Source: Acidobacteriaceae bacterium
GTDB lineage: Bacteria; Acidobacteriota; Terriglobia; Terriglobales; Acidobacteriaceae
Direction: 5' to 3'
DNA: 64,000 nucleotides
Assembly: GCA_003131585.1 (NCBI GenBank)
Contig: PKVW01000010.1
Location: 16,371 to 80,370, forward strand
Part shown: positions 1-64,000 of the stretch, in pieces
Layout: each line of letters opens with the position of its first letter
How positions within the stretch are numbered: the first letter of the stretch is position 1
Made by a program: the position numbers and the translations under genes
Notes under the pieces: generated by a model
The model's database searches: none
Told to the model about the DNA's origin: nothing
Seen by the model: the letters and a program-made list of their open reading frames with translations, nothing else

Positions 1-1221
1 TACGACAAGCCGCTGGCCGAGCATGGGTATGTAGAAATCAGCAGCAGAGATCGCGTTTCGAACGTTTCCGACGGCAGTCAGGTGTCGCGGGGGAAAGACG
101 CGGGCGGGGGCGCCCGCGCTACGAAAATCGGCATCACTCGCGTGCATCTCGAAGAAGACGCGGGCAAGAGCCTGCATGAGGACTTTCCGGATTCCGACTT
201 AAAGACTGCCATCGACCTGAACCGAGCCGGTGTGCCGCTGATCGAGATTGTCAGTGAGCCCGACATTGCCACGCCCGACGAGGCCTACGAATACCTAACG
301 CGGCTGAAGGAGATCATCCTCTACACCGGCGTGAGCGACTGCAACATGGAGCAGGGTTCGCTGCGCTGCGACGCCAACGTCAGCGTGCGTCCGCGCGGAC
401 AGAAAGAGTTGGGCACGAAAGCCGAAATCAAGAACGTAAATTCATTCCGCTACATCCGCGAGGCGCTGATCTACGAGATCGCGCGCCAGGTAGAAACGAT
501 CGACTCCGGCGGCAAGGTCGCGCAGGAAACCCGGCTCTATAATTCGCACGAGGGCAAGACCTACAGCATGCGCTCGAAAGAGCAGGCGCACGACTACCGG
601 TATTTTCCCGAGCCTGACCTGCTGCCGCTGGTGGTGGACGAAAAGTGGAAGGCCGAGATCACGAAGACATTGTCCGAGCTGCCGGAAGCGCGCCGCCAGC
701 GCCTGGTGAAGGAATATGGCATCACCGAATACGACGCGCAGGTGCTGACGGTTTCGAAGTCGCTCGCCGATCAGTTTGAGGCGGCGGCGAAGGCGGCGAA
801 GAATCCCAAGCGCGTGGCGAATCTGGTGCAGGGCGAACTGCTGGGCCGTCTCAAGGCTCGGGGCGCGGAGATTGAGCAGTCTCCGATTTCGATGAAAGGC
901 GTGGCGGCATCCGCCGATCTGGTCGAGAGCGGCGCCATCTCGGGCAAGATGCTCAAGGATCTCTACGACCTCTGCTTTGAGCGCAACAAAGACTTTCCCG
1001 AGGTCTACGACGAAGAAGGGCGTCCGCAGCAGTCGACAGACACGTCCGCATTGGAAAAGATGATCGACGAAGTTATTGCCGCGAGTCCCAAGCAAGTCGA
1101 ACAATACCGCGCCGGCAAGAAGACCATGATCGGATTCTTCGTCGGCCAGGTGATGAAAGCGTCCAAAGGACAGGCGAATCCGCAGTTGGTGAACGAGTTG
1201 CTGACCAAGAAGCTGGAATGA
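1..1221 (+). CDS. gatB: Asp-tRNA(Asn)/Glu-tRNA(Gln) amidotransferase subunit B, 5' end outside window
   Basis: Frame open from base 1 (YDKPLAEHGYVEIS...); KIGITRVHLEEDAGKS, DLNRAGVPLIEIVSEPD, QGSLRCDANVSVRP motifs of GatB. The ORF track start at 82 is internal. Confidence 0.96.
   Translation, partial: YDKPLAEHGYVEISSRDRVSNVSDGSQVSRGKDAGGGARATKIGITRVHLEEDAGKSLHEDFPDSDLKTAIDLNRAGVPLIEIVSEPDIATPDEAYEYLTRLKEIILYTGVSDCNMEQGSLRCDANVSVRPRGQKELGTKAEIKNVNSFRYIREALIYEIARQVETIDSGGKVAQETRLYNSHEGKTYSMRSKEQAHDYRYFPEPDLLPLVVDEKWKAEITKTLSELPEARRQRLVKEYGITEYDAQVLTVSKSLADQFEAAAKAAKNPKRVANLVQGELLGRLKARGAEIEQSPISMKGVAASADLVESGAISGKMLKDLYDLCFERNKDFPEVYDEEGRPQQSTDTSALEKMIDEVIAASPKQVEQYRAGKKTMIGFFVGQVMKASKGQANPQLVNELLTKKLE
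98..119 (+). repeat. REP-like palindrome (CGCGGGCG-GGGG-CGCCCGCG) inside gatB reading frame
   Basis: acgcgggcgggggcgcccgcgc; exact reverse complement of 24272-24293. Confidence 0.8.
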
Positions 1222-1238
1222 AGGTGTAGATTTTGTGG

Positions 1239-1273
1239 GACCGGGTCTTTGACCCGGTCAGGCCCGCAGGGCC
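1239..1273. repeat. Paired hairpins upstream of RAYT transposase (REP-like)
   Basis: GACCGGGTC-TTT-GACCCGGTC (1239-1259) followed by GGCCC-GCA-GGGCC (1261-1273). Confidence 0.8.
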
Positions 1274-1281
1274 GAGGTAGT

Positions 1282-1755
1282 ATGCAGCCGAAGTATGATT
1301 ACCGTCGTCGTCTTCCTCATCTCCAAAAAGATGATCATCCTCTCTTCGTAACTTTTGCCACCAAGTACAGGTGGAAACTTCCTCCGGCCGCCCGCGACAT
1401 TGTGTTCGAGTGCTGCGTGAAAGAGAGCGGCGGCAAGTTCAACCTGCATGTTGGAGTGGTCATGCCCGACCACGTTCACTTGATCTACTCGCCGTTGCGC
1501 CGGGAAGACGGCTGGAGCTACAGCCTGCCCGAGATCATGCAGGCAATCAAGGGAACAGCAGCGTGGCGGATCAATCATCTGCTGAAGCGCACGGGGCCGG
1601 TCTGGCAAGAAGAGTTCTTCGATCACGTTGTTCGATCAAATGAGAGTTTGGTAGACAAGGTGGCTTACATTTGCGAGAACCCAGTACGGGCAGGGCTGGT
1701 CGAGTCTGAGAGCGAATACCGCTGGCTGTGGAAGGGAGCGATTCCCGTCTTGTGA
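1282..1755 (+). mobile_element. REP-associated tyrosine transposase (RAYT / Y1_Tnp family)
   Basis: GVVMPDHVHLIYSPL (HxH motif), YICENPVRAGLV; flanked by mirrored hairpin pairs. Confidence 0.88.
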
Positions 1756-1775
1756 TCTCGTGGAAGGGAGAGCGA

Positions 1776-1814
1776 GCGGCCTGTCGGCCGCATGACCGGG
1801 TCAGAGACCCGGTC
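1776..1814. repeat. Paired hairpins downstream of RAYT, mirror image of 1239-1273
   Basis: GCGGCC-TGTC-GGCCGC then GACCGGGTC-AGA-GACCCGGTC. Confidence 0.8.
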
Positions 1815-1915
1815 CTACACATTTAACGTGACCGAAGTAATCTGATTCCTTGCTCTTGTTGCCGCTACGATGATTCGGAGCCTGTTTATCCTGGGCTGAC
1901 CGTTCGAGAGCATTT

Positions 1916-2590
1916 ATGAAAATCAAGGTCGCCCGCATCATCAGCATCGCGACGCTTGGAGCTTCGCTGGTGGCTATTGTTCTGGTGTTGAAAAAGCCGG
2001 CTCCGGTGGCGCAGCGGCAGACTCCGGCGGCGATGGCGGCCAATGCTCAGTCGTTTGGGCAGAAGATGGAGAAGCTCGAACAGGCCGGGCAGCAACCCCC
2101 GCCGGCATCCAGCGGAAATTATCAAGCGGCGCCATCGCAGGATCAGCAGACCGTCCCCAGTTCTCAACCTATTTCTCAACCCAAAGCGGAGGTTCACCTC
2201 AACTCCGACGAAGTTGGCGCTGCGCTGGCTCAGGCTGTGGGAGCCGCCGGAGTCGCGGAGCTCTCCGCGGATTCGAATATTGGAAGCGGAGCGCCAACCA
2301 TCAAAGATCAGCAGGTTAGTTTCGACGGCGACGTCGTCCACGGACAATTTCTTACCGAGGTCGCGGGGAAAGACGTCTGGGTGACGGTCTCGGGCCACCT
2401 TGCCTCGAAGGATGGATATGCGACCTTCGAGCCGACGGAATTTAAAGTAGGCGATCTTAACGTGCCGGTTTCGCTGGTGAATCCCGCATTGCAGAAAAAG
2501 CTAGCCGAGCAGCGCGACCGCATGAAGCTTCCGGACTACGTGGGCGACGTGAAAGTGCAGAACGGCGAATTGGTGATGCAGCAGAAATAA
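1916..2590 (+). CDS. Hypothetical protein with N-terminal membrane anchor
   Basis: MKIKVARIISIATLGASLVAIVLVL hydrophobic N-terminus; long ORF. Confidence 0.75.
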   Translation: MKIKVARIISIATLGASLVAIVLVLKKPAPVAQRQTPAAMAANAQSFGQKMEKLEQAGQQPPPASSGNYQAAPSQDQQTVPSSQPISQPKAEVHLNSDEVGAALAQAVGAAGVAELSADSNIGSGAPTIKDQQVSFDGDVVHGQFLTEVAGKDVWVTVSGHLASKDGYATFEPTEFKVGDLNVPVSLVNPALQKKLAEQRDRMKLPDYVGDVKVQNGELVMQQK

Positions 2591-2768
2591 TCCTACCTGC
2601 CGGGGAGTCCAAGGCCTTCAGGAATGCTGAAAGTTCCGGTCGAGAAGGGCGAGCCCATGAGTGCAGTGAGCGCGCCGGTGGCTTGGTTGAATCGAGAAGC
2701 CGTCCAGCTGCGCGTCAAAGGAGTCGGAAGCGTAATAGCAGAGGGACGCGTGAAATTGCCAGGTGGAA

Positions 2769-3000
2769 CACTTTCTAGAGTGTCACAATCCCGGATACCT
2801 TAGAAAGTTTCCCGCGACGGACGAAGCGGTTACCGCGAGCTCTACTCCAGAGGTGAGCCCGAGCCCCTAAGGGCTACACGGTAGAACCATCGGATATAGT
2901 TACCTAACAGCCCGTGGTGAAACTCCATCCTCGCGAAGCAGCGCCTAAAGGCGTACTGATAACGCGGCACTTACGGCACGCATGAATGCGTGCCCTGATA
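2769..3000. repeat. Hairpin-rich intergenic repeat cluster
   Basis: ACACT..AGTGT, GCCCCTAAGGGC, GCGCCTAAAGGCG, GGCACGCAT-GA-ATGCGTGCC. Confidence 0.55.
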
Positions 3001-3060
3001 CGAATCGTACTTGCACTGCGGGCTGCTAAGCTAACTAATGTGGCTCTGGAGGTCAAGGAC

Positions 3061-3453
3061 ATGAGCGCAACTGCACCCGGAATTGGAATTATCCGCCTCG
3101 GCCAAATCGCCATCAACGCAAAAGATGTGGAGCGCGCGGCGGCCTTCTACGAAGATAAGCTGGGGCTGAAGCTGCTTTTCAAGGCGCCGCCGGGGCTGGC
3201 GTTTTTCGACTGCGGCGGCGTGCGGCTGATGCTGGACCGGGCGGAGAAGCCGGAGTTCGATCATCCCAGCTCGGTTCTGTATTTCGCCGTGCCCGATATT
3301 CAGGCGGCATACGGGAAACTGAAAAAAAACGGCGTGAGCTTCGAGGACGAGCCCCACATGATCGCGAGAATGCCCACGCACGACTTGTGGATGACGTTCT
3401 TCCGCGACTCCGAGGAAAACTTGCTGGCGCTGATGAGTGAAGTGGCGCGGTAG
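3061..3453 (+). CDS. VOC family (glyoxalase/dioxygenase-like) protein
   Basis: LGQIAINAKDVERAAAFYEDKLGLKLLFKAPPGLAFFDCGGVRLML; start at MSATAPG preferred over 2986, which lies in repeat DNA. Confidence 0.88.
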   Translation: MSATAPGIGIIRLGQIAINAKDVERAAAFYEDKLGLKLLFKAPPGLAFFDCGGVRLMLDRAEKPEFDHPSSVLYFAVPDIQAAYGKLKKNGVSFEDEPHMIARMPTHDLWMTFFRDSEENLLALMSEVAR

Positions 3454-3558
3454 CCCATTGCGCTGCGGTTGCCGGTGTCCATCGGTGTGCTTCAGGGGCC
3501 GAATTTCCATTGCCAATTGTTGGATGGTGATTGAGAATTCGTGTGACGGGCGATCCCC

Positions 3559-4041
3559 ATGAGGCAAGCACCACCCGCACTTTCGGCGTCAGGCTTTGGT
3601 ACTGCGTGGTTTGGGCTGTGCGTGGCGTTCGCGCTGCACATCCTGGATGAGGCCTCCACCGGTTTTCTTGCGGTCTATAACCCAACCGTTACCATCTTGC
3701 GCGGGCGTTGGAGCTGGTTTCCCCTGCCTACGTTCGAGTTTCGAGAGTGGCTGGTTGCACTGGTGATGGCTTGCGGACTGCTGTTCTGCCTGACTCCGGT
3801 GGCGGCGCGCGGGATGCCGGGCTTGCGGCCGCTGGCGTGGTTTTTCGCCGTCCTCATGTTTCTTAACGGCCTCGGCCATACCCTGTTCTCGATTCTAGGA
3901 CACACGGTGGCTTCCGTGCCATTTCCGCGTCCGGCGCCGGGGTTCTATTCTTCTCCGTTTTTGTTTGTGGCTTCGGTGTGGCTGATGTTCCGGCTGCGGC
4001 GCACCGCGCGAGTGGATTTTCAATTGCCAACGGGGGATTGA
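3559..4041 (+). CDS. HXXEE-like integral membrane protein
   Basis: HILDE...NGLGH pattern and several hydrophobic segments. Confidence 0.5.
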   Translation: MRQAPPALSASGFGTAWFGLCVAFALHILDEASTGFLAVYNPTVTILRGRWSWFPLPTFEFREWLVALVMACGLLFCLTPVAARGMPGLRPLAWFFAVLMFLNGLGHTLFSILGHTVASVPFPRPAPGFYSSPFLFVASVWLMFRLRRTARVDFQLPTGD

Positions 4042-4059
4042 CCATGGACAATCAACGGC

Positions 4060-4850
4060 ATGACGGAAAATCCAAATACCGCGGTATCAACCACCGCTTC
4101 CTCCGCGTGCGCGGCCCAGCCGGGAGCGCAGGCCCATGAAGCCGCGCCGCACCGGTTTGGGATCGCTCCGGAGAAATACTTTCGCTGGCGCGCGGGCGAG
4201 ATAACGCGTCTGGAAGCTTTTGCGATGTGATTTTCGGCTTCGCCATCACGCTGCTGGTGGTATCGCTGGAAGTGCCGCACAGCTATGCGGAGCTAATGGC
4301 CGACATGCGGGGTTTTCTGCCTTTCGCGGCGTGCTTCACGCAGCTGGCGCTGATCTGGCGTACGCACTACAAATTCTCACGCCGCTATGGACTGGAAGAT
4401 CCCTACACTGTGTTTCTCAATGTGGTTCTGCCTTTTCTTGTGTTGTTCTATGTTTATCCCTTGAAGTTTGTGTTCACGTTGCTGTTTTCCCAGCTCACGG
4501 GCACCGATGTGCCCGGTTCTTTCGGATGGCACGAAGGCTCGGTGCTCATGCGAATCTACGCGGTCGGATTCGCATCCGTATTTCTGCTTTTTGTCCTCAT
4601 GTACGCTCACGCATATAGACTGCGCCGGGAACTGGGTTTGAATCCGGTCGAGGTTCTGGAAACGCGCTCCTCGATACGGGAGAACGCCCTATTCGCATTG
4701 ATCGCCGTCGCATCGTTTGTTGTGGCACTCAAGAGTCCGGGATGGGCGGGGTGGGTGTACTGCGCGCTCGGGCCGCTACTCTGGATTCACGGCTCAATCT
4801 TCGGCAAACGCACCCGACTGCTCGCCGAAAAACTACTCTCTGCTCAGTAA
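4060..4850 (+). pseudogene. TMEM175-family potassium channel-like protein, frameshifted near 4217-4229
   Basis: N-terminal frame ...WRAGEITRLEAFAM*; downstream frame ...DVIFGFAITLLVVSLEVPHSY. One extra T in the tttt run restores RLEAFCDVIFGFAITLLV. Confidence 0.65.
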
Positions 4851-4916
4851 AGCTGTGTGGGTTTGCGCGTCCGACGGCGCGGTGCCGACCCTGCTATCAT
4901 CGTGGGCGGAGTGATA

Positions 4917-5204
4917 ATGAGCGCCATGGAAGACCTGGAAGACGAAGAGGAACTTTCTTATATTTCCGGTTCAGGAGAAGGACTCATGGAAGAAGGTCCA
5001 GCTACGCATGGGAGTGCGCGCCGCAATGAGGATATCGCGCTCGATCTGATGAAATTCATCGCGATGACCACGGGGTATGGGCGAACCACTTCCTCGGGAG
5101 TAGGATTTCAGGGCACAGGCTCGGCATCGAAGCCCGAGGAGTACGCCACCCATCTGCTCGAGTTGTACGGCAAGTGCCTGAACGCAATAGGAACAAAGAA
5201 GTGA
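4917..5204 (+). CDS. Conserved hypothetical protein
   Basis: MSAMEDLEDEEELSYIS...; acidic N-terminus. Confidence 0.6.
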   Translation: MSAMEDLEDEEELSYISGSGEGLMEEGPATHGSARRNEDIALDLMKFIAMTTGYGRTTSSGVGFQGTGSASKPEEYATHLLELYGKCLNAIGTKK

Positions 5205-5443
5205 CTCGAATGGGAGGGGCGGCTGCCCGTACCTCTTTCACCGAACTCTCCCTAAAGGCCCTCAGTTTCCAGCGGGCAGCCTCTCCGGACGCCAAAAATC
5301 ATACGTCGAAGACCGTTGCCAGTACCCGACTCCCTACCGAATGGAATTGGGATGGGCAAGAAAAGACCACGGCTCCGGGGCCGCGGTCTTGGTCTTTGGT
5401 CTTGAGGTCGCCGCGCTCTTGAAACGCGCACCCGCAGACTGCC

Positions 5444-5878
5444 TTACCGGCGGGCCTTCTTCGTTTTTTTCCTGGCTTTCTTCTTCGCCGGTTTCTTCGC
5501 CACTTTCTTTCTTGCGGGCTTTCTTGCGGGCTTTCTTGCGGTTTTCTTCTTGGCGGGTTTTTTGGCCGCCTTTTTCTTTGCGGGCTTCTTTGCGGCTTTC
5601 TTCTTTGCCGATTTTTTGGCCGCTTTTTTCTTCGCTGGCGCCTTCTTCTTCGCGGCCGGCTTCTTGGGGCCGCCACCACCGCCTGAAGCGGGCTTGGGCG
5701 CGGGAGGTGGCGGCGGCGCAGGCGTGACCGGCTCGCTCAACTTGGGCTCCGGCATGCCGGATTCTTCTTCCTCTTCTTCCTCTTCGAAGTCTTCTTCCAG
5801 CGACTCGCTGTAAGCGCCGGTATCGCCGAATTCTTCTTCTTCATCACGTCCGTAGAGTGTGGGATCGTAGAACGTCAT
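5444..5878 (-). CDS. Acidic-then-(PAKKKA)n histone H1-like protein
   Basis: Glu-rich N-terminal half followed by PAKKKAAKK repeats. Confidence 0.75.
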   Translation of the reverse strand: MTFYDPTLYGRDEEEEFGDTGAYSESLEEDFEEEEEEEESGMPEPKLSEPVTPAPPPPPAPKPASGGGGGPKKPAAKKKAPAKKKAAKKSAKKKAAKKPAKKKAAKKPAKKKTARKPARKPARKKVAKKPAKKKARKKTKKARR

Positions 5879-6212
5879 TGCTCCTCCTGATCTTGTTTTG
5901 GCAGCCTGGCGCAAAAACCGCCGCGCAAGGTTGCCGGGTACGGGAAATTAAAAGACCACCAGAAACTTGTGCTGGAACGGCGGGCGATTATAGCACGACG
6001 TTTCGTGCAGACCGCAAGGGCCGTGGTCACATCAGCCCTGCCTATTCCTGTTAACACACGCGGCGACGGAATGGAAGGAAATTTTGTTGAGGAACGCGAG
6101 AATCGGTCCTGCGTTAGAAATCGTTCCGCCTCCTCTGCCCACCAAAAAGGCAGCGGGAGCCAGGAACGGCTCCCGCTTCGTCTGCGGCCTCGGGAAATAC
6201 TTCTTACGGCTA

Positions 6213-7874
6213 CTATTTCTTGCCGCTGGTGAAAGGCAGGCCCGGGAGAACTTCGGTGCCTTCCCGTTGAACGGCTTGTAAGGCGCTGGGATCGAATCCC
6301 AGAGCCTGAAGGATGGTCGGAGCCACCTGGCGGGTTTCCACCGTTCCGGTGAAGGTGCTGGGCGAGTAACTGGGGTTGGAAACGATCATAAGGACATTAC
6401 GATCGTCGTTGGCGAAGCCGCCATGTTCAGACACTTTGGCCTTGCCCCCGGTATAGACCACGCCTACGTCGGGAGCCACGATGATATCCGGCGTACGCGA
6501 GTCGATCAGGGGATCGGGGAAAAACAGCTTCAGCGAATTTCCGGCGAAGATTTCGCCGCCCCCGAACAGAGTCCGGTTTGCCGCAAGGGTGGCAACGTCT
6601 GCCGTGGTCTGGCTCTGGTCGGTGAGCCAGATGAGGGAAACATCGTCTTCAAGGGCCTGAGCGACGGGCAAGCCGGGTCCAACGCCAGACGGCGAAAGAA
6701 TCTGAGAAGGTGGCTGGTCGGTTGGGTTGTCGGCTGGAATCCGCAGCAGAGCCGTGATGTCGATGGGCGACTGGCCGTGTTTGGCGGTGATGATTACCAG
6801 CGTCGAGTCATACAGTCCCTTTTCCTTCAGTTCGCTGACAAACTGGCCGATCGAGGAATCGACGAATTGGATTTCGCCGAGCAGTTCCGAACTGGGTGTG
6901 CCGAGAGCGTCGACATAACCGCCGGTCTGGCCGATGGTTGGTTCGACCAGCTTCTGACCGACGCTAACCGCCTGGAAGTTGGCTCCGAACAGCACGGGCA
7001 CGGGCGCGGCTTGCGAGCCATCGTGGGTCTTGCCACCGATCTGGTTGAGAACCGCTTGGACATGCAGCTTGTCGTAGCACTGGATGTTGGCGAAGCTGGT
7101 GGTCCAGTCGGAAAGTGAGGTTGGGTCGGGGATAACATGGCAGCTAGGCACGTTATAGCCCTTCTGGTTCAGAGGAACGACGGCAGAGTTGATTTCGGGA
7201 CCAAAAAAATCGTTGACTCCGGCGCCGCTCGGGCCGTTGGTCCACTCATAGGAGGGATGCTTGTCGGTCCATGCGGTATATCCGCCATTCTGCTTGACCA
7301 CTTCGAAGATGGTATTCACGCGCAGGTGGCTGTGGGGATAAACCGGAGCGCAGTTCCTGCTGGAATCGCGAGGCAGGTAGTCGGTGTCGATGCCGCCGCC
7401 ACCGTTGATCTGAGTGAGGTCTACGTCAATTTCCTCGTCGTAGCCGACCTGGGTGCCGATAACGCTGGGGCAGAGTGTGGGACCGCCGATAATGCCGTAG
7501 GGCGTGGTGCTGTAGGGCGGCGAGAGCTTGCGATCATAACTGACGTCATAGTAGAAGCCCGCGCTGCGCGGGGTGCCCCCGGTCACAATGGCAGTGAGGC
7601 CGGGGAAGGAATCCGATGGACGCGGGGTAAGTGCTTGCAGGTAATGGACGCCATGAGTTTCCAGTGCGGCCAGCGAGGGGCAGTAGGGCGCCCCGTTGTT
7701 GATCGTGCTAATGCCTTTGGAGCAGTTGGCAAGGTCGAGGGAGTGCATGCCGTCAATGCTGATGAGCAGCACATGCTTGATCGGGCTGCTGCCGGGATTT
7801 TGAGCGAATGCCGCGGCTGCGACGAACAAAGCCAGTAGCGGCACGCCGACGCGTAGTCTGCGAGACAAATTCAT
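6213..7874 (-). CDS. Secreted alkaline phosphatase-superfamily / type I phosphodiesterase protein
   Basis: Signal peptide; HVLLISIDGMHSLDL, SFPGLTAIVTGGTPRSAG, ITAKHGQSPID motifs. Confidence 0.88.
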   Translation of the reverse strand: MNLSRRLRVGVPLLALFVAAAAFAQNPGSSPIKHVLLISIDGMHSLDLANCSKGISTINNGAPYCPSLAALETHGVHYLQALTPRPSDSFPGLTAIVTGGTPRSAGFYYDVSYDRKLSPPYSTTPYGIIGGPTLCPSVIGTQVGYDEEIDVDLTQINGGGGIDTDYLPRDSSRNCAPVYPHSHLRVNTIFEVVKQNGGYTAWTDKHPSYEWTNGPSGAGVNDFFGPEINSAVVPLNQKGYNVPSCHVIPDPTSLSDWTTSFANIQCYDKLHVQAVLNQIGGKTHDGSQAAPVPVLFGANFQAVSVGQKLVEPTIGQTGGYVDALGTPSSELLGEIQFVDSSIGQFVSELKEKGLYDSTLVIITAKHGQSPIDITALLRIPADNPTDQPPSQILSPSGVGPGLPVAQALEDDVSLIWLTDQSQTTADVATLAANRTLFGGGEIFAGNSLKLFFPDPLIDSRTPDIIVAPDVGVVYTGGKAKVSEHGGFANDDRNVLMIVSNPSYSPSTFTGTVETRQVAPTILQALGFDPSALQAVQREGTEVLPGLPFTSGKK

Positions 7875-8017
7875 GGATTCCTCCAGGGGGTTAAAAAAGC
7901 TGTTAACAGAACTAGCAGGCGAGGGTGAACGGGAGGTTACGGACAGGTTAAGCGCGGATGAAAATGTTGGTTGTTGCTTTGGAAAAACGAAGTTCGCTGG
8001 GAGAACTGAGCCGGAGC

Positions 8018-10027
8018 TTACTGGCTCGGTTGCACGATCAGGATCATGCCGGGGCGGAGGATGGCCACGTTGCCATTGTTGCGCTTGAGGGCTGCGACGG
8101 TGGTCTTGTAGGTGGTGGCGATTGAGTACAGGGTTTCGCCGGTTTTCACCTTGTGGCGGAGCACGCTGGCCTGCCCGGAAGTATCTTTGTCGAGGTTCTT
8201 CGCCGTCTTGTCAGCGGGAACCTTTGCAGTGGCCGTTTTCGCGATCTTCCGGTTGTGCCCGGTCGATTTAGTGGATTTGGTTGAGGCCGCTTCGCTGTCG
8301 GGCGTAACCGGCAAGTGCAGGGCGAGCACTTTCCTGCCCCGCAGGCTGTCGCCGCGCAGGCCGTTCCAGCGGCGCACCATCTGCGCGGGGAGGCCGAAGT
8401 TCTCGGCTACGGTCTCGACCGTATCTCCCCTGTGGACTTTGTAACGCGTGATCCGGTGCGCGTAAGTGGCAGAATCGCCGAGCGGGTGTTTGCCGGCTGC
8501 CACTGGCAGGATCACTTTAGCCCCGGCTTCGAGTTCTGCGCCATCGAGTGGATTTGCGGCGGCAATCGCCTTGGCCGGGATGCGATAGGAACGCGCCAGC
8601 GAAGCCAGCGTATCGCCGGGCTGAACTTTGTGGTAGCGCCACCACAGCCGCATGTCGTTCGGAACGGCGGCGATGGCGGTCTGATACTGATCTTTCGTCC
8701 CGGCAGGCAGGTGAAGCTGGAATGTGCCTTCTCTGGGCGTGGTCAGCCGCAGCAGGCTGGGATTCAGTTCCTGTAGCCGGGCGGGAGTCGCGTCCACACA
8801 TTCAGCCACCAGGCGCAGATCTACGGGATAGCTGATGGTTACGGCGTCATAGGCAGCCGGCTCGTCCATCGAGACGTCCTCAAAGCCGTACTGCGATAGA
8901 TTCTTGGTCATGATGGTGACGGCCAGGATGATGGGAACGTAGTTGCGGGTTTCCTTGGGAAGAACGTTGCGGCGGTAGAGCTCCCAGAAGTCAGCGTAAC
9001 CGGTGCGCCGGACCGCCGCCTGCACGGTGCCGGGGCCGGAGTTATAGGCGGCCATGGCGAGATACCAGTCGCCGAATTGGGCATAGAGATCTTTCAGGTG
9101 GCGGGCGGCGGCGCGAGTGGACTTTTCGGGATCCTGGCGATCATCCACCCACAGGCTGCGCTGCAGGCCATAACCCCGGGCGCGGCTGCCCATGAACTGC
9201 CAGATGCCGCGAGCGCCGGCGCGAGAAACGGCCAGAGGATGAAACCCCGACTCGGCCTGCGCCAGATAAATCAGATCCTGCGGGACGCCTTCTTGCTTGA
9301 GAATCGAAACCATCATGTCGTGGTAGCGGCCGGAGCGGGCGAAAGCGCGCTCGAACGTGCCGCGTCCACGATTGGAAAAGTAGCTGATGTAGCCGGCGAC
9401 CTGGTCGGTCATCATCAGCGGCAGATCGGAGTGGGTCGACTTGATCTCAGCCTGTGCCTTGGCCCTCACTTTGGGGTCGGCGGCCGGCGTGATGCCATTG
9501 GTTTCGTCGATGGGCGCGGGCTCGAACTTCTGCTCTTCGGAGTCGGGCGCTAAACCACCCAGATCCAAGTGGTTGACGCCTTCCACGATACGGTCAAATT
9601 CATTCTCCAGGCGGTCGTCGGAGCGGATATCGAGGTTGCTTTCCAGCAACGCGTTAAAGGCGTTGTCGAAATCCTGCTTGGCGGCGTCAGTCTGGCCTGC
9701 CTTGTAGGCGTCCAATCCTGCCTGATAATCCTTTTCCACCCGGACGATGAGATCACCCGCCGGATCGGAGGCCGGTGGTGTGGTTGGAGTCTGCGGCTTC
9801 TCCTCCGGCGGTGCTGGAGCTTCGATCTGCGATTGGTTTGGAGTGGCAGCCTGTAATGGCGCGGGCTGCGTGTGCTGCGGAGCCGGTGCGGGCGCGGCGG
9901 ATGTCAAAGCCGGGGCGCTTCGGGCAGGCAGCAAAGAGACCGGCTTTTGCGCCGTCTGACAGGAGGAGCCAGCGAGGGCGATGGCGGCAAGTGTCGCGAT
10001 CCCCACTTGGAGTTTGGCAACTCGCAT
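8018..10027 (-). CDS. mltD: Membrane-bound lytic murein transglycosylase D-like, SLT domain plus LysM repeats
   Basis: AQAESGFHPLAVSRAGARGIWQFMGSRARGYG; C-terminal LysM motifs (YKVHRGDTVETVAENF, HKVKTGETLYSIATTY). Confidence 0.9.
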   Translation of the reverse strand: MRVAKLQVGIATLAAIALAGSSCQTAQKPVSLLPARSAPALTSAAPAPAPQHTQPAPLQAATPNQSQIEAPAPPEEKPQTPTTPPASDPAGDLIVRVEKDYQAGLDAYKAGQTDAAKQDFDNAFNALLESNLDIRSDDRLENEFDRIVEGVNHLDLGGLAPDSEEQKFEPAPIDETNGITPAADPKVRAKAQAEIKSTHSDLPLMMTDQVAGYISYFSNRGRGTFERAFARSGRYHDMMVSILKQEGVPQDLIYLAQAESGFHPLAVSRAGARGIWQFMGSRARGYGLQRSLWVDDRQDPEKSTRAAARHLKDLYAQFGDWYLAMAAYNSGPGTVQAAVRRTGYADFWELYRRNVLPKETRNYVPIILAVTIMTKNLSQYGFEDVSMDEPAAYDAVTISYPVDLRLVAECVDATPARLQELNPSLLRLTTPREGTFQLHLPAGTKDQYQTAIAAVPNDMRLWWRYHKVQPGDTLASLARSYRIPAKAIAAANPLDGAELEAGAKVILPVAAGKHPLGDSATYAHRITRYKVHRGDTVETVAENFGLPAQMVRRWNGLRGDSLRGRKVLALHLPVTPDSEAASTKSTKSTGHNRKIAKTATAKVPADKTAKNLDKDTSGQASVLRHKVKTGETLYSIATTYKTTVAALKRNNGNVAILRPGMILIVQPSQ

Positions 10028-10253
10028 ATTTCTCTATGAGATACGGATTGCTCCCTGGTGTTAAAGCCCGGTGAATTCTATCAAAAATCGTACCCCGTGG
10101 TTGGCCTCGGGTCAACGCCGAACCGGAAACCCAGCCGTTACTTTCGGCACCGGACCGAATGGTTACCCGTAGTCTCAACTGCTCAGACGGCAGAAGCCGG
10201 GCAAAGGTTTGAAAGAGGACTCCCGGCCTCCGGCCCACTCGATGGAGCCGGGG

Positions 10254-10691
10254 TCAGACGCGCCAGTAGTCGGGACGCCAGGTTTGGATCGCCTTTTTGA
10301 TGTCCGCCCGTGACAGCTTTTCCAAGAGCGCCCGCTCGGCCAGTTTCGGTACTTCCGCATCCGAGGCGAAGCGCAGCCCGATGAGCTGGTCTTCGGTCAA
10401 TTCCGGAATGCGCGAGCGCAACGGCTCGGGCAAAAGCGAAGTCAGCCGCAGCCGCTCTTCCAGGCGAATCACGCGGTCCTGCACTCGCAGCGCGTACAGG
10501 CGAATCTTGAAGATTGCAACGGTTCCTGCGGCAATGAGAACGAAGTGCCACCCGGAATGCAGACTGGGGCGCATCAGGAACAAAACGATGGCAGCGACGG
10601 TGGAAAGCGCGAAAATCGGAACGAGGAAGAAGTGGAACAGCGGATCAACGCGCGCGTGGTTCGCGAAAGTCTGTGGTTTCTTTTCGGCCAT
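10254..10691 (-). CDS. DUF6526-like membrane protein
   Basis: MAEKKPQTFANHARVDPLFHFFLVP...KAIQTWRPDYWRV. Confidence 0.7.
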   Translation of the reverse strand: MAEKKPQTFANHARVDPLFHFFLVPIFALSTVAAIVLFLMRPSLHSGWHFVLIAAGTVAIFKIRLYALRVQDRVIRLEERLRLTSLLPEPLRSRIPELTEDQLIGLRFASDAEVPKLAERALLEKLSRADIKKAIQTWRPDYWRV

Positions 10692-10857
10692 AACGAAGGG
10701 CTCCTTGCAGCGGACGTGCAAGTGTAGCAGAGGCCGGGGATGATTCTCGATTGTTGAGTATCGAACGGGAGAGAAGAAAAATCCGTTTGCCTGGGACGCC
10801 AGGCCTTGGAATTGCGGACCCGAATCTTTTCCACGGAGAGAGGAATCCAAGGCAAGC

Positions 10858-11826
10858 ATGAAAGCCATTCAAGTCAAGCAAGCTGGCGGACCGGAAGCGA
10901 TGGAGTTGGTTGAGTTGCCGGTCCCGCAGCCGAAGCCGAATGAGGCGGTGGTGAAGCTCGCTGCCTCGGGCGTGAACTTTATTGATGTCTACTTCCGCGA
11001 GGGGCGGTACAAAGCCCCGCTGCCGTTTGTTCTGGGACAGGAGGGCGCGGGCGTGGTGACCGCGGTGGGCGCGGAGGCGAAGCAGGTGAAGTTGGGAGAT
11101 CTCGTGGCTTGGACTGGGCTGCTGGGTTCTTATGCGGAGTATGCCGCGGTGCCGGCTGAGCGGCTGGTACCGATTCCGCACAGCGTGAGCGAGCAGCAGG
11201 CCGCGGCTGCGATGCTGCAAGGCATGACGGCACATTACCTGTCGCACGATACGTATCCGTTGAAGAAAGGCGAGACGGCGCTGATTCATGCCGCGGCCGG
11301 TGGCGTGGGACTGCTCCTGGTGCAGATGGCGCACAACATCGGCGCACGCGTAATCGCCACGGTTTCCACCGAGGAGAAGGCCAAGCTGGCGCGCGGGGCG
11401 GGCGCGGATGAAGTAATCCTCTACACGCAAGCCGACTTCGAGGCTGAAACCAAACGGCTCACCGGCGGCAAGGGAGTGGATGTCGTTTACGACTCGGTGG
11501 GCAAGACAACATTCGAGAAAGGACTAACTGTTCTGCGGCCGCGCGGAACGATGGTACTGTTTGGCGGGTCGAGCGGCGCGGTGCCGCCGTTTGATCTGGT
11601 GGCGTTGTCACAAAAGGGATCGCTTTACGTGACCCGCCCCACGCTGGCGCACTATACTGCTACGCGCGAGGAGTTAGTTGCTAGATCGAGCGCCGTTTTT
11701 AGCATGATCACCGCCGGGAAGCTCAAGTTGCGCATCGAGCATGTGTATCCGCTGGCCGAGGCGCAGCGCGCTCATCGGGATTTGGAAGGACGGAAGACGA
11801 CAGGAAAGCTGCTGTTGATTCCGTAA
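10858..11826 (+). CDS. qor: NADPH:quinone oxidoreductase (zinc-independent MDR)
   Basis: VNFIDVYFREGRYKAPLPFVLGQEGAGVV; HAAAGGVGLLLVQMA. Confidence 0.94.
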   Translation: MKAIQVKQAGGPEAMELVELPVPQPKPNEAVVKLAASGVNFIDVYFREGRYKAPLPFVLGQEGAGVVTAVGAEAKQVKLGDLVAWTGLLGSYAEYAAVPAERLVPIPHSVSEQQAAAAMLQGMTAHYLSHDTYPLKKGETALIHAAAGGVGLLLVQMAHNIGARVIATVSTEEKAKLARGAGADEVILYTQADFEAETKRLTGGKGVDVVYDSVGKTTFEKGLTVLRPRGTMVLFGGSSGAVPPFDLVALSQKGSLYVTRPTLAHYTATREELVARSSAVFSMITAGKLKLRIEHVYPLAEAQRAHRDLEGRKTTGKLLLIP

Positions 11827-11842
11827 GGCGGCGCGGCCCGCG

Positions 11843-12121
11843 TCATTCGTAATCTTTGTCGCTTCGCATGTCGTCGATCCAGGCCTTTATCCCCTCTTCT
11901 CCGCCGGGGAACGGGCCTGCAATTCCAATGAATTTTTCGAAGGGGTTGACTCCCGTGGGGGCAGGCCGAATCACGGTACGGCCCTCCTCTACGACAAACT
12001 CGACGCGGTCGCCGGGTTTCAGCCCAAGGTGCTTGCGAATCTCTTGCGGAACCGTAAGGCTGCCCTTGCTGCTGAGGGTGCTGAAGTGAGTCTTATCCAA
12101 GATACTGTGAGGATATCTCAC
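11843..12121 (-). CDS. AbrB/MazE/SpoVT-type DNA-binding protein
   Basis: STLSSKGSLTVPQEIRKHLGLKPGDRVEFVVEEGRTVI. Confidence 0.88.
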   Translation of the reverse strand: MRYPHSILDKTHFSTLSSKGSLTVPQEIRKHLGLKPGDRVEFVVEEGRTVIRPAPTGVNPFEKFIGIAGPFPGGEEGIKAWIDDMRSDKDYE

Positions 12122-12148
12122 TTCACCAACGCCTGCATGAGAGTTAGC

Positions 12149-12823
12149 TCATCGCCGACGAGAATAGTGCCGTGCGTATTCCGGCGCGGTCTGGCCCGGC
12201 AACAGCCGCGCATCGTCGATCGGCTCCCCCGTCTTCATTTCCAACGGCACCACTCCCGCCCACGTAGGGAACGAATAATCCTCTTCATCGTCGACGACCG
12301 GTCCTTGGCGGACCTTGGCTGAAAATTCTTCAATCGGCAGGCGCAGAATAGACGTTGCCTTGAGTTCGCGTTCGTTGGGCTGGCGCGAATCGGCCCAGCG
12401 GCCGGGAAGGATGTGCTCGGAAAGAAGGCGCAAGGCTTCGATCTTTTCTTCCGGATCATCCACCAGAGTCGCCTTGCCCAGCACAACCACCGAGCGGTAA
12501 TTCATCGAGTGATTGAAAATGGAGCGGGCGAGCACGAGCCCGTCAAGCAACGTAACCGTGATGCAGACGGGGACGCTTTCTTTCAAGCTTCGCAGCATGC
12601 GGCTGGCGGCGGAGCCGTGAATATAGAGGCAGTCGTCTTTGCGTCCGTAAGACGTGGGAATGACGAAGGGTTGGCCGTCGGCGACGAAGCCGACGTGGCA
12701 CAGGAAGCCTTCGTCGAGAATGCGGTACACCGCCTCACGATCATACACGGCGCGATCGGCTTCCCGGATCAGACGGGTCCGCGGCGTCGGCGTATAGGGC
12801 TGAGACATATCTTGGAACATGGG
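12149..12823 (-). CDS. Pyridoxamine 5'-phosphate oxidase family (FMN-binding) protein
   Basis: DEGFLCHVGFVADGQPFVIPTSYGRKDDCLYIHGSAASRML. Confidence 0.88.
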   Translation of the reverse strand, partial: PMFQDMSQPYTPTPRTRLIREADRAVYDREAVYRILDEGFLCHVGFVADGQPFVIPTSYGRKDDCLYIHGSAASRMLRSLKESVPVCITVTLLDGLVLARSIFNHSMNYRSVVVLGKATLVDDPEEKIEALRLLSEHILPGRWADSRQPNERELKATSILRLPIEEFSAKVRQGPVVDDEEDYSFPTWAGVVPLEMKTGEPIDDARLLPGQTAPEYARHYSRRR

Positions 12824-12988
12824 GAACGAACTCCGGGCAAGCGCCAAGGATGGGTGAAGGGAAAGTGTAACACCCGCGCTTCGGGCCGCGGCTTTCGGGC
12901 TTCGCCAACAATACAACTGAGTCTGGTCTCCGTGGTTCGCGGAATCCAGATCACGGAATCGAGACGATCGCCGATCGAGCGCAGAAAC

Positions 12989-15900
12989 TCACCAGTTGAA
13001 CTTCAGGGCAAACTGAAATTGCCGCGGATCATACGCGGCGGTGGCCTGGCCGGCATTGCTAATAAGCTGGTTGACGGCGGCCACGTTGAAGCGGTTCGCG
13101 ATATTGAACGTATCGGCGATCAGTTCCATGTTGTAGCGTTCGCCGAAATAGATGCGCTTGGCAACGCGCATATCGTTGAAAATGATCCAGGGCATGAGGC
13201 CGGCGTTGCGGCCCATGTTGCCGTCGAGTAACAGCAGGGCATTGGGAGAAGCCAACTGAGCTGCGCTTATATCGGCGAAGCAGGGCTCCTGCAAGAAGCC
13301 AGTGGGTGAAACTTTTGCGGGGTATGTCGAGTACCCACATCCGTTGGTGGGCGTGCCGGACGGCACGATGTTAGGCCGGCCACCGCTGGTGACGAACTGA
13401 AAGTTATCGCTGCCGCCGGTGGTGAGATTAAACGGCCGCCCGGAGGCCACTTCGATGATGGGGGCAAGGGTCCAGTCGCTGAAAAACCTGCTGGCAAAAC
13501 CGCTGCCGGCCAAATGGCCGCTCTGGTAAACCGCGCTGAATACGAAGCGATGGCGCTGGTCAAAAAGCGAGTTGGATCTTTCCAACGCCGGATAGAAACT
13601 ATCCTGGGGCGCGAGCGGCGCTTCCAGGTCGGTGGAATCGTCAATGGCGTGTGACCAGGTATAGGACGCCAGAAATTCGTAGTGGCGGTTGAAGCGCTTG
13701 CGCAGGTTGGCGCTGAAGCCATGATAAACGGAGCTCCCGTTCGAGTAGTTGGCATCCATGTCGCTAAAGGGGATGCAGTTGGTTAGTCCGGACACCGCGG
13801 GGTTGCAACCGGCATTGAGCCCTGTGGCCTGCAGATCGGCCAGCGCTAAAGGAACGCAGGGAGTGAACGGGCCGCCGGCCAGGGAGGGATTGAGCCCCGA
13901 GGGGCGGAAAAAGCTGACCAGCGCGGAGGGAACGAAGAACGGAAGCTTCGATCCCGGGATCGGGTTCACTCCGCAACTGGCTACGGAAAGTGGATTCGTC
14001 GTGGGTGTTGCGGCGCCGGCGGCTATCGCGGCCTGCCAATTTTGCACCAGCAGGTCACCCCGCACGGGATTGGCATTAATAGGCCGATTCAAGTGGCGTC
14101 CGCCGTTGAAGTTATAGGCCAGGTTCAGAGAGAAGCCGCCGCCGAAATCGCGCTCTACGGAGAAATTGGCTTGTTGGGCATAGGCGTAGACGAAGTTCTT
14201 GGCCTGCGGGTATCCATACGGCTGCTGAATGAGAGGGAATCCCGTGGTAGGCGACAAATAGCCCTGGTTGAGGAACGGCGAATTAGGGAAACATGGGTCG
14301 AAGCGTTGCGGATTGGTCTCACCTGCGCAAGCCGACGACGGTGTAGAGGTGCTCTGGTAGCCCAGTGCCGCCGCCAGTCCCGGAGGCAGGCAACCGGCGT
14401 TTCCTAAAATGCCCTGGAAGAGATTGGTGGAGGTAATGTCCAGCGGATCGTCCGGGGTGGAACCGGGGGTGCCACAGGGGTTCGCGGTTCCGAAGAACAA
14501 CAACTGGCCGCTGCTGGAGCCATCGGAGGCATCGCCCAGAAAGTAGAGGCCGAGCAGCGGGTGATCGTAGAACATTCCATAGGAGGCGCGGACCACCGTC
14601 TTGCCGTCGCCCTTCGGATCCCAAGCCACGCCGATGCGAGGCTGGAAGTTGTTGGTGTCGGTCTGAATTCCTTTCTGCAAGCCGAGCGCATTGTACCCGG
14701 CCAGAGCCAATCCAGTGGGCGCCTTCAGTTGCGGCGGGACCTCCACGTCGTAACGAACCCCGTAGTTCAGCGTGAGGTTTGGGCTCATTCTCCACGAGTC
14801 TTGCCAGAACACGCCGAGGGCCTTGTTCGTGAACGAATCTTTCGGATTGCCGATGCCTTGAGTGGAAGCTTCCGGGATTCCCAGACCATAGGCCTGAACG
14901 GAAGTGAAACCGGGAAGGCCGGGGACCCCGGCTGAGAGCGGAGAGAAGCTGTACACGCCGCCATAGTTAACGGTGAAGGTGGCCTTCAGCGGGATGTAAT
15001 TGAAGTCCACGCCGAACTTGGTGTTGTGACGGCCCTTGGTCCAGGAGAAGTTGTCAGTGAATTGGTAGCGTTGTTCGGTGCGCTGAATGTAGGAGTAGGG
15101 TTCCCGGCCAAAGTAGGCCACGCCCGTGACGTCTACTCCTATGTCGGAGCCATCCGGTGTCGCTGTGTTGTAGAAATACGAGAGGCCCCGGCGGGCATAT
15201 TGGAAGCGGAACTCATTGACCCGGTTGTTACCGATGGTCCACGTGTCCTGAAACACGCCGGCGACATCGCGATAGGTCTGCTCGGACGTTCGCGAATAGG
15301 CGTTCTGCCCAAATACCTGGTTTTCGCCGTTGACCTCGATTCCGGTAACAGTGCTCGGACTTACATTGGCGCGCAGCGTCAGGCGATTGTTTGGGTTGAT
15401 GTTGTGATCAAGACGCAACGAGTAGAGACTGGTTCCTTCGAACACCGGAAAGTTGCCCTCTTGCGATGCCAGACTCTGATAGGCGGGGGTTACGGGACAC
15501 GGCGGAGCCTGGCAACTCGAGAAAAAGCCGGGCAACCCTCCCATGCCCACTGGCCATACACCGTTCACCGCCATGCCGGAGGACGCCCCGAGGGCCGCGA
15601 CATAGCCCGGCAAAGCAGCGGCGTAGGCGCCTTCTTGCCCAGCGCTCAGGTTCTGGAGAAACGGAGCCTGGGTTAGTTTGTCCACCATGATCGTCCCAAA
15701 GTGAAGAGGAAACGTACCGGCACCCGCTCCCCCGGGGCCGCTGCCGATGTCGGTGCCGGTGTTGAAAGGCACCAAATCGAAGGGTGTCGCTCCCGTGCCA
15801 ATGCTGGAGAATCCGGTCTCGTGCCGCCGGGTAATCTCGTAAGAAAAATAGTAATAAGTCTTGTCCTTCTTGATCGGACCGCCGAAGGCGGCGCCTGCCT

Positions 15901-16744
15901 GTACCCGCGTGTAGGCTGGCTTGGAACACGGGGGATTGGGGCAGACCGCGAACGGGTTCACCGCCTGAAAATTGCGGTTCCGTAAATAGCCGTAGACGTC
16001 GCCGTGAAAATCATTCGATCCCGAGCGCGTGATGATGTTGACCACTCCGCCGGCGGCGCGGCCATATTCCGCGCTGTAATTGTTGGTGATGATCTGGAAT
16101 TCCTGCACGGCTTCCTGGGAAACGGTGGAGCGTACACCGTTCACAGAGTTGTCGGTGGCGTCGGCGCCATCCACGTTCACCAGGTTCGAGCGCCCGCGCT
16201 GCCCGCTGATGTTGAGGCCGGAAGTGGGAGCGGCGCCAGTGTTCGGCGCGTTGTCGCGGACCACCTGAGAATCCGTCAGCGTGAAATTGATGTAGTTGCG
16301 GCCGTTGATCGGCAGATTGTCGATGCGGCGCTGCCCAATCGTATCCGTGGTCGAGGTGCGCGAGGTCTCTACCAATTCCGCTTGAGAACTGACCTCCACC
16401 ACTTCCCTTCCCGCGGCGATCGCCAGCGCGACCGGAAGCTCCACCAGTCCGCCGACGGTGATGCTCACATCCTTGGCTTCGGCCTTGCCGAAGCCCGGCG
16501 CCTCCACAGTGACGGTATAGGTGCCCGGCGGCAGCAGCCGAGCGCTGTAGCCGCCCTGGCCGTCGCCGGTTGCGGTGCGTTCCAGACCCTTGGCAACATC
16601 GCCTACGGTGACCGTGGCGTTGGTCACAAGGCTGCCCTTGGGATCCTTCACGGTTACGTGCAGGTCGCCCGTTGCGGCGCCGCCTTGCCCGAAGGCGATG
16701 GAGGAAAGCAACAGGACGAACAGTGAGATCGAGAAAGTTTTCAC
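12989..16744 (-). CDS. TonB-dependent receptor with N-terminal carboxypeptidase-regulatory domain (Oar-like)
   Basis: Signal peptide VKTFSISLFVLLLSSIAFG, regulatory-like fold, plug (GRNYINFTLTDSQ...) and beta-barrel ending FALKFNW; ORF track start 16876 reads through tandem repeats. Confidence 0.9.
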   Translation of the reverse strand: MKTFSISLFVLLLSSIAFGQGGAATGDLHVTVKDPKGSLVTNATVTVGDVAKGLERTATGDGQGGYSARLLPPGTYTVTVEAPGFGKAEAKDVSITVGGLVELPVALAIAAGREVVEVSSQAELVETSRTSTTDTIGQRRIDNLPINGRNYINFTLTDSQVVRDNAPNTGAAPTSGLNISGQRGRSNLVNVDGADATDNSVNGVRSTVSQEAVQEFQIITNNYSAEYGRAAGGVVNIITRSGSNDFHGDVYGYLRNRNFQAVNPFAVCPNPPCSKPAYTRVQAGAAFGGPIKKDKTYYYFSYEITRRHETGFSSIGTGATPFDLVPFNTGTDIGSGPGGAGAGTFPLHFGTIMVDKLTQAPFLQNLSAGQEGAYAAALPGYVAALGASSGMAVNGVWPVGMGGLPGFFSSCQAPPCPVTPAYQSLASQEGNFPVFEGTSLYSLRLDHNINPNNRLTLRANVSPSTVTGIEVNGENQVFGQNAYSRTSEQTYRDVAGVFQDTWTIGNNRVNEFRFQYARRGLSYFYNTATPDGSDIGVDVTGVAYFGREPYSYIQRTEQRYQFTDNFSWTKGRHNTKFGVDFNYIPLKATFTVNYGGVYSFSPLSAGVPGLPGFTSVQAYGLGIPEASTQGIGNPKDSFTNKALGVFWQDSWRMSPNLTLNYGVRYDVEVPPQLKAPTGLALAGYNALGLQKGIQTDTNNFQPRIGVAWDPKGDGKTVVRASYGMFYDHPLLGLYFLGDASDGSSSGQLLFFGTANPCGTPGSTPDDPLDITSTNLFQGILGNAGCLPPGLAAALGYQSTSTPSSACAGETNPQRFDPCFPNSPFLNQGYLSPTTGFPLIQQPYGYPQAKNFVYAYAQQANFSVERDFGGGFSLNLAYNFNGGRHLNRPINANPVRGDLLVQNWQAAIAAGAATPTTNPLSVASCGVNPIPGSKLPFFVPSALVSFFRPSGLNPSLAGGPFTPCVPLALADLQATGLNAGCNPAVSGLTNCIPFSDMDANYSNGSSVYHGFSANLRKRFNRHYEFLASYTWSHAIDDSTDLEAPLAPQDSFYPALERSNSLFDQRHRFVFSAVYQSGHLAGSGFASRFFSDWTLAPIIEVASGRPFNLTTGGSDNFQFVTSGGRPNIVPSGTPTNGCGYSTYPAKVSPTGFLQEPCFADISAAQLASPNALLLLDGNMGRNAGLMPWIIFNDMRVAKRIYFGERYNMELIADTFNIANRFNVAAVNQLISNAGQATAAYDPRQFQFALKFNW

Positions 16745-16750
16745 GTTGCG

Positions 16751-16810
16751 GATCTTTGTACTTCGGATCGTTGTACCGAGGATCTTTGTGCTGCAGATCA
16801 TAGAGTCTCC
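16751..16810. repeat. 15-bp tandem repeat (about 4 units) just upstream of the TonB receptor start
   Basis: gatctttgtacttcg / gatcgttgtaccgag / gatctttgtgctgca / gatcatagagtctcc. Confidence 0.7.
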
Positions 16811-16940
16811 CTTGAGTCCGCCCACTCGAAAGTGGCGGCAGAAACAACTCCAATGGCGGTTGGCCGAAATACGCACACGATTCCGGGGGTTGGCACGTTC
16901 CCGCTGGTTTTTACACCAGAACGGGTAACGAAAACAAGGT

Positions 16941-16985
16941 GGGAATGATCAAGACAGGGATGATCAAGGCAGGAATGATCAGGGT
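16941..16985. repeat. 15-bp tandem repeat (3 units)
   Basis: gggaatgatcaagac / agggatgatcaaggc / aggaatgatcagggt. Confidence 0.75.
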
Positions 16986-17079
16986 AATGCGCAAGCCAGC
17001 CCGTTTCAAATGAGGCACGGCGACGCCGGGAGAGGACAAGGCAAAGACACCGCCGCAGGGTCCGTCATCCACGTCACAC

Positions 17080-17622
17080 CTAGGGTAGCGCGGACAGACG
17101 AACCGGGACGGCGGGATTCTGCAATCGGCCCAGCAGCATGGCTGCACCGCTCAGTTGTTCGTAACGGTCCACCACCCGCACGGCGGCGAACCCGGAGTTG
17201 GGCCAGGCCAATGCCAGGTAAATCCGCGCCAGCGCCACGGTGGTGTTGCGGCGGAGCAGCAGCGCGTCGTTCACCAGTTGCTGCGCGGCTCCAGCAATGC
17301 GCGCGTCGCCGCTGGCGAGGGCGGCTTCGCCCACGCGCACCAGCGCAGTGGCGTTTCGTCCCGCTACCTGGACATAGGCGGCCATAGCGCGCAAGCGCTC
17401 ACGACGGACCAAGCGGAACTGAGCCGGCGGCAAGCGGCGCCGCAGGTAGTCGTCCTCGGCAGGATTAATCAAATTGCGGAACGCTTCGAGGTCGATCGGG
17501 CGGATCGCGACGGCCAACCCGGCGCTGCCCCTGGAAGCTTGCAGGCTTTGCGATACAGCCAGGCGCAAAATAATGCCCAGCGCAAGTACGGCGGCGATGA
17601 CGATGACAATGGCCAGATTCAT
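17080..17622 (-). CDS. Hypothetical membrane-anchored protein
   Basis: MNLAIVIVIAAVLALGIILRLAV...; adjoins 17619 gene. Confidence 0.65.
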   Translation of the reverse strand: MNLAIVIVIAAVLALGIILRLAVSQSLQASRGSAGLAVAIRPIDLEAFRNLINPAEDDYLRRRLPPAQFRLVRRERLRAMAAYVQVAGRNATALVRVGEAALASGDARIAGAAQQLVNDALLLRRNTTVALARIYLALAWPNSGFAAVRVVDRYEQLSGAAMLLGRLQNPAVPVRLSALP

Positions 17623-18431
17623 GGTTGTAGCAGACGCTCCAGTTCCCGGTTCCAGATTGCCAGATTATTCTCGGGCAACGAAACCGCAGACTGAGTGGCA
17701 CTCTTCTGGGGGACAAGAAGGTAGTAAAACCAAATTAGGACGCAGAGATGATAGGTGGAGTTGTTCAGGAAATCGACAAGGTGGCCACCGTCAATCCAGC
17801 GTCCGCTCGCTATAACAGCCCAAGTACCCATGTGCTCGCAAAACAAGATGCCAAATCCCATGGCAATTCCGAAGGCTCGATGATTCCAGGTCAACTTAAA
17901 GTGTGCGGCGAACAGAAATAAGAACAGAATCAGCCCACCCTCGACCACGTAAATGCTCTGCAGGAGAATATGGGAGCGGTAAGTCCAAATGTATTGCCAA
18001 GGTTCCATCTGGACATAGGCCGCAGCTAGAACGGCAATCAACACGAGAGCGGCACCGGAGCCGCTAATCAGCCGGCTACCCACCTTGGCGAGGGTCGCCC
18101 GGTGGCTGAGCAGATGAGAAAACAATTCCCCAATCACTCCGAGCTTGAGGGCTCCTTCAACGATCAAGCCGGCGTAGAACGCCAGCCACCACGTCCTCAC
18201 GGTAACCGAGGGGAGAATGTCCATCCCGTAAAGCGTGAATTCCTCAATTGCTTCGAAGATTGCGTAAGCAAAGAAAACCGGAAAGAGCTTATGAAGTCCG
18301 CGCCGCCAGAGCAGTATGGCGAGCGCTGCCTGCAGAAGGTGCGGCCCGAGCCAGAGATAGTGCCAGAGAAATGAGTGCGGCTGCAGCATGACGTAGTTGA
18401 GCACTATACCGCGACTTGCTGCAGGCGGCAA
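17619..18431 (-). CDS. Polytopic membrane protein
   Basis: Several hydrophobic helices; 4-bp overlap with 17080..17622. Confidence 0.7.
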   Translation of the reverse strand: MPPAASRGIVLNYVMLQPHSFLWHYLWLGPHLLQAALAILLWRRGLHKLFPVFFAYAIFEAIEEFTLYGMDILPSVTVRTWWLAFYAGLIVEGALKLGVIGELFSHLLSHRATLAKVGSRLISGSGAALVLIAVLAAAYVQMEPWQYIWTYRSHILLQSIYVVEGGLILFLFLFAAHFKLTWNHRAFGIAMGFGILFCEHMGTWAVIASGRWIDGGHLVDFLNNSTYHLCVLIWFYYLLVPQKSATQSAVSLPENNLAIWNRELERLLQP

Positions 18432-18475
18432 GATTCACGCTAATCGTGTTCGTTTTTCGTAATGCGACCGTAAGA

Positions 18476-18598
18476 CTACGGTTTGCAGCCACCTGTGCAC
18501 GTGTTGCCGCCCATCCCGTCCGCATGGGCGACCGTTGGAACTACCAAAGTGTTGAGGAACAACAGGGCTGCGGCAACAACAAGTAGCATTCGTTTCAC
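18476..18598 (-). CDS. Small secreted peptide (40 aa), absent from ORF track
   Basis: AAGGAG then GTG: MKRMLLVVAAALLFLNTLVVPTVAHADGMGGNTCTGGCKP*; signal peptide plus CTGGC motif. Confidence 0.65.
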   Translation of the reverse strand: MKRMLLVVAAALLFLNTLVVPTVAHADGMGGNTCTGGCKP

Positions 18599-18682
18599 GG
18601 TTGTTTTCTCCTTGTTTAGAAAATCGAACCGTGATACTTTCATGGCCTTGGCTTGGCGGAAAGATCACCCCAGGTCTTTAGC

Positions 18683-18701
18683 TTGTTCGGAATTCGTAAC
18701 A
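18683..18701 (+). promoter_or_regulatory. Candidate regulatory motif TTGTTCGGAATTCGTAACA
   Basis: Near-identical copies at 19948-19966 (reverse) and 20060-20078; weaker copy at 18446-18464. Confidence 0.45.
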
Positions 18702-18706
18702 ACAAA

Positions 18707-19123
18707 ATGACGCTGAAATCCGCTTTGCAAGATCTTCGAGAAACCACGCTGGCCGCCATTTCAGGACTTCTGGCGAAACTGGCTTATCTAGGCTCTCTGC
18801 GCCGCGAAGGCGGCTACCGGCACTGGGGCATGTCGCTGGTGCATGGGGAGGAGTCGTCAGACCGCGCACTGAAAGCGGCTCACACCCAGGTGTTGTCAGC
18901 TGTGCTTCGGACGCCGATAGCGGACCTGGTGGAAGATTTGCGCGAGTCGAGCCAGGACAGCAAGAAAACCGCGGGAGCTTACGTCGAAGACATGCGCGAA
19001 CAGTTCGGCGAACTGCTCCCTTTACCTCAGGACGCGGTCTCCGCCAGTCATCTTAATTCAGTGCTGGTGGCGCTTTCGAACCTGGAGCAGAACCAAAAGC
19101 CTGCCACTCCGTCAGCTTCATAG
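18707..19123 (+). CDS. Hypothetical protein
   Basis: MTLKSALQDLRETTLAAISGLLAKLAYLGSLR... Confidence 0.65.
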   Translation: MTLKSALQDLRETTLAAISGLLAKLAYLGSLRREGGYRHWGMSLVHGEESSDRALKAAHTQVLSAVLRTPIADLVEDLRESSQDSKKTAGAYVEDMREQFGELLPLPQDAVSASHLNSVLVALSNLEQNQKPATPSAS

Positions 19124-19859
19124 CGATCCCCACTACCTGGCCGATGATCTCGGCTTCCTGGGGATGGCGCAGCACTCGCACCGGGACCGGCGACAAGGGA
19201 TGCGGCTGTAAGATCACGTCATCGCGGCGCATGCTGCACCAGCAGCAAGTGTGTCCGTCGCGGGTTTCCACAAAGTAGATGGGGCGTTCGTACTCGCAAC
19301 GCCACAAACCCTCCACCACCTTATTCTTGGCTTCGTCGACCTGGATGAAGCTGCCGGGCGGAAGAATCGGATACATGGTGAAATCCTGGTAGCCGATGTA
19401 GCCGTAGGTGAAATCGCTGTGGGCGAATTGGGCTAGGTAGGATAAAGGCACCAATCCCCACTGTTCCACCATGCGTCCCAAATTGGCGGTGCGTTGCTGA
19501 TCGAAGCCAGGATCCATGCGGATGGGCATTTGCACGGAGGATAATCCGGAGAGAGCTTCGGAGACATGCGATCGCGGTGGAGAAATGAGACCGAGGTCCG
19601 CCGCCATGTTGTTCAAGTCGACGCCGTACCAGGTGAGCAGCTCCCGCAGATCGCGCCGGTAAATCACCGCCAGGGTATAAAGCCGGAAAATACTGGGTAA
19701 AACGCCCTTGGTCTCAATGTCGGACAAACGGCTGGGAGGAATAGAGAATTCCTCGTTGCGATATTTTTCGGCCATGCGCGCGCTGGAAGTCTCGATGTCG
19801 CGCATGGTCAACCCGAGTTTCTCTCGCAGCGTACGAAGGCTCTTGCCAGCTGGGAGCAT
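19053..19859 (-). CDS. XRE-family transcriptional regulator
   Basis: GKSLRTLREKLGLTMRDIETSSARMAEKY...SRLSDIETKGVLPSIFRLYTLAVIY helix-turn-helix; large C-terminal domain. Confidence 0.82.
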   Translation of the reverse strand: MLPAGKSLRTLREKLGLTMRDIETSSARMAEKYRNEEFSIPPSRLSDIETKGVLPSIFRLYTLAVIYRRDLRELLTWYGVDLNNMAADLGLISPPRSHVSEALSGLSSVQMPIRMDPGFDQQRTANLGRMVEQWGLVPLSYLAQFAHSDFTYGYIGYQDFTMYPILPPGSFIQVDEAKNKVVEGLWRCEYERPIYFVETRDGHTCCWCSMRRDDVILQPHPLSPVPVRVLRHPQEAEIIGQVVGIAMKLTEWQAFGSAPGSKAPPALN

Positions 19860-19947
19860 GACACCCCTCCAGGGAAGTGCTCGACATCATAGCAGGATGT
19901 GCTGTTCTTCCGTCATGATTCCTGCTAATTTCTCGGCGGCGCTCGGC

Positions 19948-19966
19948 TGTTACGATTTCAGAACAA
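19948..19966 (-). promoter_or_regulatory. Candidate regulatory motif, reverse copy
   Basis: tgttacgatttcagaacaa = RC of TTGTTCTGAAATCGTAACA (17/19). Confidence 0.45.
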
Positions 19967-20059
19967 GCGCTGTTCCGCGTCCAGCCTAGGGAAGCGCCGA
20001 TATCGCGTTCGCAAGCTAGCTCTCGATCTGCCGGTCCCTCCCGCATGGGCTCAGCTTCG

Positions 20060-20078
20060 TTGTTCGGATTTCGTAACA
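20060..20078 (+). promoter_or_regulatory. Candidate regulatory motif
   Basis: ttgttcggatttcgtaaca (18/19 to copy at 18683). Confidence 0.45.
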
Positions 20079-20332
20079 GGTCCCATAGAAAATCGCAGAA
20101 ACCGCGCTCGCGGTCTGCATGGTTGCATTCCGAAATCTGCTCCTTATTAGGCCCTCATCCAGTCTTCTCAGCCCAGAGGCATTCTTCTCGGTGATGACAT
20201 TTGTCACGCCGCCGGGGTGATGAACGGCACTGGCGCTCTGCCCGCCACTCCGCGATGATGCACTCACCGGGGCAGATCGGGACAGATCGTAGATGACCCG
20301 GAAAAAGTCAGGCGAAGGCAGAGAAGGCCCCT

Positions 20333-21286
20333 ATGATCGCGACTCTGGAAGAAACGTCCGGCAGGCAACGCGCAAGCTCGGGCAATGTGGTGGCAAGCCT
20401 GGAAGGTGTCAGCAAGAACTATGGAGAAATCCGCGCCCTGCATAATGTGAATTTTACCGTGCGCGCGGGGCAGGTCGTCGCGCTGCTCGGCCCCAACGGG
20501 GCGGGAAAGACAACGGCGGTCAAGCTGTTACTGGGGCTGATGCAGCCCCATTCCGGCAAGGCCCGAGTGTTTGGCGGAGATCCCACCAATCCGCAGAATC
20601 GCATGCGCGCCGGCGCCATGCTCCAGGTAGGCCGGGTTCCGGAGACTCTGCGCGTGCGCGAGCACATCGATCTATTTTCCAGCTATTACCCAAAGCCGTT
20701 GGCGCTCGAGGAAGTGCTGGCAGCGGCCGGCCTGGAAAAACTGCGCGACCGCAAGTTCGGCGATCTTTCCGGAGGTCAGAGACAACGAACGCTGTTTGCC
20801 CTGGCCATCTGCGGCGATCCCGACCTCCTGTTTCTCGACGAGCCCACCGTGGGACTTGATGTCGAAGCCCGCCGCGCGCTCTGGGAGGAAATTCGCCGCT
20901 TGGTCGAGCGCGGAAAGACCGTCCTGCTTACCACGCACTATCTGCAGGAGGCCGACGCTCTCGCCGACCGCGTCGCCGTAATCAATCATGGCGAGATCAT
21001 CGCGGAAGGTGCGCCGGCAGAGATAAAGGCGCAGACCGGCGGCAAGCTCATCCGCTGCGTCACCACGCTCAGCGTGGCGAGCTTGCTTCAAATTCCGGGG
21101 GTTACCGATGCCAGGCAAGACCGCGAGGCGGTTGAGATCCATGCCGCCGAAGCGGAGCCTGTCGTGCGCGCATTGCTGGCGCGTGACGCTTCACTCTCGG
21201 GGCTGGAAATCGCCAGCGCGGGGCTGGAAGAGGCATTTCTGGCTCTCACTCACGACAACGGCGAAAGCGCAAATGGCCAGAACTGA
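20333..21286 (+). CDS. ABC transporter ATP-binding protein
   Basis: LLGPNGAGKTTAVKLLLG; LSGGQRQRTLFALAICGDPDLLFLDEPTVGLD. Confidence 0.96.
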   Translation: MIATLEETSGRQRASSGNVVASLEGVSKNYGEIRALHNVNFTVRAGQVVALLGPNGAGKTTAVKLLLGLMQPHSGKARVFGGDPTNPQNRMRAGAMLQVGRVPETLRVREHIDLFSSYYPKPLALEEVLAAAGLEKLRDRKFGDLSGGQRQRTLFALAICGDPDLLFLDEPTVGLDVEARRALWEEIRRLVERGKTVLLTTHYLQEADALADRVAVINHGEIIAEGAPAEIKAQTGGKLIRCVTTLSVASLLQIPGVTDARQDREAVEIHAAEAEPVVRALLARDASLSGLEIASAGLEEAFLALTHDNGESANGQN

Positions 21287-21344
21287 CCCGCCATGGTTCT
21301 ATGTTCTACGCGCGAATATGTGCGGATGAAACGAGGAAACGATC

Positions 21345-22160
21345 ATGAGTACTGCCGCAGCGGTTCTGAGTAACACCCAGATTGAACGCTCCCCAAGCCA
21401 CACCGCCGCCATCTATTTCAAGGAAGCGAAGTATGAGTTTCTGAAGAATCTTCGCTTGCGCGTATATACGGCGTCGGTGATCAGTTTTCCGTTGATGTTC
21501 TACGTGCTGTTCGGCCTGGTGTTGAATGCCAAGGAATCCATCGGGGGCACCCACGTTCCAACCTATTTGATCGCAACCTACGGCACGTTCGGAGTGATGG
21601 GTGCTTCGCTGTTCGGCACCGCATCCGGGCTTGCCGCCGACCGCGGCCTGGGATGGCTGCAGGTGAAGCGCGCCAGCCCCATGCCCCCGTTCGCCTACTT
21701 CACGGCAAAGATTATTCTGAGCATGATCTTCAGCGCCATCGTCGTTTTGCTGTTATTGGTGTTGGGCATCGCTTTCGGCGGAGTGCGTTTGCCGCTCGCG
21801 GAAATGGCAAAGCTGCTCGGAACGCTCCTCGCTGGATCGCTGCCTTTTTCCGCCATGGGATTAGCCATCGGTTACTTCGTCGGACCCAACTCCGCGCCTG
21901 CCGCCATCAACCTCATTTACCTGCCCATGTCGTTCTGCAGCGGCTTGTGGGTGCCCTACATGTTTCTGCCCAAGTTCGTGCGGCAGGTTGCGCTGGCGCT
22001 GCCGCCTTATCACTTGGCGCAACTGGCGCTGGGAGCCGTGGGCGCGGGATGGCGCCAGTCAACGGCGACGCACTGGGAAGTGCTGCTCGCCTTCACGCTG
22101 ATTTGCCTGGGAGTGGCCCGCATCGGTTTCCAGCGCGACCAGGGAAAGCTGTACGGCTGA
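21345..22160 (+). CDS. ABC-2 type transporter permease
   Basis: Polytopic; follows ATPase; LPMSFCSGLWVPYMFLPKFVRQVALALPPYHLAQLAL. Confidence 0.9.
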   Translation: MSTAAAVLSNTQIERSPSHTAAIYFKEAKYEFLKNLRLRVYTASVISFPLMFYVLFGLVLNAKESIGGTHVPTYLIATYGTFGVMGASLFGTASGLAADRGLGWLQVKRASPMPPFAYFTAKIILSMIFSAIVVLLLLVLGIAFGGVRLPLAEMAKLLGTLLAGSLPFSAMGLAIGYFVGPNSAPAAINLIYLPMSFCSGLWVPYMFLPKFVRQVALALPPYHLAQLALGAVGAGWRQSTATHWEVLLAFTLICLGVARIGFQRDQGKLYG

Positions 22161-22204
22161 GATGCATGGCTTGCAACGCACGCCCGGAAATGAAAGGCGC
22201 CATC

Positions 22205-22432
22205 ATGAACACAATGTCGAATGAATCTCTTTGCTTCACCGGTGCGTTCCTGCTTCTTGGCGTGCTGGCGATCTACGGGGGCGCCCGCTGGCTGGGCCCG
22301 TTGATTCCAGCGGCAATCATCCTCTGGCTGGCCGCCGGCGCCCGCTGCCAGGCCCGTCGCGCCTCCATTGACGCGCGGGTGGACAATAGAACGGTGGAAA
22401 GATACCAGCGAAGGATAAAACCTCAACCATAG
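22205..22432 (+). CDS. Small membrane protein (75 aa) in ABC/two-component operon
   Basis: MNTMSNESLCFTGAFLLLGVLAIYGGARWLGPLIPAAIILWLAAGARCQ. Confidence 0.65.
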   Translation: MNTMSNESLCFTGAFLLLGVLAIYGGARWLGPLIPAAIILWLAAGARCQARRASIDARVDNRTVERYQRRIKPQP

Positions 22433-22444
22433 GAGCGTGAATCG

Positions 22445-23620
22445 ATGGCCGCGAAAGGCCACAATTCCGGCGAAGGCGAACCGGTGCATCCGAAATATGA
22501 TCCTTCCTTCGAGCGTCACATAAACCTCTCGCCTCGCGAAAAGGCGCACGGATGGGCGCCCTACGTTTGGCTCGCCTACTTGGGCTTCTTTTTCATCCAG
22601 CCGGTCCTGGGCCATGCGGGCCGAAAAGAGTGGTCGCTCACCGCGCTCGCAACAGCCCTGTTCCTGGTTCTTTACTTTGGCTTGTTCTGGCTGGAGCGGA
22701 CGCGGGCGCTCTGGCACATTGCCGGCATGGTCGTCCTCGGTCTGGTATTCGCGCCCATCAATGCTGGGGCTTCTACCTTCTTTATCTTTGCCGCGGCCTT
22801 CGTCCCGTTCTGCGTGCAAACCGAGCGCTCGGCGGTTGCGCTGATGGCCGGGATCGTCGTATTGGCTGCGATCGAAACCCAGATCTTCCACTTGTCGGGC
22901 TGGTTCCTCTTTTACGCGGGTGGATTGTCCGCGGTCATCGGTGGCAGCAACATCTATTTTGCCCAGCGCAACCGTGCTCTGGCCAAGTTGCGCATGGCCA
23001 ACGACGAAATTGAGCACCTCGCCAAAGTGGCCGAGCGCGAGCGCATCGCCCGCGATCTGCACGACGTTCTGGGGCACACGCTCTCGGTGATCATCCTGAA
23101 ATCCGAACTCGCCGGAAAACTCGTGGACCGCGATCCCCAGCGCGCCGGCAACGAAATCCGCGAGGTCGAACAGATTTCCCGCCAGGCTCTGTCGGAAGTC
23201 CGCGACGCCATCCGTGGCTACCGCTCCCAGGGACTGGCGGCCGAACTCGCGCAAGCCAAATCCACGCTCGAGACCGCCGGTGTCGCCGTGAAATGCGAGA
23301 CGGCCAGAGTCGCACTGCCCGCATTGCAGGAAGGCGTGCTGTCGATGGCGGTGCGGGAAGCCGTCACCAACGTGGTGCGGCACGCCCAGGCGCGCACCTG
23401 CAGTTTGCGTCTGGAGCAGCGTAACGGCTCCTGCCGCCTCGAGATCGAAGACGACGGCCGCGGAGGCTCCCCGGGCGAGGGCAACGGGCTGCGCGGCATG
23501 CGCGAGCGCGTCGAGATGTTGGGCGGCACGCTCCACCGCGACTCTCACGCCGGTACCAGACTCACCATCACCCTCCCGCTCAAGGAAGTCACGCCGAAAT
23601 CCGAAGGCTGCTCCAATTGA
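22445..23620 (+). CDS. Sensor histidine kinase, HisKA_3 (DesK/NarX-like)
   Basis: ERERIARDLHDVLGHTLSVIILKSELA; HATPase VREAVTNVVRHAQA...DDGRGGSPGEGNGLRGMRERV. Confidence 0.94.
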   Translation: MAAKGHNSGEGEPVHPKYDPSFERHINLSPREKAHGWAPYVWLAYLGFFFIQPVLGHAGRKEWSLTALATALFLVLYFGLFWLERTRALWHIAGMVVLGLVFAPINAGASTFFIFAAAFVPFCVQTERSAVALMAGIVVLAAIETQIFHLSGWFLFYAGGLSAVIGGSNIYFAQRNRALAKLRMANDEIEHLAKVAERERIARDLHDVLGHTLSVIILKSELAGKLVDRDPQRAGNEIREVEQISRQALSEVRDAIRGYRSQGLAAELAQAKSTLETAGVAVKCETARVALPALQEGVLSMAVREAVTNVVRHAQARTCSLRLEQRNGSCRLEIEDDGRGGSPGEGNGLRGMRERVEMLGGTLHRDSHAGTRLTITLPLKEVTPKSEGCSN

Positions 23621-24249
23621 ATCCCACCTCGAAGGAAGGCCGCAAAACCATTCGCGTAGTCCTTGCCGAGGATCAGGGCATGGTGCTCGGCGCGCTGGCC
23701 GCGCTGCTCGAGATCGAAGGCGATATCTCCGTCGTGGCCCAGGTGCGCAACGGCAAAGAGGCGCTGGACGCGGTCCTCGCGCACAAGCCCGACGTCCTTA
23801 TTACCGACATCGAAATGCCACTCATGACCGGACTCGATGCCGCCGCCGAACTCAAGCGCCGCCGCACCGCGACCCGCGTCATCATCCTCACCACCTTCGC
23901 CCGCGCCGGATATTTGCGCCGCGCCATGGAAGCCGGAGCCTTGGGCTACCTGTTGAAAGACATGCGCGCCGAGGAACTCGCCGACGCCGTGCGCCGCGTC
24001 CAGCAGGGACTACGCGTCATCCATCCCGATCTCGCCACCGAAGCCTGGTCCGAGATGGATCCGCTTACCGACCGCGAACGCCAGGTTCTGCGCCTCGCCG
24101 GCGAGGGCATGCAGAGCGGAGACATCGCCGCCGAACTCGGCCTCTCCGAAGGCACCGTGCGCAACTATCTTTCCGAAGCCATCAGCAAGATGGGCGCCAG
24201 CAACCGCATCGAAGCCTCCCGCATCGCCCGCACCAAAGGCTGGCTCTGA
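23617..24249 (+). CDS. LuxR/NarL-family response regulator
   Basis: TTG start overlapping kinase stop; VVLAEDQGMVLGALAALLEIEGDISVV; LTDREREVL-type HTH. Confidence 0.93.
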   Translation: MNPTSKEGRKTIRVVLAEDQGMVLGALAALLEIEGDISVVAQVRNGKEALDAVLAHKPDVLITDIEMPLMTGLDAAAELKRRRTATRVIILTTFARAGYLRRAMEAGALGYLLKDMRAEELADAVRRVQQGLRVIHPDLATEAWSEMDPLTDRERQVLRLAGEGMQSGDIAAELGLSEGTVRNYLSEAISKMGASNRIEASRIARTKGWL

Positions 24250-24271
24250 GAAAGTGTGGTGAGCCTGTGTG

Positions 24272-24293
24272 GCGCGGGCGCCCCCGCCCGCGT
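24272..24293 (-). repeat. Intergenic copy of the gatB palindrome
   Basis: gcgcgggcgcccccgcccgcgt, exact RC of 98-119. Confidence 0.85.
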
Positions 24294-24390
24294 GCATGCA
24301 GGGCCAATGCTGTGTTGTTCCTCCACTAGGGTCCTCAACTAGGCCGATTAAACCTGGGTTCGTAGCGGACAGCAGTGTGTGGCCAAAATT

Positions 24391-25359
24391 TTACGCAGCC
24401 CCGCGTTCCACTCCGCTCTCTTCCTTGTGCGCGGTCTTACACGCCCAAGCCATGCGCGGCGTATTGTGCGCGATCCCCACCTGTCCCTGCCCATTCAGCA
24501 TAATGATCCCGCCATGCCCATTCAATCGCTGCTTCAGATAATTCATCGCCTCCAGCGCCGCCCACTCCGGCAAGTTCCCCGCCGCGACTCGATCCGCCGT
24601 CCACTTCGCCAGCACCAGCTTCATAATCGGCTCACCCCACCCGGTAGTCGACACGGCCGCGCTCAAATTGTCCGCATAACATCCGCACCCAATCAGGGAC
24701 GAATCCCCCAACCGTCCCGGAGCCTTATTCAGCGTTCCGCCCGTCGAAGTCGCCGCCGCAATGTTCCCCTCGCGGTCCAGCGCCACCGCGCCCACCGTGT
24801 CGTGCGAAGTCGTAGGCGCAAACATTTCGCTCCCGGGAGCGGGGTGCCCCATTTCTCGCGTGTTTTTTGCGCGAGAAGTGGGATCTTCCGCCTCCGCCCG
24901 CTGATACTCCCTCAGCCGCTCTACCTCCCGCGCAATCACCAACTCTTCGTTCGCGCACAACTCCACGCCATGCTCCGCCGCAAACCGCTCCGCCCCTTCG
25001 CCCACAAAATACACATGCGGACTCTCGCTCAAAATCTTCCGCGCCGCCCGCACCGGATTCCGCACCCGCTCCACGCACCCCACGCCTCCCGCCCGCAACG
25101 TCGCCCCGTCCATGATCAGCGCATCCATCTGCACCCGCCCGTCGCGATTCAAAAAACTTCCCCGCCCGGCGTCAAACGTCTCGTCGTCTTCCATCACGAC
25201 GACCGCCTCCTCCACCGCATCCAGCGCCCCGCCCCCAGCCTCCAGCACCCGCCACCCCGCCCCCAGCGCATTCCTCACCCCAAGCAAATGCGCCTCTACC
25301 ACGCCATCCGGCATAGCCCAAGCCCCACCGTGAACCACAAGAACAGGATTAGTTGGCAT
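24391..25359 (-). CDS. iaaA: Isoaspartyl peptidase / L-asparaginase (Ntn-hydrolase)
   Basis: PVLVVHGGAWAMPDG; HDTVGAVALDREGNIAAATSTGG autoprocessing site. Confidence 0.9.
   Translation of the reverse strand: MPTNPVLVVHGGAWAMPDGVVEAHLLGVRNALGAGWRVLEAGGGALDAVEEAVVVMEDDETFDAGRGSFLNRDGRVQMDALIMDGATLRAGGVGCVERVRNPVRAARKILSESPHVYFVGEGAERFAAEHGVELCANEELVIAREVERLREYQRAEAEDPTSRAKNTREMGHPAPGSEMFAPTTSHDTVGAVALDREGNIAAATSTGGTLNKAPGRLGDSSLIGCGCYADNLSAAVSTTGWGEPIMKLVLAKWTADRVAAGNLPEWAALEAMNYLKQRLNGHGGIIMLNGQGQVGIAHNTPRMAWACKTAHKEESGVERGAA
24841..24884 (-). repeat. GGTGCCCC-type hairpin element inside the isoaspartyl peptidase gene
   Basis: CCCATTTCTCGCG-tgttttttg-CGCGAGAAGTGGG; encodes DPTSRAKNTREMGHP in frame. 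Confidence 0.75.
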
Positions 25360-25489
25360 CGCGCTTTAGTCTAGCAAAGCCAAAGCTTCCGGCTCCTGTT
25401 TTCCGGCGTAAAGAGATGGATTTTCGCTGCTCTGCCGCAATAAGAAAGTTGAAGACGGCCCTGCCGCATTACAATGGCAGCACGCATTC

Positions 25490-28400
25490 ATGCCTTATCG
25501 ATTCCATCAACTCCTGAAAAATGTTGGGAAAGCTTGCGAGAACTCGTCTCCGACAGAATCGGAGGTCGAAAAGCTTTTTCAACAACACGATTTTTTTTTC
25601 GAGCTGGGTTACGAGGGCATTGGAAGAGATATCCTCGCGCAGCGCTCGCGGTCGCAAAAGCGCTACGACGCAGCCCTTTTGGGATTTGGCGGGCGAATCC
25701 GTACCGTAATCGAATTCAAGAAGCCGAACCTTGATAAGCCGCTAGAGAGCTATGCCGACGATCTCCTGGAGAAGTATGTTCGCCCTCACTCCGCGACTGT
25801 TGGCGTTCTCACCGATGGCGTCGACCTGGTTTTGTATTTTAGGGTAAATGGGGACTTCGCGAGGCAGTTTGGCTTTCGCCTGACCGAGGTCACAGAAGCC
25901 GAGGCTCGAAAACTTGAGGACGCCGTTCGCAAGCGCCGGGTTGATCTCGAATCGCTGCAGAGCGTGCTCGAATGGTTGAAAGAAAATCGCCAGGGATCGT
26001 TGCTGATCTCAGACAGCGAGTCGGAGCCAGCCAAGATATTTTTTCAGGTTTTTCAGCTGCGGCCCGAGTCCGTCTTCGGACGCTTAGTGCTTAAGCTCAA
26101 GGAAATCCTGCCGCAGACCATCGATTCGTCCGGATTCACTCGGGGATCCTATGAATTTTGGCTGAAGACTTATGCGCGCGAACTGAAATTGCAGGACACG
26201 CCCCGCAGTTGGCGGGACTTCCTGCTCATGAGCACAGCCGAGGAGATTGCCCGCTTTTCCTTTGCCCTTGAAACCGCCTATACGATCGTGTCTCGCTTAA
26301 TCCTAGCCAAAGCCGCTGACGATCAGCGGTTTCCCGGCGTCCGGTTTTTGCCGCGCCTTCAGGAAAGTTATAGCGAACTTTCAACGCGCAACCGGCTTAA
26401 AGCGGAGAACCACTTGGAGGTCATCGGGCGATCGTTTCAGAGGGCAGGCGAGACGCTCTTCCATTCCATTTTCTCGCAAGACATTTTCGATTGGTGGTTT
26501 GAAACCAAGACGCTGGATAACCGACTCCTCTGCTTAGCCATCGGTGAGGCTGTCCTAACCATCGTGCAGTTTGACTTCGCTGATCTTTCCGGCGACTTGC
26601 TCGGGGAGTTGTACCAACAGTATTTCGACCGAGACACGCGCAAGGCCTTAGGCGAGTTTTACACCCCAAGCGAGGTCATCGAGTTCATCCTGGATGAGTG
26701 TGGCTATAAGGGGCAGCGCGGAGAACGTCTGCTCGATCCTTCTTGCGGTTCGGGCTCTTTCCTGGTGGCTGCGCTAAAGCGCTATCTTGCCAGGCACAAA
26801 GGCCAAGACAAAGAGTCTCTGCTGCGGGATCTGACTGAGGGTCTGCGCTTGGTGGGCTTCGATATTAATCCCTTTGCCGTCTTGATGTCGCAAGTCAACT
26901 ACGCGGCTCTCATTCTGCCGCTGTATGCGGAGGCCGTCTTTCACAACCCCGAATTCCGCATCTTGCGCTTGCCCGTATTTCGCACAGACTCCCTGCGTCT
27001 GGAAGAGAAGGAAGTCGAGCGTAATTCAAAGAAGAAAGACGCGCTGACCATCAACCTGCAATTCGAAGAGCGAACCCTAGACGTCAGTGTCTATTTGCCG
27101 ATCACGGAGTCCAAGAAACGGTTCGTGAAAATGCAGGTCCGCGTGCCTCGCTTCGCTGACGCACGCAAGCAAGGCCTGGTGGGCAACCTCGAGGACTATG
27201 TTGCCGCGCTCAGTTTCGTGTTCCAGGCCGCCCGGGATAAACGGCACAGCTTGGCCACGCTCTTAAAAGGCCGATTTGGAAGCCGGGCCGGCGATCTTGC
27301 AACTTACCTGACCGACGTGTTGGATAGCCTCAACTCCACCGTGGACACCCTGAAAGGAAAATACAACGACGGCCGCTTTCTCAAAACGATTGAGGACTTG
27401 GTCCTTGCTGTCTCGCTCAAGCAGGACATGCAATACGACTACGTAGTCGGCAATCCGCCCTACGTCCGTATTCAGAAGATTCCTGACCATGTGAAGGAGT
27501 ATTGGGAAGGAAGATACGAGTGGGCAGAACGCAACTACGATGTGTACATCCCATTTTTTGAGCGGACTATCCAGGCGGCAGGACAAGAAGGCTGGCTCAC
27601 AGAGGGCGGTCGTCTCGGGTTCATCACTTCTGACCGTTTTCTGAATGCTGACTACGGCGGAAAACTCCGCGAAGAGCTGCCGAAAGGCCTCAAGGTGGAC
27701 TTGCTGATTGACTTTCGCGACACTCGCGTCTTCGAGGGAGCGCTCAACTACCCCGCAATTTTGATTGGGAGGCGGGAAACCGGATCCACTGGTGAGATGG
27801 AGGCGGCTCGGGTATTTTCCAGTGAAACTCCTCTCGCGGAGCTTCTGAAACAGTTCAAGAATCTCCGAAAACAAGTTGGGGACAGTCACGTCCTGCGTAG
27901 TAATGCGGCTGAAGTTTTCAGTTTTCCGCGAAGTCAGCTCAAAGCACAGGGCTGGTGGCTAATGCCGACCGACGAGCGGGAGACATTTGAGCGTCTTCGA
28001 GGCTGTGCAGGTAAGAGCCTGTCCGAGCTGACGGTCAGTGCCAGTGGGGGATTCGCAGGTTATCAGACAAGCGCAGACGCGGTCTTGGTCTTCGACGAAC
28101 TGGAGGATTGTGGACCAATTCTTAAACTCGCGCCCCGTCACGAGCCCAAACACTGTGGTTGCGGGAAAAATCCTGTTGAGATCGAGAAGGAAGCGCTGCG
28201 GCCCTTCCTTTTCGGCAAAGACGTTGGGCGCTGGCTCGTCGATTGGAAGAAAGCATGGGTCATGTTCCCTTATGACATCTATCAGAAGAAGCAAACCCTT
28301 TATGACGAGATTTCGGTGACTAAAGGCTGGAACTTGATTCCTAGCAGAGAGAACATCGGCAAATTCAACTTTGCCCACCCGGACGCGATCACGACCATAG

Positions 28401-29443
28401 AGGAACGATTCCCCAAAGCTTGGAAGTACCTGCGCAACCATGAAACAGTGCTGCGCGCCCGCGAACACGACAAATACGCGAGGGATAGGGCGGAAGGATA
28501 CGGCTGGTATGGAGCAACCTATCCTCGAGGTCTCGATTACTATTTCCGCCCCAAGCTGATGCTGCAACTGCTCTCTCGCTACAACTCGGTCGCTTATGAC
28601 CCCGAGGGCAAATTTGTCTTTCAGGCGGGAGGCAAAGGTGGCGGCGTTTATGGAGTTGTCCCTATCGAAACGGTGAACCACCGCGCCCTGCAGGGCTTCT
28701 TGAGTTCGAAGGTGGCGGACTTTATCGTCAAAGAGATTAGCTCAGTCTACGGTGGGCGCTTCTACTCTTACGCCGATCAGTTCCTCAGAGATCTGCCGAT
28801 CTGCAAGCCTCTGTTGGCAAGCGAGTCGCGCGAGGCAAAGAAGCTCGGCGAATTAGCGGCAGAAATTTCCGACTTGTCCCGTGCAAAACTTCGTCTATTG
28901 TACAAACTGGCAGCCTTCCCTGAGGGGTTCACCGCCGAGCTCTCCAGATACGAACTCGATACGGTCAAGCGACTCTGCAGTAAGCAGCCGCAGTCAGAGA
29001 ATCTGAAGATCATTCCAGAGGATATTCGAGTAGCGGCTGCGCTCTACGGATTCGAGGTGCATTACGGCACCCAAGCTCCATTTGAGTTCGACGTGAGAGA
29101 ACACGCGGAGTGTCTGGCGAAGGCACTACGGAATCATAGGACGCAAAATATAAGCACAAAAACCGTACTCAACTGGCGGCTCCCAGTTACCGTTGCAGGG
29201 GGCAAGAAGCTTTTGGAATTGCTGGCGGGCCTGCAGGCTAATCTAGCCGACCTGAGCAGTAAGGTAACTTCCGCTGAGGAAAAACTGAACGATCTCGTCT
29301 TCGAAATGTACGGATTGGACAAAGAAGAGCGAAAAGTCGTCGATGACTTTCTGGAGAGGTACAGTAGCATTTCAAAGGTGGTCTCAGAAGAATTGGAAGG
29401 CGACGTGCCCGTCAAGCCGGACGAGGTAACGGTGCTGTCTTAA
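25490..29443 (+). CDS. Type IIG-like restriction-modification enzyme (N-terminal HsdR_N-like nuclease fused to Eco57I-like N6-adenine methylase)
   Basis: YDAALLGFGGRIRTVIEFKKP nuclease-like motif; LLDPSCGSGSFLVAAL and YDYVVGNPPYVRIQKIP methylase motifs. Confidence 0.85.
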   Translation: MPYRFHQLLKNVGKACENSSPTESEVEKLFQQHDFFFELGYEGIGRDILAQRSRSQKRYDAALLGFGGRIRTVIEFKKPNLDKPLESYADDLLEKYVRPHSATVGVLTDGVDLVLYFRVNGDFARQFGFRLTEVTEAEARKLEDAVRKRRVDLESLQSVLEWLKENRQGSLLISDSESEPAKIFFQVFQLRPESVFGRLVLKLKEILPQTIDSSGFTRGSYEFWLKTYARELKLQDTPRSWRDFLLMSTAEEIARFSFALETAYTIVSRLILAKAADDQRFPGVRFLPRLQESYSELSTRNRLKAENHLEVIGRSFQRAGETLFHSIFSQDIFDWWFETKTLDNRLLCLAIGEAVLTIVQFDFADLSGDLLGELYQQYFDRDTRKALGEFYTPSEVIEFILDECGYKGQRGERLLDPSCGSGSFLVAALKRYLARHKGQDKESLLRDLTEGLRLVGFDINPFAVLMSQVNYAALILPLYAEAVFHNPEFRILRLPVFRTDSLRLEEKEVERNSKKKDALTINLQFEERTLDVSVYLPITESKKRFVKMQVRVPRFADARKQGLVGNLEDYVAALSFVFQAARDKRHSLATLLKGRFGSRAGDLATYLTDVLDSLNSTVDTLKGKYNDGRFLKTIEDLVLAVSLKQDMQYDYVVGNPPYVRIQKIPDHVKEYWEGRYEWAERNYDVYIPFFERTIQAAGQEGWLTEGGRLGFITSDRFLNADYGGKLREELPKGLKVDLLIDFRDTRVFEGALNYPAILIGRRETGSTGEMEAARVFSSETPLAELLKQFKNLRKQVGDSHVLRSNAAEVFSFPRSQLKAQGWWLMPTDERETFERLRGCAGKSLSELTVSASGGFAGYQTSADAVLVFDELEDCGPILKLAPRHEPKHCGCGKNPVEIEKEALRPFLFGKDVGRWLVDWKKAWVMFPYDIYQKKQTLYDEISVTKGWNLIPSRENIGKFNFAHPDAITTIEERFPKAWKYLRNHETVLRAREHDKYARDRAEGYGWYGATYPRGLDYYFRPKLMLQLLSRYNSVAYDPEGKFVFQAGGKGGGVYGVVPIETVNHRALQGFLSSKVADFIVKEISSVYGGRFYSYADQFLRDLPICKPLLASESREAKKLGELAAEISDLSRAKLRLLYKLAAFPEGFTAELSRYELDTVKRLCSKQPQSENLKIIPEDIRVAAALYGFEVHYGTQAPFEFDVREHAECLAKALRNHRTQNISTKTVLNWRLPVTVAGGKKLLELLAGLQANLADLSSKVTSAEEKLNDLVFEMYGLDKEERKVVDDFLERYSSISKVVSEELEGDVPVKPDEVTVLS

Positions 29444-29459
29444 ATTTAAGACAGTACCG
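29430..29459. terminator. Perfect 20-bp palindrome CTGTCTTAAATTTAAGACAG spanning the stop codon, extended by 5 bp each side
   Basis: cggtgCTGTCTTAAATTTAAGACAGtaccg; no strong U-tract, so terminator role uncertain. Confidence 0.45.
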
Positions 29460-29752
29460 AGGTAACCGAGTAAGATCAATTCATAGCCCGCATGTGACAT
29501 CTAACCTTGCCTTCCACAATCATTTTTTTTAATCCTAGACACGGGCACACGCAGTGCCGGTCGTCTGATCCTGACGCAGCCAAGTTCTTTAGAATCCGGA
29601 ATTTGCTCCTAAGTTCCTTAGGCTCCCGATTTTGCGGGGAATTCCCTGCTAACGTGATGATTCTAATAGAGGGAGGGGGAGGGGGTATTCGATAGTTAGA
29701 ATTGCGGGGGAAGGGTGCGCGGGCGAGGGCGGCTTTCCGCCACAAGTTTATT

Positions 29753-30436
29753 TTACGCCGCCTGTCCCGCCTTGGCCGCGGTGTTCGGGGCATCCTGGGT
29801 GCGGGTCCAGGTGTAGCGCATGCGGTGGATCACGGTGATGGTCGACAGCACTGCGATCACCCACAGCACCGGCGCCATGCGGTTGAAAAGCGCGCCGATG
29901 ATTACCAGCACCAGCCGCTCCGGACGCTCCATAAATCCCACGCGGCACGATCCAATCAGCGACTCGGCGCGCGCCCGCGTGTAGCTCACCATGATGGCGC
30001 TCACCATCACGAACGCAGTCAGCACCACATAGAAGAAGCGGTCGCCGCGCGCATAGAAGACCAGCAGCCCAAGAAATTGCGACGCGTCACTGTAGCGATC
30101 GACTACCGAATCGAAGAACGCTCCAAAGCGCGTGACCCGGTTCGTGGCGCGCGCGACCTGGCCATCCACCAAATCGAAAAAACCGGAGAAGATAATGACC
30201 AGGCCGGCGTAAAAAAACATACGCCGCTGCGTGAGAGCTGTAGCAGAGCCGAACAGAATCGCGGCCCAGGTGTTCACTACAAGTCCCATGAAGGTCAGCA
30301 CGTTGGGATTGATGCGCGACAGCGCCAGCCAGCGCACGATGGTATCGAGCAGCACGCCGCAAGCGCGTCCGAACGCGCTCGTCCAACTTAGATTGGTCCA
30401 GCTTCTATTGGGGCTTCTATTGTGCGACTCGGCCAC
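29753..30436 (-). CDS. CDP-alcohol phosphatidyltransferase family protein
   Basis: DLVDGQVARATNRVTRFGAFFDSVVDRYSD (DGxxARxx..GxxxDxxxD). Confidence 0.92.
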   Translation of the reverse strand: MAESHNRSPNRSWTNLSWTSAFGRACGVLLDTIVRWLALSRINPNVLTFMGLVVNTWAAILFGSATALTQRRMFFYAGLVIIFSGFFDLVDGQVARATNRVTRFGAFFDSVVDRYSDASQFLGLLVFYARGDRFFYVVLTAFVMVSAIMVSYTRARAESLIGSCRVGFMERPERLVLVIIGALFNRMAPVLWVIAVLSTITVIHRMRYTWTRTQDAPNTAAKAGQAA

Positions 30437-30930
30437 TAAGCGCCCGCCTTTTCGGGCTCCGCCTCGTCGTGAATCGTGGTCAGGGCTAGAATTTCCAGCT
30501 CACGCTTGCCGTTAGGCGTGATCACGGTGGCCTCGTCGCCTACTTTTTTATTCAACAGCGCGCGGCCGATGGGAGACGTGGTTGAGATTCTGCCGGTGGC
30601 GACGTCCGACTCTTCGCTGGTCACCAGCTTGTATTCCTTCTCCTCATTCTTAGTGCTGTCGAAGACCTTGACGGTGGAACCGAGCCCCACTTTGTCCTTG
30701 GGGATGTTGTTCATGTTGGTCAGGGACAAGTCGGCGAGGCGCTTGCCGAGCTGACGGAAGCGCGCTTTGACGAACTCCTGGCGCTGCTTGGCCATGTGAT
30801 ACTCGGCGTTCTCGCTGAGGTCTCCGAGAGCCGCGGCCCGCTTGATCTCTTTGGGCAGCTCGTGAACCAGTTCGTGCTCGAGCGCGTCGACTTCTTCCTG
30901 AAGTTTCTTTTTGATTTGATCAGTCTGCAT
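30436..30930 (-). CDS. greA: Transcription elongation factor GreA
   Basis: AALGDLSENAEYHMAKQRQEF; GLGSTVKVFDSTKNEEKEYKLVTSEESD; ISTTSPIGRALLNKKVGD. Confidence 0.95.
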   Translation of the reverse strand: MQTDQIKKKLQEEVDALEHELVHELPKEIKRAAALGDLSENAEYHMAKQRQEFVKARFRQLGKRLADLSLTNMNNIPKDKVGLGSTVKVFDSTKNEEKEYKLVTSEESDVATGRISTTSPIGRALLNKKVGDEATVITPNGKRELEILALTTIHDEAEPEKAGA

Positions 30931-31347
30931 AAGGTACCGCTCTCGGGATTATAAACCCGTTGCTGCGCTGCCGGCGCGGGGATCCTAGGAAGCCCGAAGG
31001 AGCGGCGGAAAAGCCTCTGCCGAAAGGGAGTCAGTGCTCTAATGTTCCCCTGGGAACATTTTAAAAGGACGAAAATCGGCGGCGTAAGTTGTTGATTTCT
31101 CGTGGGGGCTTTCGGGCGGACCAATGGATACAACCGGTTAGGCTGTGGAAGAAATGTCTACTTTCGAGGACGCCGAATGACTACGAAAGTAGACTTGACA
31201 GTCGTGTTCTGTACTTTATACGGTACGTCGCCGACGATGGCGTAGTCGAAACTGGAGCCTGCCGGCAGCATAGTGCCCACCCTTTCGCACAGAACGCGAA
31301 AGGATGGGGCAGCCTCTTCGGGGGCACTGCAAGCGTGGGCCAGCCCC

Positions 31348-31420
31348 CCCAGCCAATCCGAATGCAAAATGTGAGTGTTGCTGCCGGTGGCCCCAAGAAG
31401 CTCGGCCGTGCTGCCGGCGT
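31348..31420 (-). pseudogene. Decayed fragment of Rhs core (third type-A copy)
   Basis: Peptide AGSTAELLGATGSNTHILHSDWLGG matches cores at 32.6 kb and 34.1 kb. Confidence 0.65.
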
Positions 31421-31435
31421 GATCTCGAAAACCCG

Positions 31436-31663
31436 TCAATGGAGCAATTCCCATAGCCCTGTCGCGATGAAGAGAGTGCAAATCGCGCTTATGCCCAAAA
31501 GAATTCCAAGGTGTGTGCCCTGCCGCAACTCTCCCTTCAGATATTTCGTCCAAGCCGTGACTAAGACCACGCCACCAACGGCGATTGCAAACCATGGATT
31601 TCCTTGGCCTCCGTTGGCAGCACTGGAACCTGGTCCAAGAGTAGTCATCACTTTTTTTGGCAC
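31436..31663 (-). CDS. Candidate immunity protein for Rhs tip 1 (75 aa, two predicted TM segments)
   Basis: GTG start overlaps tip-1 stop by 16 bp; WFAIAVGGVVLVTAW, LGILLGISAICTLFIATGLW. Confidence 0.5.
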   Translation of the reverse strand: MPKKVMTTLGPGSSAANGGQGNPWFAIAVGGVVLVTAWTKYLKGELRQGTHLGILLGISAICTLFIATGLWELLH

Positions 31664-32730
31664 CCCCCATTCGTGGTGACGTTCGCGTAAATTCCGCCGC
31701 CCGCCGCCCTGCCGAAGAGGGATCCCTGGGCGTAAAGACCGGCCCCTGAGGTAAACCCGACAACACCTGCGGAAGCGGAGGCAATCGGGGTATTTACTCC
31801 GAACCCTCCAAATAGGAGGTCCTCGCTGCCGAGGCTTCCACTTCCATTTGGTACTACTTCTCGTCCGCCGCCGCCCTCCAGACCCTCCCCACCACCGGCC
31901 TCGAATAAGGCCCCTGTGGTTGTTCCGCCTTGGCTATCGAATGTGGTTATTGCTCCCGCGAATGCATGCACCGGACCGCCGCTAACCTCACGGCCAGCGA
32001 AAACAAACGCACCGCCACCGCACACAGTCGGCGCGGCCTTCGCGATTGCGGTGATGTAGAGTTGCGCAGTGGGGTTCAAAGGAACGTCATTAGGAACATA
32101 GATTGGCACGGTTGTGGTTAAGAACTGGAGCAGCGTCCCTTGCTGCCCAGCCACATTCACGACATTGCTGGGAGCGACCTGGACCATCCATGCCCCGTCC
32201 ACCTTTGTGCAGTTGACGTTGTTGTCTCCACCCTGGTCATCGGGAACCGCGTTTCCATTGACGTCTGCGCAGTAGTCCAGTCCGATCGGATCGGTGTAGC
32301 TGAGTGGATCGTTCATCACATACGCATATCTGTTCCAGGACTGCGGATTGCTGGGATCGACAGCCGCCATTCCTGAAGGGTCAGGCGAAATCCACCGCCC
32401 CCGCACCGGGCTGTGCTCGCGGTAGAGGAAGTCGTACAGGCCAGAGAGCGTGTCCTGGCTCTGGCCGGTGAAATTCTGGTCGTTGGAAGTGCCGTCGTAA
32501 CTTTCGCCGTAGGGAGCGTAGGCGGTGTCGTAAACCAGTTGACGATCCCAGTCGGCGGAGATGCGCGCGCTGCCCAGCCAATCCGAATGCAGCAGATGAG
32601 TATTGCTGCCGGTGGCTCCGAGAAGCTCGGCCGTGCTGCCGCCGGGCAGCGGGATGCGGATCGTCATGGCGGCCTGGCCGTTCATCACTCCTAGTTTACC
32701 AATCGGACTGTAGAGAACTCGACCCAAGCG
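31648..32730 (-). CDS. Truncated Rhs-family protein with variable C-terminal tip 1
   Basis: LHSDWLGSARISADWDRQLVYDTAYAPYGESYDG...GRWISPDPSGMAAVDPSNPQSWNRYAYVMNDPLSYTDPIGLD then Gly-rich tip; ORF track start 32820 lies in repeat DNA. Confidence 0.8.
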   Translation of the reverse strand, partial: RLGRVLYSPIGKLGVMNGQAAMTIRIPLPGGSTAELLGATGSNTHLLHSDWLGSARISADWDRQLVYDTAYAPYGESYDGTSNDQNFTGQSQDTLSGLYDFLYREHSPVRGRWISPDPSGMAAVDPSNPQSWNRYAYVMNDPLSYTDPIGLDYCADVNGNAVPDDQGGDNNVNCTKVDGAWMVQVAPSNVVNVAGQQGTLLQFLTTTVPIYVPNDVPLNPTAQLYITAIAKAAPTVCGGGAFVFAGREVSGGPVHAFAGAITTFDSQGGTTTGALFEAGGGEGLEGGGGREVVPNGSGSLGSEDLLFGGFGVNTPIASASAGVVGFTSGAGLYAQGSLFGRAAGGGIYANVTTNGGCQKK

Positions 32731-32829
32731 CAGCATTCCCGACTCCCGCCTTCGCAAAGAACGCGAAGGACGGGGCACCCACTGCGCTGGTAATGCCAGC
32801 GAGATCAAAGCCTGGGCCACCCGCCCTAA
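32332..32829 (-). repeat. ~0.5 kb direct repeat, copy 1 (Rhs core plus GGTGCCCC-type element)
   Basis: Near-identical to 33859-34358. Confidence 0.85.
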
Positions 32830-32871
32830 GGGAGAAACTCGTCCCAGACTAACGCGGTCGAAGGAACTCGC

Positions 32872-33186
32872 TCACACCAGCATTTGTAATCCGCAAACTA
32901 CGAAAGTTACTATCGTCAGAATCAGTGCGATAAACGCCATCATTCGATGAGAATCGGCAACTAAGCCAGCAACCGCGAATCCGAGCGAACCGAGTCCGCC
33001 CAGCAGCCAAGCAGTACTGGCCACGCTGACAATTAAGGGAGGAGCATGCGGCTGTTTCGATGTCTGAACAAGAAGCACTCCACCGTATACGATGAACGTC
33101 TCCGCCAAAGATATCGCGAGCGAGATACAGCCGAACTTACGCTTGGACCACCAGTTTGCCGTTTGAACTGTCATTGTCATTGACAT
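32872..33186 (-). CDS. Candidate immunity protein for Rhs tip 2 (about 4 TM)
   Basis: ATG overlaps upstream ORF stop (33177) by 10 bp; strongly hydrophobic. Confidence 0.5.
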   Translation of the reverse strand: MSMTMTVQTANWWSKRKFGCISLAISLAETFIVYGGVLLVQTSKQPHAPPLIVSVASTAWLLGGLGSLGFAVAGLVADSHRMMAFIALILTIVTFVVCGLQMLV

Positions 33187-33485
33187 GCGGTCCTTCCGGC
33201 GGGAACGAGATACATACCCGTGTTCCGATAAATCCAATCCGGAGCCGAGTCATATAACAGATGCAGGGGGATCGAAAGACCACTCAAATCAACGGGGTAG
33301 GGGGCCGGAAAAGGCACTGAGGGATTGAATAGGTCTACGTGACTTTGTATTTGCCCGGTTGTCGGATCGACCGTCACATGAGTCGAGCAGAACGGATTGA
33401 AGTCGCGAAAATTGTCCTTCCCTTTCTCCATGCCGTTATACTTGTTATCAATGCTGCTCGGGCAGACATTAGCTCCCGTTGACAT
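33177..33485 (-). CDS. C-terminal part of Rhs tip 2, in a shifted frame
   Basis: DPTTGQIQSHVDLFNPSVPFPAPYPVDLSGLSIPLHLLYDSAPDWIY; start overlaps the stop of 33469..34260. Confidence 0.45.
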   Translation of the reverse strand: MSTGANVCPSSIDNKYNGMEKGKDNFRDFNPFCSTHVTVDPTTGQIQSHVDLFNPSVPFPAPYPVDLSGLSIPLHLLYDSAPDWIYRNTGMYLVPAGRTACQ

Positions 33486-34260
33486 TCATGCAACCGCCTG
33501 TCCCGTTGTTTGCGGGACTGCTATTGGACGCCGGCGAAAGTTTTGGGCACCAAACAACGTCTCCCCCGCCCTGTCGTAAGCATCCAGTGCCTTGATAATC
33601 ACCTCCGGCGGGGACCCACACGCCCGGCGGCGGCGTGTTCAACGTCAGGGTCAGTTGCGAAACGTAATTTGCTTCTTGTTGCTGTAGCGTCAGATTGCCG
33701 GTTAAAACCTGAAACTCCGTCTGCAAACTCGCGTGCACACACGGCGTCGCCACCGGGTAGATGTTACATAACCCAGTACCCGAAAAGCCCGCGTACTGTA
33801 CCTGTAGTCCCGAGGGATCGACCGAATTCATGGGGCCATTGAGGACGTAGGCATAGCGGTTCCAGGACTGCGGATTGCTGGGATCGACAGCCGCCATTCC
33901 TGAAGGGTCGGGCGAAATCCACCGCCCCTGCACCGGGCTGTGCTCGCGGTAGAGGAAGTCGTACAGTCCAGAGAGCGTGTCCGGGCTCTGGCCGGTGAAA
34001 TTCTGGTCGTTGGAGGAGCCGTCGTAATTTTCGCCGTAGGGAGCGTAGGAGGTGTCGTAAACCAGTTGACGATCCCAGTCGGCCGAGATGCGCGCGCTGC
34101 CCAGCCAATCCGAATGCAGCAGATGAGTATTGCTGCCGGTGGCTCCGAGAAGCTCGGCCGTGCTGCCGCCGGGCAGCGGGATGCGGATCGTCATGGCGGC
34201 CTGGCCGTTCATCACTCCTAGTTTACCAATCGGACTGTACAGAATTCGACCCGAGCGCAA
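33469..34260 (-). CDS. Truncated Rhs-family protein, core type A plus start of tip 2
   Basis: Core nearly identical to tip-1 cassette, then diverges after NRYAYVLNGPMNSVDPSGL. Confidence 0.75.
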   Translation of the reverse strand: MRSGRILYSPIGKLGVMNGQAAMTIRIPLPGGSTAELLGATGSNTHLLHSDWLGSARISADWDRQLVYDTSYAPYGENYDGSSNDQNFTGQSPDTLSGLYDFLYREHSPVQGRWISPDPSGMAAVDPSNPQSWNRYAYVLNGPMNSVDPSGLQVQYAGFSGTGLCNIYPVATPCVHASLQTEFQVLTGNLTLQQQEANYVSQLTLTLNTPPPGVWVPAGGDYQGTGCLRQGGGDVVWCPKLSPASNSSPANNGTGGCMNVNGS

Positions 34261-34358
34261 GCATTCCCGACTCCCGCCCTTCGCACAGAACGCGAAGGAC
34301 GGGGCACCCCACTGCGCTGGTAACGCCAGCGAAGATCAAAGCCTGGGCCACCCGCCGA
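33859..34358 (-). repeat. ~0.5 kb direct repeat, copy 2
   Basis: See 32332-32829. Confidence 0.85.
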
Positions 34359-34375
34359 CCCGTTGCGCTGGAACG

Positions 34376-34864
34376 TCAACGCTGGAGCCGGCCAGCAGCA
34401 ATGCCCGCTACCGCACCAAATGCCCCGTACAGGAGAAAGTTCCCCCCGAACATAAAGAGGCCGAACACGGCTTGATCCAGTAGTCCTCTTGGGTCCGCGA
34501 GTCCAACGATCGCAGTGGGCCAAAGGAACAAGATAATCGCGGGGTTGGTGGGTTTGATGATAGCGATGATGGCCGCGACCACGAGCCCTATGCAGCCTGC
34601 CCCTAGGAACCAGCGCACACTTCTCCTGTGAAGGATCGTCATGGTATCGCCTGTTGAAGTTGCCATAAGAGCTGCGAAGCTCGCACGGCGTGGTAGAGAA
34701 TGCGACCGCCAGCGCGTGCGAGACACAAGCAAAGACAGAGTGCCAATGGCAAAAAGCGACAACTTGTCAACATTGTAGTTCCGATATCCCAGAACCATCC
34801 CGAGCACCACACCCGCATCGATGAAGATCAAAATCAACTTCGAAGACACCTTATGAGGCCCCAT
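34376..34864 (-). CDS. Polytopic membrane protein, candidate immunity partner of Rhs tip 3
   Basis: MGPHKVSSKLILIFIDAGVVLGMVLGY...FLGAGCIGLVVAAIIAII; about 50 bp after tip-3 stop. Confidence 0.45.
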   Translation of the reverse strand: MGPHKVSSKLILIFIDAGVVLGMVLGYRNYNVDKLSLFAIGTLSLLVSRTRWRSHSLPRRASFAALMATSTGDTMTILHRRSVRWFLGAGCIGLVVAAIIAIIKPTNPAIILFLWPTAIVGLADPRGLLDQAVFGLFMFGGNFLLYGAFGAVAGIAAGRLQR

Positions 34865-34913
34865 ATCTAAAACCCTCCAAAGTCGTGCAGCGCTCCGCAT
34901 CCCCTTCTCTGTG

Positions 34914-35412
34914 TTAGTCTGCGGGAAGTCCGGGAGAAGGCGGCGGTGGCGGAAGAGGGGGATTAATAAAATTGCGAATCGTATCGTAGGTATCCTTGAG
35001 CCCCCCCGTCGCAAGGCCAACTGCTGTGGAAATCCGGTCCACCACGCCCACCGCTCCCTCTGGCTTTCCAACAAGGCCAGCAACGTCTCCTGCGGTTGTA
35101 GCGACCGCTGCCAGGCTCTGGTTGCCTCCAGTTGCCGCGCCAACTACTGGGCCCTGCGGAGAGCCATAAGCTTCAACAGCTTCGGTTCCCGCTGACACGT
35201 CGGTTTTGGTGGCTGTTCCCACAATTTGTGCCGTCCCTGAAACAAAGGACGCCGAACCGCCGATGCCCCCAACCAACGCGCCCACTACGCCAATCTCTGG
35301 ATTCGTTGCGACAACTGCGACCGCCGCGACCCCTGCGACAACCTTGAGTCCGCCCTTCGCGTATTGGAACACTTTGCTGGGTTCCGTCTTCGGAGGGTCT
35401 TTTTTATTCTGC
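34914..35412 (-). CDS. Orphan Rhs C-terminal tip 3 (Ala/Gly/Val-rich), cut off from its core by a repeat arm
   Basis: PQNKKDPPKTEPSKVFQYAKGGLKVVAGVAAVAVV; PQNKKDPP linker also in tip 4. Confidence 0.55.
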
Positions 35413-35611
35413 GGCGGGTGGCCCACCTTTAGCGGTTTCTGTGTGCATCAATCCCACAGAGGGTGCCCCATCCTTGCGTTTTTTGCAAGGGTGGGCGACG
35501 GTGCTGCCTGTGCTACGGTTTGTCATGCCAAAAAGTGCGGGGATGATCAACCCAATTGCGCAAGCATTCCCGACTCCCGCCCTTCGCAAAGTACGCGAAG
35601 GACGGGGCACC
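35413..35611 (+). repeat. 199-bp inverted repeat, left arm
   Basis: Pairs gaplessly with 35961-36159, one difference seen. Confidence 0.92.
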
Positions 35612-35960
35612 CGCTGGGCTGGTGATGCCAACGAGATCAAAAGCCTGGGCCACCCGCCAGTCTTCATCTGGCTTTCCCCGTCCCAGGTATAGGTGTGAGT
35701 GCCATCGCCGAGCGCGTTGCCGCTGGCGTCGTAACTCATGGCCGAGATGTGGTTATTGCCATCGGCGGTGACCGAGCCCATCGTGGTTTCCGTGCAGCCA
35801 TTGTACGTCGGCGACCAGCCCGCCTTCGAGAGCAGATTGCCCCAGGCGTCGTAGCTGAACTGATAGCCCCAGCAAGTGGAAGCGGTAATGGCGGTCGTGC
35901 CTGCCGACGTGATCGCGGGTTGGCCCGGGCTTTTGATCGCTTTGGCCTCACCGACACAGA
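35612..35960 (-). pseudogene. Rhs/YD-repeat core fragment isolated between inverted-repeat arms
   Basis: WGYQFSYDAWGNLLSKAGWSPTYNG...NNHISAMSYDASGNALGDGTHTYTWDGESQMKT. Confidence 0.8.
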
Positions 35961-36159
35961 GGTGCCCCGTCCTTCGCGTACTTTGCGAAGGGCGGGAGTC
36001 GGGAATGCTTGCGCAATTGGGTTGATCATCCCCGCACTTTTTGGCATGACAAACCGTAGCACAGGCAGCACCGTCGCCCACCCTTGCAAAAAACGCAAGG
36101 ATGGGGCACCCTCTGTGGGATTGATGCACACAGAAACCGCTGAAGGTGGGCCACCCGCC
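35961..36159 (-). repeat. 199-bp inverted repeat, right arm
   Basis: RC of 35413-35611. Confidence 0.92.
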
Positions 36160-36181
36160 CCCCCGGTCGAACGACGGAAGA

Positions 36182-36682
36182 TTAGGCACGCACCGCTTCG
36201 GCTTCACGAAAAGCGGGCACTATGACTTCTCGCAGAAACTTCATTCTTCGCTCCACATCGGCTGCGTTTTCTGGTGTCGGGGGTACAGATACCGGGATGA
36301 CGTCCTTGGACGAGCGCCCTTCTTTGGCCAACTGGACCCATTCTGAAATCTCCCCCATGTACCCTTCCAAGGCCTGGGATGGAGTCTTGCAGGAATCCGT
36401 CACTAGGTATGCAGGCGGCACGTCTCCAAAGACAACCCACAGCCACTCGTCCACGTCAGCCCGCGATGATTCGATGCGAAAAAGGAACACCGCGACGATC
36501 CCGCCATAGCCGTCGCCGTAGTAGGCCTCCTGTATCGCTTTGCACCACGGGAAACCCCGAAGGTAGTTTTCGGCCCCGGACGCCATCACTCGCAACAGTC
36601 TGGTGTCCTCGTCGTCTCCGCCGATCATCTGGTCTAAGGAAACAACACCTTTGACCGGTATGCTGTGACCGCTTTTATCCAT
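36182..36682 (-). CDS. Candidate soluble immunity protein for Rhs tip 4
   Basis: 166 aa, NYLRGFPWCKAIQEAYYGDGYGGIVAVFLFRIESSRADVDEWLWVVFGDVPPAYLV; immediately downstream of nuclease-like tip. Confidence 0.6.
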   Translation of the reverse strand: MDKSGHSIPVKGVVSLDQMIGGDDEDTRLLRVMASGAENYLRGFPWCKAIQEAYYGDGYGGIVAVFLFRIESSRADVDEWLWVVFGDVPPAYLVTDSCKTPSQALEGYMGEISEWVQLAKEGRSSKDVIPVSVPPTPENAADVERRMKFLREVIVPAFREAEAVRA

Positions 36683-36786
36683 TTAGCCTTTCTTTGCGGG
36701 CCAGGGAGAACTCGTTAGCATCCACAGAATGCCGAGACTCACGAAGCAAATCAATCTGATTCCAATCGATCATGTCCTTGGTCACG

Positions 36787-37458
36787 TTAGAGCTCGCGGC
36801 CATCGCTGCTGTCGGGACCCTTCCTAGGATTTAATAAGCCGGGCGCTGGCATCGGAACTATTATAAGGATTTCCGTTGCTCCGCTCGCCGCGCCCTCGAT
36901 TGCGGCCCCGGTTGCTTTTACTGCGTCCGTTACGGCCTCCTTTGCACGAGCACCCCATCTAGCAAAATCCCCATTCTCCATGTGTTCAGCCATGTGCTCA
37001 GCGTGTTCCTGAGGTTTGAGATTCTCTGCAGCATTTGTTCCACCGTCCGTCAGCGCCTTGTTGTGGGCCATGTCGTAGAAGCGCCCGCGTACCGCATCGA
37101 AAGGCACCTTTTCGCCGGGATTGGCAGCTTCCCACAACTTGCGCGCTGCTGCAGGACTTATCCGAGCCACTCCGACGGCAAGAGCGCCTGTGAGAGATGC
37201 CCAAAAGCCCTTCTTTGGCTGCGGAGGATCTTTCTTATTTTGCGGTTCGGCCTTTTTAGCCTCAGCTTCGCCTTGCGATGCCGCGGCCTTCGCCTTGTCC
37301 GCCGCGAATCCGAAGAGGGGGTCCAGCCAGAAGTGGCCGTCGGCATCTACCCGGTTCACCGGCGCGTTCTCCACGTACGTGTACAGATTCAGGGTTTGCG
37401 GGTCGCCGAAGCTTGCGTATGGCACCGTCACCGGCTTCGCCGCCCAGTCCGGCGTCAT
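36787..37458 (-). CDS. Orphan Rhs tip 4 with HNH/EndoVII-like nuclease C-terminus
   Basis: Core FMTPDWAAKPVTVPYASFGDPQTLNLYTYVENAPVNRVDADGH; tip YDMAHNKALTDGGTNAAENLKPQEHAEHMAEHMENGDFARWGARA. Core frame continues upstream to ~37597 (YKFGGKERDSESGLDNFGARYDASSLGR). Confidence 0.72.
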   Translation of the reverse strand: MTPDWAAKPVTVPYASFGDPQTLNLYTYVENAPVNRVDADGHFWLDPLFGFAADKAKAAASQGEAEAKKAEPQNKKDPPQPKKGFWASLTGALAVGVARISPAAARKLWEAANPGEKVPFDAVRGRFYDMAHNKALTDGGTNAAENLKPQEHAEHMAEHMENGDFARWGARAKEAVTDAVKATGAAIEGAASGATEILIIVPMPAPGLLNPRKGPDSSDGREL

Positions 37459-37641
37459 GAATCTGCCGAGACTCGAGGCGTCGTACCTCGCGCCGAAGTT
37501 GTCCAGGCCAGACTCGGAATCCCGTTCTTTGCCGCCGAATTTGTAGTTCTGTGCGACGGTCGGGCAGTCGCAGCGGCTGTCGTATTTTGCGCCAACTCAG
37601 GCGAACGCCTGTCGTAGTTGTACCTCCTTCAAATCGTAGGT

Positions 37642-38286
37642 TTATGGCTTGGTAGCCGCTTCAGCGTGAACTTTCGAAATGATTCCAACTTGTTGCATTG
37701 CCGAGAGGACTGAAACATCTGCGCGTTTACCTGAACGTGGGTCCTTCCAGTCCTCGTCCGAAACTAAATACCAGTCGTTGAGTTTCTGAACCGTTGCTGG
37801 CACAGATTTCTCGAAAACACCGATTGCCCTACCGGAAGCAGTTTCCGCGCACCAAAATGCACCTTGCACATAGGCCTGCCTATTTCGGTCATCCGCTCCA
37901 CGCCACCACATTCCATCAGTAAATCCATAAGGCCCTTGCCAGTGCTCAGCATATTTATCTGGCTTTGCACGAGGGGCCTTCTTGAGCGCATCAAGGATCA
38001 AGTCGCCAATCGCCGATTGATCCTTGTTTTCAGTCAAAGCCGCATCCACTATACGGATAACTGTTTCAAGGTCAGTTTGTGCAAAAGCGTTCTTACTCGA
38101 TAGAGCAGTTCTGTAGCAATGAACAAATCCAACTAACGACTGCGTTTTTTGCTCAGTTGAATATCCCTTCCAAGTATTGATACCTGGACTGCCCACGCTT
38201 CCGAATGGCGAACACGAGAGCAGAATGACGAACGTACCAATCGCCAAGCACTGCCGCGCAAAATAATTTCTATTGATTGGGGGCAT
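37642..38286 (-). CDS. Predicted lipoprotein, candidate periplasmic immunity protein for Rhs tip 5
   Basis: ATG at 38286 overlaps tip-5 stop by 17 bp; MPPINRNYFARQCLAIGTFVILLSC lipobox. Confidence 0.6.
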   Translation of the reverse strand: MPPINRNYFARQCLAIGTFVILLSCSPFGSVGSPGINTWKGYSTEQKTQSLVGFVHCYRTALSSKNAFAQTDLETVIRIVDAALTENKDQSAIGDLILDALKKAPRAKPDKYAEHWQGPYGFTDGMWWRGADDRNRQAYVQGAFWCAETASGRAIGVFEKSVPATVQKLNDWYLVSDEDWKDPRSGKRADVSVLSAMQQVGIISKVHAEAATKP

Positions 38287-39001
38287 AGTAAACAATCTCT
38301 CCATGTGTTGCATTAAAGACGGCACTCTGATGTGCCACCCCGTTAAACAGGCCGACGTTGGCCAGTATGGGACCACTGCTCCCGCGAGGTTGATCTCCTG
38401 AAACGCCTTCAGGACGTACTGAGGCTATATGACCATGGTCGGCGCCATGTTGAGTTGCAAAAACGAGCACTCCTTTGTTCGCTAATGCTTGCGCTTGGTC
38501 CGGCGTCACCGGTTGGTAACCATTCTTTGGGTTCGCGAGATTGTTGATTTGAGTATTTGCCGGGTAGTTGTTCCCCTTTGCGTCTGACAGCACGCCCGTA
38601 GTATTCGCCCCTGTGTGTTGCGCAATATCGCAAGCTGCCTCACTACAGTGCGTAGTCCCAGCAGTCGGTGTATTGGGCGCGTATTTCGAATTTGCCATCG
38701 CCGCATTTTGCGCATCGACCAGGGTTTGAACCTGATTTTGCGCCGTCTTGGCCGCCGCCTGGCCTGCCTTTTGCGCGTTCTGAGAAGCGGCGCATTCTGC
38801 TGACGCGGTGTCGTAGCAGGGGTTGCCGGAGTTGCTCTGGGCGTAGTCGCGGTGGCCGTCGGCATCTACGCGGTTCACCGGCCCATTCTCCACGTAAGTG
38901 TACAGATTCAGGGTTTGCGGGTCGCCGAAGCTTGCATATGGCACCGTCACCGGCTTCGCCGCCCAATCCGGCGTCATGAACCGCCCCAGGCGGGGCTTCA
39001 C
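38270..39001 (-). CDS. Orphan Rhs tip 5 with possible papain-like/NlpC-type Cys-His domain
   Basis: Core RFMTPDWAAKPVTVPYASFGDPQTLNLYTYVENGPVNRVDADGH; tip has HCSEAACDIA ... HGADHGHIASVRPEG ... ILANVGLFNGV. Confidence 0.62.
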   Translation of the reverse strand: MKPRLGRFMTPDWAAKPVTVPYASFGDPQTLNLYTYVENGPVNRVDADGHRDYAQSNSGNPCYDTASAECAASQNAQKAGQAAAKTAQNQVQTLVDAQNAAMANSKYAPNTPTAGTTHCSEAACDIAQHTGANTTGVLSDAKGNNYPANTQINNLANPKNGYQPVTPDQAQALANKGVLVFATQHGADHGHIASVRPEGVSGDQPRGSSGPILANVGLFNGVAHQSAVFNATHGEIVYYAPNQ

Positions 39002-39399
39002 TGACCGCCTTCAAACCTGGCATCCATGATTCTTGTGATAACAAGCTGGCTTCCCACGACGCCATGCCTTCGCAGGGCGGCGTTGAAGCGTCCTTCAACG
39101 ACGACCCGGAATTTTCGATGCTCGTTCTTGGCACGCATGGCTTGTACTCCATCACTGTAGACGCTGTAAAGGCTTTCTTTGGGCAGAGAGATCGAGTCCG
39201 CCAGGGTGATTGCCGCCCTGCAATCGGGGCTGGTAAGTAAGGTCATGTGATAGCTCGCTTCCACGTATCCGAACACCCTCACTATTTTCCTGTCGTATTC
39301 CCTGCGGCCCGCAACAAGCTCACACGGTGTCAAAGGGCTTGGCATTTCTTGTGCCGAAACCAGGATCGAGATGCATGCGAATAAGAAAATTGTTCTCAT
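38998..39399 (-). CDS. Small secreted protein, possible OB-fold-like, coupled to Rhs fragment 6
   Basis: ATGA overlap with Rhs stop; MRTIFLFACISILVSAQEMPSPLTPCELVAGRREYDRKIVRVFGYVEAS. Confidence 0.6.
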   Translation of the reverse strand: MRTIFLFACISILVSAQEMPSPLTPCELVAGRREYDRKIVRVFGYVEASYHMTLLTSPDCRAAITLADSISLPKESLYSVYSDGVQAMRAKNEHRKFRVVVEGRFNAALRRHGVVGSQLVITRIMDARFEGGQ

Positions 39400-40029
39400 G
39401 GCTTGATTCCTTGCGATTCCGCCCACTTTCTCGTCCCCTCGGTGTCTTCCTTAGACCGTTCCCTTACAGCGGCTTCTCGGAGGGTTTGCCTGTCGGCCTC
39501 CTCCCAGCTGGCCGTCGCATTTTCAACCACACCGTGCGAACCCAAGTGATCCGAAAAATAATAATGCACAGCTCCCGCGCTGTCGCGCCTCGCTACCCGC
39601 TGGCCGTTGAAAAAGACGTAGGTATTTTGGACGTTTCCGACCAGATCGGTCTCCGACAGGGAATCGCTGCTGTTGCCCCTCCAGTAGAGGGTTCCGGTAG
39701 CGCCGCTGGCGCAGGTGCCCGGAGTCGTGCCTTCCGTACACTTCTCCACCCGCTGGCCGTCGCCGTCGTAGATATACGAGTATCCGCCGGTGGCGATCAG
39801 CCGATTCTCCGCGTCGTAAACATACGATGCGGGGTTGTTGCTAGTCATGTTTCCTGCCGCATCGTAGTTGAAGCCCGAAAGCTGGTTGTTGGTGCCCGCC
39901 GACACGCTCAACGGCTCGTAGTAAGTCTTGCCCGAGATTCGGGTTCGATTCGTCAGATTGCTCCAAGAATCAATCGTAAACGTCTCGCCCCACTGCGGGC
40001 CGCTGGACGGTCCGCTGTTGATGCGAGAT
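39396..40029 (-). pseudogene. Rhs/YD-repeat core fragment 6, truncated both ends
   Basis: NYDAAGNMTSNNPASYVYDAENRLIATGGYSYIYDGDGQRVEK...VHYYFSDHLGSHGVVENATASWEE then diverges. Confidence 0.75.
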
Positions 40030-40425
40030 TCAGCGAGTCACGAACCCTGACTTCCGGACGCGGCTGACCTCGATGCGGCTAATACAACCAAGTTGCAAGC
40101 AAACACGGGCCATGAATGTCCCTTCAACTGTAACTAAGAAGGGTCTTGGATCGAGTTTGAGGCGCTTATCTTCAACCCCTGAAATGAAGTCGGGGGGCTG
40201 TGAGTCCCTCGCGTATCTCAGGATCACAACCCTTGTGCATCCTTCACTGCCAATCGCGGTCGAATGTTGGTCTGCACTAACGAAACCGGTCACGATAACA
40301 GTCTTGCCATCATGCTTCTTCGCCGACTTGAGCAGAGTGCAGACGTCCAATGCAGCCCCTTGGCCGCAAGCCGAGATGGCTAAGAGCAAAACCGAGGCAA
40401 AAATCAGAGGAACTGTTCGGGTCAT
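40030..40425 (-). CDS. Small lipoprotein, distant paralogue of 38998..39399
   Basis: LLLAISAC lipobox; DVCTLLKSAKKHDGKTVIVTGFVSADQH...EGCTRVVIL. Confidence 0.62.
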   Translation of the reverse strand: MTRTVPLIFASVLLLAISACGQGAALDVCTLLKSAKKHDGKTVIVTGFVSADQHSTAIGSEGCTRVVILRYARDSQPPDFISGVEDKRLKLDPRPFLVTVEGTFMARVCLQLGCISRIEVSRVRKSGFVTR

Positions 40426-40496
40426 GGATTCTTCCTCTTTTCATATTCTTGTCGAGATAGTTCTACGCTGCCGTGAGCGGCCTCCTTAACAGTGTT

Positions 40497-40605
40497 TTGG
40501 CGGGTGGCCCACCCTTCTGTCCCACTGTTTCTCTCCCGTTCCGGAACTCTGGGTGCCCCGTCCTTGCGTTCTTTGCAAGGGCGGGTACGATGCTGCCGGT
40601 ACTAT
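40497..40605. repeat. GGTGCCCC-type dispersed element
   Basis: ggcgggtggcccaccc...gggtgccccgtccttgcgttctttgcaagggcggg. Confidence 0.65.
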
Positions 40606-40657
40606 GGGGTCTGCTATGCCCAGCGGCTTGCATCGCAGTTACGGCGCCCATCACCCC

Positions 40658-41075
40658 GCACTTTATCACTTGTTCGTGCTACCGGCGATTGCCTTTGCTT
40701 GGTTCGGGCGCAGAGCCGGAACCAGTTTCTCTCGATTCTGGACCAGACCCGCCTGCGTCACCGCTTCGTGGTCGTCGGATACGTCGTGATGCCGGAACAC
40801 ATCCACCTTCTATTGACTGAACCCGAGGTCGGAACTCCCTCTACCGTGATGCAAGTGTTGAAGACTTCAACGTATGGACGACGAAGAAGCGCGTGGAAAA
40901 GCTCCGGTATACGCATCGGAATCCGGTGAAACGAGGACTGGTGGAATCGCCCGAGCAATGGCGTTGAAGCAGTTATCGTTTCTATCTTCTGGAAGAGGCC
41001 GGGCCGGTAAGGGTGAATGAGGGATGGCCGCGATTTCGTTCCGGGATCGTGCGGCGTAGCTTCGCAGCTGCAGGC
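40658..41075 (+). pseudogene. Decayed RAYT transposase (frameshift, internal deletion, in-frame stop)
   Basis: HFITCSCYRRLPLL / NQFLSILDQTRLRHRFVVVGYVVMPEHIHLLLTEPEVGTPSTVMQVLK / DFNVWTTKKRVEKLRYTHRNPVKRGLVESPEQWR*SSYRFYLLEEAGPVRVNEGW. Confidence 0.85.
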
Positions 41076-41077
41076 GC

Positions 41078-41165
41078 TCGTGATACCCGTCCTTCGCAAA
41101 GTGCGCGAAGGACGGGGCATCCACTGTGTTGCTGACGCCAGCGAGATCAAAAGCCTGGGCCACCC
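41078..41165. repeat. GGTGCCCC-type dispersed element
   Basis: cccgtccttcgcaaagtgcgcgaaggacggggca...gcctgggccacccgc. Confidence 0.65.
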
Positions 41166-41371
41166 GCTCGCCGGATATCTGCACTTTATCACTGAGCAGT
41201 GGCGCGTAGAAAGCCTGGGCCAGCAGCCCCCGATCTGGTTGACAGTCCCGACGCATAAGACTAGGGTTGTAGTTGAGGTGGATAACACCTTCTCCTCTTT
41301 CAGGTCCCCTGAACTAAGTCAGCTCATCTGAAGTTTTATTTCTTAGCAACCCCAACCCTAAGGAGGTTGCC

Positions 41372-41692
41372 ATGTTTGCACGCAATGTCTCCATCCGTCT
41401 GAAGCCCAATATGCTCTCCGATTACACGCGGGCATTTGAGAAAGACATCCTTCCTTTACTTCGTAAACAGGATGGCTTTAAGGACGAAATAACTTTCGCC
41501 GATCGCGGCGGAGTCGAGGTGACTGCAATCAGTCTGTGGGACAACAAGAACGTTGCCGACACTTACAACACCAATACCTATCCGCAAGTGTTGAATACGC
41601 TTGCGAGATTCATCGATGGAACGCCCAAGGTTCAGACCTGTGACGTCGTCAGCTCGACCTTCCATAAGCTTGCCATTGGCGTACCGGCGTAA
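41372..41692 (+). CDS. Antibiotic biosynthesis monooxygenase-like / dimeric alpha-beta barrel protein
   Basis: Strong RBS aaggaggt; MFARNVSIRLKPNMLSDYTRAFEKDILPLLRKQDGFKDE. Confidence 0.65.
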   Translation: MFARNVSIRLKPNMLSDYTRAFEKDILPLLRKQDGFKDEITFADRGGVEVTAISLWDNKNVADTYNTNTYPQVLNTLARFIDGTPKVQTCDVVSSTFHKLAIGVPA

Positions 41693-41826
41693 AGGACACT
41701 TTAAGCTTGTTGGCACGAGGGGGCGGCTTTACGTCCGCCTTCTCGGACCGCTCAACAGGCTTATTCGTAGGTCCCGAAATCCGTTGGGAGCGTGATCGAT
41801 ATGTATGCACTCGATTGGCGCCAAGG

Positions 41827-42102
41827 ATGACAATCATGCACCTAGCACTTCAAAACGCAGAAACTATCAATCGTCTGGTAGAACAGGGCGAATTCCTTCT
41901 GAAGACCTTTCATGCGGAGTACGAGAAAGATCCCGCAGGGTGGAATACCGAGTTCATGCGGGGCAACCTGGCAGGCTGGCGCAGCACACTACACACCTTG
42001 TTCCATGATTACGGTGAAGACGTGGTTAATCGCGTGCTCACCAAGACCTCCTTGACCATTCCCGACGGCGAAGTCCCAAGCAGTGCCATGCATGCCGTTT
42101 GA
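41827..42102 (+). CDS. Hypothetical protein
   Basis: MTIMHLALQNAETINRLVEQGEFLLKTFHAEYEKDPAGWNTEFMRGNLAG. Confidence 0.55.
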   Translation: MTIMHLALQNAETINRLVEQGEFLLKTFHAEYEKDPAGWNTEFMRGNLAGWRSTLHTLFHDYGEDVVNRVLTKTSLTIPDGEVPSSAMHAV

Positions 42103-42281
42103 GGCATCGTGCGCTCCGAAGACACTGCAGTCCGAACAGTCCGCGGAACGATGGAGATGACATTCCGGGCAAGGCGCGGAGTGATGTTTGGGGCGAAGAT
42201 CAGCTTTGCTGGGAGTGGCTGACCTAGGGTTGCGATGGTGTTGCAAGGCGCCAGCCCGCCGAGCTGTTCGCGAGGCGAATC

Positions 42282-43889
42282 TCACTTTTTCTTGCTTCCT
42301 GGCGCTTTCAGTCCGAAAATCTGCAATTGCCGGCTGCTAGCCACAAACACTTCGCCGTTGGCAACTACGGGAACCTGATTCGAATTGTTGCCTGGGTTGG
42401 GCCACGCGCCGGCTGCGGCCCGGAAGATCTGCTTCAGTGTGGCGCCGCTCAATTCGGGATTGAAGGCATAGAGATAGATCGCAGCATTCGAGCCGAAGCC
42501 GAAGACGGGCCGCGATAATGCCCAGATGACAGGGTTCCCGTTGCCGTTGGACGATACACTGGTGAAGAACCCTGAATCCTTTCCGCCTGCGATCGCAGCA
42601 GAGCTGCTGACTCCTGACAACAAGGGCGTGGATGAAGTGTGCACCTTCCAAACCTTGACGCTCCTACCGCCGCTGCTGACGACTCGCGCCGCGCCGTCCC
42701 GGGGATCGACAAAATACGACTCGCCGCACCAGCAAGGGCCGATGGAGTAGCTGCCCAGAACTTTGTTTTTGGTTGAGTAGCCGCCGAGGTTATCTTCGTT
42801 CATCAGGAACATCACCCCGGCTTTGCCCGCAGCAACGGCCAAATGCGGCGTAGAGCCTGGTTGGTCAGGCAACAGCATTACTCCGCCGGAACCGAAGTCC
42901 ACATCGCCCAGATCCAGGCTGTCCTGGTTGCTCGGGGTAAACAGATCCAGGGTGGCGTTCAAGGTGGAAGAAACCTTCACCACGCTTTCCTGGATGTTGG
43001 TTATGCCGTCATAGGTCAAATACTGGGAGTTGCCGGTGACGAACAGGATGTTTCCGGAATCGTCGGCGGCCGGGCCATAGCCGGACATCCAGATCGACGA
43101 GAGAAAATAGCTATTGGGCGATGCGGACTGGGTGTCGACGAGTTGGTTCGGGGGAAGCGGAGTCAACGATGCGGTGCTCCATCCCAGCAGCCAGCCGCGC
43201 GAAAAATTGGCCTGCGCGTCACAGAAGCTGCCGAACGCGGCATAGACATTGCCGTTGGCTAATAGCAGCGCCGGGCGCTGGCGCTGGTAGATGGCGTTGA
43301 AAGCGAATGTGCTGCCATCGGTCAAGGTGTGCGAAGCCGCGACTAACTGCGGAGTGAGTTTGTCGGTCAGGCTGCCGAGGTCGAGCGCGTGGATCCGATA
43401 GGCCGGCCCGGTCGAGTCGGTGCTGTAGATCACGACGTACATCGTGTTGGAACTGGAATCGATCACCGGCGTCGAATGAATGCCGAGGCGAGGACTTGGT
43501 CCACAGGCAGACGGAGGGGTGACTGGCGTTCCGAAATTCGGACTCAACAGAACGGCGCCAGTCTCGGCGTCGACGGCGTAAATCGTGTTGCCTTCGGTGG
43601 CGACGTAGACGACATCGTGTTTGCCTTGATAGTTTCCGCTGGTGATGAGCACGCCGGGCACTACGAGGGGCTGGCCATCCACCTGAGCGTCCAAGGCCAC
43701 GGTTTGCAGAAGGCCGAAGGACTTGGCGTTTACGTTGGCCGGAGTCAGCACCGCCTCGTTCTGATTCCATCCGGTACGATGGTTGTCGTAGTGGTAAGTC
43801 GTGATCGCGGTCTGTGCCGGGACCAGAAGCGTCCCGGCGACAATCTGAGATGCTAGCCAAGCGCTAGGACGAAGGTGTCGGATCCCCAT
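42282..43889 (-). CDS. Secreted PQQ-like beta-propeller repeat protein
   Basis: TTYHYDNHRTGWNQNEAVLTPANVNAKSFGLLQTVALDAQVDGQPLVV; VYVATEGNTIYAVDAETGAVL. Confidence 0.82.
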   Translation of the reverse strand: MGIRHLRPSAWLASQIVAGTLLVPAQTAITTYHYDNHRTGWNQNEAVLTPANVNAKSFGLLQTVALDAQVDGQPLVVPGVLITSGNYQGKHDVVYVATEGNTIYAVDAETGAVLLSPNFGTPVTPPSACGPSPRLGIHSTPVIDSSSNTMYVVIYSTDSTGPAYRIHALDLGSLTDKLTPQLVAASHTLTDGSTFAFNAIYQRQRPALLLANGNVYAAFGSFCDAQANFSRGWLLGWSTASLTPLPPNQLVDTQSASPNSYFLSSIWMSGYGPAADDSGNILFVTGNSQYLTYDGITNIQESVVKVSSTLNATLDLFTPSNQDSLDLGDVDFGSGGVMLLPDQPGSTPHLAVAAGKAGVMFLMNEDNLGGYSTKNKVLGSYSIGPCWCGESYFVDPRDGAARVVSSGGRSVKVWKVHTSSTPLLSGVSSSAAIAGGKDSGFFTSVSSNGNGNPVIWALSRPVFGFGSNAAIYLYAFNPELSGATLKQIFRAAAGAWPNPGNNSNQVPVVANGEVFVASSRQLQIFGLKAPGSKKK

Positions 43890-44066
43890 AGGCGGTACTC
43901 TCCTGAGCTATTTGTGGGTGCCGCCTGACGACCGCAGGCGCGGGGGAGCACCACTTGGGCGACGAGTCTATGACATTTCCGAGGGCTTGTAAAGCGCATT
44001 TGGCGAATGGTCGCGAAGCAAGTCGGCGACCGGGAAGCCGGGGAGTTGACTTGAAAGATGGTGGAA

Positions 44067-44603
44067 TCAGGCCTGGAATTCGGAGGCTTCGGGAAAGCGG
44101 AGTTTGCACTTGGCGAGGGCCAGGGCGAGGAGTTCCTCGATCTTGGTCTCTTCGCAGTTGCGGGACATGGCGAGTTCGCTGACGAGGAGGTAGCGGGCGC
44201 GTTCGAGCATCTTCTTTTCGCGAAAGGAAAGGGGCTTGGCCTGGTGAAGGGCGATCAGGCTCTTGAGGACTCCGGCGACCTCGAACAGAGAGCCGGTGCG
44301 CATGCGATCGGAATTTTCCTTGAAGCGGTCTTTCCAGTCGGCGGTGCTGAGGTCTTCGGCGATGGAGAGAAAGTCCAGGATTTTCTGCACCTCGCCGTTG
44401 CGAACGACGCGGCGAATGCCGACGCTGCCGACGTTGTTGCAAGGCACCATGACCTTGAGACTGCTCGACTTGATGGTGAGGAGATAGAACTTTTCCACCG
44501 TGGCGCCGGTGGAGCGGCTGCTAATTTGTTCGATGACCCCCACGCCGTGGTTGGGGTAGACGACCTTGTCGCCGATGTGGAAATTCAGATCAGCACCACT
44601 CAT
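44067..44603 (-). CDS. carD: CarD-family transcriptional regulator
   Basis: FHIGDKVVYPNHGVGVIEQISSR; KFYLLTIKSSSLKVMVPCNNVGSVGIR. Confidence 0.94.
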   Translation of the reverse strand: MSGADLNFHIGDKVVYPNHGVGVIEQISSRSTGATVEKFYLLTIKSSSLKVMVPCNNVGSVGIRRVVRNGEVQKILDFLSIAEDLSTADWKDRFKENSDRMRTGSLFEVAGVLKSLIALHQAKPLSFREKKMLERARYLLVSELAMSRNCEETKIEELLALALAKCKLRFPEASEFQA

Positions 44604-44886
44604 AAAAGGCACCCGGGAAGGAGTAATAGGGTCTAGTGGGGGAAAAGCGTTGTCTTTACTATAAACAGAGTATCCCGAAATGGGCCGAAAAGCAAGGATT
44701 GGTGCGGGGTTGGGGCATGTGGTGCGGTTCGGGAAAGTGGCGTTCGGCGATGCGAGATGGCAGGTGTGAGGTTGTAAGTCACTGTGCTTAGGCGGGTTAC
44801 ACGTCAAGCCCAGACTAGTTGTTGCCTAACGAGGGAAGCCAGGGAGGGCAGCGCATATAATCGCGGCGTGATCTTTGGCGTGATCT

Positions 44887-45420
44887 TTGGAAGAGGGAAA
44901 GTCTTCTGTGAAACCAAGCCTGATCAAACCGGCCCCGGTTACACCAGCCATACTCAAGCCAGGCTTGGGCGGCGACGATTCGCCGAAAGACAGGGCGGCA
45001 GGGCGAGTCCTTGGGCTGGACGTGGGGTCGAGAAGGATTGGGATCGCGGTGTCGGATCCTCTGGGGATTACCGCCCAGGGACTGGAAACCTTACAGCGGC
45101 GGAACAAGCGGCAGGATTTGGCGGCGCTGGAGCGGGTGATTCGCGACTACACGGTGCTGGAGATCGTGGTCGGGCTGCCGCTGCGCATGAGTGGCGCGGA
45201 GGGGACGCAATCGGAAAAGATGGAGCTGTTCGCGGAAGAACTGCGCAAGCGGTTCCGGCTGCCGGTGCACTTGTGGGATGAGCGGCTGACCTCGGCGGAA
45301 GCGAACCGGCTGCTGCGCGAGACGGATCTGTCGATCAAAAAGCGCGCCCAGGCGGTGGACCGGATGGCGGCTGTTTTGATCTTGCAGGCGTGGATGGAGG
45401 GACGGGGAGCCGGTCGTTAG
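44887..45420 (+). CDS. ruvX: Putative pre-16S rRNA nuclease / Holliday junction resolvase YqgF family
   Basis: RVLGLDVGSRRIGIAVSDPLGITAQGLETL; VVGLPLRMSG; VHLWDERLTSAEANRLL. Confidence 0.93.
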   Translation: MEEGKSSVKPSLIKPAPVTPAILKPGLGGDDSPKDRAAGRVLGLDVGSRRIGIAVSDPLGITAQGLETLQRRNKRQDLAALERVIRDYTVLEIVVGLPLRMSGAEGTQSEKMELFAEELRKRFRLPVHLWDERLTSAEANRLLRETDLSIKKRAQAVDRMAAVLILQAWMEGRGAGR

Positions 45421-45570
45421 CCGGTCGTTAGTCGTTCGTTCATCGTTGGTCTTTAGCGCCTCAGCTAGTGGGCTGATTTACCCGCGGCTCAAAGACTGGA
45501 GTGCCAAAAGCGCGCGCGGCTTGAGGCCAACGTCCAACGTGCAACGGCCAACGGCCAACGGCCAACGACG
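45410..45570. repeat. Heptad-type inverted repeat region between convergent ruvX and mltG
   Basis: GGTCGTTAGCCGGTCGTTAGTCGTTCGTTCATCGTTGG ... CCAACGTCCAACGTGCAACGGCCAACGGCCAACGGCCAACG. Confidence 0.55.
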
Positions 45571-45573
45571 TTC

Positions 45574-46614
45574 CTACTTTCCTCGCATAGCGCGGCGGTA
45601 GGCTGCCACATTCTTATCGTGTTCCTCGATGGTGCGGGCGAAGCGGTGGTGGCCCTGGGCGTCGGCGACGAAGTAATAGTAGTCGCTCTGCGCGGGATGC
45701 ATAGCCGCTTCGAGCGCGCTCTTGCCGGGATTGCCGATTGGGCCGGGCGGCAATCCCGCGTACTTGTATGTGTTGTAGAGCGAGTTGAACCGCATGTCAT
45801 CGTGATGCAACGCACCGGTGTAGGTTCCGTCCAGAAGTTCGGCGTAGATGACCGTGGGGTCGGCGTCGAGGGCGATTTTCTCCGCCAGGCGGTTGTAGTA
45901 GACGCTGGCGACTATAGGGCGCTCGTCGGCGACGGCGGTTTCTTTTTCGACGATCGATGCCATGATTACGGTGCGCTCGAGATCGGTCCCAGCCACGATT
46001 TGAGGCGAGCTTGATCCGCGCTCCGGTGTTCCGCTTGCTGCCGGCGGAATCAATCCAATCTGATGTGCCACCTGGCGGAACTGCTTGACCATGGCCGCAC
46101 CCATGTCGTGCATGGTTTGCATGCGGCTGAATTGGTAGGTATCGGGGAAAAGGTAGCCCTCGAGAGAAGGCGCGCCGGGAGCGAAATCGGCGATGAGCGC
46201 GGTATCCGATTGCGCCGCTTTCAGAAACTCTTGCGCGGATCCGAGCCCGGCGGCCTCGACGGCGCGCGCGATGTCGAACATGGTGAAGCCTTCCGGAACG
46301 ACCACGGTATGGAAATAAACGTCGCCGCGCCGGAGACGCTTCCGCAGGCCGACGATATTCGCCGGCTTCGCGAAGAGATATTCTCCGGCCTCGAGCGAAC
46401 CGCGGCGGAGCAGGTAGTGCCAGAGGATGAACGCTTCCTCGCTGCGAATGACACCGGCGGATTTGAGTTCAGAGGCGATGCGGCGCGTGGAGTATCCCGG
46501 GCGCAGCATCACGAAGGTTTGCCCCGGAGGTTCCACAGGAGTCAGCAGAGCCCAGGTGAACCAGCCCGCGGACGCGAGCGCCGCAATGAGGACGAGCCAG
46601 ACGATCTTGCGCAC
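45574..46614 (-). CDS. mltG: Endolytic murein transglycosylase
   Basis: EGYLFPDTYQFSR; ASIVEKETAVADERPIVASVYYNRL; LQADPTVIY-type motif; YNTYKYAGLPPGPIGNPG. Confidence 0.95.
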   Translation of the reverse strand: MRKIVWLVLIAALASAGWFTWALLTPVEPPGQTFVMLRPGYSTRRIASELKSAGVIRSEEAFILWHYLLRRGSLEAGEYLFAKPANIVGLRKRLRRGDVYFHTVVVPEGFTMFDIARAVEAAGLGSAQEFLKAAQSDTALIADFAPGAPSLEGYLFPDTYQFSRMQTMHDMGAAMVKQFRQVAHQIGLIPPAASGTPERGSSSPQIVAGTDLERTVIMASIVEKETAVADERPIVASVYYNRLAEKIALDADPTVIYAELLDGTYTGALHHDDMRFNSLYNTYKYAGLPPGPIGNPGKSALEAAMHPAQSDYYYFVADAQGHHRFARTIEEHDKNVAAYRRAMRGK

Positions 46615-46801
46615 GATGGCGACAGTTTAGATGATGATGGACGGCGTGTGTAACTGACTTTAGTGATTCTGACTCGGGCTGCCCCGAGCAGGGCATTCGA
46701 CGTCGCCGATAACAACGCTTGCTCCAACCGAGGTTCTTGCTAGTTGTGCAACCTTTCCGGCGCGTTATACTCAAATGATCTGGAGATAAGTTAACCCCTG
46801 C

Positions 46802-47737
46802 ATGAGACGTACTTCGCCCTTGGGGGCTTCGGTTTTGCTTCTCGCAGTCCTGCCCACGACGGCGTGCTTGTTCCGCACGCGGCCGGTGGAGGAAACGTAC
46901 TCCAAGACCGCTCTTCGGGAATCCTCTCAATCAGCATTGATTGACAGCATCAAGCAGCAGGCGGAGAAGATCCGGTCGCTGCAGGCAACCGTGGATATCG
47001 ATACTTCCGCGGGCGGCGCGAAGAAGGGCCATGTCACCGACTACAAAGAGATACGCGGTTACGTGCTGGCGCGGAAGCCGGCGATGCTGCACATGATCGG
47101 GTTGCTGCCGATCGTGCGGACCACGGCCTTCGACATGGTAAGCGACGGACAGGAGTTCAAGTTGTGGATTCCGCCGAGGAACCGCTTTGTAACGGGGCGA
47201 AACGATGTGCAGACCCATGATGCGGACCAGCCCATGGAAAGCATCCGGCCGCAGGATATCTACGAGGCGCTGCTGATCCGCCCCGTCGATCCCGAACGCG
47301 AGATTGCGGTGCTGGAGAATGGTTATGAGATTCTTCACGACTCCAAAGGGCATCGCGTCTTGCAGGAAGACTACGAACTGGTCGTCATTCGAAAGAGAGA
47401 GAAGGTTTGGGGCTTATCGCGCAAGATCGTTTTCAGCCGCGCCGATCTGCAGCCGCATCGCCAGTACATTTACGACGATCAGGGCAAATTGGCGACCGAC
47501 GCCCGCTACGCCAACTACAAGGATTACGATGGCATCAGCTTCCCCTCGCGCATCGAGATTTTCCGGCCCGAGGAGGAGTACGACATCACCCTCAATATGT
47601 TGAAGCTGGAGATGAACAAGCCGCTGCGGGACGACCAGTTCGCTCTGGCGCAGCCGCCCGGAGCGGAGGTGGTGGACCTGGACAAGCCGAAGCCACAATC
47701 CAGCGCCGTGAAGCCGCCGGCGGGCGATGTGCGATAA
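46802..47737 (+). CDS. Outer-membrane lipoprotein-sorting-like / DUF4292-type lipoprotein
   Basis: LLAVLPTTAC lipobox; LolA-like beta strand pattern. Confidence 0.6.
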   Translation: MRRTSPLGASVLLLAVLPTTACLFRTRPVEETYSKTALRESSQSALIDSIKQQAEKIRSLQATVDIDTSAGGAKKGHVTDYKEIRGYVLARKPAMLHMIGLLPIVRTTAFDMVSDGQEFKLWIPPRNRFVTGRNDVQTHDADQPMESIRPQDIYEALLIRPVDPEREIAVLENGYEILHDSKGHRVLQEDYELVVIRKREKVWGLSRKIVFSRADLQPHRQYIYDDQGKLATDARYANYKDYDGISFPSRIEIFRPEEEYDITLNMLKLEMNKPLRDDQFALAQPPGAEVVDLDKPKPQSSAVKPPAGDVR

Positions 47738-47766
47738 AAAGCAATTCGTACTCACCATCAAAACCG

Positions 47767-48873
47767 ATGATGAATAAAATGATTGTCGCCAACCTGGTGC
47801 ATCGGCCGATCCGGTCGCTGATCAGCATTGTGGCCATTGGGTTGGAAGTGGCGTTGATTCTGCTGATCGCGGGCCTGTGCTACGGCATCATGAACGACTC
47901 CAAGAACCGCACCGCGGGCATCGGTGCGGATGTGATTGTGCAGCCGCCGGGATCGTCGTTTTTGGCCGGCATCAGCGGGGCGCCCGTTCCCGCCAAGGTT
48001 GCCGACGTCCTGCGCGGCCTTCCCCACGTCAAGGTGGTGAGTCCGGTGATCTGGCAGCTCTCGACCGCGGGCGCGCTCGAAGTGATTGACGGAATTGACC
48101 TCCCGAGCTTCGAAGCCTTGGGCGGAGCGTTTCAATATGTGCAGGGCGGCCCCTTCCAGGGCCCGAATGACATTTTGGTGGACGACTACATTGCGCGCCA
48201 GAAACACGTGACAGTGGGCAGCGCCATGGAAGTTCTGAACCACAACTTTCGTGTGGCCGGGATTGTGGAGAACGGCCGGGGCGCGCGCAAGTTTCTGCCT
48301 CTGGCCGCGTTGCAGGATTTGATCGGCGCTAAAGATAAGGCTTCGGTCTTCTATGTGAAACTCGACGACTCCGCCAATGCCGATGCGGTGGTGCAAGCGG
48401 TAAAAAATCAGCCCGGCATGGAGAAGTATTCGGTGCTGTCGACGCCGGATTACCTGAGCATGATGACGCCCAGCCGCCTGCCTGGCTTCCGGCCATTCAT
48501 CGGCGTAGTGATCGGGGTGAGCCTGGTCATTGGCTTTCTGGTAATTTTCCAGTCGATGTACGCGGCGGTGATGGAGCGCACGCGCGAGATCGGAATCTTG
48601 AAGTCGCTGGGCGCGTCGAAGTTTTACATCGTGAGCGTCATTCTGCGTGAGACTGGATTGTTGGCCGTGGCTGGCATCGCGCTGGGCATCGGGTTCAGTC
48701 TGGCAGCGAGCTGGGCTATTCGGCAGCGCTTTCCTCTGGTACAGGTGGTGGTGAGCGGAGATTGGGTCCTGCGATCCTGTTTGGTGGCAGTGCTGGGGGC
48801 GGTCGCGGGGGCGCTGTATCCGGCATTCAAGGCGGCGGGAAAAGATCCGATTGAGGCGCTGGCGTACGAGTGA
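47767..48873 (+). CDS. ABC transporter permease, MacB/FtsX-type
   Basis: Periplasmic MacB_PCD region then FtsX TMs (MERTREIGILKSLGASKFYIVSVILRETGLLAVAGI). Confidence 0.9.
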   Translation: MMNKMIVANLVHRPIRSLISIVAIGLEVALILLIAGLCYGIMNDSKNRTAGIGADVIVQPPGSSFLAGISGAPVPAKVADVLRGLPHVKVVSPVIWQLSTAGALEVIDGIDLPSFEALGGAFQYVQGGPFQGPNDILVDDYIARQKHVTVGSAMEVLNHNFRVAGIVENGRGARKFLPLAALQDLIGAKDKASVFYVKLDDSANADAVVQAVKNQPGMEKYSVLSTPDYLSMMTPSRLPGFRPFIGVVIGVSLVIGFLVIFQSMYAAVMERTREIGILKSLGASKFYIVSVILRETGLLAVAGIALGIGFSLAASWAIRQRFPLVQVVVSGDWVLRSCLVAVLGAVAGALYPAFKAAGKDPIEALAYE

Positions 48874-48942
48874 GCGGCAGCTCTAAGCGCTTCTTAGCTC
48901 TTAGCCTTTAGCCAATGCGAGTTCGTGTATGCTCTTCTTCTT

Positions 48943-49526
48943 TCATTCTTCCGATTCTGGCTTCGCTTCGATTCCAGCCCGGCTCAACAGACGCCGTAGT
49001 CCTCTTTCTCCGGCGGCGCCGCGTTGTTCGCCGGCGATGTTGCCGTCGCGGTCGATCACCACGTAGATCGGATAACTCCGGGCGTCGTACATGGCCGCCA
49101 GGTTGGTGTCTTTGGTGAGCACGATGGGAACGGATCGAGGGTGATCGGCAAGATATTTCTTCACCCTTTGATCAGGCTCGAGGACGTCGACGGCGAGCAC
49201 GATCAGGCCCTTGCCGGCGTTCTCCTTGGCGATGTCGTCGACCAGCGAGGCTTCGTTTTCGCAGTACTTGCACCAGGTAGTCCAGAATTCGAACAGGACA
49301 CTTTGCCTTTAACCGACGCGTTGTTGAACTGGTCGCCAGTCGTAGTCTTGGCGCGGAAGCGAGGAGCGGGTTGGCCGGTCTCGTCGCCCGCGAAGGCGCA
49401 GAGAGCGCCGAGCATGAGTGCGATGGGCGCGATGTGGCGAAGAGCGCGAGGCGGCGCGGCCATGGGCCGAATGGTAGCACGGATGTGGAAACCGGTTAGC
49501 CCGAATAGTGAACTCTGCGTTGACAA
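48943..49526 (-). pseudogene. TlpA/thioredoxin-like protein with frameshift near 49300
   Basis: GQPAPRFRAKTTTGDQFNNASVKGKV in one frame; VLFEFWTTWCKYCENEASLVDDIAKENAGKGLIVLAVDVLEPD in another. Confidence 0.75.
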
Positions 49527-49655
49527 TTCCTTGCAGGCTACGGTATCTTAAAGACTTTGGGAAGTCTTGTGGTTGCCCGCCTGATGGTCTGGCGTCCTCG
49601 CCGGGGAATCAATGAGCGGTCTTCTTTCGCAATTTTTCATTCTGGGAGAGTTCCG

Positions 49656-50096
49656 ATGTCAACCTATTTCCCCAAAGCGGGGGAAATTGTGCGCAAGTGG
49701 TATGTCGTGGATGCGGATGGGCAGACGCTCGGGCGGATGGCCTCGCAGGTAGCGCGCATCCTCATGGGCAAAGAGAATCCGCAGTACACGCCCTTTCTCG
49801 ATACTGGCGATCATGTGATCGTCATTAACGCCGAGAAGGTGAAAACGACCGGCATGAAATCGGAGCAGAAGCAGTATCACCACTACACCGGGTACCCCGG
49901 CGGTCTGCGCACCGAAGATTACCGCAAACGTTTGGCGCGCAAGCCGGAGAAGATCATTGAAGACGCGGTGCGGCGCATGCTGCCCAAGAACAAGCTCGCA
50001 GCTCACATGCTGTCGAAGCTGAATGTCTACAAGGGTGACAAGCATCCGCACGAGGCGCAGAAGCCGCAGCAATTCGCGCTGGAAGTACGGGCATAA
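49656..50096 (+). CDS. rplM: 50S ribosomal protein L13
   Basis: [49 protein letters not shown]. Confidence 0.98.
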
Positions 50097-50166
50097 TTTT
50101 TTGGTACAACTACTCGCCTTGGCCGCGAAAGCCAGGAGCTTAAGATCCGGGAGCTAAGAGCTAAGC

Positions 50167-50562
50167 ATGGCAGAACTGGTGCAGTATTACGGAACGGGAC
50201 GGCGAAAACGGGCTATTGCGCGGGTATACCTGCGTCCGGGCAGCGGCGAGTTTAAGGTTAACGGACGCGAATTCGAGGAGTATTTCGTGACGCCGGCGCA
50301 GCGCTCGAGTGCGAAGGCGCCGTTGGCATCTACCGATACCGCTGCGTCTTTCAACGTCATCGCCAGCGTGTTGGGCGGCGGGGTGCGCGGGCAGGCCGAC
50401 GCGGTGAAGCTCGGGATTGCGCGCGCCTTGATGCAGTTCAACGCGGAGCTGCGCGGCAAGCTGAAGGCCGAGGGCATGGTGACCCGTGACTCGCGCGGCA
50501 AAGAGCGCAAGAAGTACGGCCAGAAGGGCGCGCGAAAGCGGTTCCAGTTCAGCAAGCGGTAA
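50167..50562 (+). CDS. rpsI: 30S ribosomal protein S9
   Basis: [21 protein letters not shown]...[16 protein letters not shown]. Confidence 0.98.
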
Positions 50563-50563
50563 G

Positions 50564-50660
50564 GCAAAGTTTCAAGGTTTCATGGTCTCAAAGTTTCAAG
50601 GTTCCTGTGGCCAAACGGTCGCTGCGAAACGCTTGAAACCTGCGAAACTTTGAAACCTGA
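50564..50660. repeat. GTTTCAAG-octad hairpin A
   Basis: caaagtttcaaggtttcatggtctcaaagtttcaaggtt ... gcttgaaacctgcgaaactttgaaacc. Confidence 0.75.
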
Positions 50661-50725
50661 GTTTTGAGGTGTTCAATTCTTCCTGTGCCTCGCGGCGCGG
50701 GGCAGGGAATGGCAATCGGGAAGGG

Positions 50726-50819
50726 AAGTTTCAACGTTTCCAAGGTTTTAAGGTTTCAAGGAAAAGGCGCGGCGCTCGGACTTTGAAACATTGCAACCTT
50801 GAAACTCTGAAACTTTGAG
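50726..50819. repeat. GTTTCAAG-octad hairpin B
   Basis: agtttcaacgtttccaaggttttaaggtttcaagg ... actttgaaacattgcaaccttgaaactctgaaactttg. Confidence 0.75.
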
Positions 50820-50849
50820 TTCCTGATGCAGACTAACTAAGGAGGTTCA

Positions 50850-51776
50850 TTGGCTACCATCACCATGAAAGAGTTGCTCGAAGCGGGAGTTCACTTCGGG
50901 CATCAGACAAAGCGCTGGAATCCCAAGATGAAGGAATACATCTTCGGAGAGCGCAACGGGATTTACATCATTGACCTGCAGAAGACGCTGAAGATGTTCA
51001 AGGAAGCGTCGAAATTCGTGCAGGAACTGGCGGCCGACGGCAAGATTGTGCTGTTCGTGGGGACCAAACGCCAGGCCCAGGACGCGATTGCCGAGGAGGC
51101 CACAAAGTGCGGCGGCTTCTACATCAACCAGCGCTGGCTGGGCGGGCTGCTCACCAACTGGATTACGGTGCAGAAGTCAGTGAAGCGGCTGAAGGAACTC
51201 GACGAGATGGCCACGGATGGCCGCTACGAGCTGCTGCCGAAAAAAGAAGTGATCAAGCTGGAGCGCGAGCGCAAACACTTGCAGGCTAACCTGGCGGGCA
51301 TCAAGAATATGAGCCGGTTGCCGGATGCGGTGTTCGTGATTGACTCGAACAAAGAGCAGATCGCGGTGCGCGAGGCTCGCAAGCTGGGCATTCCGGTGGT
51401 CGCGGTGGTGGATACCAATTGCGATCCCAGCGAAGTGGATTACGTAATTCCGGGCAACGACGACGCGTTGCGCGCGATCCGGCTGTTTACTTCGAAGATT
51501 TCGGAGTCGATCGCCGAGGGCGCGCAATTGATGACCGATAAGCAGGTCGCCGACATGACGGCGGCGACAGAACAGGCGCAGGCTCGGGAAGCGCAGCAAG
51601 CGGAAGATGCCGCCGCCGCGCTCGAAGTTCGAGCCCAAGAGGCTGCGGCGACGGCTGACATGGTGGACATCGGCGAAAATATCAGCATGGAAGAGGTGCT
51701 GGGTCCAGGGACGCATAAGAAGCCGGTCGCCAACGAGGAAGCTGACGTCCCGAAGATCGAGAGCCAGACGGTTTAA
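50850..51776 (+). CDS. rpsB: 30S ribosomal protein S2
   Basis: [42 protein letters not shown]. Confidence 0.98.
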
Positions 51777-51872
51777 GGTTGCGAGTACCGAGTACCTAGT
51801 ACCTAGTAAAAACCGGGCACGTGGAAATCTTGACCCGCGCGGGTCGTCCGGCGCGGGTCAAAGTTTGTACGG

Positions 51873-51970
51873 CAAGGTTTCAAAGTTTCAGGGTTTCAAG
51901 GTTTCAAAGTTCACGCGGATGCCGCGGATTGTGGTCTTTGCAACCTTGAAACCCTGAAACCTTGAAACTT
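51873..51970. repeat. GTTTCAAG-octad hairpin C
   Basis: aaggtttcaaagtttcagggtttcaaggtttcaaag / ctttgcaaccttgaaaccctgaaaccttgaaactt nearly perfect complement. Confidence 0.82.
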
Positions 51971-52006
51971 CGGCATGAACCCAGAATTCATAAGGACTCT
52001 CAACGA

Positions 52007-52663
52007 ATGAGCACTACTATGGAGAATATTTCAGCGGCACAGGTGAAGGCGCTCCGGGAAAAGACCGGAGCTCCCATGATGGATTGCAAACAGGCCCTGA
52101 CGGAAGCCAAGGGCGATATGGAGCAGGCGGTTGTGATCCTGCGCAAGAAGGGCGTTTCGGTTGCGGCCAAGAAGGCCACGCGGGTGACCAGCGAAGGCTC
52201 GGTGACCAGCTACATCCATGCGGGCGGCAAGATTGGGGTGCTGGTCGAGGTGAACTGCGAGAGCGACTTCGTGGCGCGCACCGACGACTTCAAGGAACTG
52301 GTGCACGATATCGCCATGCACATCGCGGCCAGCGACCCGAAGTTCGTGCGCAAGGAAGATGTGACGTCGGCTGACTTCGAGCGCGAGAAAGATATCTATC
52401 TCGCGCAGGCTGTCGCCTCCGGCAAGCCGCAGAATATTGCGGAGAAGATGGTCGCCGGCAAGATGGAGAAGTTCTACGAAGAGGTTTGCTTGCTGGAGCA
52501 GCCCTTCATCAAGGACCAAACGATGTCGATTGCGCAGCTCATCGCGGCGAAGATCGGCAAGCTGGGCGAGAACATCAGCGTGCGGCGCTTCGCGCGCTTC
52601 AAAGTGGGCGATGCGGGCGAGACCATCGCTACAACCAAGGCTGCAGAACAGAAAGCTGAGTAA
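52007..52663 (+). CDS. tsf: Elongation factor Ts
   Basis: AAQVKALREKTGAPMMDCKQALTEAKGDMEQAVVILRKKG. Confidence 0.98.
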   Translation: MSTTMENISAAQVKALREKTGAPMMDCKQALTEAKGDMEQAVVILRKKGVSVAAKKATRVTSEGSVTSYIHAGGKIGVLVEVNCESDFVARTDDFKELVHDIAMHIAASDPKFVRKEDVTSADFEREKDIYLAQAVASGKPQNIAEKMVAGKMEKFYEEVCLLEQPFIKDQTMSIAQLIAAKIGKLGENISVRRFARFKVGDAGETIATTKAAEQKAE

Positions 52664-52785
52664 TTTCAGGCGTCCGATAAGCGTTTTTTTGTGCTTGACG
52701 CGAGCAGGAATGTCTAGCGTCAGCCGGCGGGACCCTTCGGTTACACTCAGGGCAAGCGCCGGCGCTACAGAACCGACGGACCTAC

Positions 52786-53508
52786 ATGACTTCCACTGCC
52801 CCTGCCTTCAAACGCGTTCTGCTCAAGCTTTCCGGAGAAGCCCTGGCAGCGAATCAGGGTTTTGGCGTGGATACGGCGCGCATTCACGAGGTCGCAGCCG
52901 AATTGGCCGACGTGCACAAACTGGGAGTGCAGCTCGCCATCGTGGTGGGCGGCGGCAACTTCTTTCGCGGCGTGGCCGACCAGGCCAGGGACATGGACCG
53001 GGTTTCCGCCGATCACATGGGAATGCTGGCCACCGTGATCAACGCGCTGGCGTTGCAGGATGCGCTGGAGAAGCAGAAAGTCTACACTCGGGTGCAATCG
53101 GCGATTGAGATGAACCAGGTGGCGGAGCCGTTCATCCGGCGGCGCGCCATCCGGCATCTGGAAAAGGGACGCGTGGTGATCTTTGCTGGCGGGACGGGGA
53201 ACCCATACTTCTCGACCGACACGGCGGCATCCTTGCGCGCCATGGAGATCAAAGCCGACGCGATTCTCAAGGCCACCAAGGTGGATGGCATCTACGACGC
53301 CGATCCCATGAAGGTGAAAGACGCCAAGAAGTTCACGGACATCACGTACATGGACGTCCTGAGGCTGGGATTGAAGGTAATGGATTCCACCGCCATCAGC
53401 TTGTGCAAGGACAATAACCTGCCCATCATCGTCTTCAACCTGAATCAGCATGGCAACATTCGCCGGGTGGTCAGCGGGGAGAAGATCGGATCGAGGGTGA
53501 GCGCATGA
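52786..53508 (+). CDS. pyrH: Uridylate kinase
   Basis: [52 protein letters not shown]. Confidence 0.97.
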
Positions 53509-53528
53509 TTCCAGATCGGTTGCATCAT

Positions 53529-53566
53529 GTACCCTAATTAGGTACAATAGTACCTATTATGGGTAC
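53529..53566 (+). promoter_or_regulatory. Tandem operator: two GTACC-N7-GGTAC palindromes 21 bp apart, second overlapping start codon
   Basis: GTACCctaattaGGTACaataGTACCtattatgGGTAC. Confidence 0.75.
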
Positions 53567-54200
53567 ACGGTCTCTGACCCCGCCTGTTGGGAATGCGCCC
53601 AGCGCGCTCTTCGGAAGGACGCGCAATGCTGTCCTCGGCCTCCTCTTCAGTCACCCCGACGAATCCTTCTTCGTTCGCAAGATTGTCCGTGCGGCAGATT
53701 CTGGGCAGGGTTCTGTCCAGCGTGAACTAAGACACTTGGAACGAGCCGGAATCCTAAAGCGGACCGTTAAGGACCGGCATGTGTATTACCAGGCAAACGC
53801 TGATTGCCCAATTTTTGCGGAGCTCAAGGGCATGGTGGCTAAGACTGTCGGCGGAGTTGAGATTCTTGCTCGCGCTCTGGCTTCGCTAAGGGGCGGGATC
53901 AAAATTGCATTCATTTACGGATCAATGGCTCGCGGAGAACAGCGTCGAGGCAGCGACGTGGACGTGTTTATAATCGGCGATGCCTCTTTCGGCGAAGCTG
54001 TGGAAGCCTTGACTCCTGCTCAGGAGAAGCTGGCGCGGGAGGTTAACCCCACCGTGTACCCACTTACTGAGTTTCGCGAAAAGGTTTTGCAAAAACATCA
54101 TTTTGTTACAAGCGTGCTGCGAAGCCCGAAACTGTTCCTGGTGGGAGACGAGAGTGAGCTTGCAAGACTGGGTGGCACAGGGCTGGATACAGGAACATAA
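53559..54200 (+). CDS. wHTH-MNT nucleotidyltransferase (antitoxin-like)
   Basis: N-terminal winged HTH (SFFVRKIVRAADSGQGSVQRELRHLERAGILKR); FIYGSMARGEQRRGSDVDVFIIG NTase motif. Confidence 0.85.
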   Translation: MGTRSLTPPVGNAPSALFGRTRNAVLGLLFSHPDESFFVRKIVRAADSGQGSVQRELRHLERAGILKRTVKDRHVYYQANADCPIFAELKGMVAKTVGGVEILARALASLRGGIKIAFIYGSMARGEQRRGSDVDVFIIGDASFGEAVEALTPAQEKLAREVNPTVYPLTEFREKVLQKHHFVTSVLRSPKLFLVGDESELARLGGTGLDTGT

Positions 54201-54594
54201 AACCAGCCCGCAGGAAATCGCGAGCCTTCTGGCGGTGGCCGACCGCGACTTGGCCAATGCCCAGATCGAAACCCTTGCGGCCGAGTGGCGCCTCATCATT
54301 GCCTACAACAGTGCGCTGCGCACGGCGACTGCGGCCTTGGCAGCGGCAGGCTTCCGGCTCTCTACGCAGGTTTCCCATCACTACTACGGGATCGAATCGC
54401 TAGGATTCACGATTGGCCTGGAGGCAAGACTGATTACTCAATTCGATGGTTTTCGCAAGAAACGTAATCTCAGCGCTTACGAGCAATCCGGAGCAGTCTC
54501 GGAACAGGAGGCATCGGAGATGATTGCCTTGGCGCGAGACTTGCGCTTACGCGCGCAGAACTGGATGGAGAAGCACCATCCCGATCTTCTCTGA
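54154..54594 (+). CDS. HEPN-domain protein partner of the MNT gene
   Basis: GTG start overlapping MNT by 47 bp; helical; FRKKRNLSAYEQSGAVSEQEASEMIALARDL. Confidence 0.75.
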   Translation: MSLQDWVAQGWIQEHKTSPQEIASLLAVADRDLANAQIETLAAEWRLIIAYNSALRTATAALAAAGFRLSTQVSHHYYGIESLGFTIGLEARLITQFDGFRKKRNLSAYEQSGAVSEQEASEMIALARDLRLRAQNWMEKHHPDLL

Positions 54595-54644
54595 TTTGCT
54601 TCGTTTATAATGCAAGGTCTTCATCCCAAATCACGGAGCAACCC

Positions 54645-55235
54645 ATGGCTCAAGCCACAATGGCCGCAATTCCCGGTCTTAAAGAAACTTACGGACAACT
54701 CAAGACGCGGATGGACAAGGCCGTGGAAGATTTCCGCAAGGCGATGGCGGCCACGCGCACCGGGCGCGCCTCGGTGCACATGCTGGACAGCGTGAGCGTC
54801 GATTATTACGGTTCGCAGATGCCGCTGAACCAGATCGCCCAAGTGCACGCTCCGGAACCGCAGATGATCACGGTGCAGCCGTTCGATCCGTCGCAGATCG
54901 GCGCGATCGAGAAGGCGATCCGTTCGGCTGAACTGGGACTGAACCCAATGAACGACGGGAAGTTGGTTCGAGTGCCCGTGCCGGCTCTCACCCAAGAGCG
55001 CCGCCAGGACATGGTGAAACACCTGCACAAGGTGCTCGAGGAGCACCGTACCGCCGTCCGGAATATTCGCCGCGACGGCAACGATGCCATCAAGAAGGCG
55101 ATGAAGGACAAGACGATCAACGAGGACGACGAGAAACGCTCGCTCGAAGAGATCCAGAAGCTCACCGACGACGAAATCAAGAAGATGGAAGAGATGAGCA
55201 AGGCCAAAGAAAAAGAAGTGCTGGAGCTGGCCTAG
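54645..55235 (+). CDS. frr: Ribosome recycling factor
   Basis: AMAATRTGRASVHMLDSVSVDYYGSQMPLNQIAQVHAPEPQMITVQPFDPS. Confidence 0.97.
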   Translation: MAQATMAAIPGLKETYGQLKTRMDKAVEDFRKAMAATRTGRASVHMLDSVSVDYYGSQMPLNQIAQVHAPEPQMITVQPFDPSQIGAIEKAIRSAELGLNPMNDGKLVRVPVPALTQERRQDMVKHLHKVLEEHRTAVRNIRRDGNDAIKKAMKDKTINEDDEKRSLEEIQKLTDDEIKKMEEMSKAKEKEVLELA

Positions 55236-55334
55236 GAGCTTCTTGCATCCCTTGAAATCAGGGCATCCGAAAGCGCGGATGCCCTTTGTATTGCATGAGC
55301 CCGTCGGCCCTTATAATCGAATAATCGAAAAGAT

Positions 55335-57506
55335 ATGAAGCAGGTCATCCATGCCGCGTGTCCGCACGATTGCCCCGATGCTTGCGGAGTGCTGATCACG
55401 GTCGAGGACGGTCGCGCGACGAAAATTCAGGGCGATCCCGGCCATCCCGTGACGCGAGGATTCTTGTGCGCGAAAGTGGCGAAGTATTTGGACCGCGTGT
55501 ATTCGCCGGACCGGGTGCTGTACCCGATGCGGCGCATAGCGCCGAAGGGGTTGACGGCTGGCGGCGCAAAAGCGGGCGAGGGCGCCTGCGCCACACAAAG
55601 CTGGCAGCGCATCACTTGGGACGAAGCGCTCGATGAGATTGCCGCGCGCTTCCGCGCCATCATTGCCGAGTTCGGTAGCGAGGCGATTCTGCCGTATTCC
55701 TACGGCGGAACGCTGGGCGCGCTGAATGGCGCTTCCATGGATCGCAGATTCTTCAGCCGGCTGGGTGCCTCGCAACTTGAGCGCACCATTTGTTCTTCGG
55801 CGGGCGAGGCCGGGCTGGAGTCTGTGTTCGGCGTGAAACTCGGCACCGAGCCCGAGCAGTTCATCCATGCTCGCTACATCATCGCGTGGGCTTCGAACAT
55901 TCATGGCAACAATGTTCACCTGTGGCCGTTCATTGCGGAAGCGCGGCGCAGGGGCGCGAAGCTGGTGGTAATCGATCCCTACCGCACGCGCACCGCGGCA
56001 TGCGCCGACTGGTATCTGCCGATCAATCCGGGCACCGATGGTGCGCTGGCGCTGGCCATGATGCACGTGATCATCAGCGAAGGGCTGCACGACGCAGATT
56101 ACGTGGCGAAGTACACGCTGGGCTTCGACCACCTGGTTGAAAAGGTTAAGGCCTACCCGCCGGAACGCGCGGCGCAGTGGACGGGGATTGCTGCCGAAGA
56201 TATCCGTAAGCTGGCGCGCGAGTATGCCACGGTGCGGCCTTCGGTCATTCGCCTGAATTACGGCGTCCAGCGCTCGGAAGGCGGCGGAATGGCCACGCGC
56301 GCGATTGTCATGCTGCCATGCATCATCGGGTCGTTGAAAGAAGTGGGCGGCGGCCTGCACCTCTCGACCAGCGGCGCGTTTGGGCTGAACAATGACGCCT
56401 TGAGGCGTCCCGACCTCAAGCCGGAGGATCGCCAGCGGCCACCGCGGGTGGTGAACATGGTTCGGCTGGGTGAGGCGCTGAACACGCTGAGCGATCCGCC
56501 GGTGAAGGCGTTGTTCGTCTACAACTCAAATCCGGCGGCGGTTTGCCCAAATCACAATGAAGTGGTTCGCGGACTCAAGCGCCCGGACTTATTTGCCGTT
56601 GTCCACGAGCAGTTTTTCACCGACACGACCGACTACGCCGACATTGTGTTGCCGGCGACGACGTTCTTCGAGCACAAAGATTTACAGACGGCGTACGGCC
56701 ACTACTACTTGCAGGTGTCGGATCAGGCGATCGAGCCGTTGGGAGAGTGTCGGGCGAATGTTGAAGCATTCCGTGCGCTGGCCGGGCGGATGGGATTCCA
56801 GGACCCGTGCTTTGCCGAAACCATCGACCAGATGATCGATGGCGCGCTGGCTTCGAGCAACCCGTGGTTGGATGGTCTCAACCGGGAGCGACTGGAGCGC
56901 GAAGGGCAGGTGAGGCTGAACTTCAGTTCCCAGTTGCCAGTGGCCGGTGGCCAGCCAGAAACGACGCCAGGCATCCACAAAGCTCACGAACCCTTCCTTC
57001 CATTCGCCAGCGGTAACTTCCGCACCCCTTCGGGCAAGGCTGAACTGTACAGCGAAGCGATGATAGCGCTGGGGCTCGATCCGGTGGCTGAGTTCACGCC
57101 CCCGGCGGAATCGCGGCATGGAGGACAGGGGAAAGCATTCCCCCTCGAACTCCTGGCGCGCAAGTCCGACAACTTCCTGAACTCAACTTTCTCGAACCTG
57201 CCCTCGGTCCAAACGATGGAAGAGACGAACCTTCTGGAAATGCACTCCGCCGATGCCCGGGCGCGTGGAATCGCCGACGGAGAGACGGTGAGGGTATACA
57301 ACCGGCGCGGAGAAATCTTTTTGAAGGCTCGAGTGGATGGCGCAGTTCAGTCAGGAGTGGTCTCGGCGAAGCTGAACTGGGCCAAGCTCGGCCCTGGGTT
57401 CCGGAATATCAACGTGCTGACCTCAGAAAAACTTTCCGATCTGGGCAACTCCGCCACGTTTTATTCCGTCTTGGTTGAGGTGGAACCAGCAAAGTCCTTT
57501 CCATGA
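55335..57506 (+). CDS. Molybdopterin oxidoreductase family protein
   Basis: HAACPHDCPDACGVLITVEDG; GHPVTRGFLCAKVAKYLDRVYSPDRVLYPMRR; SNPAAVCPNHNEVVRGL. Confidence 0.93.
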   Translation: MKQVIHAACPHDCPDACGVLITVEDGRATKIQGDPGHPVTRGFLCAKVAKYLDRVYSPDRVLYPMRRIAPKGLTAGGAKAGEGACATQSWQRITWDEALDEIAARFRAIIAEFGSEAILPYSYGGTLGALNGASMDRRFFSRLGASQLERTICSSAGEAGLESVFGVKLGTEPEQFIHARYIIAWASNIHGNNVHLWPFIAEARRRGAKLVVIDPYRTRTAACADWYLPINPGTDGALALAMMHVIISEGLHDADYVAKYTLGFDHLVEKVKAYPPERAAQWTGIAAEDIRKLAREYATVRPSVIRLNYGVQRSEGGGMATRAIVMLPCIIGSLKEVGGGLHLSTSGAFGLNNDALRRPDLKPEDRQRPPRVVNMVRLGEALNTLSDPPVKALFVYNSNPAAVCPNHNEVVRGLKRPDLFAVVHEQFFTDTTDYADIVLPATTFFEHKDLQTAYGHYYLQVSDQAIEPLGECRANVEAFRALAGRMGFQDPCFAETIDQMIDGALASSNPWLDGLNRERLEREGQVRLNFSSQLPVAGGQPETTPGIHKAHEPFLPFASGNFRTPSGKAELYSEAMIALGLDPVAEFTPPAESRHGGQGKAFPLELLARKSDNFLNSTFSNLPSVQTMEETNLLEMHSADARARGIADGETVRVYNRRGEIFLKARVDGAVQSGVVSAKLNWAKLGPGFRNINVLTSEKLSDLGNSATFYSVLVEVEPAKSFP
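55571..55596 (+). repeat. Variant of gatB palindrome inside molybdopterin oxidoreductase frame
   Basis: agcgggcgagggcgcctgcgccacac; encodes KAGEGACAT. Confidence 0.65.
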
Positions 57507-57703
57507 AGGTCACCGGCAAGGGTGGCGGCTTGGACGCTTTCTGTTTCTCTACCGTATAATGATCGTTTTCCTACATCCCAGAGGCTGAGGTCGTAGCGAT
57601 TCATCTTTGCTCTCATCGAGACATTGCCGTGTCCGGGCGCGGCCACGGTTCTTTCGGCGCTGCTCATCCTCCATCTTCTTCATTTGCACGGCTTTGCCGG
57701 AGA

Positions 57704-60517
57704 ATGAGGGGGCTCGGGGGGGTACTGGGGATCGCGCTGGCACTTCTTTCCGCCTCGGCAAGCTGGGCGCAGACCGACGTGATCTCGGAGATCGACGTTC
57801 AGGGAAATCGCAGAATTCCCGCCGAAACGGTTCGGGCGCGCATTTTCACCCACGCCGGGGACATCTATGACCCCGCCTCTCTGGAGCGCGATTTCAACTC
57901 GCTGTGGAATACAGGCTACTTCGAGGATATCCGCTTTACCCGGGAACAGACTCCGAAGGGCTGGCGGCTGATTGTCCAGGTTAAGGAAAAGCCGACCATC
58001 CGCGAGATCAACTATGTAGGCCTGAGTTCGGTCTCCACCAGCGACGTGTTGGACCGCTTCAAGTTAGCGAAGGTCGGGTTGACGGTGGAGAATCAGTATG
58101 ACCCGACCAAAGTCAAGAAAGCGGAAGTTACGATCAAGGGCCTGCTGGCCGAACACGGACGGCAGTTTTCTACGATCCGGACGGAAATACGGCAGATTCC
58201 GCCGGCTGCGATCGGGATCACCTTTGTTGTCAAGGAAGGTCCGAAGGTCAAGGTGGGCAAGGTCAAGTTCGAGGGCAACAAGAACGTCAATACGCGAGTC
58301 CTGCGTTACGCCATGAAGAACTTGCGGCCTATCGGCGTGCCGCACTCGATCTTTCTGGAAAACATCTTCGCCCGGACCTACGACGCGACCAAGCTGGACG
58401 AAGATACGGAACGCGTCCGGAATGAATACCAGAATCGGGGCTATTTCAAAGTCATCGTGAACGAACCCAAGACGCAAATTCACGATACCGGACACGCGGG
58501 GATCCATCTCCCGCTGTTGCAGGGCGCCTCGGGTAAGGCCGTCGACATCACCATGCCCATCGAGGAGGGCGACCGCTACACGCTGGGTGGGATCACGTTC
58601 AAAAACAACAAGGCGGTATCGAACGTAAAGGCGCTGCGAGGACTCTTTCCGATCAAGGACGGCGAAGTCTTCAGCAAGGAGAAAGTCGGCAAGGGGCTGG
58701 AGAGCCTGCGCAAGGCCTATGGCGAGCTGGGCTACATCAATTTCACTTCCATCCCCGACACCAGGTTTGACGACGAAAAGAAACTCATCTTTCTCGACAT
58801 CGACGTCGACGAGGGGAAGCAGTTCTACGTGCGCCGCATCGAGTTCCAGGGCAACACCACGACCCGCGACAAGGTAATCCGGCGTGAGGTCGCTCTGGAG
58901 GAGGGAAACATTTACAACTCGCGTCTCTGGGAGTTGAGCTTGCTGCGCTTGAACCAACTGGGATACTTCGACCAGTTAAAGCCGGACGATCCGAACACCA
59001 CCGTTCGCCAACTGGACGAGAAAGACGGGTTGGTCGACCTGGCGCTGAAGATCCATGAGAAGGGCAAGAACAGCATTGGCCTGAACGGGGGCGTCAGCGG
59101 ACTGGAAGGCGCCTTCATCGGCATTAACTACGCCACCAACAATTTCCTCGGACTCGGCGAAACCCTTCAGGTCCAGGCCAGCGTCGGAAACCTGGCGCGG
59201 AGCGTCCGGTTCGGCTTCACCCAGCCGTACATGTTTGACCGGCCGTTGCAGTTTGGTTTCAATGTGTACTTCAACAAGACCAGCTACGACCAGGCCAGGC
59301 AACTTTCCATCTTCAGCGGGCAGAACCTGAACCTTCCCAACGCGGTGCTGCAGAACTTGCAGAATTACACGCAATCGAGCGCCGGGTTCACGCTGTCGCT
59401 GAGCTACCCGATGCGCCGCTCTTTCAAGCGCCTGGGCATAACGTATTCGTTCGACCGGTCCTCGTTGCTGGCGCTGAGCACGGCATCCAAGAATTTGTTC
59501 GAGTTTCTGGCCTTCCGCGGCATTTCCGGCCCCAATGCGCTGAACGGAATCATCACCAGTAAGATCTTCCCCAACTTTTCCGTCAATACCATCGACAGTC
59601 CCATCTCGCCCCATCACGGACGCCAGTTTACGGTGGGCGCGGAGATCGCGGGCCTGGGAGGGACTGTTCGGTCGGTCCGTCCGATCGTTCAGTACAAAAA
59701 ATTCATTCCGGTGCAGAATCGGCGCAATGCGCTGGGCTTCAACGTTCAGGGATCTTTCATCAGCGGCTTTGGCGGGTTGGTGGCGCCGCCCTTCCAGCGT
59801 GCCTACATGGGTGGCGAGAACGATCTGCGCGGTTTTGACATCCGTTCCGTGTCGCCGGTGGCGTTCCTGCCGAGCGTGGGAGCGATCACGCTGACCAATC
59901 CCACTGGAGTGCCCGTACCCAAGGACCCGCAAAATCCCAGGGCGGGAAATGTGACTATTCCGATTCCAGTGGATCAGATCACATTCCCAGGCGGCGATTT
60001 GAGCGTGGTGACCAACCTGGAGTACCGCATCACGATCTATGGGCCGGTGGCTCTGGCTCCATTTGTAGACGCGGGCATTGACCCGATCCTTCGGCCGTCG
60101 CAGTTGCAGATTGCGTCGCAGCAATATCTGAGTGTGATTGGCACGCCTGTTGGGTGTCCCACGCTATCGCAGACTGTTACCGCCAATACCTGCTCTCCGG
60201 GCTCTCTGCTGAACCCGCGGCCGTCGCAGGATCTGCAGGTGCTGGCCTCGACCAACTGGCGACCCAGAATGTCGACGGGACTTGAACTCCAGATGTTCCT
60301 TCCGGTGATCAATGCGCCCTTCCGCATCTACTGGGCATACAACCCGTTGCGGCTGGATAGCCCGGCGAATCCACCGATTCCAATCACGCGCAGCATGTTC
60401 CCGCAGACCGCTGCGGGAAACTATACTTACATCCTCGCAAAGGACGCCTACTCCCCGAGCTTTCTGCTGCGGGAGCCGCGCAAGACGTTCCGCTTCACGG
60501 TGGCTACGACGTTCTGA
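57704..60517 (+). CDS. bamA: Outer membrane protein assembly factor BamA
   Basis: POTRA domains (ISEIDVQGNRRIPAETVRARIFTHAGDIYD) and C-terminal Omp85 barrel ending in F. Confidence 0.93.
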   Translation: MRGLGGVLGIALALLSASASWAQTDVISEIDVQGNRRIPAETVRARIFTHAGDIYDPASLERDFNSLWNTGYFEDIRFTREQTPKGWRLIVQVKEKPTIREINYVGLSSVSTSDVLDRFKLAKVGLTVENQYDPTKVKKAEVTIKGLLAEHGRQFSTIRTEIRQIPPAAIGITFVVKEGPKVKVGKVKFEGNKNVNTRVLRYAMKNLRPIGVPHSIFLENIFARTYDATKLDEDTERVRNEYQNRGYFKVIVNEPKTQIHDTGHAGIHLPLLQGASGKAVDITMPIEEGDRYTLGGITFKNNKAVSNVKALRGLFPIKDGEVFSKEKVGKGLESLRKAYGELGYINFTSIPDTRFDDEKKLIFLDIDVDEGKQFYVRRIEFQGNTTTRDKVIRREVALEEGNIYNSRLWELSLLRLNQLGYFDQLKPDDPNTTVRQLDEKDGLVDLALKIHEKGKNSIGLNGGVSGLEGAFIGINYATNNFLGLGETLQVQASVGNLARSVRFGFTQPYMFDRPLQFGFNVYFNKTSYDQARQLSIFSGQNLNLPNAVLQNLQNYTQSSAGFTLSLSYPMRRSFKRLGITYSFDRSSLLALSTASKNLFEFLAFRGISGPNALNGIITSKIFPNFSVNTIDSPISPHHGRQFTVGAEIAGLGGTVRSVRPIVQYKKFIPVQNRRNALGFNVQGSFISGFGGLVAPPFQRAYMGGENDLRGFDIRSVSPVAFLPSVGAITLTNPTGVPVPKDPQNPRAGNVTIPIPVDQITFPGGDLSVVTNLEYRITIYGPVALAPFVDAGIDPILRPSQLQIASQQYLSVIGTPVGCPTLSQTVTANTCSPGSLLNPRPSQDLQVLASTNWRPRMSTGLELQMFLPVINAPFRIYWAYNPLRLDSPANPPIPITRSMFPQTAAGNYTYILAKDAYSPSFLLREPRKTFRFTVATTF

Positions 60518-60690
60518 GGGCAGGTTCGCAGCGGTGGGTTTGACGGCAGCTGAGGAGGCTCTCTATAATCGGTTCGATCCACGCCGTCGCAGAAAGCTGA
60601 TCGAGGATGGACGACGCGTCCGCGATTCGGCGTGTGACGCTGGCAATCCAGTGCGCCCTGCGTTGCCTGAAAAAGGGTAATCCGATTTAT

Positions 60691-60750
60691 TCCCGGAAGC
60701 ATCTGTACCGGAACCATCTTTACCGGAAGCATGTTTACCGGAACCATGTT
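60691..60750. repeat. 15-bp tandem repeat (4 exact-length units) upstream of skp
   Basis: tcccggaagcatctg / taccggaaccatctt / taccggaagcatgtt / taccggaaccatgtt. Confidence 0.85.
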
Positions 60751-60771
60751 CCAAGGAGTTTAAGCGATCCA

Positions 60772-61494
60772 ATGACAAGCAAGTTTCTGCGTTCTGTCCT
60801 GGCCATTGCGGCGGTTTCGATGGTTTCCGCATGGGCCCAAACCGGTGGCGCCGCCCCCACGGGCGCGGCCATTTCGCCCGCAGCTCCGCCGACCTCCACA
60901 GCGATAACGACCGGTACCGGCACCAAAGTCGGGACCATCAACATTGAGCAAGCTGTGGTCGGCACCAATGAAGGCCAGCGCGACTTCGAAGTCCTGCGCA
61001 AGAAACTGGAGCCGAAGCAAAACGAACTGAAATCCCAGAACGACGAACTCGAGGCGTTACAGAAGCAGTTCCAGACCCAGGTCGACAAGTTGAATGAAGA
61101 TGCCCGCGCTTCTCTGCAGAAGCAGATCGAGACCAAGAAGAAGTCCTTCGATCGCGCCGTGCAGGACGCTCAGGAGGATGCACAGAATCAGCAGAAAGAG
61201 ATTTTCCAACGCATTCTGCAGAAGATGGCACCCGTGATCGTGAAACACGCGCAGGATAGCGGCTTCGGCATGATTGTGGATACCTCGAATCCCTGGCCGC
61301 AAAGCCCGGTGCTGTGGTATGGCGACGGAGGGGACATTACCAAGGCGGTGGTGGACGTTTATAACACGCAGTCCGGCGTGCCGGCCCCAGCCTCTGCGGG
61401 AGCGGCAGCTAGGCCCGCCGCTCCGAAGCCAGCGGCCCCGAAGCCAGCAGTTCCGAAATCAACGGTTCCGAAATCAACCGCACCACCCAAGTAG
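60772..61494 (+). CDS. OmpH/Skp-family periplasmic chaperone
   Basis: Signal peptide; KVGTINIEQAVVGTNEGQRDFEVLRKKLEPKQNELKSQNDELEALQKQ coiled coil; after bamA. Confidence 0.88.
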   Translation: MTSKFLRSVLAIAAVSMVSAWAQTGGAAPTGAAISPAAPPTSTAITTGTGTKVGTINIEQAVVGTNEGQRDFEVLRKKLEPKQNELKSQNDELEALQKQFQTQVDKLNEDARASLQKQIETKKKSFDRAVQDAQEDAQNQQKEIFQRILQKMAPVIVKHAQDSGFGMIVDTSNPWPQSPVLWYGDGGDITKAVVDVYNTQSGVPAPASAGAAARPAAPKPAAPKPAVPKSTVPKSTAPPK

Positions 61495-61531
61495 TTTTCA
61501 CGACACCACTTGTGTCGGGAAGGTTCCCAGA

Positions 61532-61557
61532 GGCCGCGCCAGGCGCGGCCTTTTTTC
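61532..61557 (+). terminator. Intrinsic terminator after skp
   Basis: GGCCGCGCC-A-GGCGCGGCC followed by TTTTTTCTTT. Confidence 0.88.
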
Positions 61558-61690
61558 TTTGCTTCGCCCAGTCGCGCAGAGCAAGTTTGGTGTCCTTAGC
61601 AGTAACGCATTCAAAGCAGGAGCCACCATGTTTGACCGCACACTCAACTCATCATGGGATGACCGTTCGCGCCGTGGATTGACAACCTCT

Positions 61691-61771
61691 ACCGGCCTTA
61701 CGTCCTCAACAATGAGCCGGTCGAAGTGGAAACACAGATCACCGTGAACTTCTCGCTGGCCGGGAACTGAT
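61691..61771 (+). pseudogene. Remnant of TonB-like protein C-terminus
   Basis: YRPYVLNNEPVEVETQITVNFSLAGN* with no intact upstream gene. Confidence 0.6.
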
Positions 61772-61881
61772 TGGGCAGACTTTGTCGGACAAGGCGTTGA
61801 CGATAGCGGCGCAGGAAATCAAGCGGGAGTAGCCCAGGCGTAACCTGAGGACCCGCGCCGCTCCCGCTATAATCGAGCCCA

Positions 61882-63054
61882 GTGGCGACCACTGTAGAAA
61901 TTCTGAGCCGCGTGGCTACCCGCCCCACATGGGCGGAAGTTTCCCTGGCCACTCTGCGGCAAAACTTCCGCACGGTTGTGAAGCATGCGGGCGCGGGCGT
62001 GACCGTGTGCGCGGTGGTGAAGGCCGACGCTTACGGCCACGGCGCCGTGGAATGCTCGCGCGCTCTGCAGGCGGAAGGCGCGCGCTGGCTGGGCGTCACA
62101 TCGCTCGATGAGGCGATCCCGCTGCGCGAGGCGGGCATCGAGTCGCGAATTCTGTTGATGACGGGTTTCTGGCGCGGCGAAGAGGGCGAGATCGTTCGCT
62201 TGAGGCTCACACCCACGGTTTGGGAGCCTTGGCACATCGAGTCTCTGGAGACTGCCGCGGCGTCAGGAGCGCTGCGGCAGGCTGTGCATTTGAAGGTGGA
62301 CACGGGAATGGGCCGGCAGGGTGTGTCGCTGGATGAACTTCCCGCTGTCCTAAAAGCTCTCAGCGCGGCTCCGCATCTTGTTCTTGAAGGGCTCTCAACC
62401 CACCTGGCTTCCTCCGAAATCATGGACGCGCCCTCGGTGGCCGAGCAGCAGCGCCACTTCGAGCAGGCGCAGCGCATGGCTGGCGCGGCTGGCTTCGAGC
62501 CGGGTTTGATGCATGTGGCCAATACCAGCGCCCTGATTTCGCGGCGCGAGACCTGGAACAACATGGTGCGTCCGGGTGTCGCGCTCTACGGCTATTATCT
62601 GCCATTCCAGCGCGCGGGCCGGGAAGTGAGTGGCGGCACGCTGCGGCTTCCGGTGAAGCCGGTGCTGACGTGGAAGACTCGCATTCTCTCGATGCGGAAG
62701 TTCGCCGCAAACCAGGCGCTGGGCTACGGCGGAACTTATGTGACCAAGGCGCCGGCGCACGTTGCCGTGCTGCCCGTGGGATACGCCGATGGGTATAACC
62801 GGCAGCTATCCAATCGCGGCCGCGTGATCGTCCGCGACCACTATGCGCCCGTCGTCGGCAGCATTTCGATGGACCTTACGCTGGTGGATGTGACGGGTAT
62901 TCCCGGGATTGCGGTGGGCGATGAGGTGATCCTGCTCGGAACCAGCGACGGTTTAAGCGTCGATGCTCTGGAACATGCGCGCCTGGCCAACAGCTCGCCC
63001 TATGAGATTCTCTGCAATATCTCCAAGCGCGTGCCGCGGAAGTACGTAGCGTAA
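61882..63054 (+). CDS. alr: Alanine racemase
   Basis: TWAEVSLATLRQNFRTVVKHAG..VCAVVKADAYGHGAVE; GSISMDLTLVDVT; VGDEVILLG. Confidence 0.95.
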   Translation: MATTVEILSRVATRPTWAEVSLATLRQNFRTVVKHAGAGVTVCAVVKADAYGHGAVECSRALQAEGARWLGVTSLDEAIPLREAGIESRILLMTGFWRGEEGEIVRLRLTPTVWEPWHIESLETAAASGALRQAVHLKVDTGMGRQGVSLDELPAVLKALSAAPHLVLEGLSTHLASSEIMDAPSVAEQQRHFEQAQRMAGAAGFEPGLMHVANTSALISRRETWNNMVRPGVALYGYYLPFQRAGREVSGGTLRLPVKPVLTWKTRILSMRKFAANQALGYGGTYVTKAPAHVAVLPVGYADGYNRQLSNRGRVIVRDHYAPVVGSISMDLTLVDVTGIPGIAVGDEVILLGTSDGLSVDALEHARLANSSPYEILCNISKRVPRKYVA

Positions 63055-63100
63055 GGCGGCAGATCAATTCAGATCAAAAAATTCTCCAGATCAATCGACC

Positions 63101-63285
63101 TAAAATATCTGGAATCAAGGAGTTGCGCGCCATTGATCTGATGCTGATCTGGCTAAAATCCTGAAAACAAATAACTTATCCGCAAAATATTCCATTCTAA
63201 GGACTTAAGGTCGGCGTGCCGTGGCTAAGTGCCCGAAATCAGCGGGTAAGTCTGCAAAATATTGGATTCACGGGAGTTATCTCAT
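63101..63285. repeat. AT-rich degenerate direct repeats (AAAATATyyGGAATC...GGAGTT)
   Basis: Related copies at ~63103, ~63184 and ~63256. Confidence 0.5.
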
Positions 63286-63443
63286 TGCTATTCAAATGTC
63301 AAAGAGCCAACGCGTAAAGAGATATGATTGCAGCGCGGAGGGTCGAAGTCAAGAAAATTCCGCGGAGGGTAGCGGCCTAAATTCTTCACCACCCGTCGGC
63401 TTCGCTCAGGGCAGGCTCCGGACACAGGTTACACAGAGGCAGG

Positions 63444-63716
63444 TCACACCGCCTGCCGTTTTCTGGCTTCCATGTACTTGCGCAGGACGGCGTTGATCGT
63501 GGTCTGGTAGCCGCGCCCGTGCTTGCGGAAGAATGTCAGCACGTCGGGATCGACGCGCAAGGTAATCTGCTTCTTCGGCCCCGGCCAGAGAATAGCGTTC
63601 TTGAAGAAGTCCGGGCCGAGTTCGGGCGCATCGGAAAAATCGATGTCCTCATCCCGCATTGCGTCAATTCTCTTCCAATCGGTCCTCGATGGCTTTTTCG
63701 AATTCTTTCCGTTCAC
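63444..63716 (-). CDS. brnA: BrnA-family antitoxin
   Basis: SRTDWKRIDAMRDEDIDFSDAPELGPDFFKNAILWPGPKKQITLRVDPDVLTFFRKHGRGYQTTINAVLRKYM. Confidence 0.9.
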   Translation of the reverse strand: MNGKNSKKPSRTDWKRIDAMRDEDIDFSDAPELGPDFFKNAILWPGPKKQITLRVDPDVLTFFRKHGRGYQTTINAVLRKYMEARKRQAV

Positions 63717-63957
63717 GACTTGTTGCCTTTCTGAGTGAAATGATCCGGATGGTTTCAAGATCGCCCTCTGCAAAGACCACGTGCGCAACGCGCCCTCCGA
63801 CAATGCCAAGTCCGGTCCACCGGCTTTCGCCGTAGTCCTTTCGCGTGTCGGCGTCCACGGCAAGCATGCCGCGAAACATCTCTTCCGCGTCCGCAAAGTC
63901 GAAGCCATGCTTGCGAAGATTGGTGCGGTTCTTCGCTTCGTCCCATTCGAACTTCAT
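63664..63957 (-). CDS. brnT: BrnT-family ribonuclease toxin
   Basis: MKFEWDEAKNRTNLRKHGFDFADAEEMF...DYGESRWTGLGIVGGRVAHVVFAEGDLETIRIISLRKATSRERKEF. Confidence 0.94.
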   Translation of the reverse strand: MKFEWDEAKNRTNLRKHGFDFADAEEMFRGMLAVDADTRKDYGESRWTGLGIVGGRVAHVVFAEGDLETIRIISLRKATSRERKEFEKAIEDRLEEN

Positions 63958-63979
63958 TGTAACTCCAAACGTAGTTACA
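63958..63979 (-). promoter_or_regulatory. Inverted repeat TGTAACT-N8-AGTTACA directly upstream of brnT start, likely BrnA operator
   Basis: Perfect 7-bp arms adjoining the start codon. Confidence 0.65.
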
Positions 63980-64000
63980 TTTCAAGCAAGTCCTGCAGTG

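Follow-up and report, generated by a model that had tools for sequence, protein, structure and literature searches.

In-frame REP hairpins at a recurrently occupied loop of a molybdopterin oxidoreductase in Acidobacteriota

The oxidoreductase gene and the palindrome in its linker

The window, that is, the whole stretch of 64,000 nucleotides that was analysed, derives from a contig of an Acidobacteriaceae bacterium and includes a complete gene for a molybdopterin oxidoreductase. The domains of its product (Molybdopterin, Molydop_binding and Fe4S4) and the comparison with homologues place it in the DMSO-reductase superfamily; the homologues with named records belong to Candidatus Sulfotelmatobacter and other Acidobacteriota MAGs. 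The gene contains the following features:

55335..57506, plus strand: DMSO-reductase-family molybdopterin oxidoreductase, 723 aa, ATG start (open reading frame and domains)
55551..55601, plus strand: hot-spot linker 1, residues 73-89 (LTAGGAKAGEGACATQS), from KG to WQRITWDEAL (linker lengths, low-confidence model segment)
55572..55598, plus strand: REP element of family A, hairpin GCGGGCG-AGGG-CGCCTGC and foot GCCACACAA (consensus match, fold)
55591..55594, minus strand: GTGG foot (tag) of this REP (foot tally over aligned copies; tag definition in PMC3733652, PMC6006769)
56937..56984, plus strand: hot-spot linker 2, residues 535-550 (REP matches in orthologues, model)

A sequence-only reading of this DNA had pointed to extra residues ahead of the WDEAL segment, and the comparison bears this out: linker 1 comprises 17 residues here versus 3 in six distant homologues (L127, L131, L134, L136, L137, L140). 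Across 75 orthologues, the distance from KG to the [WF]xRI[ST]W motif ranges from 9 to 111 nt, namely, 9 nt in the distant homologues and 18-111 nt in the relatives. An ungapped alignment through this region, set beforehand as the refutation, was not obtained, the distant homologues being without the segment. The same reading had assigned the DNA of the linker to a palindrome family with further copies in gatB and near position 24272, and had placed it inside the oxidoreductase. Indeed, GCGGGCGAGGGCGCCTGCGCCAC at 55572-55594 of the plus strand matches the extended consensus GCGGGCGRGGGCGCCYGCGCYAC with 0 mismatches, and this in-frame element encodes AGEGACATQ, about 9 of the roughly 14 extra residues. 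Perfect consensus matches number three in the window, versus 0.03 expected from shuffled sequences, the other two being:

100..125, plus strand: family A REP in gatB, in frame (AGGGARAT), with a GTAG foot (consensus match, at 100-122)
24269..24291, minus strand: family A REP, intergenic, shortly after a gene end (consensus match)

The present analysis adds the identity of the segment, a REP, and the status of its site as a hot spot of recurrent occupation. In the AlphaFold2 model of the oxidoreductase, pLDDT falls below 50 at residues 75-87 and at residues 535-550, segments that coincide with the two hot spots and are each flanked by ordered elements; since the alignment behind the model is only 23 rows deep, the low pLDDT may reflect shallow alignment rather than true disorder. 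Linker 2 (residues 535-550) holds family B and C REPs in at least 10 congeners and no REP in this genome's own oxidoreductase; at 56924-56955 of the window, it opens with TTCAGTTCCCAGTTGCCAGTGGCCGGTGGCC, short repeats in place of a REP.

Family A and the RAYT genes

In the published definition, a short REP combines a GT[AG]G foot with a hairpin at a distance of 0-2 nt, the stem measuring 7-20 bp and the loop 2-5 nt (PMC6006769, PMC3733652). Family A conforms to this definition in foot, stem and loop, and is multicopy as well: the element is about 25 bp long, with a stem of 7-8 bp and a 4-nt loop, and its consensus, read on the opposite strand, is TGTGTGG-CGCGGGCG-CCCT-CGCCCGCG. Among 48 aligned copies, the foot is GTGG in 44 and GTAG in 4. 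The stem covaries in this alignment of 48 copies, one row of which (L165) comes from the related family D: four of the eight pairs are changed on both sides, with 13 double-change cells, a level reached in 0 of 500 shuffles, and the signal is lost in slid registers. One base pair of the stem occurs as CG in 33 copies, AU in 9, UG in 2 and GC in 1. In one sub-family, which has an A-T base pair (AAGGCAGCGGGCG...CGCCCGCTCCAC), the copies come after runs rich in lysine, serine and alanine (KSKAKSKA), within putative open reading frames (L022 at 578, L168 at 1525, L170 at 840).

The oxidoreductase copy is decayed. Its outermost stem position has A opposite G in place of the consensus C-G, and a C-to-T change has produced a G.T pair, so that seven pairs remain, one of them G.T; the DNA fold energy is -7.6 kcal/mol versus -12.2 kcal/mol for the consensus. 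The G.T pair and the unpaired outer position suggest an older copy.

A census combining pattern search with retrieved stretches gave about 45-47 family A copies, in both orientations, in the 3.93-Mb genome, the reversed-pattern control yielding 0-5. The family is present in 31 of 36 congeners, with up to 91 copies (G004), and absent from all 24 genomes outside the genus, 61 genomes having been searched; the genomes are draft MAGs.

Enzymes of the type that copies REPs are encoded in this genome, where 14 Y1_Tnp matches are found. One of them lies in the window, directly behind gatB, between two REPs of a different family:

1235..1259, plus strand: family C REP (GTGGGACCGGGTCTTTGACCCGGTC), 5' of the RAYT gene (repeat match)
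1282..1755, plus strand: RAYT (REP-associated tyrosine transposase, NF047646), directly behind gatB (open reading frame from 1249, likely start ATG 1282)
1794..1818, minus strand: family C REP, 3' of the RAYT gene, inverted relative to the 5' copy (repeat match)

The segment 1235-1818 is thus a complete family C REPtron directly after gatB, a gene that itself carries a family A REP. Other RAYT genes of this genome have REPs of family B (L160) or family D (L156) at their flanks. No family A REPtron was seen among the 11 of 14 RAYT matches inspected here. Such REPtrons are found in the congener G002, namely at L357, which lies between two copies, of which that on the 5' side is degenerate, and at L349, with three copies; both proteins match the NF047646 profile, that of L357 slightly below the cut-off. 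As no family A REPtron was seen here, the mobiliser of family A in this genome is inferred from G002.

Occupation of the same protein loops across the genus

At least 10 family A copies of this genome are located inside conserved proteins, as recognised by Pfam or by solved homologues: the oxidoreductase, GatB, Tgt, MoeA, an S9 peptidase, ThiE, ArgS, a CHAD-HD protein, a beta-lactamase-like protein and AnmK. For Tgt, MoeA, ThiE and the oxidoreductase, the comparison with solved homologues reveals in-frame insertion. Altogether, as far as the stretches were annotated, about 10 of 47 copies lie inside conserved proteins, about 5 more are located at the ends of proteins, and the remainder falls outside recognised proteins. 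In the gene for dihydrouridine synthase (L006), both ends of the open reading frame bear a family A copy, the two in the same orientation; across the other host genes, both orientations occur.

The GTGG-footed element is free of stop codons in all six frames, and the GTAG form closes one frame. The check for frame bias that had been proposed from the sequence gave a divided result. No genome-wide bias was found: the 10 internal copies are read as AGEGARAT, CGAGALAR and VARAPSPA three times each and as RGRGHPL once, so that no single frame is favoured. At the oxidoreductase site, the frame is constant, AGEGARAT being used by all 15 of the 15 same-strand family A copies in the orthologues.

The oxidoreductase linker is recurrently occupied. 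A strict match, requiring both tag (foot) and hairpin, was found in linker 1 of 27 of the 75 orthologues (codon-shuffled sequences: mean 0.08, maximum 1); these counts refer to sequences, not events, some insertions being common by descent. The contents of the linker are diverse: family A, the unrelated family B (RSFAPHGQPRAAVPTQ), family C, composites of A and B, elements in the opposite orientation (one clade: L102, L104, L114, L117), hairpin loops with a further palindrome nested inside them (CCCCTTCGACTGTCGCTCAGGGCAGG in L042) and feet without a hairpin. Elsewhere in the gene there are 17 strict matches, of which 15 are in linker 2 and two, about the chance level, lie outside it. The possibility that the hot spot is an artefact of the choice of gene is countered in three ways. 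When this genome is left out, 16 of 29 still have a match at linker 1, and 10 of the 11 matches elsewhere are at residue 543; the control genes frr and bamA have no strict match in 24.8 kb and one in 75 kb, respectively; and linker 1 holds 27 REPs in 3.9 kb versus 5 in 16 kb for the 200 bp upstream of the gene.

Other host proteins behave similarly to varying degrees. Congeners also carry insertions at the MoeA, ThiE and S9 sites, some of them flipped or nested, and some of the sites are empty; in particular, the S9 site is empty in L296 and L298 and filled in other congeners. In gatB and argS, REPs recur weakly, with 1 of 29 for either gene. The Tgt linkers contain A, B, tandem GGTCAGTG-type units and CCTCGCTTCGCTCGGAATGAC palindromes, adding up to about 90 residues.

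Several related observations can be noted here. In Tgt, ahead of LFGIVQGG (L178-L207), nearly every congener has a different repeat-derived insert, the longest reaching about 90 aa; inverted heptamer-like arrays (GGTCAGTGGTCAGTG ... CACTGACCACTGACC) are among these inserts. In several congeners, the ArgS linker after WVMRRAGT (L208-L226) contains tandem repeats of the CCACAGAGGACACAGAGG type (STTEDTEDT). A third, CCCTTCGACAAGCTCAGGGCAGG-like palindrome sits inside the family A hairpin loops of several unrelated genes, as if it were loop-targeting (L042 and L129 in the oxidoreductase, L281 in MoeA, L318, L322 and L331 in ThiE, L309 in S9).

On a tree of the enzyme built without the linker, the family A label changes 11 times, versus a mean of 10.4 for shuffled labels, and the six classes of linker content change 30 times. 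That the linker content was simply passed on vertically from a single origin is rejected as the whole story, given this lack of phylogenetic signal and the flips of orientation. One part of the linker appears to stay in place: in 14 of 26 foot-bearing linkers, the last foot, CCACACA, is separated from the W codon that follows by exactly 5 nt, and in three linkers (L032, L057, L120), a family B element is accompanied by a second, hairpin-less foot. This is most simply read as an old insertion with a lasting foot, beside which hairpins were lost and new REPs added.

Origin of the insertions and relation to known repeats

The explanation that we consider very probable is that RAYT-mobilised REPs persist in frame where protein loops tolerate them, and that their hairpins then turn over in place. 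Family A is a REP hairpin with a GTGG, more rarely a GTAG, foot, of the type copied by RAYT (TnpA-REP, HUH/Y1) transposases, and such an enzyme presumably made the copies described here. REPs would land at many places, and one family A copy would have entered an oxidoreductase loop that connects two strands; purifying selection would leave in-frame copies in tolerant loops. The oxidoreductase copy would have survived because its length keeps the frame, the GTGG form is free of stop codons, and the loop tolerates extra residues, the enzyme with the insert presumably still being functional. Later, other REPs would have inserted repeatedly, with nesting and loss of hairpins, the 3' foot staying in place. 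Tolerance, that is, selection, would account for the sites better than specific targeting, since repeats of unrelated types are found at the same sites.

An alternative with fewer events, which we regard as rather unlikely, is that one composite, with B next to A, arose at the base of the genus and subsequently suffered only hairpin deletion and drift, with few or no later insertions. The constant orientation and frame of the same-strand A copies, the foot fixed 5 nt before the W codon, the A+B composites and the linkers with B and an orphan foot all agree with it. However, it does not accommodate the clade with the opposite orientation, the presence of family C and nested palindromes, the wholly unrelated repeats in congener Tgt linkers, or the S9 sites that are empty in two congeners and filled elsewhere.

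A further possibility, unlikely in our estimate, is that the linkers are true targets: RAYT would insert at a specific tetranucleotide and strand, as Y1/HUH enzymes do, with a preference for the foot of a REP already present, and would swap hairpins at this landing pad. The fixed position and orientation of the foot and the turnover without phylogenetic signal would then be expected, as would a REP density in the linker far above that of the upstream intergenic DNA, which tolerance alone does not obviously predict. Yet repeats of unrelated kinds that lack a GTGG foot (the tandem GGTCAGTG or CAGTACT units, CCTCGCTTCGCTCGGAATGAC palindromes and CCACAGAGGACACAGAGG) gather at the Tgt and ArgS sites, in favour of tolerance over targeting by one enzyme. 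In its extended form, still more doubtful, this idea would have fixed intragenic landing pads at which RAYT, by swapping hairpins at the resident foot, repeatedly rewrites loop peptides of housekeeping enzymes with strand and frame kept; if true, it would amount to a cut-and-replace source of protein loop diversity.

It seems highly unlikely that the AGEGARATQ peptide was recruited for enzyme function, for instance as a flexible linker or for partner binding, and kept by selection at the protein level: the frame is fixed at the oxidoreductase site across the genus, but orthologues carry unrelated peptides (RSFAPHGQPRAAVPTQ, PCGADTPVRAA and others) or just 3-8 residues, and the reading frame varies among host genes. 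A regulatory element (an internal terminator, an mRNA stabiliser or a protein-binding site in the transcript), to which the stable consensus hairpin would be suited, is equally improbable and was rejected, there being no Rfam match and no terminator-like site; besides, the oxidoreductase copy is decayed, and both orientations occur in other host genes.

Returning to REPs that persist in tolerant loops, mobile hairpins would re-enter the same loops of core enzymes of translation (GatB, ArgS), tRNA modification (Tgt) and cofactor synthesis (MoeA, ThiE). Two questions thereby become open to testing, namely, which loops of proteins accept foreign peptides and whether RAYT favours particular targets. 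Variable peptides of these proteins, such as AGEGARATQ and RSFAPHGQPRAAVPTQ, would be repeats that are translated and not motifs that are conserved.

REPs are generally regarded as extragenic elements. The closest known counterparts of family A are the GTAG-tagged REPs with RAYT, hairpins of 20-40 bp present in many copies and both orientations (Di Nocera et al. 2013, PMC3733652; PMC6006769), with which family A shares the hairpin with a GTAG/GTGG foot, the high copy number, the occurrence in both orientations and the flanking of RAYT genes. Intragenic GTAG-type REPs have been reported, most of them in O. terrae, whose GTAG-20 elements mostly carry GTGG (PMC3733652); by analogy, the stop-free GTGG foot may explain the entry of GTGG-footed families into genes. 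From the Acidobacteriota, that work reported just transposase genes flanked by inverted repeats, in Koribacter (PMC3733652). The Rickettsia palindromic elements, palindromes of about 150 bp in frame in housekeeping genes (PMC10969869), resemble family A in that it, too, lies in frame in conserved proteins with the frame kept; family A differs in being about 25 bp long, RAYT-footed and, among 61 genomes, confined to its genus, and hence in neither size nor host is it a Rickettsia element. Enterobacterial small mobile sequences and MITEs, which also have intragenic in-frame copies (PMC2759123, PMC2229807), are, like family A, non-autonomous repeats that add codons to genes, but the RU-type elements among them, of 100-170 bp, are a different class.

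Thus, the kind of element is known, intragenic REPs and Rickettsia palindromic elements having been published (PMC3733652, PMC10969869). In the literature searched, no report was found in which REPs colonise the same protein loops again and again with a fixed foot, although such a report may exist elsewhere. What is new relative to the GTAG-type REPs is the genus-wide reoccupation of the same protein loops by multiple families in Acidobacteriota, with foot-anchored turnover: in Candidatus Sulfotelmatobacter, unlike in the REPs described before, different families refill the same loops across the genus, leaving orphan feet and nested palindromes.
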